Source: an uncultured Lachnospiraceae bacterium (GTDB lineage: Bacteria > Bacillota > Clostridia > Lachnospirales > Lachnospiraceae). From it: DNA of 36,942 nucleotides. Positions 1 through 36,942 of this stretch are shown here, piece after piece (positions within the stretch are counted from its first letter, which is position 1; each line of letters begins with the position of its first letter). The notes under the pieces were generated by a model. That model worked only from the letters and a program-made list of their open reading frames with translations, searched no databases and had not been told where the DNA came from. The DNA is taken from NCBI GenBank assembly GCA_946411695.1, contig CAMKEX010000010.1, positions 1 through 36,942 of the forward strand, in the 5' to 3' direction. The position numbers were made by a program, and so were the translations under genes.

Positions 1-157
1 TAACAAAAAGCATGGTCTGAACAAGTGATATTTTTCTCGTCCTGGAAAAAGAAGTATCTGGATCGATAAAAAATTCCTTTTTACGAGGTATGAGGGAATG
101 GATAGAAGAGATCAGGGACTCCTTGACATGATCAGGGCCAGTGGGATTAAATTGCAT
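1..157 (-). CDS. IS4-family transposase, N-terminal fragment (cut by window edge)
   Basis: Reading the minus strand from the ATG at 157 gives 52 codons without a stop up to the window edge. The gene is too truncated to appear in the ORF track. The peptide starts MQFNPTGPDHVKESL and contains FFIDPDTSFSRTRK. A pattern of the type F..(D/N)P...F.R.RK followed by a hydrophobic stretch is what I know from the N-termini of clostridial IS4-type transposases. A good ribosome site, GGAGGT, sits just before the start on the minus strand. The DDE catalytic domain would lie to the left of the window, so integrity cannot be judged. Family assignment rests on this short N-terminal pattern only. Confidence 0.65.
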   Translation of the reverse strand, partial: MQFNPTGPDHVKESLISSIHSLIPRKKEFFIDPDTSFSRTRKISLVQTMLFV

Positions 158-242
158 AGCAGCACCTCCAAAAAAATGATTTATAATCGAGGCGCGCCGC
201 ATTTTTTTGTTGTTTTGTCAAGCTTTTTTGCTAAAAAAAAGC

Positions 243-273
243 AAAAAAATCAGAGGATATTTCACCTCTGATT
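243..273 (-). terminator. Terminator hairpin upstream of the transposase gene
   Basis: AATCAGAGG pairs with CCTCTGATT (9 bp) across an 8-nt loop. On the minus strand the stem is followed by seven Ts. It lies between deoC and the transposase start and can only stop minus-strand transcripts entering from the right. That fits an insulator that keeps outside transcription from reaching the transposase gene. Confidence 0.6.
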
Positions 274-326
274 GAAATAAAACTATTGTTATGGAAACAG
301 GGGGTCCCCTTATCTAAATGACATTG

Positions 327-383
327 GAACCGTCCCCGGTGACTCAGAAGATGAGTCAGGGAGAACCGTCCCTGGTGACTCAT
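327..383. repeat. GAACCGTCCC direct repeats with dyad symmetry
   Basis: Two 20-bp copies (327-346 and 363-382) differ at one base and share GAACCGTCCC and GGTGACTCA. The second copy also folds: ATGAGT and CAGGGA at 351-362 pair with TCCCTG and ACTCAT at 369-383, with a 3-nt bulge. A short palindrome GTTTCTGAAAC follows at about 387. This is probably the terminal region of the insertion sequence. Confidence 0.55.
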
Positions 384-402
384 CAGTTTCTGAAACAGTG
401 AA

Positions 403-431
403 TCGACAAAGAGGGCGTTTAGAGGTATACT
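403..431 (+). promoter_or_regulatory. Probable deoC promoter
   Basis: TCGACA (-35) and TATACT (-10) are separated by exactly 17 bp. The expected start near 438 leaves a leader of about 70 nt before the chosen deoC start. The promoter lies immediately beside the presumed insertion-sequence end. Confidence 0.6.
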
Positions 432-506
432 TTTATGACACGGCATTTTTCCGGAAGAAGTATTGTGCAGGCGGGGATTCCGCCGCAACCACAGAGGAGA
501 AAGACT

Positions 507-1175
507 ATGAATATCACGAAAGAACAGCTGGCGCAGATGATCGATCACACCAATCTGAAGGCCTTCTCGCAGGATGCGGCCTTCCGAAAGCTCTGCGATG
601 AGGCGAAGACTTACGGCTTCAAAGCCATCGCGATCAACGGCGCGCAGATCGAGCGCTGCAGGAAGTATCTCGGAGACAGTCCGGTGCACATCGGTGCCAC
701 TGTCGGTTTTCCTCTTGGACAGATGACGATCGAGAGCAAGGTTTTTGAGACAGAGGATGCGATCAGAAAAGGTGCCCATGAGATCGATTATGTGCTCAAT
801 GTCGCCGAACTCAAGGACGGCAATACAGAGTATATCGAGCGCGAGATGCAGGAGATCACACAGGCCTGCCATGCGCACGGTGTGATCTGCAAGGTGATCT
901 TTGAGAACTGCTATCTGACAGATGAGGAGAAGCGGACTGCCGCGGAAATCGCCCTGAAGGTGCGTCCCGACTTTATCAAGACCTCCACGGGATTCGGTAC
1001 AGGCGGCGCGACGGTGGAGGATGTGCGCCTGATGAAATCGGTGGTCGGTGAGGCGGTCAAGGTCAAAGCGGCCGGCGGAATCCGCGATTTCGAGACGGCT
1101 GCCGCCATGATCGAGGCCGGCGCCGAGCGCCTGGGCACCAGCGCAGGCGTGGAACTGATGGAGCATTTTGCCTAA
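507..1175 (+). CDS. deoC: Deoxyribose-phosphate aldolase
   Basis: DeoC cleaves 2-deoxy-D-ribose 5-phosphate to glyceraldehyde 3-phosphate and acetaldehyde, a cytoplasmic step in deoxynucleoside breakdown. The 222-residue product has the usual family length and features: IDHTNLKA near the N-terminus, the VGFPLG stretch, EIDYVLN, KVIFENCYL, and the Schiff-base lysine in DFIKTSTGF, followed by VKAAGGIRD. The ORF track begins at 435, but the family N-terminus and the ribosome site AGAGGAGA at about 492-499 favour the ATG at 507. No other deo gene is adjacent. Its 3' end is the first unit of a degenerate tandem repeat that runs to about 1278. Confidence 0.96.
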   Translation: MNITKEQLAQMIDHTNLKAFSQDAAFRKLCDEAKTYGFKAIAINGAQIERCRKYLGDSPVHIGATVGFPLGQMTIESKVFETEDAIRKGAHEIDYVLNVAELKDGNTEYIEREMQEITQACHAHGVICKVIFENCYLTDEEKRTAAEIALKVRPDFIKTSTGFGTGGATVEDVRLMKSVVGEAVKVKAAGGIRDFETAAAMIEAGAERLGTSAGVELMEHFA

Positions 1176-1278
1176 AGGCAGACTGTGCCGGTGCGGAGCT
1201 GATGGAGATTTGACTAAAGGCAGGCCGTGCCGGTGTGGAGTTCATGCAGTATTTTGCGTTAAGGAAAGTTGAACAGCC
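1147..1278 (+). repeat. Degenerate tandem repeat of the deoC 3' end (3 units, about 43 bp)
   Basis: Unit 1 (1147-1189) holds the last codons and stop of deoC. Unit 2 (1190-1231) and unit 3 (1232-1278) repeat it with substitutions. Each starts G(C/T)G(T/C)GGA and contains a TGATGGAG-like stretch, an (A/T)TTTG(C/A) stretch and a TAA followed by purines. The copies lie downstream of the stop codon and are not translated as part of deoC. Confidence 0.75.
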
Positions 1279-1333
1279 GGCGGTGCCCGTACACGGCAGT
1301 GCCCGGGCATGCCTGTAAAATGAGGAGAGAATG

Positions 1334-2017
1334 ATGTCCTTTTTTGACGTGGTTTACAAGATTCTGGCAGAGGGTTATTCGCCTTCCGAGTACGGGGGAA
1401 AGGGAATTGCAGTCGCGATGATCGCATCCGCGGTCCTCAGTGTCTATATCTTTTTCTGTTACAGGGTCGTGAGCCGCAGATCCATGTATTCGCTGAGCTT
1501 TAATATGTCGCTTCTGATCGCCGGACCGGTGACAGCGGCGCTGATCCTGCTCATGCACCAGAATGCCATCGCCGGCGTCGGCATTATCGGCGCGCTCTCC
1601 ATCGTGCGTCTGCGCGGCGCGGTCAAGGAGCCGATGGATCTGGTTTTCGTGCTGTGGTCGGTGGCCTGCGGTATTTTCATCGCAGCCGGTATTTGGAGAG
1701 TCGGGATCGTGGTGTCGATCGCTGTGACGGCGATCGTGATCCTGCTGGACTACCTGCCTCTGGGCAGGGCTCCTCTCATCCTGTCTGTCTACGGGTATCC
1801 CGGGGAGAAGAAGAATCTGCAGAGCGCCTGCAGCGGAGTGCTGGGCAGGACCTGCAGGAAGGTAAAGGTGATCTCCACCGGAAAAGTCGACGGAAAGCAG
1901 AGCCTGGTCATGCGCGTGCAGACAAAGCAGCGCCTGCGTCTGACCAATGAACTCTCCCTTCTTCCGGAGGTCGAGAGTGTCACGCTTGTGGAGCAGGAAG
2001 GGGAAGTATCCTTCTGA
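1334..2017 (+). CDS. DUF4956 family membrane protein
   Basis: About 227 residues. The N-terminal half holds about four hydrophobic segments (AVAMIASAVLSVYIFF, LLIAGPVTAALILLM, LVFVLWSVACGIFIAA, IVVSIAVTAIVILLDYL). Between them is the family hallmark GIIGALSIVRLRGAVKEPMD. The C-terminal 75 residues are a soluble ferredoxin-like-sized tail ending at EVESVTLVEQ. DUF4956 proteins often occur beside VTC-type polyphosphate polymerase or CotH genes, but neither is present here. Function is unknown. Two consecutive ATG codons occur at 1331 and 1334; GAGGAG at 1322-1327 is better spaced for 1334. It follows deoC by about 155 bp filled by the tandem repeat. Confidence 0.88.
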   Translation: MSFFDVVYKILAEGYSPSEYGGKGIAVAMIASAVLSVYIFFCYRVVSRRSMYSLSFNMSLLIAGPVTAALILLMHQNAIAGVGIIGALSIVRLRGAVKEPMDLVFVLWSVACGIFIAAGIWRVGIVVSIAVTAIVILLDYLPLGRAPLILSVYGYPGEKKNLQSACSGVLGRTCRKVKVISTGKVDGKQSLVMRVQTKQRLRLTNELSLLPEVESVTLVEQEGEVSF

Positions 2018-2057
2018 AAAAACCGGACATGGAACTTGAGTAAGGAAATACAGATAT

Positions 2058-4403
2058 ATGATAGTGAATAATAAGGCGGAACTGCAAAAAGCCAGTGAAC
2101 AGAAGGAAAAAAGGGAAGGGACCCCGGAGGCACAGCGCGGGGATAAGGACAGAAAGATCGCGGAAATGATCGCCGGTCAGCTGCAGGTGAAGCTGTGGCA
2201 GGTGGAGGCGGCGGTCTCGCTGATCGACGAGGGCAATACCATCCCCTTTATCGCCCGCTACCGCAAGGAAGCGACAGGGACACTGGATGATGAGCAGCTT
2301 CGCACGCTGGATGAGAGGCTGGCCTATCTGCGCAATCTCGAGGACAAAAAGGAAAAGGTCATCGAGAGCATCGAGGCCCAGGGGAAACTGACGGCGGCCC
2401 TGCGCGCCCAGATCGAGGATGCGCAGACCCAGGTGGCGGTTGAGGATCTGTACAGGCCTTTCCGTCCCAAACGCAGGACCCGCGCCGGTGTCGCCAGGGA
2501 GAAAGGCCTGCAGGGGCTTGCGGACTGGATCCTGTCCCAGACGGCGGATCATCCGGCCCTGCAGGAAGCGGCCGGATATGTCTCGGCTGAGAAGGAGGTG
2601 GCTTCCGCGGAGGATGCGCTTCAGGGCGCAGAGGATATCCTGGCGGAGATGATCTCCGACAATGCCGATTACCGCACCTGGATCCGTGAGACTACGTCGA
2701 AGGAAGGCTTTGTTGTCTCTGCAAAAAAAGAGGCCTCCGCCAAAAAGGAGGCGGCCGGCACGGCATCCGGAAAAGAGGCGGCAGAGGCAGTCGCCGGCAA
2801 AGGGGACAGCCGCAGGTCCTCCGGTAAAAAGAAAAGCGCCGGCGAGGACCGCAGTGATGTCTATGAGATGTATTTTTCCTACGAGGAACAGGCGTCCAGA
2901 ATTCCCGGTCACAGGATCCTGGCCCTCAACCGCGGAGAGAAGGAGGGGTATCTGAACGTCAGGATCGATGCCCCGCGCGAGAAGATCCTCCGCTATCTGC
3001 AGAGGCAGGTGATCCGCAGGCGGAAGGGAGAATTCAATCCCTTTACGACGCCGGTCCTGGAGGCTGTCTGCGAGGACAGCTATGACCGACTGATCGAGCC
3101 CGCCATTGAGCGCGAGATCCGCAGCGAGCTGACAGAGAAGGCCGAGGACGGAGCGATCGCGGTCTTCAAGCAGAATCTCGAGCAGCTCCTGATGCAGCAG
3201 CCCATCGCCGGAAAGGTCGTCCTGGGCTGGGATCCCGCCTTCCGGACAGGCTGCAAACTGGCGGTCGTCGATCCCACAGGCAAGGTGCTGGACACTGCCG
3301 TCATCTATCCCACTGCGCCGCAGAACAAGGTGCGGGAGGCAGAGGCAGTCCTGCAGAAACTGATCAATCAGTATGGGATCTCTCTGTTTTCCGTAGGAAA
3401 CGGAACAGCGTCCAGGGAGTCGGAGCAGGTCATCACAGACTTTTTCAAAAAGACCGGAAAGCCCCTGCAGTATGTCATTGTCAACGAGGCGGGCGCTTCG
3501 GTCTACAGCGCCAGCAAGCTGGCAGCAGAGGAGTTTCCTCAGTTTGATGTGGGACAGCGCAGTGCTGCCTCCATCGCGCGGAGGCTGCAGGATCCCCTGG
3601 CGGAGCTGGTCAAGATCGATCCCAAGGCGATCGGGGTCGGCCAGTACCAGCACGACATGAACCAGAAAAAGCTGGACGCGGCCCTGGCGGGCGTAGTGGA
3701 GAAATGCGTCAATGCAGTCGGCGTGGACCTCAACACGGCCTCGGCGCCGCTTTTGTCCCATATCTCCGGGATCAGCGCCTCGATCGCCAAAAACATCGTT
3801 GCCTGGAGGGAGGAAAACGGCCGCTTTACCCTCCGCACCCAGCTTCTGAAGGTAAAGGGCCTGGGGCCCAAGGCCTTCGAGCAGTGCGCCGGATTTCTCA
3901 GGATCAGGGACGGCAAAAATCCCCTGGACAACACTGCGGTGCATCCGGAGAGCTATCCCGCCGTGCAGACGCTTGCCGGACTCCTGCAGGTCCCCATGGA
4001 TGCGGCTTCCCTGCGGAAAGTGAAGGCCATGGTCCCCGACACAAAGGCGGCGGCCAGGCGCCTGGAAGTGGGTGAGATCACCCTGCGGGATATTCTGGCC
4101 GAACTGGAAAAGCCCGGCCGCGACCCCCGTCAGGATATGCCTGCCCCGGTTCTGCGCAGCGACGTCCTGTCCATGGAAGACCTCACGCCGGGAATGAAAC
4201 TCAAGGGCACAGTCCGCAATATCGTGGATTTCGGCGCCTTTGTGGACATCGGTGTCCACCAGGATGGACTGGTCCACATCTCCAGGCTCAGCAAACGGTA
4301 CATCAAACATCCCCTGGAGGCGGTCAGCGTGGGCGATATTGTCGAGGTGACGGTCCTCGATGTCGATATCCGCAAAAAGCGTATTTCCCTCTCCATGATC
4401 TGA
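2058..4403 (+). CDS. tex: Tex family RNA-binding transcription accessory protein
   Basis: The 781-residue product has Tex architecture: an N-terminal helical domain (QVKLWQVEAAVSLIDEGNTI, IARYRKEATGTLDD), a YqgF/RNase H-like core around residues 390-500 (VLGWDPAFRTGCKLAVVD), the GVGQYQHDMNQ motif, helix-hairpin-helix repeats (LLSHISGISASIAKNIVAWR; VKGLGPKAFEQCAGFLR), and a C-terminal S1 domain from about residue 705 (GMKLKGTVRNIVDFGAFVDI). Tex binds nucleic acid and has been linked to transcription and toxin expression in other bacteria. Two oddities: a roughly 32-residue charged N-terminal extension, and a lysine/alanine-rich insertion of about 45-50 residues near 220-270. It starts 40 bp after the DUF4956 gene and ends before a strong terminator. 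The ribosome site AAGGA is weak and rather distant, so a later start is possible. Confidence 0.94.
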   Translation: MIVNNKAELQKASEQKEKREGTPEAQRGDKDRKIAEMIAGQLQVKLWQVEAAVSLIDEGNTIPFIARYRKEATGTLDDEQLRTLDERLAYLRNLEDKKEKVIESIEAQGKLTAALRAQIEDAQTQVAVEDLYRPFRPKRRTRAGVAREKGLQGLADWILSQTADHPALQEAAGYVSAEKEVASAEDALQGAEDILAEMISDNADYRTWIRETTSKEGFVVSAKKEASAKKEAAGTASGKEAAEAVAGKGDSRRSSGKKKSAGEDRSDVYEMYFSYEEQASRIPGHRILALNRGEKEGYLNVRIDAPREKILRYLQRQVIRRRKGEFNPFTTPVLEAVCEDSYDRLIEPAIEREIRSELTEKAEDGAIAVFKQNLEQLLMQQPIAGKVVLGWDPAFRTGCKLAVVDPTGKVLDTAVIYPTAPQNKVREAEAVLQKLINQYGISLFSVGNGTASRESEQVITDFFKKTGKPLQYVIVNEAGASVYSASKLAAEEFPQFDVGQRSAASIARRLQDPLAELVKIDPKAIGVGQYQHDMNQKKLDAALAGVVEKCVNAVGVDLNTASAPLLSHISGISASIAKNIVAWREENGRFTLRTQLLKVKGLGPKAFEQCAGFLRIRDGKNPLDNTAVHPESYPAVQTLAGLLQVPMDAASLRKVKAMVPDTKAAARRLEVGEITLRDILAELEKPGRDPRQDMPAPVLRSDVLSMEDLTPGMKLKGTVRNIVDFGAFVDIGVHQDGLVHISRLSKRYIKHPLEAVSVGDIVEVTVLDVDIRKKRISLSMI

Positions 4404-4492
4404 TCATGATCCGGTCAGGCCCGGCCCGGTCTGCCGGAAAATGCCTGACAGAACCGGACCGGCAGATTGAAAGCGGAAATGGAAAAAAAAAT

Positions 4493-4545
4493 AAGACTCC
4501 TTCGTGGCGGCACCTGCCTGCAGCCGTCACGAAAGAGTCTTTTTT
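4493..4545 (+). terminator. Intrinsic terminator after tex
   Basis: AAGACTC, TTCGTG and CGGC pair with GCCG, CACGAA and GAGTCTT in a long, slightly imperfect stem, followed by a run of six Ts. It closes the tex transcript. Confidence 0.85.
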
Positions 4546-4557
4546 AAAAGGGGAGTA

Positions 4558-4660
4558 TGAATATCAGGAACCCCTGTCCGTACAGGATATTCCCGCCGGC
4601 GGTCGAGCTGCTGTTATGGAGGGGATAGCAGCTCTCCTGTCGGTATATTGATATGATATC
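4558..4660. other. Dyad-rich intergenic segment between tex and the WYL regulator
   Basis: No credible gene lies between the tex terminator and the next promoter. The segment is flanked by ATATCA and TGATAT. It contains two internal hairpins, CCTGT-CCGT-ACAGG and GAGCTGCT...AGCAGCTC (8-bp stem). It may be a folded RNA or a small repeat element. Nothing else is visible up to 4720. Confidence 0.35.
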
Positions 4661-4720
4661 TTTGAAATGTGATGAGAATGTGTAGCGGGGATAGAAAAAA
4701 TGTGAGCAAAGACGGCGCAA

Positions 4721-4749
4721 TTGACGGATTTTTTGTTTTTGGGCATAAT
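4721..4749 (+). promoter_or_regulatory. Promoter of the WYL regulator/PrsW-like operon
   Basis: TTGACG and CATAAT are separated by 17 bp, about 58 bp before the chosen start codon. Confidence 0.7.
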
Positions 4750-4806
4750 ATCTTTATTCTGGACGGCCGGACGCAGTAAGCGGTGCGCCGCCGGGGGAGG
4801 TGGCTT

Positions 4807-5547
4807 ATGGTCAGCAACAAGAGCAGGCTTCTGAGACTGTACAGATACCTGTATGTCAATACGGATGAACAGCATTTCGCGACCAAGGCGGAGATCATGG
4901 ATGCCCTCAGGGACGATGAGTCGATCTACAGCAGGCAGACGGTCCGCGACGATATCGATACACTCTCAAGAGAGGGGTATGACATTGAGACGATCGTGAG
5001 CTCCGGCAATTACTATTATTTCGGAGACCGCGAGTTTACTCTGGATGAGCTGCGCATGATGGGGGACGCGATCGCCTCCTCGCGCTTTATCGGCAGGAAA
5101 CAGAAGGACGCCCTGCTCAAAAAACTGAAGGGCTTCTGCAGCAGATATCAGGCGGATACAATTGAGCGCCATCTGATCTGTGTGGAGCCTGCGGACAGCG
5201 GGGATGCGCGGATCTACGACATGGTCAATCAGATCAATGACGCGATCTGCAGGGGGCGGAAGATCCGCTTCCGGCAGCTCGGACCCGGGACCGGCAGACG
5301 AAGAAAAGCGTCAGCTGCAGGAGAGCCGGTCACATGCACGCCTCTGGATCTTGTCTGGGACGGCAGAAATTTCCATCTGATCGCACTCACCGGTGAAGAC
5401 AATGAGCCGGTCCTTTCAGCGGCGGCGGATCTGGCGGACCTCCTGATCCTGGATGAGGAAGGAGCGCCCAGGCCGGCAGGCTTTCGATCCGACGAGTTTG
5501 CTGTGCGGGAACTGGCTTCCCGGAGGACTGAGCAAAGGGAGGAATGA
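4807..5547 (+). CDS. HTH/WYL-domain transcriptional regulator
   Basis: About 246 residues. The N-terminus reads as a winged helix-turn-helix (KSRLLRLYRYLYVNTDEQHF, AEIMDALRDDESIYSRQTVRDDIDTLSREGYDIE), the arrangement of YafY/DeoR-like regulators. The C-terminal half matches the WYL sensor fold (CTPLDLVWDGRNFHLIAL). WYL proteins often bind nucleic-acid or nucleotide ligands and act as repressors or activators; the ligand here is unknown. The ORF track starts at a GTG at 4783, but GGGGGAGG just before the ATG at 4807 favours the later start. It has its own promoter, and the PrsW-like gene follows within 26 bp, so the two are probably co-transcribed. Confidence 0.88.
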   Translation: MVSNKSRLLRLYRYLYVNTDEQHFATKAEIMDALRDDESIYSRQTVRDDIDTLSREGYDIETIVSSGNYYYFGDREFTLDELRMMGDAIASSRFIGRKQKDALLKKLKGFCSRYQADTIERHLICVEPADSGDARIYDMVNQINDAICRGRKIRFRQLGPGTGRRRKASAAGEPVTCTPLDLVWDGRNFHLIALTGEDNEPVLSAAADLADLLILDEEGAPRPAGFRSDEFAVRELASRRTEQREE

Positions 5548-5572
5548 GTAAAAGGAGGGCTTGGCTGAATTT

Positions 5573-6586
5573 ATGAACACTACAGTATTATTGATCGCTG
5601 CGTTTCTGCCGCTCCCGTTCGTCATTTTTATGATCCTGCGGTCCGGATCTTTTGGAAAGGGCTCCCTGGGAGCGCTGCTGAAACTGTTTTTCCTGGGCCT
5701 GGCGGCGGCTGTCCCTGCTTTTCTGATGGAGGCGGGGATTCTGCTGCTGATCGATCTTTTTCTCAACATGTTCGGCTCAGAGGCGGCCGGCGGGAATCCG
5801 GCTTTGATCGGCGCAATCCTGCGGGCTCTGATCGCAGTGGCCCTGGTCGAGGAGGGCTGGAAACACTTTGTGCTGCGCAGGACCACCTGGAGCCAGATGA
5901 CCATGGAGACGATCGCGGACGGGATTGCCGCTTCGGCGGTGGTCGGCGCCGGATTCTCGGCAGTTATGTACGGCGCGTGGCAGGCACTGTATGTGCTGGT
6001 CCCCGCCGATATGGGGGCCCTGCGTGACGGAATGCCTGACTGGCTCAGAGCAGGCGCGGTGGGATCTTTCCTCTTTGCCCTGCTCTACATTTTTTCTCAC
6101 TTCGGATTTTCCGGCTTTATGGGGGCCATCTACGGCCTGGCCAAACATTCGGAACAGAAGGAGCACAATAAGCGGGCGGGGTTCATGCTGATCATGAGCT
6201 GTCTGCTGCCGGTCCTGGCGCACGGAGCATGTGCGGCCCTGATCGTCTACGGAGTGGCCATGGAGAAGGTGCTCTGGTTCGCCGTCGGACTTGCCGCGCA
6301 GACCCTTCTGGCCGTTTGGATGGCTGCGGAACTGAGCAGGGCATCGGATGCTGCAGGCGTGGATGACCAGTTCGGACACGCAGCGGAGCCGGTGGACTTC
6401 GGGGACTCCGAGGAATTTGCCGCCTTTGCCGAGTCGGGGGGAACTGCGGACAATGAAGAGAAGCCGCAGTACGCATATGCGGAAGGACAGGACCGGGATG
6501 AAGCAGCCCCGGAGGAGGAGAACCCGCAGGAGGAAAACCCGCAGGAGGCGGAGAAGCAGGAAGAAGCGGAAAAGCCTGAAGAATAA
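5573..6586 (+). CDS. PrsW-like intramembrane protease family protein (divergent)
   Basis: About 337 residues: seven or so hydrophobic segments over residues 1-260, then an acidic tail with repeated EENPQE units. PrsW proteases cleave anti-sigma factors within the membrane. Their motifs are EExxK, FxxxE and HxxxD. Here the first is intact (VEEGWKHF, about residues 92-99). The second reads GFSAV with methionine in place of glutamate. The third reads HGACA with alanine in place of aspartate. It is therefore a divergent or possibly inactive member, or belongs to a sister family. Start choice is uncertain: AAAGGAGG ends at 5558, 14 nt before this ATG but only 2 nt before a TTG at 5561. It follows the WYL regulator closely and ends at a bidirectional terminator. 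Confidence 0.8.
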   Translation: MNTTVLLIAAFLPLPFVIFMILRSGSFGKGSLGALLKLFFLGLAAAVPAFLMEAGILLLIDLFLNMFGSEAAGGNPALIGAILRALIAVALVEEGWKHFVLRRTTWSQMTMETIADGIAASAVVGAGFSAVMYGAWQALYVLVPADMGALRDGMPDWLRAGAVGSFLFALLYIFSHFGFSGFMGAIYGLAKHSEQKEHNKRAGFMLIMSCLLPVLAHGACAALIVYGVAMEKVLWFAVGLAAQTLLAVWMAAELSRASDAAGVDDQFGHAAEPVDFGDSEEFAAFAESGGTADNEEKPQYAYAEGQDRDEAAPEEENPQEENPQEAEKQEEAEKPEE

Positions 6587-6597
6587 AAAATAAAAAA

Positions 6598-6657
6598 GGC
6601 GCGCCGCCGGACTGGATCCAGGAGGATGGACAGTACGGAGGCGCGCTGTTTATTTTT
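6598..6657. terminator. Bidirectional terminator between the PrsW-like gene and the alcohol dehydrogenase
   Basis: GCGCGCC pairs with GGCGCGC, with a further CCG/CGG and ACTG/CAGT inside. An A-rich tract precedes it and TTTATTTTT follows, so it can stop the plus-strand gene and also minus-strand read-through. Confidence 0.65.
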
Positions 6658-6659
6658 GC

Positions 6660-6696
6660 AAAAAGACGGAGCCCGCAGCTGTGTGAAGAGGCGGGC
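6660..6696 (-). terminator. Possible terminator of the alcohol dehydrogenase gene
   Basis: On the minus strand GCCCGC...GCGGGC is followed by TCCGTCTTTTT. It lies inside the degenerate repeat array that separates the two convergent genes. Confidence 0.45.
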
Positions 6697-6778
6697 CCGG
6701 TATTGTGTTAAAGGACGGAGGCCTCAGCTGTGTTAAGAGACGGCGGGGCCACAAATTGTGCTAAAAGGCGGAGCCCGG
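6663..6778. repeat. Degenerate repeat array (about 25-bp unit, 4-5 copies)
   Basis: The motif (A/G)GACGG(A/C)G(G/C)CC followed by TTGTG(T/C)TAA recurs about every 25 bp. Alternate units resemble each other more, giving an apparent 50-bp period. It fills the gap between two convergent genes. Confidence 0.55.
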
Positions 6779-6795
6779 AACAGGGAGGGTCCGGT

Positions 6796-7878
6796 TCACA
6801 GAAGACCGGCGATGCGGCACAGGGTCGCTTCGGTGACTGCGAAGGGGGCCATGGCCAGCTTGGCGGGGCTGGAGAGAGGAGCCTCTACGGATTTTCTCAG
6901 GATCGGAACGGGGACTTCATCGCGTCCGCAGGTGGCCTGATAGTAGCTCTCCAGAGAGTCGATGTCTGTAAAACCTGCGGTGGTCAGCAGGTAGGACACC
7001 GCCGCGGGATCAGCTTCGCGGAGATATCCGGTCAGGAAGAAGCCGCAGGCTTTGCCGTGAGGCATGCCGGTCTCGACGGTCACCGGGTAGCTCATTGCGT
7101 GGGGGAGCGAGGTCCCGGTGTGCGCGATGGCCATGCCGGCAAACATGGAGGCGAGAAGCATGTCATTGCAGTTGTCCAGAGTCAGGGGGGCGCCTGCGAG
7201 GATGGCCCTGCGGCTGCGGCTCCAGACCCTGAGGCCCGCGTCCACACACATGCGGCTGCAGTCGTTTGCCTTGGAGTGGATATAGCTCTCATACATATGG
7301 GAGAGGGCGTCGATGGATGTATCGACGATGACTCTTCTGGGGGCAGAGAGCAGATACCTTCCGTCCAGGAGAGAGAGCGCGGGGAAAATCTTGTGAGGGA
7401 TCGAGCCCTTGGCGCGCAGGCTGGGACGGGACAGGACGGAGACCGCCGTGACCTCGGAACCGGTTCCGCAGGTCGTCGGGATGCAGACGACGGGAAGCGC
7501 GTCGGTGGCAGCGCTGCTGTCATACAGATACTCGACGCCGGCGTCCTTCTGCCGGATCATGAGTGCGATGGCCTTGGCTGCGTCCATGGGGGAACCGCCG
7601 CCGATGCCGATGACAAAATCCGCGCCTTCGGCGAGACCTTTCTCACGTCCCTTCATGACAGTCTCTACGGAAGGGTTTTCCTCGACTTCATTGAATATGG
7701 AGCACTCCACGCCGTGATCGGACAGGGCGGCCTGTACATCGGCGATGGAACCGTTTTTGAAGGCACTGCTTTTGCCGGTGACGATCAGGGCCTTTTTTCC
7801 AAAGGACGCAAGTTCTTTTGCGTGAGCGCGGACGCAGTTGTTTTCACAGTAAACTTTTGCGGGCATATAAAAAAACAT
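6796..7878 (-). CDS. Iron-containing alcohol dehydrogenase
   Basis: The 360-residue product belongs to the group III, metal-dependent alcohol dehydrogenases, which interconvert alcohols and aldehydes with NAD(P)H. The nucleotide-binding GIGGGSPMD (about residues 91-99) and PTTCGTGSE (134-142) are present. The four metal ligands expected for the family are all there: D190 and H194 in DALSH, H260 in SLPHAMSYP and H274 in GMPHGKACG. At 360 residues it is slightly shorter than the usual 380-390. AGGAGG lies 7 nt before the ATG. A TACAAT hexamer about 75 bp upstream could be its -10 box, without a good -35. Substrate is unknown; a fermentative aldehyde-reducing role is plausible. Confidence 0.93.
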   Translation of the reverse strand: MFFYMPAKVYCENNCVRAHAKELASFGKKALIVTGKSSAFKNGSIADVQAALSDHGVECSIFNEVEENPSVETVMKGREKGLAEGADFVIGIGGGSPMDAAKAIALMIRQKDAGVEYLYDSSAATDALPVVCIPTTCGTGSEVTAVSVLSRPSLRAKGSIPHKIFPALSLLDGRYLLSAPRRVIVDTSIDALSHMYESYIHSKANDCSRMCVDAGLRVWSRSRRAILAGAPLTLDNCNDMLLASMFAGMAIAHTGTSLPHAMSYPVTVETGMPHGKACGFFLTGYLREADPAAVSYLLTTAGFTDIDSLESYYQATCGRDEVPVPILRKSVEAPLSSPAKLAMAPFAVTEATLCRIAGLL

Positions 7879-8038
7879 AGGGTTTCCTCCTCACTTGCAG
7901 TCAGTTCAAACCATCCGCCGCCGGGGACGATGGTCCGCGTACGAGATGCATTTATTGTAGCAGAAATCAGGTGAAAAAAACATACGTTACATGGGCATCC
8001 CGCGCATCCGCACATCCCTGCGGAGTCCCCGCGGAGCG

Positions 8039-8159
8039 TTTATCTCAGCGGGGGAATTGTGACCCGCCGCTGAGACGGGCAGGCTGTTATTTTTTACCCG
8101 CCGCTTATAGAAGCGGGGGCTTCCTCCCGCTTCCTCCCGCTTCCTCCCGGTGAGATAAA
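8039..8159. other. Structured intergenic element with 9-bp terminal inverted repeats
   Basis: TTTATCTCA (8039-8047) and TGAGATAAA (8151-8159) flank two internal hairpins: TCTCAGCGG/CCGCTGAGA (8043-8075) and CCGCTT-ATAG-AAGCGG (8101-8116) followed by GGGGCTTCC. A stem-loop followed by GGGGCTTC resembles the ends of IS200/IS605 elements. No transposase or TnpB gene is present, so this could be a solo end, a small non-autonomous element or an RNA structure. The region from 7984 to 8305 contains no credible gene. Confidence 0.45.
8120..8149. repeat. Perfect 10-bp tandem repeat, three copies
   Basis: CTTCCTCCCG occurs three times in succession without a mismatch, at the right side of the structured element. 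Confidence 0.9.
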
Positions 8160-8164
8160 TACGG

Positions 8165-8193
8165 TTGTGATTGTCTAACATTCATGATAGACT
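8165..8193 (+). promoter_or_regulatory. Possible promoter of the thioesterase gene
   Basis: TTGTGA and TAGACT are spaced by 17 bp; both boxes are only partial matches. The expected start lies about 105 bp before the gene. Confidence 0.35.
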
Positions 8194-8239
8194 CTAAAAA
8201 ATTGCTCAGGGAGTACAGAAGCACAGAAGGCGGATCTGA

Positions 8240-8302
8240 ACCGGAGACATAACCGGAGATATAAACAGAGACATAAAGCAAGGCATAAAAAAACGGAGAT
8301 AA
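8240..8302 (+). repeat. 12-bp repeat array directly upstream of the thioesterase start
   Basis: Five degenerate units of the type ACCGGAGACATA run up to the start codon. The last contains the GGAG used as ribosome site (7 nt before the ATG). Earlier copies carry GGAG, AGAG or AAGG at the same place in the unit. Confidence 0.7.
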
Positions 8303-8305
8303 AAA

Positions 8306-8776
8306 ATGGAAGAAAAGCGTGGAAAAAGCAGTATAAAAGAGTATTCGATGGAAGAACGGATGAAAGCGGCTAAATATATAGGGGAGGAGATCGGTTTCTC
8401 AAAGGACATCGGCATGGAGGTCATGGAGGTTGAAGAAGGTTACTGCAAAGGGCGGATCGTCCTGCAAAAGCGCCACATGAATCCTCTCAATACTGTCCAC
8501 GGCGGAGTCTTCTTCACACTGGCGGATACGATCTGCGGAATCGCGGCGGCTTCTTCCGGATACGGGGGCCCGACGGTGCAGGGAGACATGGACTATATGC
8601 GTGCTGTCCGCGGAAAAGAGATCGTATGCACCGCCAGGGTCGTCAAGACCGGAAAGACCCTGACCTGGGTCGACGGGATCATCACAGACGATACGGACAG
8701 GGAGGTCGCAAGGACCAAGTTCATCTATTATCGTCTGAAAGAGGCCAGGCATTTCGGATTTGAGAGCCGGGACTGA
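8306..8776 (+). CDS. PaaI/hotdog-fold acyl-CoA thioesterase
   Basis: The 156-residue product has the single hotdog domain of the PaaI family. The conserved HMNPLNTVHGGVFFTLADT contains the active-site loop HGG (65-67) and D74. This is followed by QGDMDYMRAVRG and the usual late strand ARVVKTGKTLTWVDG. Such enzymes hydrolyse acyl- or aryl-CoA thioesters in the cytoplasm. The N-terminal 30 residues are a charged extension. The TetR-type regulator downstream lies 275 bp away and has its own leader, so a shared operon is doubtful. The substrate cannot be read from the sequence. Confidence 0.9.
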   Translation: MEEKRGKSSIKEYSMEERMKAAKYIGEEIGFSKDIGMEVMEVEEGYCKGRIVLQKRHMNPLNTVHGGVFFTLADTICGIAAASSGYGGPTVQGDMDYMRAVRGKEIVCTARVVKTGKTLTWVDGIITDDTDREVARTKFIYYRLKEARHFGFESRD

Positions 8777-8789
8777 ACAGGCTTTTTTG

Positions 8790-8982
8790 GTAATTTTCAG
8801 TGCTGTTCGTGTCTTTTGAGAGATGTATAAATATGCGAACAATCTTTAAAGATGATGTTTTAATATATTTTTATAAATCGTTTATCAAAACACTATAAAA
8901 ATGCATGCTTAATTATACAATTTCGTCCGATTATCCATGTTCAAAAAGTGTGCTGTTTTTTATAATTTTCAGTGTGTATAAT
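8790..8982 (+). promoter_or_regulatory. AT-rich upstream region of the TetR-type gene
   Basis: There is no gene in 8777-9051. The sequence TAATTTTCAGTG occurs twice (8791-8802 and 8963-8974). A perfect palindrome ATCTTTAAAGAT lies at 8842-8853. TATAAT at 8977-8982 could be the -10 box, with only a T-rich -35. The repeat or the palindrome may be operator sites for autoregulation. Confidence 0.4.
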
Positions 8983-9051
8983 GAAGGCAGTTTTTGGGTC
9001 GGATATATTGGGGGTTATATTCAGTTCCCGGGAAGCATGGAGGTTACAATA

Positions 9052-9603
9052 ATGACAGCAGGCGATGCGAATGCACGGCTGGAAGGAGCTTTTTTAAAAC
9101 TGGTCGAGGAGAAGCCGTTCGCGAAAATCACTGTGAATGATATTGTTAAGGAAGCCGGAGTACACCGGAATACTTTTTATTATCATTATCAGAGTATCCC
9201 GGCAATGCTCAGTGAGATTTGCCGCAAGATGGTTGCGAAAATGGTTATCATCTACAAAGATGTACAATCTCCTTCCGACTGCATCCTTCCTTTAGTTCGT
9301 TACTCAAAGGAGCACAAAATGGCAATTCTGCACGTTTTCCATTCTGAGGCAAGGCAGATCCTCATGGATTATGTGCGGCAGATCGGACGATTTTCAATTG
9401 AGAGATACATTGACAACGTTACGGAGAGAACCGGGATCAGCAGACATGATAAGGAAATCATGACGCGGTTTTACACGGCGGGAATCGTCGGCGTGTGGAC
9501 CGACTGGGTGGAAGACAACATGGAGTCGGACTCCACCGAGGACTTTATCAGGATCGGTGCCATTCTGGAGAAGACAACCATCGAAGCGTTCAACCTTTCC
9601 TGA
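9052..9603 (+). CDS. TetR/AcrR-family transcriptional regulator
   Basis: About 183 residues. The N-terminal helix-turn-helix reads FAKITVNDIVKEAGVHRNTFYYHYQS, the TetR recognition-helix pattern. The rest is an all-helical ligand-binding region of the kind seen in DhaS-type regulators. The ORF track starts at 8905, but GGAGGT at 9039-9044 is 7 nt before the ATG at 9052, and the upstream extension covers the likely promoter. Targets are unknown; the flanking thioesterase gene is a candidate, and autoregulation is typical. A strong hairpin terminator follows at 9687. Confidence 0.9.
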   Translation: MTAGDANARLEGAFLKLVEEKPFAKITVNDIVKEAGVHRNTFYYHYQSIPAMLSEICRKMVAKMVIIYKDVQSPSDCILPLVRYSKEHKMAILHVFHSEARQILMDYVRQIGRFSIERYIDNVTERTGISRHDKEIMTRFYTAGIVGVWTDWVEDNMESDSTEDFIRIGAILEKTTIEAFNLS

Positions 9604-9686
9604 CAGGCCGCTCACCGCCTCACAGGAGCAGCGGCGCGGGAGGTCGTTTTACGCAAGACGTCATAATCATAATAGCAGCAGCAGGA

Positions 9687-9724
9687 AAGCCCGGCAGCAG
9701 AATATGCGGCCGGGCTTTTTTTGT
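9687..9724 (+). terminator. Terminator after the TetR-type gene
   Basis: AAGCCCGGC pairs with GCCGGGCTT, followed by seven or more Ts. On the minus strand the same hairpin could also weakly stop the convergent DUF1846 transcript. Confidence 0.85.
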
Positions 9725-9729
9725 GTTCT

Positions 9730-9826
9730 TTTGATTTCTTTATTTGCGGAATCTTTTTACCTGTTTTATTTGCGGGATCTTTTTTACCTGCCTTAATTGC
9801 AGTATCTTTTATCTTTCTTATTTGTG
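9730..9826 (-). repeat. Tandem repeat of the DUF1846 gene 3' end (about 26 bp, 4 units)
   Basis: Read on the minus strand, the unit is close to CCGCAAATAAAACAGGTAAA followed by AAGATT. The first, most diverged unit begins CACAAATAA, which contains the stop codon of the DUF1846 gene. Two later units are nearly identical, and the last is truncated. Confidence 0.75.
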
Positions 9827-11299
9827 ATACAGTTTTTTGCTCTCATAGCGGGCTTCGCAGGTCTGGTTGACGCCGAGCTTTTTGAAGACGCCTTCATCGA
9901 TCTGGGAGAGAATGACGGAGGAGTGGGCATCCAGTCCTGCCAGCAGAGGGAGGGCGTCGAGCGCCTTTTTGGCATTTTCATCCTCTACTGCCGCGATGGC
10001 CAGGATGATGAGGATTTCATTGAGGTGCAGGAGGGGGCTCCGCTCGCCCAGGTGGTCTACCATGAGGTTCTGGCTGGCCTCGATCATGACGGGGGAGAGG
10101 AGCTTGACCTGTTCCGGGATCCTGCCCAGGTATTTGAGGGCGTTCAGGAGCAGTGCGCTGGACGCGCCCAGAAGGGCCGTGGTGCGGCCGGTGAGGATGG
10201 TCCCGTCAGGCATCTGCATGGCGGCTGCGGGCCCCCCTGTCTCCTCCTGGCGCACGTTGGCGGCCATGATGACGGGGCGGTCGCTCACAGAGATATTTGC
10301 CTTCTTCATCAGAAGCTCGATCTTGTAAGCGGGCTCCTTGGAGGCGTTTCCCTTGCGGTACTCGCAGAGGGCCTGGCAGTAGCGGCGGATGATCTCCTGG
10401 TTTGCGGCTCTGCGGCAGACTTCGTCGTCCTTGATGCAGAAGCCGACCATGTTGACGCCCATGTCTGTAGGGGATTTGTAGGGAGATTCTCCCTGGATCT
10501 TCTCGAAGATCGCGTTGAGGACAGGGAAGACCTCCACGTCGCGGTTGTAGTTGACGGCCGTCTTCTGGTAGGCTTCGAAATGGAAGGGGTCGATCATGTT
10601 GATGTCATCCAGATCGGCCGTCGCTGCCTCGTAGGCCAGGTTGACAGGGTGGTTGAGGGGCAGATTCCAGACAGGGAAGGTCTCGAACTTGGCATATCCG
10701 GCTTTGACACCCCGCTTGTTCTCGTGATAGAGCTGGGACAGGCAGGTCGCCATTTTGCCGCTGCCGGGGCCGGGAGCCGTGATGACGACCAGGGGCCGGC
10801 TGGTCTCAATGTAGTCGTTGTGGCCGAAGCCCTCGTCACTGACGATCATGGGGATGTTGGAGGGGTAGCCCGCGATCGGATAGTGGCGGTAGACGCGCAG
10901 GCCGAGGGCTTTGAGTTTCTTCTCGTAGGCGATGGCGGAAGGCTGGCCCGCAAAGCGGGTCAGAACGACGCTGCCCACATACAGACCGTTCGATGTGAAC
11001 GCGTCCACAAGGCGGAGCAGATCCATGTCGTAGGTGATGCCCAGGTCGCCGCGGACCTTGTTTTTCTCAATATCGGCCGCGTTGATGACGACCACGATCT
11101 CCACCTGGTCGCGCAGGGCCTTCAGCATTGTGATCTTGGAGTCGGGAGCGAAGCCCGGCAGTACTCTGGAGGCGTGGTAATCGTCGAACAGCTTGCCTCC
11201 GAATTCAAGGTAGAGTTTGCCTCCGAACTGTGCGATCCGTTCTTTGATGTGACTGGACTGTGTCTGCAAATATTTGTCATTATCAAAACCGATCTGCAT
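9818..11299 (-). CDS. DUF1846 family protein
   Basis: About 493 residues, the normal length for DUF1846, a family of solved structure but unclear biochemistry found in anaerobic and lactic Bacillota. Family landmarks include an N-terminus IGFDNDKYLQTQS, GGKLYLEFGGKLFDDYHA, RVLPGF, and a phosphate-loop-like GPGSGKMATCLSQLYHE near residue 190. Cytoplasmic, with no signal or membrane segment. The track ORF begins at 11326, but GGGAGG precedes the ATG at 11299 by 5 nt. It is single-gene transcribed from a good promoter at 11368-11397. The loop suggests nucleotide or phosphate binding; this is inference. Confidence 0.92.
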   Translation of the reverse strand: MQIGFDNDKYLQTQSSHIKERIAQFGGKLYLEFGGKLFDDYHASRVLPGFAPDSKITMLKALRDQVEIVVVINAADIEKNKVRGDLGITYDMDLLRLVDAFTSNGLYVGSVVLTRFAGQPSAIAYEKKLKALGLRVYRHYPIAGYPSNIPMIVSDEGFGHNDYIETSRPLVVITAPGPGSGKMATCLSQLYHENKRGVKAGYAKFETFPVWNLPLNHPVNLAYEAATADLDDINMIDPFHFEAYQKTAVNYNRDVEVFPVLNAIFEKIQGESPYKSPTDMGVNMVGFCIKDDEVCRRAANQEIIRRYCQALCEYRKGNASKEPAYKIELLMKKANISVSDRPVIMAANVRQEETGGPAAAMQMPDGTILTGRTTALLGASSALLLNALKYLGRIPEQVKLLSPVMIEASQNLMVDHLGERSPLLHLNEILIILAIAAVEDENAKKALDALPLLAGLDAHSSVILSQIDEGVFKKLGVNQTCEARYESKKLYHK

Positions 11300-11367
11300 G
11301 ATATCCTCCCTTTCCTGAAAAGTCATTCAATATTCAATACTATCATCAAAAATAAAAAACAGAGTAC

Positions 11368-11397
11368 ATTATAATTCAGAAAACCGTCTTCAGGCAA
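11368..11397 (-). promoter_or_regulatory. Promoter of the DUF1846 gene
   Basis: On the minus strand TTGCCT and TATAAT are 18 bp apart. The transcript would start about 60 nt before the start codon. Confidence 0.6.
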
Positions 11398-11473
11398 GGG
11401 CTTTAGGAATTTAGTGTATTTTTTTCGAATCTTTTGTGGTTTTTACTTGTTCGGTATTGCGAAAAAGAATTGA

Positions 11474-11863
11474 ATGTGTTACTTTCCACTTGAGCATTAT
11501 TCGACGGAAAATGCATCATTATTACTGCAGTTTGAGGCGTCTGTCAGACAGAGCACAGAGAGTGCGGAGGCATTCTGCCGCAGGGAAGAGGATCCCGGCG
11601 TGTGCGGCAGCTGTGTGATGAGGAGACGGGCATCGGCAGATTCCGGGCAGAAAGGCTGTGCCCATATGCGACTTTGAAGGAGCGTGTAATGGGATGATCG
11701 GCGCGGTATGGATCGGTGCGAAAACGACCTGGAGATGCAGGCGGACTTTTTGCGGTCTATTTGCAAAAATTCTTTAAATTCTGATGAGGGCATTCGCCCG
11801 GCTTTTTCCCAAATGCTTGAAGGACAACAATTATATATTTACGTACTTACTGTTCATGCCTGA
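11474..11863 (+). pseudogene. Possible decayed sensor-domain gene (two frameshifts)
   Basis: Three successive reading frames each look protein-like. Frame A (11474-11677) reads FEASVRQSTESAEAFCRREE, then DPGVCGSCVMRRR and CAHMRL. A second frame continues with FEGACNGMIGAVWIGA. A third (about 11690-11863) reads LEMQADFLRSICKN, then GIRPAFSQMLEGQQLYIYVL. The order FCR, then Cx2C, then G.IGAVWIGA loosely recalls sensory ligand-binding domains of the PocR type, but I cannot name the family with confidence. As written, no single frame is intact, so it is either a remnant or not coding. A GGGC-ATTC-GCCC hairpin with a T run lies at about 11788-11806. Confidence 0.35.
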
Positions 11864-12027
11864 GCATTTTTTGTGATGGATAAATGTGACGGATCCGACG
11901 GTAAAGTAGCGGACTTTCCTGTGTGCAGGAACTTTTTTGATGTGCGTCGGCGCTGCATGCCGCTTTGCACTTTGATGAGGCGGACCGGAAGATGATGCCC
12001 TTACAGGCATCCCGCAGGCGCGAACCC

Positions 12028-12110
12028 ATGCTGCTCATGGGCGCAGGACCCGCGGGCGGGTCCTGAATCTTCATCGCACAGATTTCGCGGGCGGATCCTG
12101 AAGTTTCCCG
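12028..12110 (+). promoter_or_regulatory. Hairpin-rich leader of the peptide transporter operon
   Basis: Two adjoining hairpins, CCCATG-CTGCT-CATGGG and CAGGACCCG-CGGG-CGGGTCCTG, are followed by a partial duplication GCGGGCGGATCCTGAA. That duplication can form CGCGGG...CCCGCG. No T tract follows, so these are not standard terminators. The GCGCAGGACC...CGGGTCCTGAAT part recurs at 19337-19359. No clear promoter was found between 11864 and 12178. Confidence 0.5.
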
Positions 12111-12178
12111 CGGGGTATTCTGCACAGAGGAGCCGGATGTTGTTTTGCCGGAAAGGCAGACAGAAAGGGAGAAAAGTA

Positions 12179-13828
12179 ATGAAAAAGAGATTTCTGGCAT
12201 TGATTCTGGGAACGGTGATGACCGCTTCACTGATCGCAGGCTGCGGCGCGAAGTCATCCGGCAGCAGCTCTTCGGGCAATGCCGCTGCCGGCGGCACTTC
12301 TGCGGCAGCGGAGGAAAAACAGATGGTGGAAGGCGGGGATTTCATCAAGGGTGTCTCCACGGAAGCCCCCGGTTTCGATCCCTTTGTCACACAGACCGCT
12401 GACGCGAGAAGTATTTTCTTTAATATCTATGAGGGTCTGATGGCAACAGAGCAGGACGGAAGCTTTGCTCCTGCCCTTGCAGAGACCTGCCAGGCATCGG
12501 ACGATCTGCAGACCTATACGTTTACCCTGCGTCAGGGCGTGAAGTTCCACAACGGCAATGAACTCACCATGGACGACGTGCTTTACTCTATCGAGAAGTC
12601 GATCACATCCAATATCAACGGCTATGCCGAGATCGCGGAGTATTCTGCTGCGGGCAAGACCTATACCGTCGGTTCCGAGAAGGGAAAGGATGAAGACGGA
12701 AAAGAGATCGACAAGCCTGTGGTCACTGCTGCTGATTCCAAGGACGCGCCTTCGGATGACAAGACCCTGGTCATCAAGCTGAACAAACCCGACAGCGGCT
12801 TCCCTGCCATTGTCACAAGCCCCATTGTTCCCAAAGATGCCTCGGATCTGGCATCCAATCCCATCGGAACAGGTCCCTTCAAGATGACCGAGTTCGTGGA
12901 GCAGGACTACACTCTGCTGACCCGCTTTGACGATTACTGGGGAGAGCCCGCTCACCTCGATACAGTCACACTCAAGTATTATGAAAATACGGCTTCTCTG
13001 GCCACCAACTATCTGGCCGGCGCGATCGACGGCTTCAATTCCAACGCAGGCGGCTGGAAAGAGCTGGAGGGAACCGACTATGTACAGAACGTCAGACATG
13101 CCAACGCAGTCCAGCTTCTGGCACTGAACAACGAATTTGAGCCCTTCAAGGATGTGCGCGTGCGCCAGGCAATTGCCTACGCAGTGGATGCGGACGAGAT
13201 CATCGACAAGGTCAGCTACGGTCTCGGAACCAAGGCCGGCACCCCTGTCATCCCCGGTCTCACGAAATATTTCAACGATGAACTGACGGATGTCTACGAT
13301 GTCAACGTCGACAAGGCGAAAGAACTCCTCAAGGAGGCCGGTCAGGAGAAGCTCAGCTTCAAGATCCGCGTTCCCTCCAACTATCAGGTGCATGTGGATA
13401 CTGCCCAGGTCATCTCCAACCAGCTTGCCAAGGCAGGCATCAAGGTGGAGATCGAGTCTGTCGACTGGAACACATGGCTGAACCGTGTCTACAGAGAGAG
13501 CGAGTTTGAGGCGACTGTCGTCTCCGTTGACGGACCGATCGCTTATCCGACATCTTTCCTGAACAGATATGTCTCCACTGCTTCCGACAACTTTGTGAAT
13601 TTCCATTCCAAGGCATTTGACGAGACCTATGCCAAGGCTCTTCTGGAGACAGACGACGCCAAACAGGTCGAACTCTTCAAGGAAGCACAGAAGATCATCA
13701 GCGACGAGTGCGCGAGTGTCTATATCCAGGACATCGATTCCGTCGTCATCAACACCCCCGCTTTCGGAGGATTCGCGGCATATCCTCTCTATGTGGACGA
13801 TTATTCCGCCATATACGCGGTAGAGTAA
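12179..13828 (+). CDS. Peptide-type ABC transporter substrate-binding lipoprotein (family 5)
   Basis: About 549 residues. The N-terminus is a lipoprotein signal (MKKRFLALILGTVMTASLIAGC) with lipobox LIAGC and lipidated Cys22, then a Ser/Gly/Ala linker. The mature protein follows SBP family 5: GFDPFVTQTADARSIFFNIYE near the start, LAETCQASDDLQTYTFTLRQGVKFHNG, GTGPFKM, and DVRVRQAIAYAVD. It captures oligo- or dipeptides, or a similar ligand, outside the membrane and delivers them to the two permeases encoded next. The ORF track start (12137) is upstream of the signal peptide; AAGGGAGA precedes the ATG at 12179. A large hairpin separates it from the permease genes. Specificity cannot be read from the sequence. 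Confidence 0.94.
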   Translation: MKKRFLALILGTVMTASLIAGCGAKSSGSSSSGNAAAGGTSAAAEEKQMVEGGDFIKGVSTEAPGFDPFVTQTADARSIFFNIYEGLMATEQDGSFAPALAETCQASDDLQTYTFTLRQGVKFHNGNELTMDDVLYSIEKSITSNINGYAEIAEYSAAGKTYTVGSEKGKDEDGKEIDKPVVTAADSKDAPSDDKTLVIKLNKPDSGFPAIVTSPIVPKDASDLASNPIGTGPFKMTEFVEQDYTLLTRFDDYWGEPAHLDTVTLKYYENTASLATNYLAGAIDGFNSNAGGWKELEGTDYVQNVRHANAVQLLALNNEFEPFKDVRVRQAIAYAVDADEIIDKVSYGLGTKAGTPVIPGLTKYFNDELTDVYDVNVDKAKELLKEAGQEKLSFKIRVPSNYQVHVDTAQVISNQLAKAGIKVEIESVDWNTWLNRVYRESEFEATVVSVDGPIAYPTSFLNRYVSTASDNFVNFHSKAFDETYAKALLETDDAKQVELFKEAQKIISDECASVYIQDIDSVVINTPAFGGFAAYPLYVDDYSAIYAVE

Positions 13829-13844
13829 ACAAATATTCCTGCTG

Positions 13845-13926
13845 TCATCCGGTTTGTGACGGATGAAGGTGCAGAGCTGTAAGCTGCCTGGCCTGTTCAA
13901 AGGGAACGCGCCGACAGCTTACAGCT
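13845..13926 (+). promoter_or_regulatory. Intercistronic hairpins between binding protein and permease genes
   Basis: TCATCCG...CGGATGA (13845-13866) is followed by a large hairpin whose outer stem is AGCTGTAAGCTG/CAGCTTACAGCT (12 bp, 13875-13926), with inner GGC/GCC and GTTC/GAAC pairs. No T run follows. Such structures commonly stabilise the 3' end of binding-protein mRNA and lower expression of the downstream permeases. Confidence 0.6.
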
Positions 13927-13957
13927 GTTCCTGAGGAGATGATTACAGGAGATAACC

Positions 13958-14902
13958 ATGCGGTATTTCGTCAAAAAATTCGGCATTATGCTGTTGACGC
14001 TTTTTGTCATTTCGATCGTGACATTCTGGCTTTTTCATATTGTACCGGGTGACCCCGCGGCCATGATGCTGGGAACCAGCGCCTCCCAGGAGCAGCTGGA
14101 TGATCTGCGCGAAGAACTCGGACTCAACCGCCCCCTGGTCGAGCAATATGCGGACTGGGTCACAGGAGCCGTGCACGGTGATTTCGGCAAATCCATCATG
14201 TACAGAAAACCCGTGGCCAGACTCCTGAAGGGAAAACTCTCCGTGACCCTGATCCTGGGTGCCATGTCGCTTGCCCTGGTCATCCTGATCGGCATTCCGC
14301 TGGGTGTCTTTACGGCGGGGCGAAAGCACGCGATCTCGGAGCAGCTCCTCAATATCGTCAATATCCTCGGTATCTCCATCCCGGGCTTTTTCCTGAGTAT
14401 CCTGCTGATCTGGGTCTTCGGACTGGTACTTCACTGGTTTGCCCCGGGACGATTTGTGACCCTTGCCAGAAATCCGGCTAAATTTTTCCAGTTCATGATC
14501 TTTCCGGCGATCGCGATCGCCATCCCCCAGACCTGCGTGCTCTCCAAATATATCAGGACGGCGGTGATCGAAGAGGTCCGTTCCGACTATGTGCGCACTG
14601 CGCGCAGCAAGGGCAGCACAAAATTCCGCATCATGTATGTGCATGTGCTCAAGAATGCCATTATTTCCGTTGTTCCCCTGATCGGCATGATCGTCAGCGG
14701 AATCTTCTCCGGATCCATCGTGATCGAGCAGGTTTTCGGAATTCCCGGGATCGGCCGTCTTCTGATCGCGTCTGTCACATCCAGGGATTATCCCACGGTA
14801 CAGACTCTGGTCATGTATATCGCGATCCTGATCCTGGTCGTCAACTTCATCGTGGATATCCTGATCCAGATCCTGGATCCCCGCATCAGGATCTCCCGGT
14901 AA
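13958..14902 (+). CDS. Peptide-type ABC transporter permease (DppB/OppB family)
   Basis: The 314-residue inner-membrane protein has six predicted membrane segments. It carries the family N-terminus FGIMLLTLFVISIVTFWLF, the periplasmic/outer loop with GDPAAMM and LGLNRPL, and the cytoplasmic EAA loop DYVRTARSKGSTKFRIMYVH that docks the ATPases, followed by IVIEQVFGIPGIGRLL. It forms the translocation pore with the next gene product. CAGGAGAT precedes the start by a normal distance. Second gene of the transporter operon. Confidence 0.95.
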   Translation: MRYFVKKFGIMLLTLFVISIVTFWLFHIVPGDPAAMMLGTSASQEQLDDLREELGLNRPLVEQYADWVTGAVHGDFGKSIMYRKPVARLLKGKLSVTLILGAMSLALVILIGIPLGVFTAGRKHAISEQLLNIVNILGISIPGFFLSILLIWVFGLVLHWFAPGRFVTLARNPAKFFQFMIFPAIAIAIPQTCVLSKYIRTAVIEEVRSDYVRTARSKGSTKFRIMYVHVLKNAIISVVPLIGMIVSGIFSGSIVIEQVFGIPGIGRLLIASVTSRDYPTVQTLVMYIAILILVVNFIVDILIQILDPRIRISR

Positions 14903-14955
14903 GAGAAACGGCTTTTTGGTGACTGACAAATTCTTTTCAGGAGCAGAGGATTATT

Positions 14956-15879
14956 ATGGTCAATGCAGTGAACAGCGGTGTCCCGGGAGAACTCAAGCGC
15001 AAGAAGGTGGAGAATGCCGCGGAAAAAGCCCGCAGAGAGAAAAAGGGACATAAATCGAAGAATGCATCGGTGAGCAGCTGGGTGACCGGCGACGCGGAAC
15101 TGAGGATCGGTCTTGTCGTCGTGGGATTTATTGTGGCGCTCGGTATTCTGAGTATTTTTTACACTCCCTTTGATGTATATGAAATGAATACTTCGATCCG
15201 GTCACAGGCGCCTTCCCTGACACACTTTTTCGGCACGGATAATTTCGGGCGCGATGTCTTCAGCCGGGCCATGGTCGGCGCGCGCTTCACGCTTCTGGTA
15301 TCCGTCTCCACAGTCCTGCTGGCGGCAGTGATCAGCATTATACTGGGGCTTGTGTGCGGTTACGCAGGCGGCATGCTGGACGAGATCGTCATGCGCGTCA
15401 TAGATGCCATCAATTCCTTCCCCAGTATCCTGATCGCCCTGGTCATGGTCAGTATCCTCAATTACGGGAAACTCACGATTATTCCGGCTCTGGTGATCAT
15501 GTTCATACCGAGCTTCACGCGAATCGTGCGTACCGGTACACTGCAGTACAAAAATGCTGATTTTGTCCTGAGCAACAAGGTCTTCGGCGATTCGGACGTG
15601 CGGATCCTGTTCGTGCACATCCTGCCCAACATTTATCCCCTGCTGCTCTCCTCCATTGTCATCGGCCTCTCCAACGCCATCCTGGCGGAGTCCAGTATGA
15701 GCTATCTGGGGCTGGGCATTCAGCCTCCGATCCCCAGCTGGGGACGTATGCTCAAAGAGGCCCAGGACATTATCTTCTCGACGCCCTGGGCGGCTCTGGC
15801 GCCGGGACTGATGATCGTCGTCACGATCGTCGGCCTCAACTGCATCGGCGAGGGCATTCGCAAGAAATATCTGAGCTGA
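14956..15879 (+). CDS. Peptide-type ABC transporter permease (DppC/OppC family)
   Basis: The 307-residue membrane protein starts with a 50-residue basic cytoplasmic stretch (ELKRKKVENAAEKARREKK), longer than in many DppC proteins. The first membrane span is IGLVVVGFIVALGILSIFY. Family hallmarks follow: HFFGTDNFGRDVFSRAMVGAR, and LAESSMSYLGLGIQPPIPSW at the EAA-loop end. It pairs with the preceding permease. Its stop codon lies inside the first unit of a short tandem array (15867-15947). Confidence 0.95.
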   Translation: MVNAVNSGVPGELKRKKVENAAEKARREKKGHKSKNASVSSWVTGDAELRIGLVVVGFIVALGILSIFYTPFDVYEMNTSIRSQAPSLTHFFGTDNFGRDVFSRAMVGARFTLLVSVSTVLLAAVISIILGLVCGYAGGMLDEIVMRVIDAINSFPSILIALVMVSILNYGKLTIIPALVIMFIPSFTRIVRTGTLQYKNADFVLSNKVFGDSDVRILFVHILPNIYPLLLSSIVIGLSNAILAESSMSYLGLGIQPPIPSWGRMLKEAQDIIFSTPWAALAPGLMIVVTIVGLNCIGEGIRKKYLS

Positions 15880-15947
15880 GAGCAGACATATGAGTTGAGA
15901 GTAAAATATCCGAGCTGAGAGAAAATATTTGAGCTGAGAGCAAAAAA
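15867..15947 (+). repeat. Tandem repeat of the permease gene 3' end (about 19 bp, 4 units)
   Basis: Units of the form ATATCTGAGCTGAGAG plus AAA start at 15867, 15888, 15906 and 15925. The first includes the stop codon TGA of the permease gene. A further partial copy, GAGAGTAAAGGAATCGGCAG, lies just before the next start codon at 16048 and supplies its ribosome site. Confidence 0.8.
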
Positions 15948-16047
15948 AGGAATCCGCAGGCAGCATCCGGACCGGGTTGAATAAGAGGTCCGCTGGAAAT
16001 GTTTTTTCGGGTACAGGAAGTGTATCTGAGAGTAAAGGAATCGGCAG

Positions 16048-17046
<999 letters not shown>

Positions 17047-17060
17047 GGTTGAACAGATCA

Positions 17061-18047
17061 ATGAACAATAAATGCGAAGAGATCCTGGAAATAGCACATG
17101 TGACCAACCGCTACCGTGACAGCGGCGCAGGCTTTTTTTCAAAATCAAAAATGACCCGCGTCCTCAATGACGTGAGTCTGACGATCCATCGCGATGAAAT
17201 TTTCGGACTGGTGGGAGAGAGCGGATGCGGAAAGTCCACGCTCGGAAAGGCCGTGCTGGGACTGATCCCCTTCGAGGGGCAGATCAGGGTCAACGGAATG
17301 GAATACTCCCGCAAAAGCCGGCTCGAGTTCACCCGCTGTGTGCAGGCGGTTTTTCAGGACCCGCTCAGTTCTCTGAATCCCAGACGGACGATCGCCGCGA
17401 CCCTGGAAGAGCCGCTTCTGGCGCACGGAATCGGCACGCCCCAGTCCCGCCGCGAAAAGGCCATCGAGATGCTGGAGCTGGTCGGGCTGGACGGAACCTA
17501 TGCCGACCGTCTTCCCCGGGAGCTCTCGGGCGGACAGCGCCAGCGTGTCTGTATCGGTGCCGCCCTCATGATCGACCCGGAACTGGTCATCGCGGACGAG
17601 GCGACCAGCGCGCTGGACGTGTCCGTGGGAGCGCAGATCCTCAATCTCTTCCAGGAGATCCACGACCGCAAGGACTTTGCCATGCTCTTCATCTCCCACA
17701 ATCTGAACGTGGTCTATTATCTGTGCGACCGCATTGCGGTCATGTACCGCGGCAGCATCGTGGAGATGGGAGACGCGGAGAGTCTCTATAACTCCCCCAT
17801 GCATCCCTACACCAGGACCCTTCTGTCCGCTATCCCCGAGATCGAAGAGGGGGACACCCTGAGCCGGTACGGATATGAGGAGACACGAAGAGAGGCGGTA
17901 GAGGGCGGCTGTGATTTCTATCACAGATGTCCTTTTGCAACGGAAGAGTGCAGAAAACGGCCTGACCTGACCGATGTGCTGCCGCCGGAAAGCGGCGCGC
18001 AGAAAGGGCGGGAGCACTTTGTCCGCTGCTGGAATCCGGTCCTGTGA
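17061..18047 (+). CDS. Peptide-type ABC transporter ATP-binding protein (DppF/OppF family)
   Basis: About 328 residues: Walker A GESGCGKSTL, signature LSGGQRQRVCIG, Walker B LVIADEATSALD and the C-terminal extension DFYHRCPFATEECRKRPD ending near FVRCWNP. An N-terminal segment (SGAGFFSKSKMTRVLNDVSL) is typical of the F-type subunit. The ORF track uses TTG at 17049; I prefer the ATG at 17061, since GAGG lies 12 nt upstream, a rather long but workable spacing. It overlaps the previous gene region closely and ends the operon, convergent with an AraC-type gene 44 bp away. Confidence 0.94.
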   Translation: MNNKCEEILEIAHVTNRYRDSGAGFFSKSKMTRVLNDVSLTIHRDEIFGLVGESGCGKSTLGKAVLGLIPFEGQIRVNGMEYSRKSRLEFTRCVQAVFQDPLSSLNPRRTIAATLEEPLLAHGIGTPQSRREKAIEMLELVGLDGTYADRLPRELSGGQRQRVCIGAALMIDPELVIADEATSALDVSVGAQILNLFQEIHDRKDFAMLFISHNLNVVYYLCDRIAVMYRGSIVEMGDAESLYNSPMHPYTRTLLSAIPEIEEGDTLSRYGYEETRREAVEGGCDFYHRCPFATEECRKRPDLTDVLPPESGAQKGREHFVRCWNPVL

Positions 18048-18092
18048 TCTCTTCCGGGACATCTCTTCCTGATCCTTCCTCCTGTTTCTCCT
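18040..18092. repeat. Pyrimidine-rich degenerate repeats between convergent genes (about 12 bp)
   Basis: CCTGTGATCTCTTCC, GACATCTCTTCC, TGATCCTTCC and TCCTGTTTCTCC follow one another. The first includes the stop codon of the transporter ATPase gene. Similarity is loose, and low sequence complexity could explain part of it. Confidence 0.4.
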
Positions 18093-18939
18093 AATTCATC
18101 ATGGAAATACGTCTGCGCACCTCCCGGGGTGTCGCACCGTAGATCTCTTTGAACATGCGGTTGAAGAGTTTGTAGTTGGTGAAACCGTGCCGGTCCACGA
18201 TCTCCATGATCGGGGCGTCGGAGGAACACAGGTCGTGATAGATATGGGAGAGACGGACCTGGTTCAGGTGCTTTTTGAAGGGAATGCCTATTTTCTGCGT
18301 GAAGAGGCGGCTGAAATATTCGCTGCTCAGGCCGAAGCGGTCGGAGATCTCCTCCAGGGAGATCGGCTTGTCATAATTTTCGTCGATATAGGAGACGATC
18401 TCGCGGATGCGGCGCTGATCCTTGGACGGTTCAGGCAGATCGCTCCTGTAGAGCTGTATGGAGAAATGGGAGATCAGTTCATACAGGATATGCAGTACCA
18501 GGGATTCGCACTGAATGCGGTATCCGTAAGGATGGTTGGTGTAGTGATCGACCAGCTCCGCCAGTGCATCGCAGAGGGACAGATAGATACTGACGCGGTC
18601 TTCCGTCAGCTCCGTCCGGTCGCAGATGATCTGGAAATTGCGCTGGTTTTCCATAAACGAAGAGATGTATTCCGAATTGATATGGATGACTAACTGTCTG
18701 TAATCTCCTGAACAGCGGTATTCGTGGATCTTGCCCGCATCGACGGCGATGAATTCCCCTGCCACCATGGTGTGCGGAGTTCCCTCCACTGTGATATTCG
18801 CCTCCCCGTCGATCAGATAGGTAATCTCCAGGGCGGAGTGCCAGTGGGCGGGGACATAGGATTCATTTGTCCGGAAATCAATGGTGATGTTCTGGTTGAT
18901 CAGGTCATATTTTGGAATGTATATATTGCTGCCGGGCAT
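18091..18939 (-). CDS. AraC-family transcriptional regulator with cupin sensor domain
   Basis: About 282 residues. The N-terminal cupin-like domain (HWHSALEITYLIDGEANITV, GEFIAVDAGKIHEY) would bind a small ligand. The C-terminal AraC DNA-binding domain has both helix-turn-helix motifs (ISLEEISDRFGLSSEYFSRL and IMEIVDRHGFTNYKLFNRMF). GGAG lies 6 nt before the ATG at 18939 but directly abuts the one at 18945, so I chose the inner start. A good promoter is seen at 18982-19010. It faces the peptide transporter operon tail-to-tail and may regulate it, or the RNA/LRR region upstream; no operator was identified. Confidence 0.92.
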   Translation of the reverse strand: MPGSNIYIPKYDLINQNITIDFRTNESYVPAHWHSALEITYLIDGEANITVEGTPHTMVAGEFIAVDAGKIHEYRCSGDYRQLVIHINSEYISSFMENQRNFQIICDRTELTEDRVSIYLSLCDALAELVDHYTNHPYGYRIQCESLVLHILYELISHFSIQLYRSDLPEPSKDQRRIREIVSYIDENYDKPISLEEISDRFGLSSEYFSRLFTQKIGIPFKKHLNQVRLSHIYHDLCSSDAPIMEIVDRHGFTNYKLFNRMFKEIYGATPREVRRRISMMN

Positions 18940-18981
18940 AGACATCTCCCTCTTCTTTTGGCTGGGCTGCTATCTGCCATC

Positions 18982-19010
18982 ATCTTACCCGAGTGAGGGA
19001 AAAAAAGCAA
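18982..19010 (-). promoter_or_regulatory. Promoter of the AraC-type gene
   Basis: On the minus strand TTGCTT and TAAGAT are 17 bp apart, about 45 bp before the start codon. Confidence 0.6.
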
Positions 19011-19171
19011 ACCCGACAAGGCGGAAAAAACGAACTTCAGGGGAGCTGCAGAGGGTGAGCGGCAGGGCCGGATGCAGAGGCAGGGAAGAGTCACCGAGGG
19101 TCACTGGAGAGGGCCGGAAAGGAAGGGATTTAAGCACAACATCGTAATACAAACGCCATACCGCGGAATAT

Positions 19172-19250
19172 TTTTTTGAAAATGTCAAAAAAGACTAAAT
19201 CTTCGTCAAAATATTATCTATACTACAGGGCCGCATCATGATATTATCAT
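19172..19250. promoter_or_regulatory. AT-rich region with inverted repeats before the candidate RNA
   Basis: TTTTTTGA/TCAAAAAA with a 5-bp spacer (19172-19192) and a 13-bp palindrome ATGATATTATCAT (19238-19250) flank a TATACT hexamer (19219-19224). TATACT could be a -10 box for rightward transcription, but I see no good -35. The dyads could be operator sites, for instance for the AraC-type protein. Bases 19011-19171 hold nothing recognisable. Confidence 0.35.
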
Positions 19251-19470
19251 ATCGTCAGATGACAAACACACGCACTGCAGTAAAGCGTTTTATTTATACC
19301 GCGCAATGCCCGTGACGACAGTCCCGGGATCCGTGCGCAGGACCTTACGGGTCCTGAATTATAATCGGTTAGTGTAGTACGGAAGTACTTGCTAATATAT
19401 TACCCCCCTAAGCATCTTGTAACATCCCTTGAAAAACACCCGGCAGTTTATCCCGCTGCCGGGTGTTTTT
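19231..19470 (+). ncRNA. Candidate structured small RNA (unassigned family)
   Basis: No ORF is credible here, yet the sequence folds into successive helices. GCGCA/TGCGC closes an arm containing CCCG/CGGG. Then come CAGGACC/GGTCCTG, then TTAGTG-AGTAC closed by a GGAA tetraloop against GTACT-TGCTAA, then C-rich single-stranded stretches (ACCCCCCTAAG and ATCCCTTG), and finally a 15-bp-stem terminator. The next gene has a promoter downstream of this terminator, and the gene on the left is divergent. The terminator therefore most simply ends a separate transcript. The 5' end is a guess from a TATACT box. C-rich loops are typical of regulatory RNAs in Bacillota that pair with ribosome sites; a trans-acting role is inference. 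I do not recognise a known RNA family. Confidence 0.55.
19432..19470 (+). terminator. Strong intrinsic terminator of the candidate RNA
   Basis: AAAAACACCCGGCAG pairs perfectly with CTGCCGGGTGTTTTT (15 bp, 9-nt loop). It is symmetrical and could act in both directions, but no gene lies to its right on the minus strand. Confidence 0.9.
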
Positions 19471-19481
19471 CATGTTATGAA

Positions 19482-19510
19482 TTGCCATATGTTTTCCCAG
19501 CCTTTATAAT
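19482..19510 (+). promoter_or_regulatory. Promoter of the LRR/kinase gene pair
   Basis: TTGCCA and a perfect TATAAT are 17 bp apart, 65 bp before the start codon and downstream of the preceding terminator. Confidence 0.7.
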
Positions 19511-19574
19511 GTAAAGATACTGGGCGTAGTGCCGGCAAAAACAAAAAAGGTGCTTTGTACAGGAGGAGGAAAAC

Positions 19575-21251
19575 ATGGCGGTTGATATTCAGTACTGCGG
19601 GTATTGCGGGACGGAACTGACAGACGGAATCAGTGTCTGCCCCAACTGCGGAAGAGATAACAGCGTTCCCATGCTGGGCGTCAGAAAGAGCGATTATTCC
19701 GGGCGCAGAAAAGACGGGGGCGGAAAGAAAAAACGTCCGCCTGAAGAAGCCGAAGAGGAATGGGCTGATCTCGATGACAGCTTTGAGAAAGAGAAACCGG
19801 TCCGAAGACGTAAAAAGAAGAAAAAACCGATAAAAACGGAAGAAGCGGTAAAAACGGAAGAAACGGTAATAATGGAAGAACCGGAGGAGGACCTCATGAC
19901 CTTCCCGGCAGAAGAGGATGACAAGGACGTAGAAGAGAAGCCCCGCAGAAAAAGATCCAAAAAGGAATCCAAAAAAGGATCGGGCATGCTCTCCGTGCTG
20001 ATTCTGGCAGGCGTCGCAGTCGTCCTGCTGATTATTCTGATTCCCAGAATTGCGAAACTCCTGCCGGATCCTTCTCTGAACGGAGGGCCGGCTCCCGCGA
20101 AAGAGCAGGAAGCCGCAAAGGAAAAAGAGAAAGAGAAGGCTCCCGCGGCGCAGACCGGCGAGGACTCCCCCAAACCCGCGGAAACAGATCCCGCAGTTCC
20201 CGCCTGGGAAAACGCGGCGGTGGAAGAGGCCGTCCGCGCAGCGGCAGGCGTTCCGACGGGTCAGCTCACACACAAGGATATCGAGGCGGTCACATATATT
20301 GATTTCTCCAATGCGGGGCTGACGGACCTGTCCGTACTGGAGGAGTTTCCTTCGCTTGTCAGTGTGGATCTGACCGGAAACGGGATCAGCGACCTGACAC
20401 CCGTCTCAAAGCTGACGCAGCTGGAAGGCCTGTGCCTCGATGAAAACAAGATTACCGACCTCATGCCCCTGCGCAATATGACTTCGCTGCAGAGGCTGTA
20501 TCTGAATGACAACCAGATCCAGAATCTCAAGCCGCTCGCCACCCTGACGGGCATGACCCAGCTGTATCTGGACAATAACCAGATCACGGACATCACTCCC
20601 CTGGCCGGCATGAAAGACCTGGGCATCCTCCATCTGGGAGGAAACCGCCTGCAGGACATCAGTACTCTGTCCGGTCTGCAGAACCTGGAGGTCCTGACCC
20701 TCTACAGCGACGGGATCTCCGATCTGGCTCCCCTGGCCGGGCTTGCCAGGATGCACCAGCTCAATCTCTGGGACAATGAGATCGGCGATATCAGTGTGCT
20801 GGCGCAGATGCCGGATCTGTCGCTTCTGATGATCGGCGGCAATCGGGTGAAGGATCTGGGGCCGCTGGCCAATCTGACAGCGATGGAGAACCTGTATCTG
20901 TCGGATAACCTGATCCTGGATATCGGCCCTCTCTCAGGACTTACCAGCCTCAAGGCCCTGGAGCTGCAGAACAATGAGATCCGTGACCTCTCCCCCCTGC
21001 GGGGACATGATGCCCTGGAGTATCTCGATGTGCGCGGCAACCAGATCACGGATTATTCCGTCGTAGAAGCGCTTGGAATCGAGACTCTGTATATGGACGG
21101 AGCAGAGGCGCAGGATGCGGGCGCAGGGCAGGAGATTCCGGCGCAGGAGGCTCCGGCGCAGGAGGTTCCTGCGCAGCCGGAGGCGGAAGCCGGGCCAGAG
21201 ACCGGAACACAAGCCGGGGCAGACAACGGGACGGAAGCCGGACAACAATGA
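19575..21251 (+). CDS. Zinc-ribbon, single-pass membrane protein with leucine-rich repeats
   Basis: The 558-residue protein begins with a zinc ribbon (YCGYCGTEL and CPNCGRD, Cx2C pairs). Next comes a highly charged Lys/Glu region, then one membrane span near 137-158 (MLSVLILAGVAVVLLIILIP). A Glu/Ala linker leads to about twelve 22-residue leucine-rich repeats of the internalin/SDS22 type (for example LYLDNNQITDITPLAGMKDL). An Ala/Pro/Glu/Gly-rich tail closes it. The likely topology is zinc ribbon and charged region inside, LRR domain outside. The start has an excellent AGGAGGAGG site and the gene its own promoter. The kinase gene follows within 80 bp. Ligand and partner are unknown; a cell-surface binding role is inferred from the LRR domain. 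Confidence 0.9.
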   Translation: MAVDIQYCGYCGTELTDGISVCPNCGRDNSVPMLGVRKSDYSGRRKDGGGKKKRPPEEAEEEWADLDDSFEKEKPVRRRKKKKKPIKTEEAVKTEETVIMEEPEEDLMTFPAEEDDKDVEEKPRRKRSKKESKKGSGMLSVLILAGVAVVLLIILIPRIAKLLPDPSLNGGPAPAKEQEAAKEKEKEKAPAAQTGEDSPKPAETDPAVPAWENAAVEEAVRAAAGVPTGQLTHKDIEAVTYIDFSNAGLTDLSVLEEFPSLVSVDLTGNGISDLTPVSKLTQLEGLCLDENKITDLMPLRNMTSLQRLYLNDNQIQNLKPLATLTGMTQLYLDNNQITDITPLAGMKDLGILHLGGNRLQDISTLSGLQNLEVLTLYSDGISDLAPLAGLARMHQLNLWDNEIGDISVLAQMPDLSLLMIGGNRVKDLGPLANLTAMENLYLSDNLILDIGPLSGLTSLKALELQNNEIRDLSPLRGHDALEYLDVRGNQITDYSVVEALGIETLYMDGAEAQDAGAGQEIPAQEAPAQEVPAQPEAEAGPETGTQAGADNGTEAGQQ

Positions 21252-21329
21252 GCTGCCCGGAAGATCCGGGAGGCGGATGTGATGAGCCGCCCCGCGGATA
21301 TGGACGGAACATGGTAAATGAGGTATGAC

Positions 21330-22475
21330 ATGATTGATCCGGCATTTCTTTGTATGGGATGCATGCGGCCTCTGCCGCGCAGGGGGATGGCCTGCACTAT
21401 GTGCGGGTTTGACCCGGAGAGATATTCGCAGGCGAGAAATCCGCGTGTTCTGGCGCCCTATACTCTGCTGGCGGGCCGCTACCTGGTGGGTGCGGTCCTG
21501 GGTGAGGGCGGTTTCGGGATCACTTACATAGGCTGGGATCTCCGCATGCAGTGCCGCATTGCCGTCAAGGAATATTTTCCGCCGGGAATCGCTACGCGGG
21601 ACACTGTCACAGGCATGACCGCGGCAGTGGCGCCCATGACGGGTGAGGCGGGACAGCACTATTCGCTGGGGCTGCGGAGCTTCGAGCGGGAGGGAAGAGC
21701 CCTGGCCCGCTTCCGGGATTTCCCGGGGATCGTATCTGTCAGGGACTTTTTCCGGACCAACCGCACTGCCTACATCATTATGGAATATGTCGCGGGCGTC
21801 AATCTCAAACAGTACCTGTCCGCACGGAAAAAACACGGCGCGGGGCCGGTGCCTGAGCGGGAGATCCTGCAGATGATGAGGCCTGTCCTCAGATCCCTGG
21901 AGAGGGTCCACAGAGAGGGGATCGTCCACCGCGACATAAGCCCGGAAAATATCATCAAGGGGCAGGACGGCAGCATCACACTTATCGATTTCGGGGCGGC
22001 AAGGGCCATCAATGCGGATGATACTGGCTATACGGTCGTCCTCAAGCGCGGCTATGCGCCTCTGGAGCAGTACAGATCACATGGCCGTCAGGGACCGTGG
22101 ACGGATGTATATGCCGTCTGTGCGACAATGTATGAACTTGCATCCGGCATACAGCCGCAGGATGCCATGGACAGGGTCTATGACGACCGGATCCGCCGGC
22201 TGTACGGGACCATCCCCGGAATCTCGGAGAAGTTCTCGGATGTGATCGCCCGCGGAATGAGCCTGCAGCAGGAGGAGCGCTACCAGACCATCCACCGGCT
22301 TTACCAGGACCTGTTCCCCGTAAATATGGAGGACGAGAGGGAGGCGGCCCGGGAACCGATCGATCCCTCCAGGCTCTTTTTTACACCTTCGGACCTCACG
22401 GGAGGCCGGGAAACCGCCTCTGCGGAGGAAACCGGGACCGAGCAGCTCTTTCTGACGGCGGCAGGCGACCTGTAG
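21330..22475 (+). CDS. Serine/threonine protein kinase with N-terminal zinc ribbon
   Basis: About 381 residues. Four cysteines (8, 11, 22, 25) form a zinc-ribbon-like motif before the kinase domain. The kinase has the glycine loop LGEGGFGITYIG, the ATP-anchoring Lys80 in IAVKEYF, catalytic HRDISPEN (D202, N207), the metal-binding DFG as LIDFGAAR, and GYAPLEQY. These make it probably active and of the HRDISPEN subgroup common in Clostridia. No membrane span or extracellular sensor follows; the last 60 residues look disordered. The ORF track starts at 21318, but GAGG is 6 nt before the ATG at 21330. It is transcribed with the LRR gene, which suggests a sensor/kinase partnership. Confidence 0.92.
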   Translation: MIDPAFLCMGCMRPLPRRGMACTMCGFDPERYSQARNPRVLAPYTLLAGRYLVGAVLGEGGFGITYIGWDLRMQCRIAVKEYFPPGIATRDTVTGMTAAVAPMTGEAGQHYSLGLRSFEREGRALARFRDFPGIVSVRDFFRTNRTAYIIMEYVAGVNLKQYLSARKKHGAGPVPEREILQMMRPVLRSLERVHREGIVHRDISPENIIKGQDGSITLIDFGAARAINADDTGYTVVLKRGYAPLEQYRSHGRQGPWTDVYAVCATMYELASGIQPQDAMDRVYDDRIRRLYGTIPGISEKFSDVIARGMSLQQEERYQTIHRLYQDLFPVNMEDEREAAREPIDPSRLFFTPSDLTGGRETASAEETGTEQLFLTAAGDL

Positions 22476-22489
22476 ACGCAGGGAAACCA

Positions 22490-22518
22490 TTGAAAAAAGA
22501 GCGCAGATTGATTATGAT
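22490..22518 (+). promoter_or_regulatory. Promoter of the ABC exporter operon
   Basis: TTGAAA and TATGAT are 17 bp apart, leaving a leader of only about 25 nt before the start codon. Confidence 0.65.
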
Positions 22519-22547
22519 AAAATGTATTTCTTTTTTCGGAGTAAGCG

Positions 22548-24344
22548 ATGCTTTTTGTGCGGGGGGCAGTCTCCGGCACAGCGAATGGGTTTTTTATGAT
22601 CAGAACAATATTGTCACAGGTTAAGGAATTCCGCCTGGTCTCCATTCTCACACCGGTCTGCATGATCGGTGAGGTCATCTGCGAGATGATCATCCCCATC
22701 CTGATGGGGCGGATCGTAGACAGGGGTGTTATGGCGGGGGACGTCGGCTTTATCATGCGGACCGGCGCTCTGATGATCATTGTGGCTCTGATGGGGCTTG
22801 CGACCGGCGTGATGGGCGGTTTTTTTGCTGCGCGCGCGGGTGCCGGACTTGCCAGAAATCTGCGCAAGGCCATGCACGATAACATTCAGACCTTTTCTTT
22901 TTCCAATATCGACCATTTTTCCACATCCAGTCTTGTGACAAGGCTGACAACGGATGTGACAAATATCCAGAATGCCTACATGATGATACTGAGGATGGCC
23001 ATGCGCGCTCCCTCGACCATGATCGTGGCAATGATCATGTCCTTCATCATCAGCCCCCGTCTGGCCAGCATCTATTTTATCGCCGTGGCTTTTCTGGCCC
23101 TGTTCATGATTTTCATGATGCGCACGACGACCAGGTACTTCAAGCAGGTCTTTGAGCGCTACGATGCCCTGAACGAGAGTGTGCAGGAGAATGTCTCCGC
23201 GATTCGCGTGGTCAAGGCCTATGTGCGCGAGGACTATGAGAACAGCAAGTTCCGCAGGGCGGCGGAGAATATCTACGAGATGTTCATCCGCGCGGAGATG
23301 CGTGTGGTGAGTATCAGCCCGGTCATGATGGGCGTCGTCTACAGCTGCATCCTCCTGATCAGCTGGTTCGGTGCCAATATGATCGTGTCTGACACACTGA
23401 CCACCGGTAATCTCATGAGCCTGCTGACCTACTGCATGAACATCCTGATGAGCCTGATGATGCTCTCCATGATCTTTATCATGGTCACGATGTCGGAGGC
23501 GAGTGCCAGACGTATTTCCGAAGTCATCAATGAGAAGAGTTCTCTGACAAATCCGGAAAACCCCATTATGGAGGTCCCGGACGGCAGCATCCGCTTTGAG
23601 GATGTTGATTTCTCCTACAGGCCGGGGAGCGCGGAGCCGGTGCTCAAGGATATCGACCTGGACATCCGGTCGGGTGAGAGTATCGGTATTATCGGCGGCA
23701 CGGGCAGCGCCAAATCGAGCCTGGTCAACCTAGTGAGCCGGCTGTATGATGTCACCCAGGGACGCATTCTGGTGGGCGGCCACGACGTCCGCGAATACGA
23801 CATGGATGTCCTTCGCAGGCAGGTGGCTGTAGTACTGCAGAAAAACGTTCTCTTCTCCGGCACCATTTATGAAAATCTGCGGTGGGGCGACGAAAACGCG
23901 ACGGACGAGGAGTGCAGACACGCCTGCGAACTTGCCTGCGCTTCGGAGTTCATTGAAAAAATGCCCGAGGGATACGATACCTATATCGAACAGGGCGGCA
24001 CCAATGTCTCCGGCGGCCAGAAGCAGCGCCTGTGCATTGCCCGCGCCCTCCTGCGGAAACCCAGGATCCTGATCCTGGATGACAGCACCAGCGCCGTGGA
24101 CACAGCTACGGACGCCAAGATCCGGCGCGCCTTCCGGGAGGAGATTCCGGACACCACACGGCTCATCATTGCGCAGCGTATTTCCAGTGTGCAGGATTGC
24201 GACAGGATCATTGTCATGGATAACGGACGGGTCAGCGGATTCGGCACTCACGAGGAACTGCTCAAGTCCAATCTGATCTACAGAGAAGTCTATGAATCCC
24301 AGACAGGAATGGGAGCGGATGCCGACTTTGACAAGCCGGCATGA
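22548..24344 (+). CDS. ABC exporter half-transporter, degenerate-site subunit
   Basis: The 598-residue protein has six membrane helices followed by an ATPase domain. Walker A is GGTGSAKSSL and the signature VSGGQKQRLCIARA. Walker B reads ILILDDSTSAVD, with aspartate where the catalytic glutamate normally stands. That substitution is typical of one partner in heterodimeric exporters such as BmrCD and TM287/288. The next gene supplies the complete site. GGAG lies 6 nt before the ATG at 22548; an alternative ATG at 22596 starts closer to the family N-terminus (MIRTILSQVKEF) but lacks a ribosome site. Drug, lipid or peptide export is possible; substrate unknown. Confidence 0.93.
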   Translation: MLFVRGAVSGTANGFFMIRTILSQVKEFRLVSILTPVCMIGEVICEMIIPILMGRIVDRGVMAGDVGFIMRTGALMIIVALMGLATGVMGGFFAARAGAGLARNLRKAMHDNIQTFSFSNIDHFSTSSLVTRLTTDVTNIQNAYMMILRMAMRAPSTMIVAMIMSFIISPRLASIYFIAVAFLALFMIFMMRTTTRYFKQVFERYDALNESVQENVSAIRVVKAYVREDYENSKFRRAAENIYEMFIRAEMRVVSISPVMMGVVYSCILLISWFGANMIVSDTLTTGNLMSLLTYCMNILMSLMMLSMIFIMVTMSEASARRISEVINEKSSLTNPENPIMEVPDGSIRFEDVDFSYRPGSAEPVLKDIDLDIRSGESIGIIGGTGSAKSSLVNLVSRLYDVTQGRILVGGHDVREYDMDVLRRQVAVVLQKNVLFSGTIYENLRWGDENATDEECRHACELACASEFIEKMPEGYDTYIEQGGTNVSGGQKQRLCIARALLRKPRILILDDSTSAVDTATDAKIRRAFREEIPDTTRLIIAQRISSVQDCDRIIVMDNGRVSGFGTHEELLKSNLIYREVYESQTGMGADADFDKPA

Positions 24345-24366
24345 TGAGTATGACGATCTCCCCGGG

Positions 24367-24392
24367 GCTGCCCCGACGGGCAGCATGGTTTT
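24367..24392 (+). promoter_or_regulatory. Hairpin between the two exporter genes
   Basis: GCTGCCC-CGAC-GGGCAGC is followed by ATGGTTTT, a short T run. It may be a weak attenuator or simply stabilise the upstream mRNA. Confidence 0.4.
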
Positions 24393-24406
24393 AAGAGAGG
24401 GAAGAC

Positions 24407-26356
24407 ATGGCTGAAAAGGTAAAAGAGGTCGGCGGAGGGCCCAGAGGCATGCGGGGACGTCCGCGCCCCAGAGTGGAGAATCCCTGGAAGATCTTCCGCA
24501 GGATCATCTCCTATGTCGTCAGGTTTTACGGCTTCCACCTGGTCGCGGTGGCATGCTGTATTGTGATCTCCGTCCTTGCCAACGTGCAGGGAACAATGTT
24601 TACAAGGACCCTGATCGACAGTTATATAATGCCCATGGTAGAGCAGGTGAAGGCGGGACAGGCAGATCCCGATTTTTCGCCTCTTCTGCATGCCATGGCA
24701 CGTGTTGCCTGTTTTTATGTGATCGGTATCGCGGCGGCCTACACACAGGCCCGCACCATGGCCTTTGTCACGCAGGGCACGATGAAACGGCTGCGCACGG
24801 AGCTGTTTGAACACATGGAGAGCCTGCCGATCAAATATTTTGACACACATGCCCACGGCGACATCATGAGTGTCTACACCAATGATATCGACACCCTTCG
24901 CCAGATGGTCAGCCAGAGTATGCCTCAGCTGCTCAACAGCCTGATCACGGTGGTATCGATCCTGACTATGATGTTGGTACTCAGTATTCCGCTGACAGTG
25001 GTATCTCTGCTCATGGTTGCCGTCATGCTGCTTGCCTCCGGAAAAGTCACCTCCATGTCCGGCCGCAACTTTATCGCGCAGCAGCGCAATCTGGGTAAAC
25101 TGAACGGTTTTATCGAGGAGACAATGACCGGAGAGAAGGTCGTCAAGGTCTTCTGCCACGAGCAGCAGGCGATCCGTGAGTTTGACCTGCTCAACGAGGA
25201 ACTCTACCAGAGCGCGGCAAAGGCCAACGGTTTTGCCAATATCATCGGTCCGGTCAACGGCCAGCTCGGCAACACCAACTACGTGATCTGTGCCATCGTG
25301 GGCGGCATCCTGGCGATCAACCGCTATGCCGGTTTTACGGTCGGCGCTCTTGCCAGCTTTCTGACTTTGAACCGGGGCTTCTCCATGCCGATCAATCAGG
25401 TCAGCATGCAGTTCAACAGTATTATCATGGCCCTGGCGGGCGCGGAACGTATCTTCAAGCTCATGGACGCCGAGCCGGAGACGGATGACGGCTATGTACT
25501 GCTGGTCAACTGTGACCACGATGCGGACGGCAGGATCGTCGAGACCGACAGACACACGGGACAGTGGGCCTGGAAGCATTATCACAAGGCAGAGGATACG
25601 ACCACATATCAGGCCCTGGAGGGCGATATCACCTTCAACGGCGTCGACTTCGGATACCGGGACGACAAGATGGTCCTGCACGATATCTGGATCCACGCAA
25701 AGCCCGGCATGAAGATTGCCCTCGTCGGCTCCACCGGCGCGGGAAAGACCACGATCACCAACCTGATCAACCGCTTCTACGATATTCAGGACGGTAAGAT
25801 CCGCTACGATAACATCAATGTCAACAAGATCAGAAAGGGCGACCTGCGGCGTTCGCTCGGGATCGTTCTGCAGGAAACACACCTGTTTTCCGGCACGGTC
25901 CGGGAGAACATCCGCTACGGAAAGCTGGATGCTTCTGACGAGGAAGTCGTGCGCGCCGCGAAGCTTGCCAATGCGGACGGCTTTATCCGGCGCCTGCCGC
26001 AGGGATATGAGACCATGCTCACCGGAGACGGAGCCAATCTCTCACAGGGCCAGCGCCAGCTTCTGGCGATTGCCCGTGCTGCGATCGCGGATCCCCCGGC
26101 CCTTATCCTGGATGAGGCGACCAGTTCGATCGATACCCGCACAGAGAAAATCGTGCAGGCGGGCATGGACAGTCTCATGAAGGGCAGGACGACCTTTGTC
26201 ATCGCCCACCGGCTCTCCACGATCCGCAACAGTGATCTCATCATTGTCCTGGAGCAGGGCAGGATCGTCGAGCAGGGCACCCACGACGAACTGATCAGAC
26301 TCGGCCAGCGCTACTATCAGCTGTACACGGGCAAAAAGCCCGAACTGGCGGGGTGA
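24407..26356 (+). CDS. ABC exporter half-transporter, canonical-site subunit
   Basis: The 649-residue protein has an extended basic N-terminus (GGGPRGMRGRPRPRVENPWK), six membrane helices and an ATPase domain. The ATPase has Walker A GSTGAGKTT, signature LSQGQRQLLAIARA (glutamine replacing one glycine, common in exporters) and Walker B LILDEATSSID with the catalytic Glu. Between the membrane domain and the ATPase lies a roughly 45-residue insertion containing DRHTGQWAWKHYHK, which I recall from other clostridial members of this subgroup. It forms the functional heterodimer with the preceding protein. GGGAAG precedes the start. Confidence 0.93.
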   Translation: MAEKVKEVGGGPRGMRGRPRPRVENPWKIFRRIISYVVRFYGFHLVAVACCIVISVLANVQGTMFTRTLIDSYIMPMVEQVKAGQADPDFSPLLHAMARVACFYVIGIAAAYTQARTMAFVTQGTMKRLRTELFEHMESLPIKYFDTHAHGDIMSVYTNDIDTLRQMVSQSMPQLLNSLITVVSILTMMLVLSIPLTVVSLLMVAVMLLASGKVTSMSGRNFIAQQRNLGKLNGFIEETMTGEKVVKVFCHEQQAIREFDLLNEELYQSAAKANGFANIIGPVNGQLGNTNYVICAIVGGILAINRYAGFTVGALASFLTLNRGFSMPINQVSMQFNSIIMALAGAERIFKLMDAEPETDDGYVLLVNCDHDADGRIVETDRHTGQWAWKHYHKAEDTTTYQALEGDITFNGVDFGYRDDKMVLHDIWIHAKPGMKIALVGSTGAGKTTITNLINRFYDIQDGKIRYDNINVNKIRKGDLRRSLGIVLQETHLFSGTVRENIRYGKLDASDEEVVRAAKLANADGFIRRLPQGYETMLTGDGANLSQGQRQLLAIARAAIADPPALILDEATSSIDTRTEKIVQAGMDSLMKGRTTFVIAHRLSTIRNSDLIIVLEQGRIVEQGTHDELIRLGQRYYQLYTGKKPELAG

Positions 26357-26376
26357 GTATCTAAAGGCGAAAGTAA

Positions 26377-26697
26377 ATGGAAAATATGCAGCGTCATATC
26401 AGCAGAGAGGAACTGTTTCCTTTCGTACACTATGAATACGGGGAAGCCTATTACGGCAGCTGCGGAAGCCTTCGCTACAGGGTTGCCCGTGAGCCGCTGC
26501 AGAACGTGCACTATACACCCCCGGAAAAGCGGGGAGAGGCTGTCCTGCGCGCGGTTGTCTGGCGCGGTCCCTATGGATACGCGGCGACAGAGGACACCCT
26601 CAAAACCATCCGGGATTTTCCCTTCACCGAAGAAGGGATGCAGGAGGCCGCTGACTGGCTGGACGGGCAGGCAGAGGCTGACACAGGATCCCTTTGA
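26377..26697 (+). CDS. Small conserved-looking protein of unknown function
   Basis: A 106-residue acidic protein with no signal peptide or membrane span. It is tyrosine-rich near the start (YEYGEAYYGSCGSLRYRVA), contains VVWRGPYGYAATEDTLK and ends with a helical acidic segment. It begins 20 bp after the exporter gene, and GGCGAAAG may serve as a weak ribosome site. Codon use and composition look like neighbouring genes, so I think it is real. I do not recognise the family. The position suggests co-transcription with the exporter genes. Confidence 0.7.
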   Translation: MENMQRHISREELFPFVHYEYGEAYYGSCGSLRYRVAREPLQNVHYTPPEKRGEAVLRAVVWRGPYGYAATEDTLKTIRDFPFTEEGMQEAADWLDGQAEADTGSL

Positions 26698-26718
26698 CCG
26701 TATCGGAGAGACCGCTGA

Positions 26719-26800
26719 CATGAAAGGCCTGCCTTTCATGCCGCGGATCAGCCCCTGGCGGATGCGGCCCCGGCGGCCAGCATGTTCCCCAGGGGTGAAA
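26719..26800 (+). promoter_or_regulatory. Two strong hairpins upstream of gdpP
   Basis: A near-perfect palindrome CATGAAAGGCCTGCCTTTCATG minus its centre (26719-26740, 9-10 bp stem) is followed by CCCCTGG...CCAGGGG, with an alternative inner CTGGC/GCCAG pairing. No T tract follows either. They could separate the exporter transcript from gdpP or regulate gdpP translation. Confidence 0.45.
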
Positions 26801-26814
26801 ATGGAGAATAGTGA

Positions 26815-28935
26815 ATGCAGAAAAAATATGAATCTGATCGACAGGATCCCTTCGCGCCGGATACGGAGCCGGACAAACAGGCGGCTTCCCATGCGGCGCC
26901 GAAGAGGAGAAAGAGCCGCGTTGCGGGGCTTTTCCGGATCGCAATAATACTGGGAATCATCCTCTGGGTGACGGATTTTCTGATCTTTTTCCTTGATCCG
27001 AGAGCGTTTGCGGCTGTTACAATAGACTGTCTGATCTACACCTGTGTCATGGCAGCGGCTTTTATCAGCAGCCGCGCGATCTACATGCGGGAAATGACAG
27101 CCTTTGCGGAGGAGTTCCAGAGCCTGGAGGGCCAGCTTCTGCGGGAGATGGACATGCCCTATGCACTGCTGGATGAGGGCGGCCATTTTATATGGATGAA
27201 TCCTGCCTTTGAAAAGGTGGTCCACAGGGACCGCTCCTATCGCCGGCCGATCTCGACGCTGATTCCGGCGCTCACCCGCGATGTCTTTCCGACGGATGAT
27301 AAGCAGGTCAAGGTCCCGGTTGAACTGGTGGGCTACAGCTACAGTGCCCAGATGCGCAGGATCCAGGTTTCTCACATGGGGGGCGGATACGAGACGCTCG
27401 GAGATACTGCCGGCAATATCATCTCTCTGAATCTGGTCGATAATACCGCAATGCGCCTGGCGATCCGGGAAGTGGATGACCAGAGTCTTGCAGTCGGTCT
27501 CTTCTATATCGACAACTATGACGAAGTAATCGACACGGTGGAAGAGGTGCGCAAGGCTCTGCTGATCGCCCTGATCGACCGGAAAGTCAACCAGTACATC
27601 AGCGCGATCGACGGCCTGTGCAGCAAGATCGAAAAGGATAAATATCTGATCATTCTGCGCAAGAAGTCCCTGCAGGTGCTGCAGGACGGTCATTTTGATA
27701 TTCTGGACGATGTCAAAAAAGTCAGTGTCGGCAACGAGATGGCCGTCACGCTCAGTCTGGGATTCGGCCTGGACGGACTCGCCTACACGCAGAACTATGA
27801 ATTTGCCCGCAATGCAGTCGATCTGGCACTGGGAAGAGGCGGTGATCAGGCGATCATCAAGACCCCGGACAATGTGGTCTACTACGGCGGAAAGACGCGG
27901 CAGGTCGAAAAGAACACCCGTGTCAAGGCCCGTGTCAAGGCCCAGGCGCTCAAGGAGATCATCCGCGTGCGGGACGCGGTCTTTATCATGGGACACAAGA
28001 TGGGCGACCCCGACAGCTTCGGAGCGGCCGTAGGTATCTACCGGATCGCCAGGACACTCGGGAAAGAGGCCCACATCATTATCAACGAGCGCACCATTTC
28101 CCTGGAGCAGATCCTGCGCCTGTTTGAAAATAATCCGGAATACGGAAAAGAATTTATCATCAACAGCCAGCAGGCACTGGAAATGGTCACTGACAACACC
28201 TGTGTTGTCGTCGTCGACGTCAACACCCCCGGACGCACGGAGTGTCCGGAGCTTCTGACCCGGTGCAAGTCGATCGTCGTCCTGGATCATCACCGCGCGG
28301 GCAAGGATATCATCGAGGGAGCGACGCTTTCTTATGTGGAAGGCTACGCCTCCTCCGCCTGTGAGATGGTCGCCGAGGTCGTCCAGTACACAGGGGAGAA
28401 TATCCGTCTCCGTCCCGAGGAAGCGGATGCCATGTACGGAGGCATCGTCGTCGACACGGACGGATTTGTCAACAGGGCGGGCGTCAAAACCTTCGAGGCG
28501 GCGGCTTTCCTGCGCCGGAGCGGCGCGGATGTCGTGCGTGTCCGCAAGCTCTTCCGCGAGGAAGCGGCGGATTACAAGGCAAGGGCGAATGCAGTTTCCC
28601 AGGCGGAGATCTACCGGGACTGCTTTGCCATCTCCACCTGCTGGGGAGACGGTCTGCGCAGTCCCACCGTGATCGGCGCCCAGGCGGCCAACGAGCTCCT
28701 CAATATTGACGGCGTCAAGGCGAGCTTTGTGCTGACCCCTTATAACGGGCAGATCTTTATCAGCGCGCGTTCCATCGATGAGGTGAACGTACAGCTGGCC
28801 ATGGAACACATGGGCGGCGGAGGCCATATCAATATGGCCGGAAGCCAGATGGAAAATGCAACCGTCGACGAGGCCATCCAGGCTGTCAAGCGCGTGATCG
28901 ACCAGATGATCGAAGAGGGCGAGATCGACGCCTGA
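26815..28935 (+). CDS. gdpP: Cyclic-di-AMP phosphodiesterase GdpP (DHH/DHHA1 family)
   Basis: The 706-residue protein has the GdpP/YybT layout. A basic N-terminal tail is followed by two membrane spans (about 38-90), a PAS-like domain (about 110-200), a degenerate GGDEF domain without a GGDEF motif, then the DHH phosphoesterase. The DHH part shows GHKMGDPDSFGAAVG, VVVDVNTPGRTE and LDHHRAGKDI, and the DHHA1 end MGGGGHINMAGSQM. It hydrolyses c-di-AMP to pApA at the membrane and thereby affects potassium balance and cell-wall stress. GGAG lies 8 nt before the start. The gene order gdpP-rplI-dnaB is conserved in Bacillota and supports the assignment. Confidence 0.95.
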   Translation: MQKKYESDRQDPFAPDTEPDKQAASHAAPKRRKSRVAGLFRIAIILGIILWVTDFLIFFLDPRAFAAVTIDCLIYTCVMAAAFISSRAIYMREMTAFAEEFQSLEGQLLREMDMPYALLDEGGHFIWMNPAFEKVVHRDRSYRRPISTLIPALTRDVFPTDDKQVKVPVELVGYSYSAQMRRIQVSHMGGGYETLGDTAGNIISLNLVDNTAMRLAIREVDDQSLAVGLFYIDNYDEVIDTVEEVRKALLIALIDRKVNQYISAIDGLCSKIEKDKYLIILRKKSLQVLQDGHFDILDDVKKVSVGNEMAVTLSLGFGLDGLAYTQNYEFARNAVDLALGRGGDQAIIKTPDNVVYYGGKTRQVEKNTRVKARVKAQALKEIIRVRDAVFIMGHKMGDPDSFGAAVGIYRIARTLGKEAHIIINERTISLEQILRLFENNPEYGKEFIINSQQALEMVTDNTCVVVVDVNTPGRTECPELLTRCKSIVVLDHHRAGKDIIEGATLSYVEGYASSACEMVAEVVQYTGENIRLRPEEADAMYGGIVVDTDGFVNRAGVKTFEAAAFLRRSGADVVRVRKLFREEAADYKARANAVSQAEIYRDCFAISTCWGDGLRSPTVIGAQAANELLNIDGVKASFVLTPYNGQIFISARSIDEVNVQLAMEHMGGGGHINMAGSQMENATVDEAIQAVKRVIDQMIEEGEIDA

Positions 28936-28954
28936 CCGAAGCGGCAGTAAAAAT

Positions 28955-29085
28955 GCGGAGCGCTTTGATCCGGAGACAGATGGAATCATGGGGAGCGCTT
29001 TGATCCGGAGACAGACAAAATCATGGGGAGCGCTTTGATCCGGAGACAGACAGAATCATGGGGAGCGCTTCAATCTGCAGACAGG
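28955..29085 (+). repeat. 35-bp tandem repeat between gdpP and rplI (3.7 copies)
   Basis: GGGAGCGCTTTGATCCGGAG followed by ACAGACAGAATCAT repeats at 28955, 28991, 29026 and 29061. The middle copies are nearly identical; the last is diverged and truncated. It starts about 20 bp after the gdpP stop codon and has no spacers between units. Confidence 0.9.
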
Positions 29086-29142
29086 TATTCAGAGGCCGGC
29101 GGACCGGCCCGGTACAATAGTTCATTCAGGAGGAAACAGGAC

Positions 29143-29589
29143 ATGAAAGTAATTCTTTTACAGGATGTAAAATCTCTCGGTAAAGAGGGTGATATCGTCA
29201 ACGTCAGTGACGGATATGCAAGAAACTTTGTCATTCCCAAAAAGCTCGGCGTTGAGGCCAATGACAAGAACAAAAATGACCTGAAGCTGAAAAAACAGCG
29301 CGAGGCAAAAGAGGCTGCACAGCGCCTTGCCGAGGCACAGAAGCTGGCTAAGGACCTGGAGAAGGTCACCGTCGTGGTCACAATGAAGGCCGGCGAAGGC
29401 GGCCGCGTCTTCGGTTCCGTCAGCGCCAAGGAAATCGCCCAGGAGGCCAAAAAACAGCACAATCTCGATCTGGACAAGAAGAAAATCCAGCTTGCAGAGC
29501 CCATCAAATCTTTCGGCAGCTTCGAGATTCCGATCCGCCTGCACCCTCAGGTGACCGGCAAGTTCATGCTCAAGGTCACGGAAGCATAA
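29143..29589 (+). CDS. rplI: 50S ribosomal protein L9
   Basis: The 148-residue protein starts MKVILLQDVKSLGKEGDIV and continues with DGYARNFVIPKKLG, the L9 signature. A long lysine-rich connecting helix and a C-terminal domain (FGSVSAKEIAQE, LHPQVTGKFMLKV) follow. L9 binds 23S rRNA and helps maintain reading frame. The track ORF starts at 29023, inside the repeat array; AGGAGG before the ATG at 29143 fixes the start. A TACAAT hexamer at 29113-29118 might allow separate initiation. dnaB follows 25 bp downstream. Confidence 0.97.
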   Translation: MKVILLQDVKSLGKEGDIVNVSDGYARNFVIPKKLGVEANDKNKNDLKLKKQREAKEAAQRLAEAQKLAKDLEKVTVVVTMKAGEGGRVFGSVSAKEIAQEAKKQHNLDLDKKKIQLAEPIKSFGSFEIPIRLHPQVTGKFMLKVTEA

Positions 29590-29614
29590 AAACGCAGCTT
29601 AAACGGAGAAAACA

Positions 29615-30949
29615 ATGGCACAGGATGATATGATCAGCAGGGTCATGCCGCATAGTCTGGAAGCAGAGCGGTCTGTCCTGGGCTCCATGCTGATCGATCC
29701 GGAGGCGGTGGAAACCGCTTCCGAGATCGTGAAGGAAGAAGATTTTTACGCGCGGCAGAACGGGATCCTGTTCCAGACCATGCTGGATATGCACCGGAAA
29801 GGCATTGCCATAGACCCTGTGACGCTGCAGTCAAAGCTCCGGGAGAAAAATCTCCCCCCGGAGCTTTATTCTGATGAGCTGATCCGGGACCTGATCACCA
29901 CTGTTCCCACTTCAGCCAATATAAAATCCTACGCAAATATCGTTGCGGAGAAATCCCTTCTGCGGAGCATGATCCGGGCCAATGAGGAGATCGCCGGAAA
30001 CTGCTACGCGGAAAACGAAGAGATGGAGACCCTCCTGGACAAGGCGGAAAAACGCATTTTCGAGATCTCCCAGAAACGCAGCGCCGGAAATTTCGTTCCG
30101 ATCAGCCAGATTGTCCTCAACGCCATGGACAAGATCGAACAGGCATCCAGGATCAAGGGCAATGTCACCGGCCTCTCCACCGGATTTACGGACCTGGACA
30201 ACCGTACAGCCGGTCTGCAGCCCGCGGACTTTATCCTGATCGCGGCGCGGCCCTCCATGGGCAAGACGGCCCTTGTCCTGAATATAGCGGATTATATGAC
30301 GATGCGGGAGAACAGATGCGTGGGCATTTTTTCACTGGAAATGTCCAAGGAACAGCTGGTAAACCGTCTCCTCGCCATGCAGTCCCATGTCGAGGCCCAG
30401 AAGATCCGGACCGGCGATATGAGCGAGAGTGAGTGGGCGGAAGTGATCGAGAGCGCCGGCAATATCGGCGAGAGCCGCCTGATCATTGATGACACGCCGG
30501 CCATCTCGGTGGCGGAGCTTCGCTCAAAATGCCGCAAATACAAGATGGAGTTTGGCCTCGAGCTCGTCATTATCGACTATCTCCAGCTCATGAGCGGCTC
30601 AGGCAGGAGCGGAGATTCCCGTCAGCAGGAGATCTCGGACATTTCGCGCTCTCTCAAGGCGCTCGCCAGAGAACTGAACGTTCCTGTCGTGGCCCTTTCC
30701 CAGCTCTCCCGTGCTGTGGAATCGAGACCCAACCACAGGCCCATGCTGTCCGACCTGCGTGAATCCGGTGCCATCGAGCAGGACGCGGATCTGGTCATGT
30801 TTATCTACCGCGACGATTATTACAATGAGGATTCGGAAAAGAAGGGCATTGCGGAGATCATCATTGCAAAGCAGAGGAACGGTCCGATCGGAACGGTGGA
30901 ACTCAGCTGGCAGCCTTCGCTGACCCGGTTTGCCAACCTTGCCCGGTAA
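29615..30949 (+). CDS. dnaB: Replicative DNA helicase DnaB
   Basis: The 444-residue helicase has the N-terminal collar domain (PHSLEAERSVLGSMLIDPEA), a linker, and the RecA-like motor. The motor shows Walker A ARPSMGKTALVLN, FSLEMSKEQLVNRLL, Walker B LVIIDYLQLMSG, and the late motifs SQLSRAVE and LRESGAIEQDADLVMFIYR. It forms the hexamer that unwinds DNA at the replication fork. Length and motifs are standard, with no intein. It follows rplI closely and is probably co-transcribed with it. Confidence 0.97.
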   Translation: MAQDDMISRVMPHSLEAERSVLGSMLIDPEAVETASEIVKEEDFYARQNGILFQTMLDMHRKGIAIDPVTLQSKLREKNLPPELYSDELIRDLITTVPTSANIKSYANIVAEKSLLRSMIRANEEIAGNCYAENEEMETLLDKAEKRIFEISQKRSAGNFVPISQIVLNAMDKIEQASRIKGNVTGLSTGFTDLDNRTAGLQPADFILIAARPSMGKTALVLNIADYMTMRENRCVGIFSLEMSKEQLVNRLLAMQSHVEAQKIRTGDMSESEWAEVIESAGNIGESRLIIDDTPAISVAELRSKCRKYKMEFGLELVIIDYLQLMSGSGRSGDSRQQEISDISRSLKALARELNVPVVALSQLSRAVESRPNHRPMLSDLRESGAIEQDADLVMFIYRDDYYNEDSEKKGIAEIIIAKQRNGPIGTVELSWQPSLTRFANLAR

Positions 30950-31029
30950 AACATCCAGCTGTCTGAATGGCGGACAGTATGATCATTTCATTTATAGTCA
31001 GATTTTGATTACTTGAGGAGGTATACTTG

Positions 31030-32337
31030 ATGGAGCACTATTTTGAACCACAGATTGAGTGCGCTTCTCGGGAGCAGATCACTGCGTGGCAGGATGAGCG
31101 TCTTGTCAAAACCGTGAAGCGCGTCTACGAAGCGGTTCCCTATTACAGACAGAAGATGGATGAAAAGGGTGTAAAACCTGAGGACATTCAAGGCATAAAG
31201 GATCTTCACAAGCTGCCTTTCCTGAGCAAGGAGGATCTGCGCAGACAATATCCCTACGGACTCCTTGCCGTTCCTCTTTCTGACTGCGTCCGCATTCATT
31301 CCACGAGCGGTACGACCGGCAGGCGGGTCGTTGCCTGCTATACACAGAATGATATCGATATGTGGGAGGGATGCTGTGCAAGAGCCTTGGCGGCGGCGGG
31401 AGCCACCAGAGATGATATTGTGCAGGTCTGTTACGGCTACGGCCTTTTCACAGGCGGTGCGGGACTTCACGGCGGCTCTCATAAGCTCGGATCCCTGACG
31501 CTCCCCATGTCCTCCGGCAATACCGACCGCCAGCTCCAGTTTATGACAGATCTGGGCTCCACTGTCCTGTGCTGCACACCGTCTTATGCCGCCTATCTTG
31601 CGGAGACGATCACTGAGCGCGGGATGCGCGACCAGATCAAGCTCAAAGCCGGTATTTTCGGCGCAGAAGCCTGGACCGAGGAAATGCGCCATGACATCGA
31701 GGACAAGCTCGGGATCAAGGCTTATGACATCTACGGACTCACCGAGATCTCCGGCCCCGGCGTGGCTTTTGAGTGTTCCTGCCAGAACGGCATGCACATC
31801 AATGAAGACAACTTCATCGCGGAGATCATCAATCCCCAGACCGGTGAAGTCCTCCCCTACGGCGAAAAGGGAGAGCTGGTTTTCACCTCTATCAACAAGG
31901 AGGCATTCCCGCTCCTGCGCTACCGCACCAAAGATATCTGTGTTCTGAATCCTGAGCCCTGTGCCTGCGGAAGGACCCATATCCGTATGGCCAAGCCCAT
32001 GGGCCGCAGCGATGATATGCTGATCGTCAAGGGCGTCAATGTATTCCCGAGCCAGATCGAGACCGTCCTGATGAATGACGGATATCCGGCCAACTACCAG
32101 ATCATAGTTACAAGAGAACACCACAGCGACCGCATCGAGGTCCAGGTCGAGATGACTCCCGAGATGTTCTCAGACTCCCTCAAGGACATCACAAAGCGCG
32201 AAAAACAGCTTGTCAACGACCTTAAGGCCATGCTCGGAATATACTGTGTCGTCAAGCTTGTTGCGCCCAGATCCATCCCCAGGAGCGAGGGCAAGGCAAA
32301 GCGTGTGATCGATCAGCGAAATCTCTATAAGGGATGA
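31030..32337 (+). CDS. paaK: Phenylacetate-CoA ligase family protein (PaaK-like)
   Basis: The 435-residue AMP-forming acyl/aryl-CoA ligase carries the P-loop STSGTTGRRVVACYT, the adenylate motif YGLTEISGPGVAFEC, the hinge GRSDDMLIVKGVNVFPSQIE and the C-terminal lysine region EGKAKRV. It activates an arylacetate or related acid to its CoA thioester using ATP. In anaerobes this family is often paired with an ACT-domain gene and with 2-oxoacid:ferredoxin oxidoreductases; both the ACT gene (82 bp downstream) and PFOR are nearby here. AGGAGG is 8 nt before the ATG at 31030; the TTG one codon earlier is less likely. The true substrate is not certain. Confidence 0.92.
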   Translation: MEHYFEPQIECASREQITAWQDERLVKTVKRVYEAVPYYRQKMDEKGVKPEDIQGIKDLHKLPFLSKEDLRRQYPYGLLAVPLSDCVRIHSTSGTTGRRVVACYTQNDIDMWEGCCARALAAAGATRDDIVQVCYGYGLFTGGAGLHGGSHKLGSLTLPMSSGNTDRQLQFMTDLGSTVLCCTPSYAAYLAETITERGMRDQIKLKAGIFGAEAWTEEMRHDIEDKLGIKAYDIYGLTEISGPGVAFECSCQNGMHINEDNFIAEIINPQTGEVLPYGEKGELVFTSINKEAFPLLRYRTKDICVLNPEPCACGRTHIRMAKPMGRSDDMLIVKGVNVFPSQIETVLMNDGYPANYQIIVTREHHSDRIEVQVEMTPEMFSDSLKDITKREKQLVNDLKAMLGIYCVVKLVAPRSIPRSEGKAKRVIDQRNLYKG

Positions 32338-32419
32338 TCCTTTTTTGATATCCGTAAATCCGCTGCTGCAAAGCAGTGCTGCAGTTAATAATTTAAACGT
32401 TTCAAAAGGGAGGTAGGAG

Positions 32420-32857
32420 ATGACAGTTAAACAGATTTCGGCTTTCCTGGAAAACAAACCGGGTGCACTCGCGGCTTTTACCAAGATCCTGCAGAACTAC
32501 GAAATTGATCTGCGCGCTCTGTCTCTGGCAGAGACCGAGGATTTCGGCATCGTCCGTGTGATCGTTGATGATCCCTTCAGGACTGTGCAGATTCTCAAGG
32601 AGGAGGGATATGTCTGCTCCCTGACCAAGGTACTTGCGATCGTCTTTGAGGATAAGCCCGGTGCCCTGGTCGATGTCCTGAATCTGCTGGGTGACAACGG
32701 GATCAACCTTGAATATTCCTACGCATTCCTGGCCAAGAAGGCCAACAGCGCATGCATGATCTTCCGTGTGGCGGACAACGAGGCTGCGATCAAGGTCCTC
32801 ACGGCCAACGGCATACGCCCGATCTGCCATGAAGATATGGAAGGCATGTTCAATTGA
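32420..32857 (+). CDS. Tandem ACT-domain protein
   Basis: The 145-residue protein consists of two ACT domains (about 1-66 and 70-140). Each starts with a strand-turn of the type SAFLENKPGALAAF or IVFEDKPGALVDVL. ACT domains bind amino acids or similar small molecules. Stand-alone tandem ACT proteins next to PaaK-like genes are common in Clostridia and archaea and may sense an aromatic amino acid; the ligand here is inference. GGGAGG lies 6 nt before the start. A strong terminator follows, so the ligase and ACT genes form a two-gene unit. Confidence 0.93.
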   Translation: MTVKQISAFLENKPGALAAFTKILQNYEIDLRALSLAETEDFGIVRVIVDDPFRTVQILKEEGYVCSLTKVLAIVFEDKPGALVDVLNLLGDNGINLEYSYAFLAKKANSACMIFRVADNEAAIKVLTANGIRPICHEDMEGMFN

Positions 32858-32889
32858 GCAGAGAGTGAGTGCGGGAAGGGAACTGCATA

Positions 32890-32936
32890 CAAAAATATAT
32901 ATACAAAAAAATACGTACAAAACATACATACAAAAA
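32890..32936. repeat. Short ATACAAAA-type repeats after the ACT gene
   Basis: ATACAAAAAT, ATACAAAAAA, GTACAAAAC and ATACAAAAAG follow each other at about 12-bp spacing directly before the terminator. Low complexity limits the weight of this. Confidence 0.45.
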
Positions 32937-32966
32937 GAGCAGCAGATTTCTCTGCTGCTCTTTCTT
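32934..32966 (+). terminator. Terminator after the ACT gene
   Basis: AAAGAGCAGCAGA pairs perfectly with TCTGCTGCTCTTT (13 bp, TTTC loop), followed by CTTGTTG. The A-rich upstream side means it could also stop the convergent ferredoxin transcript. Confidence 0.85.
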
Positions 32967-33048
32967 GTTGTGTCTGATTTAGATTCATGCTATCCGGCTG
33001 ATCTTCCTTCTCCTTTCGGGTGGGAAAACAGCGAAGCTGAGCTGATAA

Positions 33049-33219
33049 TTAAGCCTCAGAGATAGCACCTACAGGACATGTACCCTCGCAAGCACCACAA
33101 TCGATGCAGGTATCTGCGTCGATCTCGTACTGAGCGTCGCCCTGAGAGATAGCTTCGACGGGGCAGGAAGCAGCGCAAGTGCCGCAGCTGATGCAGGTAT
33201 CATTAATAACACGTGCCAT
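33049..33219 (-). CDS. 2[4Fe-4S] ferredoxin
   Basis: The 56-residue protein has two cluster motifs, CISCGTCAASCP and CIDCGACEGTCP, in the arrangement of clostridial ferredoxins. It carries electrons from oxidoreductases such as PFOR, which is encoded just upstream on the same strand. The ORF track starts at 33249, but GGAG precedes the ATG at 33219 (MARVINDTC) and the family begins there. It has its own strong promoter and a leader of about 125 nt with a stable 5' hairpin. Confidence 0.96.
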   Translation of the reverse strand: MARVINDTCISCGTCAASCPVEAISQGDAQYEIDADTCIDCGACEGTCPVGAISEA

Positions 33220-33299
33220 TTTGTAATTCTCCTTTCGGGTATAAAACAATTGATAACGATTTTTAGGGGTTAGTACAAACTAAATATCCTAATCCTGAC

Positions 33300-33340
33300 A
33301 CAAGCCACAGACCGCACCGAAATGCAGATCTGTGGCTTGT
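33300..33340 (-). promoter_or_regulatory. 5'-terminal hairpin in the ferredoxin mRNA leader
   Basis: ACAAGCCACAGA pairs perfectly with TCTGTGGCTTGT (12 bp, 17-nt loop). It starts within about 5 nt of the predicted transcription start and lacks a T run, so it is more likely a stabilising or regulatory leader structure than a terminator. A second, weaker dyad (TTAGG...CCTAA) follows it on the minus strand. Confidence 0.6.
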
Positions 33341-33350
33341 TATAGGTTAT

Positions 33351-33379
33351 ATGATAGCGGTTTTTTCAGAATGCGTCAA
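33351..33379 (-). promoter_or_regulatory. Promoter of the ferredoxin gene
   Basis: On the minus strand TTGACG and TATCAT are 17 bp apart, near-consensus for the housekeeping sigma factor. It shows that ferredoxin is transcribed separately from PFOR. Confidence 0.75.
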
Positions 33380-33510
33380 GAGAATTTTCCCCTGTGATAG
33401 GAAATTAATTATACGGGCTTAACTCCTTTACGGGAAGCGTCAACAGCCGCTTGATCCGACACATCCTTTCCATTCCGCGGCACTCTGTCATGCTGACAGA
33501 TGTACAGGAA

Positions 33511-36500
33511 TTATTCTTCGTTGTACAGAGTGCCCAGTTTGCTCAGGTACTCATAGTGAGCCTTCGCATTGGCTTCGTTCTCAGCATACATTCTCTCTGC
33601 GTTGGCCGGATTAGCCTTCTTCAGGGACATGTAACGAACTTCGCCGTTCAGGAATGCCTGGTAATCATCGGTAGCGGGCTTGCTGTCGAGGGAGAACTTC
33701 TTAGCGCCGCCTGCAGGGTTGAAGCGGAACAGGTTCCAGTAACCGGTTGTAACAGCCAGTTTCTCTTCGTCCTGAACCTTAGCCATGCCCTTCTTGATAC
33801 CGTGGTTGATGCAAGGTGCGTATGCGATGATGAGCGAAGGTCCGGGATATGCCTCAGCCTCAGCGATCGCCTTGATGCACTGATTTCTGTCAGCGCCCAT
33901 GGAGATCTGTGCAACATATACGTAGCCATAGCTCATTGCCATTGCAGCCAGGTCTTTCTGCTTGACTTCCTTACCGCCTGCAGCGAACTGTGCGACTGCG
34001 CCGATAGGAGTAGCCTTGGAGGACTGACCGCCGGTGTTGGAGTAAACTTCTGTGTTGAAGCAGAATACGTTGATGTCCTTGCCGGAAGCGAGGATGTGGT
34101 CGACACCGCCGTAGCCGATATCGAATGCCCAGCCGTCACCGCCGAAGACCCACTGGGACTTCTTGGCCAGGAACTGCTTCTGCTCGAGGATATCCTTGGC
34201 AGCGTCAGAGCCGTCTGCCTCGAGAGCAGCGACCAGAGCGTCAGTTGCAGCGCCGTTCTCAGCGCCGATAGCGAAGGTCTCGATCCACTTGTCAGCAGCG
34301 GCCTTGACAGCATCGCCTGCGGTCTCGGCAATAGCCTCGACCTTGGATTTCAGATTGTCGCGGAGAGCCTGGTTTGCAAGGAGCATACCATAACCGAACT
34401 CAGCGGCATCTTCGAACAGGGAGTTGGACCATGCAGGACCATTTCCGTTCTCATCCACGGTGTAAGGAGTGGAAGGAGAGGAGTTGCCCCAGATGGAGGA
34501 GCAGCCTGTTGCGTTTGCGATGTACATTCTGTCACCGAACAGCTGAGTGATGAGCTTAGCATAAGGTGTCTCACCGCAGCCTGCGCAAGCGCCGGAGAAC
34601 TCAAGCAGGGGCTGCTTGAACTGGGAGCCCTTGACAGTGGTCTCTTTGAACTTGGCAACGACGTCCTTCTTGATCGGGAACTTAACTGCAACGTTGAAAG
34701 CTTCCTGCTCGTTGGGCTGTGCCATGCCCTCTTCCAGACGGGTCATGTTCAGAGCCTTGTTGCCCTTCTTGCCGGGGCAGACATTTGCGCAGCTTCCGCA
34801 GCCTGTGCAGTCGAGAGAGGAAACAACGATTGCGAACTTGTATCCGGGCATGCCCATGAGGTCGAGAGTAACTGTGCCTTCAGGAAGCTTGGCAGCCTCT
34901 TCCTCGGTCAGAGCCATAGGACGGATTGCAGCGTGAGGGCATACATAAGAGCAGAATGTGCACTGGATGCAGTTGTCAGCTGCCCATACGGGAACGTTGA
35001 CTGCGATACCGCGCTTCTCAAATGCAGCAGCGCCGGAAGGAGTGGAGCCTTCATAATATGTGGAAACAACAGATACAGGAATCTTGTTGCCTTCCTGACC
35101 GTTGACCTTGGACTGGATATTGTTGACGAAATCAACGACGTCCTGACGATCGCCGGAAGCGACGGAGATATCATACTCTTCGCCTTCTGCCTGGCCCCAG
35201 CTGTCGGGAACATCTACCTTGACGACGTTCTGAGCGCCGGCATCGATAGCCTTCCAGTTCTTCTCGACAACGTCCTGACCCTTGCGGCCGTAGGTCTTCT
35301 GAGCAGCAGCCTTCATGAACTTGATCGCCTCTTCCTCAGGAATGATGTTGGCGAGTTTGAAGAATGCGGACTGCAGGATGGTGTTGATCCTGGTCGGGCC
35401 CATGCCGGTCTCGATACCGATCTTGACACCGTCGATGGTGTAGAACTGAATGTTGTGGTCGTGGATGAAGCGCTTGACCTGAGGAGGAAGGTGGGTCTCA
35501 AGACCTTCCGGATCTCCCCAGCTGCAGTTCAGCAGGAATGTGCCGCCGTCGACCAGCTCCTGGGACATGTTGAACTTGCGGATGTATGCAGGGTTGTGGC
35601 ATGCAACGAAGTTCGCCTGGCGTACCAGATAGGTGGACTTGATGGGCTTTTTGCCGAAGCGGAGGTGAGACATTGTGACACCGCCGGACTTCTTGGAGTC
35701 ATAATCAAAGTATGCCTGTGCATACATATCGGTGTTGTCGCCGATGATCTTGATGGAGTTCTTGTTGGCACCGACAGTACCGTCTGCGCCCAGACCCCAG
35801 AACTTGCAGCAGATTGTGCCTTCGGGAGTTGTGACGATCTCCTTGCCGGAATCCAGGGACAGATTTGTGACATCGTCCGTGATACCGATGGTGAAGGTCT
35901 TCTTGGTATTGTTGTTGTAGACTGCGATGATCTGTGCAGGAGTGGTGTCCTTGGAACCAAGACCATAACGGCCGGAGAACACGGGAACATCCTTGAACTT
36001 GGAATCAGCAAGAGCAGCCTTGACATCCAGTGCCAGAGGCTCGCCGATGGAGCCGGGCTCTTTGGTCCTGTCGAGGACGGAGATCTGCTTCACGCTGTCA
36101 GGGATAGTTGCGAGGAATGCCTCGGTGCAGAAAGGTCTGTACAGACGGACCTTGATGACGCCGACCTTCTCGCCCTTGGCTGCGAGGTAATCGATGGTCT
36201 CTTCAATGGTCTCGTTGACGGAACCCATTGCGATGATGACCTTCTCGGCATCGGGAGCGCCGTAGTAGTTGAACAGCTTGTAGTCTGTGCCGATCTTGGC
36301 ATTGACTTTGTCCATGTACTCCTGGACGATCGCGGGCATTGCATCGTAGTAAGGATTGCAGGCCTCACGGGTCTGGAAGAAGATGTCAGGGTTCTGAGCG
36401 GAGCCCATCTGACGGGGATGAGTCGGGTTCAGGCAGTTGCGGCGGAACTCCGCAATTGCTTCATGGTCGATCAGGTCATTGAGATCTTCATAATCCCAGA

Positions 36501-36942
36501 TCTGGATCTTCTGGATCTCGTGAGAGGTACGGAAACCATCAAAGAAGTTGATGAAAGGAAGTTTGCCCTTGACTGCTGCGCAGTAAGCAACGGGAGTCAG
36601 ATCCATAACTTCCTGTACGCTGGACTCGCAGAGCATAGCGCATCCGGACTGACGGGCAGCGTAGACGTCGGAGTGGTCGCCGAAGATGTTCAGTGCGTGT
36701 GAACAGACAGCACGTGCAGCAACGTTGCAGACAGCCGGAAGACCTTCGCCGGCGATCTTGTAAAGGTTCGGGATCATCAGAAGAAGACCCTGGGATGCTG
36801 TGAAAGTAGAAGTCATAGCACCGGCAGCGATGGAGCCGTGAACAGCGCCTGCTGCGCCTGCTTCGGACTGCATCTCTGTAACCTGAACCTTCTGGCCGAA
36901 AATGTTCTTTCTTCCGGCAGTTGCCCACTCATCGACATGCTC
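33511..36942 (-). CDS. nifJ: Pyruvate:ferredoxin (flavodoxin) oxidoreductase, N-terminus cut by window edge
   Basis: The frame is open to the right edge, giving 1143 visible residues; the ORF track begins only at an internal Met (36873). About 30-35 N-terminal residues are missing by comparison with the usual 1170-1200. PFOR splits pyruvate and CoA into acetyl-CoA, CO2 and reduced ferredoxin. Seen: the TPP-domain start VTEMQSEAGAAGAVHGS, two ferredoxin-like cluster motifs (CIQCTFCSYVCP, CTGCGSCANVCPG), the proximal-cluster CAGCGETPY, and the TPP/Mg site GDGWAFDIGYGG with NTEVYSNTGGQSSKATP. Codon use is that of a highly expressed gene. Ferredoxin lies downstream on the same strand. No convincing terminator follows the stop codon. 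Confidence 0.97.
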   Translation of the reverse strand, partial: EHVDEWATAGRKNIFGQKVQVTEMQSEAGAAGAVHGSIAAGAMTSTFTASQGLLLMIPNLYKIAGEGLPAVCNVAARAVCSHALNIFGDHSDVYAARQSGCAMLCESSVQEVMDLTPVAYCAAVKGKLPFINFFDGFRTSHEIQKIQIWDYEDLNDLIDHEAIAEFRRNCLNPTHPRQMGSAQNPDIFFQTREACNPYYDAMPAIVQEYMDKVNAKIGTDYKLFNYYGAPDAEKVIIAMGSVNETIEETIDYLAAKGEKVGVIKVRLYRPFCTEAFLATIPDSVKQISVLDRTKEPGSIGEPLALDVKAALADSKFKDVPVFSGRYGLGSKDTTPAQIIAVYNNNTKKTFTIGITDDVTNLSLDSGKEIVTTPEGTICCKFWGLGADGTVGANKNSIKIIGDNTDMYAQAYFDYDSKKSGGVTMSHLRFGKKPIKSTYLVRQANFVACHNPAYIRKFNMSQELVDGGTFLLNCSWGDPEGLETHLPPQVKRFIHDHNIQFYTIDGVKIGIETGMGPTRINTILQSAFFKLANIIPEEEAIKFMKAAAQKTYGRKGQDVVEKNWKAIDAGAQNVVKVDVPDSWGQAEGEEYDISVASGDRQDVVDFVNNIQSKVNGQEGNKIPVSVVSTYYEGSTPSGAAAFEKRGIAVNVPVWAADNCIQCTFCSYVCPHAAIRPMALTEEEAAKLPEGTVTLDLMGMPGYKFAIVVSSLDCTGCGSCANVCPGKKGNKALNMTRLEEGMAQPNEQEAFNVAVKFPIKKDVVAKFKETTVKGSQFKQPLLEFSGACAGCGETPYAKLITQLFGDRMYIANATGCSSIWGNSSPSTPYTVDENGNGPAWSNSLFEDAAEFGYGMLLANQALRDNLKSKVEAIAETAGDAVKAAADKWIETFAIGAENGAATDALVAALEADGSDAAKDILEQKQFLAKKSQWVFGGDGWAFDIGYGGVDHILASGKDINVFCFNTEVYSNTGGQSSKATPIGAVAQFAAGGKEVKQKDLAAMAMSYGYVYVAQISMGADRNQCIKAIAEAEAYPGPSLIIAYAPCINHGIKKGMAKVQDEEKLAVTTGYWNLFRFNPAGGAKKFSLDSKPATDDYQAFLNGEVRYMSLKKANPANAERMYAENEANAKAHYEYLSKLGTLYNEE

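Follow-up and report, generated by a model that had tools for sequence, protein, structure and literature searches.

Two loci in a 36,942-nucleotide stretch of DNA from an uncultured Lachnospiraceae bacterium (the window) carry the same paired motif with different loops, which raises the question of what a leader and a small-RNA locus share. The hairpin of copy 1 reads GCGCAGGACC-CGCGGG-CGGGTCCTGAAT and ends at 12068, and that of copy 2 reads GCGCAGGACC-TTA-CGGGTCCTGAAT at 19335-19359. A sequence-only reading had described this motif and its stems at both loci. The sequence is indeed present, the predicted folds of both hairpins agree with that description, and the strict hairpin pattern occurs 0 times in 100 shuffles of the window. 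That reading had named two possibilities: the motif could be a conserved RNA structure, or it could belong to a dispersed repeat. In fact, each hairpin belongs to a separate copy of one dispersed repeat family and forms the right-end hairpin (hp2) of that copy. The repeat is near certainly a mobile dispersed repeat, of whatever kind, and we consider it likely to be a non-autonomous IS200/IS605-like element mobilised in trans. Genomes, contigs and loci are denoted here by G, C and L; G000 is the genome of the window, and all window features given below lie on the forward strand.

The genome search that had been proposed for the hairpin found more than two copies. The pattern GCAGGACC-N3-9-GGTCCTG has four matches genome-wide, and the reversed control has one. 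The four are the two window copies, an intergenic one on C164, and one in another context. The exact 23-nt hairpin of copy 1 recurs on C164 in an intergenic position. Allowing up to three mismatches to copy 1 raises the genome count to 14 versus 0 for the reversed control, and the left-end probe TTCATCGCGCAATACCCGTGAC at the same tolerance gives 35 versus 0. A covariance model (R1) built on 30 copies matches at least 62 times in G000 (3.7 Mb) and 24-74 times in each of eight related genomes, where the high counts are lower bounds. Two further genomes contain a handful of matches and five contain one each, and R1 has 0 matches in 46 of the 62 genomes of the genus. Scanning 84,980 species genomes with a 22-mer yielded 98 stretches, whose titles all name Lachnospiraceae MAGs apart from one "Eubacteriales" MAG and Sarcina sp. 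DSM 11001 (taken to be G029), a record of the same GTDB genus. The copies are found between genes in all orientations, with 143 of 154 (93%) being intergenic according to a crude gene caller. A preference for insertion behind terminators was considered and not adopted, as left flanks folding below -12 kcal/mol (29% vs 13% in the control, p = 0.04) give only a hint. No paper on repeats of this kind in Lachnospiraceae turned up in the literature searched. The family can be defined as a small mobile-DNA family of rumen and gut Lachnospiraceae that is apparently undescribed.

When read in register, the copies form one family with a modular build. The full element of ~200-245 nt consists of a left hairpin (hp1), internal modules, and the right hairpin hp2. 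Its 5' start is TCTTCATC-GCGC, and hp1 is a two-tier hairpin, GCGCAATA-CCCGTGAC-TTCA-GTCGTGGG-ATACGCGC. At the 3' end, hp2 (CAAGACTCG-CGAG-CGAGTCTTG) is followed by AA. With its flank, the left end is TTTAT|TCTTCATCGCGC, and the right end is ..GTCTTGAA. A subterminal hairpin is found at each end, namely hp1 and hp2, with a DNA folding z of -3.87. The region between hp1 and hp2 contains an optional AAAAAGGAAACTCGCTTCATCGTGGGTACAATCCCGCGATGAAGAATAAA and additional hairpin modules. Overall, the forms range from ~40 to 245 nt and include a 74-nt form, in which hp2 comes immediately after hp1, and ~40-nt forms, which have hp2 and the left end alone. The hp1 unit is tandemly repeated in some copies. 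Three copies contain head-to-tail junctions (TTGAA|TCTTCATC), consistent with the inferred ends. RUG13087 and other MAGs harbour a second subfamily, which retains the left end and hp1 unchanged, continues with GTAGCAACAAACTTGTCTTCATCGTGTAGTTCAAGCTCGCGATGAAGAATAAAAG, and is ~105 nt long with inverted ends (L100, L118, L146, L151, L160, L164, L182, and L191). In addition, a linker variant, AAAAGTCTTCGACGGAAACTCGC, recurs between hp1 and the next module in L103, L126, L149, L153, and L188.

Copy 1 (11980-12067) corresponds to the right half of a long-form element, with the module GGAAGATGATGCCC..GGGCATCCCGC, a CCCATG hairpin, and hp2; an 89-nt local alignment joins it to the right halves of the full-length copies at L178 and L181. 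The CCCATG-CATGGG hairpin module at 12025-12041 folds, also precedes hp2 in L153, L178, and L181, and is present in L250. It is followed by hp2 at 12044-12065 and by the right end AA at 12066-12067. Between copy 1 and the elements of other species, hp2 differs by compensatory changes (AAGACTCG/CGAGTCTT to AGGACCCG/CGGGTCCT). A second, short degenerate copy is arranged head-to-tail with copy 1 at 12068-12102 (..CCTGAA|TCTTCATCGC..GGATCCTGAA), as indicated by its sequence and the direct repeat, and L096 is arranged alike. Since copy 1 lacks the left end (hp1), it gives no clean boundary for its own insertion. Copy 2 is a diverged hp1+hp2 form of the 74-nt type at about 19294-19358 (R1 match at 19288-19358, 66.2 bits, E 1.5e-14), with TTTAT at 19289-19293 directly 5' of it. 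According to folding and the R1 match, its hp1 spans 19300-19337 with the outer stem CGCGC/GTGCG and the inner stem CCCG.GAC/GTC.CGGG. Its hp2, CAGGACCT-TAC-GGGTCCTG, occupies 19338-19356, and AA follows at 19357-19358. A GCGC...CCC(A/G)TG...GGG arm had also been reported before both hairpins. Such arms are present, but they are not the same part of the element: the arm in copy 2 is hp1, whereas that in copy 1 is the separate CCCATG-CATGGG module. An intrinsic terminator, defined as a GC hairpin with a T run, was also considered for hp2 and rejected. In the window copies and the further copies read, no T run lies 3' of hp2, and GAAT(C/T) follows instead.

The limits of the element are given by loci that lack it. 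The nearest genome, G011, is ~90% identical along the window and does not have copy 1 at the orthologous leader, where the window has an additional segment from 11992 to about 12108 (117 nt vs 17 nt in G011). Searches with joined flanks for empty sites gave two clean ones. At the first, a 245-nt element lies in G011 between CGTTTAT and TTTTATACG, and G000:C4 reads CGTTTATTTCAATACG (..CGTTTAT|TTCAATACG..). At the second, a 212-nt element lies in G010 between CATGTTTAT and ATAAAAGTG, and G008:C26 reads CATGTTTCAAAAACGTG (..CATGTTT|CAAAAACG..). Insertion occurred just 3' of TTTAT at the first site and of TTT at the second, and neither of the two has a target-site duplication. From these empty sites, the repeat starts after TTTAT, terminates at TTGAA, and duplicates no target. 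TTTAT is found at the left flank of 107 of the 183 copies located by hp1. A third site, in G014, also lacks the element and is more diverged. The comparison of L125 with G029 was discarded as an empty site owing to too great a divergence. Dozens of copies per genome, presence and absence at orthologous loci, and clean empty sites bear out the dispersed repeat that the sequence-only reading had offered as one of its two options.

The left hairpin connects the repeat to resident transposons. Y1-transposase loci of G018, G010, G011, and G027 have the left end AGCCGGCGCATT-CTCGTGAC-TTCA-GTCGTGAG-TTAGCCGGCT or a close variant. The inner stem of hp1, CCCGTGAC-TTCA-GTCGTGGG, differs from that of this IS605 left end, CTCGTGAC-TTCA-GTCGTGAG, by one base-pair exchange, and both hairpins share the shape of the outer stem and internal loop. 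In 1.8 Mb of fetched DNA, every occurrence of GTGACTTNAGTCRTG lies in a copy of the repeat or at the left end of an IS605, and four control palindromes have 0 matches there. The TnpA of these elements is an IS200/IS605 transposase (NF033573, 143 bits, with a cut-off of 55), and in the PDB it best matches 2xma, 2xm3, and 2xo6, which we take to be ISDra2 TnpA. The ISDra2-like IS605 elements (G018 L311, G010 L312, G011 L080, and G027 L313) thus resemble the repeat in the outer stem, the internal loop, and an 8-bp inner stem closed by TTCA. Their own 5' flank is also T-rich, and the empty sites of the repeat are without duplication. Unlike the repeat, the IS carries tnpA and tnpB, and its right-end hairpin has no resemblance to hp2. 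Moreover, the resident IS605 has the flank TTGAA and the right end TTCAC, whereas the repeat has the flank TTTAT and the right end TTGAA. Because both flank and terminus differ, the repeat is not just the resident IS605 with an internal deletion, and direct derivation by deletion was rejected. No transposase was found between the left and right ends of the repeat in the sampled loci, and none of 59 Y1-transposase loci has a good R1 match nearby. An autonomous copy bearing the repeat's own ends was not found in either set. In L044 and L163, the IS605 left end begins precisely at the right terminus of a repeat copy, since TTGAA is the flank used by the ISDra2-like IS605. An IS605 left end also lies at the TTGAA of the repeat in L318 (the end of G000:C35), where the contig breaks within the IS.

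Insertion 3' of a T-rich pentanucleotide, no target duplication, and end hairpins are the pattern of IS200/IS605 elements (PMC6006769, PMC7290912). TTTAT itself is among the listed flanks of IS200/IS605 group A IStrons, which also insert without duplication (PMC4227781). Because the repeat has a T-rich pentanucleotide 5' of its insertions, no duplication, and a hairpin near each end, an IS200/IS605-type engine is suggested. Movement is most likely driven by such a TnpA, and most likely by an ISDra2-like one. In the proposed mechanism, the repeat, which has no transposase gene, would move as a single DNA strand. An ISDra2-like TnpA acting in trans would recognise hp1 and the folded right end, excise the repeat, and, mostly in intergenic positions, insert it 3' of TTTAT with no duplication of the target. 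Copies would afterwards decay and shed internal modules. The target choice of IS200/IS605 can be altered via the element's own sequence (PMC5934647), and one TnpA could therefore serve both the resident IS605 and the repeat. IS200/IS605-derived MITEs and PATEs, such as the Halanaerobium PATE-like element, are likewise gene-less with hairpin ends, and the IS200/IS605 family itself lacks target duplication, as does the repeat (PMC7290912). In contrast to them, the repeat has 24-74 copies in most carrier genomes, a modular interior, and no parent found with the same ends. The family offers clean empty sites together with a candidate transposase. It is a case for how the ends of a single-strand transposase switch target (TTTAT vs TTGAA) yet keep the recognition hairpin, as well as for how such inserts get into sRNA genes and leaders.

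Other kinds of mobile repeat fit less well. REP/REPIN-type palindromes mobilised by RAYT (REP-associated tyrosine transposase) are also high-copy short intergenic palindromes (PMC6006769, PMC3116915), the repeat is intergenic and palindromic with tens of copies, and three RAYT-like Y1 proteins (open frames of 254-303 aa) are encoded in the genome. However, no repeat copy lies near the RAYT-like genes, which are surrounded by another palindrome, GGGGACGGTTC, and are also present in genomes without the repeat. The GT[AG]G tag located 5' of canonical REPs (PMC6006769) is missing as well. With neither the tag nor the RAYT flanks, a REP/REPIN origin was rejected as improbable. The RAYT-like Y1 loci L192, L193, and L194 (G000:C194, C39, and C113) and L195 (G011:C40) contain many GGGGACGGTTC palindromes, which constitute a separate repeat family. 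The repeat might instead belong to a different, unrecognised class of small mobile repeats, either BOX-like and modular or a MITE with terminal inverted repeats, with its likeness to IS605 at hp1 arising by convergence or capture. Pneumococcal BOX elements are short, modular, strongly folding repeats whose internal units are optional. The repeat is like them in modularity and folding, a resemblance in description only. Its modular make-up with internal repeats, the ~105-nt form with inverted ends (TTTATTCTTCATC..GATGAAGAATAAA), and ends unlike those of the resident IS605 speak for such a class. The identity of hp1 to the IS605 left end across the loop and inner stem and the absence of target duplication speak against it, and we regard it as unlikely, if less so than a REP origin.

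A conserved cis-regulatory RNA common to unrelated genes, such as a riboswitch, an attenuator, or a protein-binding leader, would explain why stable hairpins are retained in most copies. In the 30 copies, 91.5% of cells keep their pairing, versus 20-43% in slid controls. Double-sided changes occur in 12 cells versus 6.2 in shuffles (1/500), and copy 2 lies in a small-RNA locus and retains its pairing in G011. The double-sided excess in this 30-copy shuffle test is modest and can be produced by subfamilies. RNA selected on this strand is expected to tolerate G.U better than A.C. Departures from Watson-Crick pairing comprise 32 G.U and 33 A.C, and a second count gives 73 G.U and 94 A.C in an alignment that was fitted to the structure. 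Since G.U is no commoner than A.C, RNA-level selection is not supported. The covariation check that had been suggested therefore found pairing and some excess of double-sided changes but not the G.U preference of an RNA. Copy 1 is also missing from the ortholog in the nearest relative, copies lie between genes in all orientations, and there are clean empty sites. Searches of Rfam at gathering and E-value thresholds gave nothing relevant, and at the sRNA locus most sub-threshold matches coincided at least partly with the terminator hairpin. With no orthologous retention combined with G.U-tolerant pairing, the conserved RNA structure that the sequence-only reading had put forward is not supported, and we rejected it as the least probable of these explanations, very improbable in its own right. 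Conversely, the alternative that only two copies exist and that their pairing is not kept in relatives is not what was found. The pairing pattern is consistent with transposon ends that were copied from source elements in folded form and that decayed afterwards. The hairpin is probably a mark of mobile DNA and not a regulatory RNA common to both loci, which accounts for a repeated hairpin that can be mistaken for one.

Copy 2 is located 5' of a small-RNA gene and probably falls inside it. The conserved 3' part at 19368-19479 includes a TTAG..CTAA hairpin, the C-rich ATATTACCCCCCTAAGC, and a terminator hairpin, with 84-271 nt kept in nine genomes of the genus including G000. The gene as a whole (window 19253-19480) has a C-rich stretch, ATATTACCCCCCTAAGCATCTTGTAACATCCCTTGA, ahead of the strong terminator, has orthologs in eight other genomes of the genus, and matches no Rfam family. 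There is also a shorter paralog with a hairpin and terminator of its own (paralogs L031, at G000:C99:5867-5909, L030, and L032). Among the orthologs read, the insert is present in G000 and G011 only; the remaining orthologs have unrelated sequence there, often with hairpins too. The G011 ortholog of copy 2 (L018) scores 64 bits with R1, and hp1 at this locus differs between G000 and G011 by a compensatory change from GAC/GTC to GGC/GCC. With hp1 and hp2 kept there through such compensatory changes, the element might have been co-opted in these two genomes as the 5' folded domain of the conserved C-rich sRNA (19253-19480), which we think doubtful; if true, a bacterial sRNA would draw exchangeable structural modules from a mobile element. 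Between an AraC-type gene and the sRNA, GTCAAAAAAGACTAAATCTTTGTCAAAATATTATCTATAC (window 19184-19225 and L019-L025) is largely kept even where the 5' half of the sRNA is not, and it may be an operator or promoter.

Follow-up and report, generated by a model that had tools for sequence, protein, structure and literature searches.

What does the long terminator hairpin between a divergent gene and an LRR gene of this locus end? The window, meaning the whole stretch of 36,942 nucleotides analyzed here, belongs to an uncultured Lachnospiraceae bacterium (genome G000), and the first-pass annotation had proposed that the hairpin closes an unassigned RNA gene. The fold, the homologues, a conserved promoter and covariation agree with this proposal, and on these grounds the locus almost certainly carries a real, conserved RNA gene. 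The reading that we consider best, with a probability of roughly three in four, is a stand-alone, trans-acting, C-rich sRNA gene that is one of two sisters per genome.

Anatomy of the intergenic locus

The features on which the analysis relies are listed below; types A, B and C are forms of the RNA compared in the next section.

18091-18945, minus strand: AraC-family regulator (Pfam), divergent upstream neighbour, outside the RNA gene; also beside the type A RNA in genomes G029, G008 and G009
19184-19210, plus strand: direct repeat GTCAAA-N15-GTCAAA (19184-19189 and 19205-19210), likely activator site; its period is common to type A and C copies
19239-19247, plus strand: extended -10 element TGaTATTAT; TGnTATTAT or near variants stand at the same place in type A copies, with a predicted start at ~19254
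19254-19472, plus strand: predicted small RNA, type A, ~219 nt, from promoter to terminator; fold z -5.8 (19226-19475); homologues in 10 other species
19288-19355, plus strand: one copy of a palindromic repeat that is interspersed throughout the genus, located within the 5' part of the RNA, with blastn matches at unrelated intergenic sites of several other genomes
19368-19396, plus strand: hairpin 1, with a GGAA loop and compensatory changes in its stem; its wobbles are G-U only on the plus strand
19400-19430, plus strand: conserved single-stranded core UUACCCCCCUAAGCAUCUUGUAACAUCCCUU, almost invariant in 11 species
Within this core, plus strand: seed boxes UUACCCCCCUA (19400-19410) and ACAUCCC (19422-19428), both also retained in types B and C
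19431-19471, plus strand: intrinsic terminator hairpin, with six compensatory pairs among 11 species and an invariant loop
19482-19510, plus strand: own promoter of the downstream zinc-ribbon/LRR gene, TTGCCA-17-TATAAT, with 11/12 consensus matches
19575-21251, plus strand: LRR protein with an N-terminal zinc ribbon (Pfam), downstream neighbour, outside the RNA gene; the usual type A neighbour

The locus thus lies where it had been placed, between a divergent gene, identified as an AraC-family regulator, and the LRR gene. Folding of 19226-19475 yields -89 kcal/mol as compared with -62 +/- 4.6 kcal/mol for dinucleotide shuffles (z -5.83), none of the 200 shuffles being as good. The start of the RNA had been set at 19231 and has to be moved, since 19231-19247 is promoter and the predicted transcript begins only at ~19254. 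The GGAA-closed hairpin noticed at first reading is present as hairpin 1. The terminator is indeed a hairpin with a long stem, in which residues 19431-19446 pair with 19456-19471, giving at least 16 bp and not the 15 bp first counted, and its loop UUUAUCCCG, unchanged in all 11 species, constitutes a third C-rich box. This terminator does not figure in the list of the automatic terminator scan because its U run is paired within the stem; in relatives, U tracts reach past the stem. Downstream of it, the separate TTGCCA-17-TATAAT promoter attributed to the LRR gene was found again, and several relatives have a similar one following their terminator. Upstream, the RNA has a conserved promoter of its own, in line with the earlier proposal that the terminator ends a separate transcription unit.

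The two C-rich stretches described as unpaired, ACCCCCC (19402-19408) and ATCCCTT (19424-19430), are largely so in the predicted transcript, with unpaired probabilities of 0.86 for TTACCCCCCTA and 0.62 for the ATCCCTT stretch, the third C-rich stretch reaching 0.79. The type A RNA therefore contains one ACCCCCC and two AUCCC motifs in regions predicted to be largely unpaired, i.e. the C-rich/UCCC motifs of C-rich Firmicutes sRNAs. Rfam searches of the window gave nothing at a family's gathering score and only terminator-like matches at relaxed E-values, which agrees with the early failure to assign the locus to a known RNA class.

Conservation, strand and sister RNAs

In a DNA search (blastn) of 99 related genomes for homologues of the locus, ten further species of this Lachnospiraceae genus were found to share window 19367-19472, its 3' part, with 89-99% identity; the promoter stretch is conserved separately. 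The conserved 3' module comprises a hairpin, the C-rich single strand and the terminator hairpin. Compensatory changes in homologous regions, the test set in advance, were found: in the 11 type A sequences, 97.9% of cells are paired and 9 of the 26 pairs are changed on both sides, against 4.0 two-sided pairs in shuffles (none of 500 reaches either value) and 0-3 pairs in sliding controls. Across the same 11 sequences, the core linker is near-invariant while the adjacent hairpin varies. The apical stem of hairpin 1 contains four G-U and zero A-C pairs, and since its wobbles are G-U and never A-C, the plus strand is the RNA strand; a minus-strand RNA is disfavoured by these wobbles, the promoter and the U tracts.

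Both G000 itself (G000:C99:5867-5909) and its relatives contain a second, shorter RNA, type B. It consists of a hairpin of the GUGUCAGC-GAAA-GCUGACAC type, a linker CAUUACCCCCCUAAGCAUUAUUACAUCCC and a terminator, with a predicted size of ~85-95 nt. The ten type B sequences have 98.9% of cells paired and two-sided changes in 6 of 19 pairs (1.8 in shuffles). Type A is conserved in 11 species, and type B is intact in 10 of the same species and split in one: in the isolate DSM 11001 (L119, G029:C48, ~68470-68592), an insertion of ~55-60 nt splits its C-rich core. Diverged copies, found with a model built from type B (R1) and then with core patterns, retain UUACCCCC(C/U)UA and ACAUCC, separated by a short spacer, the two-box spacing differing among types. 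Altogether, the RNA is present in at least 29 of the 62 genomes of the genus (26 in one count, to which G009, G025 and G022 are added). Two copies are present in no fewer than 24 of these 29, the single-copy genomes being incomplete assemblies. The named carriers comprise metagenome assemblies of Lachnospiraceae, of which at least one comes from sheep gut, and the isolate Sarcina sp. DSM 11001, which NCBI lists under Clostridiaceae.

Beyond the genus, the strict core pattern returned no credible copy in ~395 genomes of other Lachnospiraceae genera. Neither a terminator nor the promoter repeat is evident at the single core-pattern match in another genus or at the sole one on a viral contig, and both seem fortuitous; phage records gave no match. 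Model R1 matches in other genera are weak, and the five inspected have no C-rich core and are terminator-like only. No small RNA published for this rumen/gut Lachnospiraceae group turned up in a literature search. The predicted sRNA is previously uncatalogued, with a sister pair found, in the genomes searched, only in one genus of this group.

The promoters of the sisters differ. The GTCAAA-N15-GTCAAA repeat recurs at an exact 21-bp period in 25 of the 30 type A/C copies, the other five being one-base variants, and is probably bound by a DNA-binding activator. Scanning 2.4 Mb in two genomes returned no second clear intergenic promoter site of this kind, and the idea of a wider regulon was rejected, no other clear site upstream of a gene having appeared in these 2.4 Mb. 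Type B copies are devoid of the direct repeat; in 7 of 10, a CcpA-like box that fits the catabolite-control consensus, e.g. TGCAAACGATTTCA, immediately precedes an extended -10 element. From their promoter sequences, the sister RNAs A and B look differently regulated.

The neighbouring genes also vary with the type. Type B is flanked by PAP2-like and unidentified membrane-protein-like ORFs and type C2 by formate-tetrahydrofolate-ligase-like and amidohydrolase-like genes (names assigned by eye from the translations); the neighbours of type C1 are others again, the gene after some C1 copies being oppositely oriented. The RNA is what the copies have in common and the adjacent genes are type-specific, which argues for action in trans and against a cis-acting leader. 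Such a leader or attenuator of the zinc-ribbon/LRR gene, riboswitch-like and with the terminator as its switch, would account for the position of type A upstream of that gene in most species, but it is very unlikely: the LRR gene has its own promoter between the terminator and its start, sisters with the same core adjoin unrelated genes or, for some C1 copies, precede one on the opposite strand, no Rfam riboswitch matches, and the terminator stem is invariant or compensated. Co-transcription and a conserved adjacency with the downstream gene, by which a riboswitch or attenuator is recognized, are not seen together here.

Three further observations concern the surroundings. After the LRR gene, window positions 21318-22475 encode a serine/threonine protein kinase-like product with an N-terminal zinc-ribbon-like cysteine cluster, so that the RNA gene is followed by two zinc-ribbon proteins in a row. 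A Clostridiales-1 RNA (RF01699, 90 bits; L110 545-727, minus strand, G000:C99) lies within ~1 kb of the G000 type B copy. A weaker match lies near the G010 copy.

Several helices had been described ahead of the terminator. Hairpin 1 stands as a conserved element; the two middle helices (~19288-19355) are the interspersed repeat copy and, as this repeat lies inside the type A RNA only in G000 and G011, do not belong to the conserved RNA. The palindromic intergenic repeat itself (near TTTATTCTTCATCGCGCAATACCCGTGACTTCAGTCGCGGGATACGCGCGCAGGACTCG) is scattered across the genus, at window 19288-19355 and at L012, L014, L016, L017, L018, L019 and L022. That the locus as a whole is a mobile or repetitive hairpin element without RNA function, as this copy at ~19288-19355 might suggest, is hardly credible, because the conserved module occupies about two fixed positions per genome with its own promoters, compensatory changes and type-specific neighbours.

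Candidate partners and mode of action

Possible pairing of the C-rich boxes with ribosome-binding sites was examined in 1.5 Mb of genome G045. G-hexamers are scarce there and cluster at ribosome-binding positions, with 10 observed as compared with 1.0 expected; AGGAGG is similarly enriched, since both can serve as ribosome-binding sites. Pairing energies of the core with translation starts in G045 are no better than those of shuffled cores, and long complementarity to the core shows no excess over shuffled cores in the parts searched (~55% of G045, 23% of G000). The best ribosome-site candidate in G000 is a LacI-type regulator, the start of which is preceded by UAUAGGGGGGUGUAAUA, a G-hexamer site predicted to pair with the RNA (L285 1263-1340, G000:C9). 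It was rejected as a conserved target in the A/B clade: only G008 has the G-hexamer, G027 nearly so, and five other orthologues have lost it. Pairing of the C-rich stretches with ribosome-binding sites, as first suggested, remains plausible.

One striking case of complementarity is found in G009, where the leader of an HMGL-like aldolase gene carries CAAGGGAUGUUACAGGAUGCGUUAGAGGGU, able to form ~30 bp with that genome's own type A RNA at -48 kcal/mol, as compared with -30.9 kcal/mol for the strongest pairing among 500 shuffled leaders. The site is followed by another near-copy: in L026 ~1505-1604 (G009:C509), the antisense of the type A core is nearly reproduced twice in tandem, the second time partly inside a 12-bp hairpin. 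This leader may possibly represent a doubly targeted mRNA or a sponge. The contig bearing the site is short and comes from a metagenome-assembled genome that is fragmented. Searching the 62 genomes of the genus for long sites complementary to the type A, B and C2 cores returned only the RNAs themselves and this leader, and none of the ten other type A genomes has a close orthologue of the aldolase (best match 31% identity, partial). The leader is therefore a lead and not a rule, being the sole such site in 62 genomes and lacking a close orthologue.

The scarcity of targets bears on another possibility, namely that the C-rich single strand serves to capture an RNA-binding protein, or else a different RNA, instead of pairing with mRNAs. 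We regard this as unlikely, although less so than a cis-acting leader: the two-box spacing varies between types, one mRNA leader (that of G009) pairs with the whole core, and proteins binding C-rich RNA are not known as a bacterial theme. It would fit a core conserved far above what the few predicted targets lead one to expect, with no target set emerging, and the several C boxes per molecule; the authors of the LhrC study also liken repeated motifs to protein-binding RNAs (PMC4132741).

The RNA probably acts in trans, with the C boxes as its base-pairing segments. Starting from the anatomy of the gene, its conservation, covariation, strand, paralogy and promoter repeat, we infer the following course of expression, regulation and mRNA pairing. 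A regulator recognizing the 21-bp direct repeat would activate the extended -10 promoter, and transcription of the type A RNA would end at the intrinsic terminator. The transcript would then display its C-rich boxes in the single strand that links the two hairpins, with a further box in the loop of the terminator. All these would pair with G-rich mRNA stretches, most likely at or near ribosome-binding sites, and pairing would lower translation or stability of the mRNA. Type B would present the same core from a different promoter, mostly with the catabolite-control-like box, so that two signals could feed one target set. The fully specified version is doubtful: a genus-specific pair of sister sRNAs would share a C-hexamer seed, a dedicated regulator of the 21-bp repeat governing one and catabolite control the other, and would target mRNAs whose ribosome-binding sites consist of G only as well as, in a single species, a leader carrying tandem ~30-bp sites, an mRNA that might in addition be a sponge for the RNA. 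In any case, the sisters retained their pairing boxes while their promoters diverged, and a defined, conserved RNA with a promoter, a sister copy and one candidate mRNA partner makes C-rich sRNA control testable in the cultured carrier DSM 11001.

Comparison with known C-rich small RNAs

By analogy, the RNA is probably of a known functional kind, the C-rich sRNAs of Firmicutes, and matches no known family. Like these, it appears, from sequence and covariation, as an intergenic unit with a promoter and an intrinsic terminator. The Rfam covariance models of LhrC and RsaE/RoxS, like those of all other families, have no match at gathering score in the window, and the weak matches below this score are terminator-like. 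RsaE/RoxS and FsrA of staphylococci and Bacillus use C-rich regions for target pairing, and a G-rich sponge RNA, RosA, is known for RoxS and FsrA (PMC8216469, PMC4132741). They differ from the present RNA in sequence and structure, and RosA is similar in idea to the G009 leader.

LhrC1-5 of Listeria monocytogenes are five copies under LisRK control, the linker of which blocks the Shine-Dalgarno sequence of lapB (PMC4132741). They share with the present RNA the multicopy state and repeated C-rich UCCC boxes, located in both linker and terminator loop, but number five copies as compared with usually two here, where an extra run of six C is found.

The csRNAs of streptococci, controlled by CiaR, occur as several intergenic sisters per genome of 51-202 nt, with an intrinsic terminator and two stem-loops separated by a conserved unpaired stretch able to pair with Shine-Dalgarno sequences (PMC3091779). 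Their sequence is different, their hosts are streptococci and not Lachnospiraceae, and their CiaR box TTTAAG-N5-TTTAAG is absent here, the promoter having instead GTCAAA-N15-GTCAAA with its 21-bp period, which one sister has lost. Nevertheless, the csRNAs and the present RNA are alike in their sister copies, two stem-loops with an unpaired linker, direct-repeat promoter, intergenic site and intrinsic terminator.
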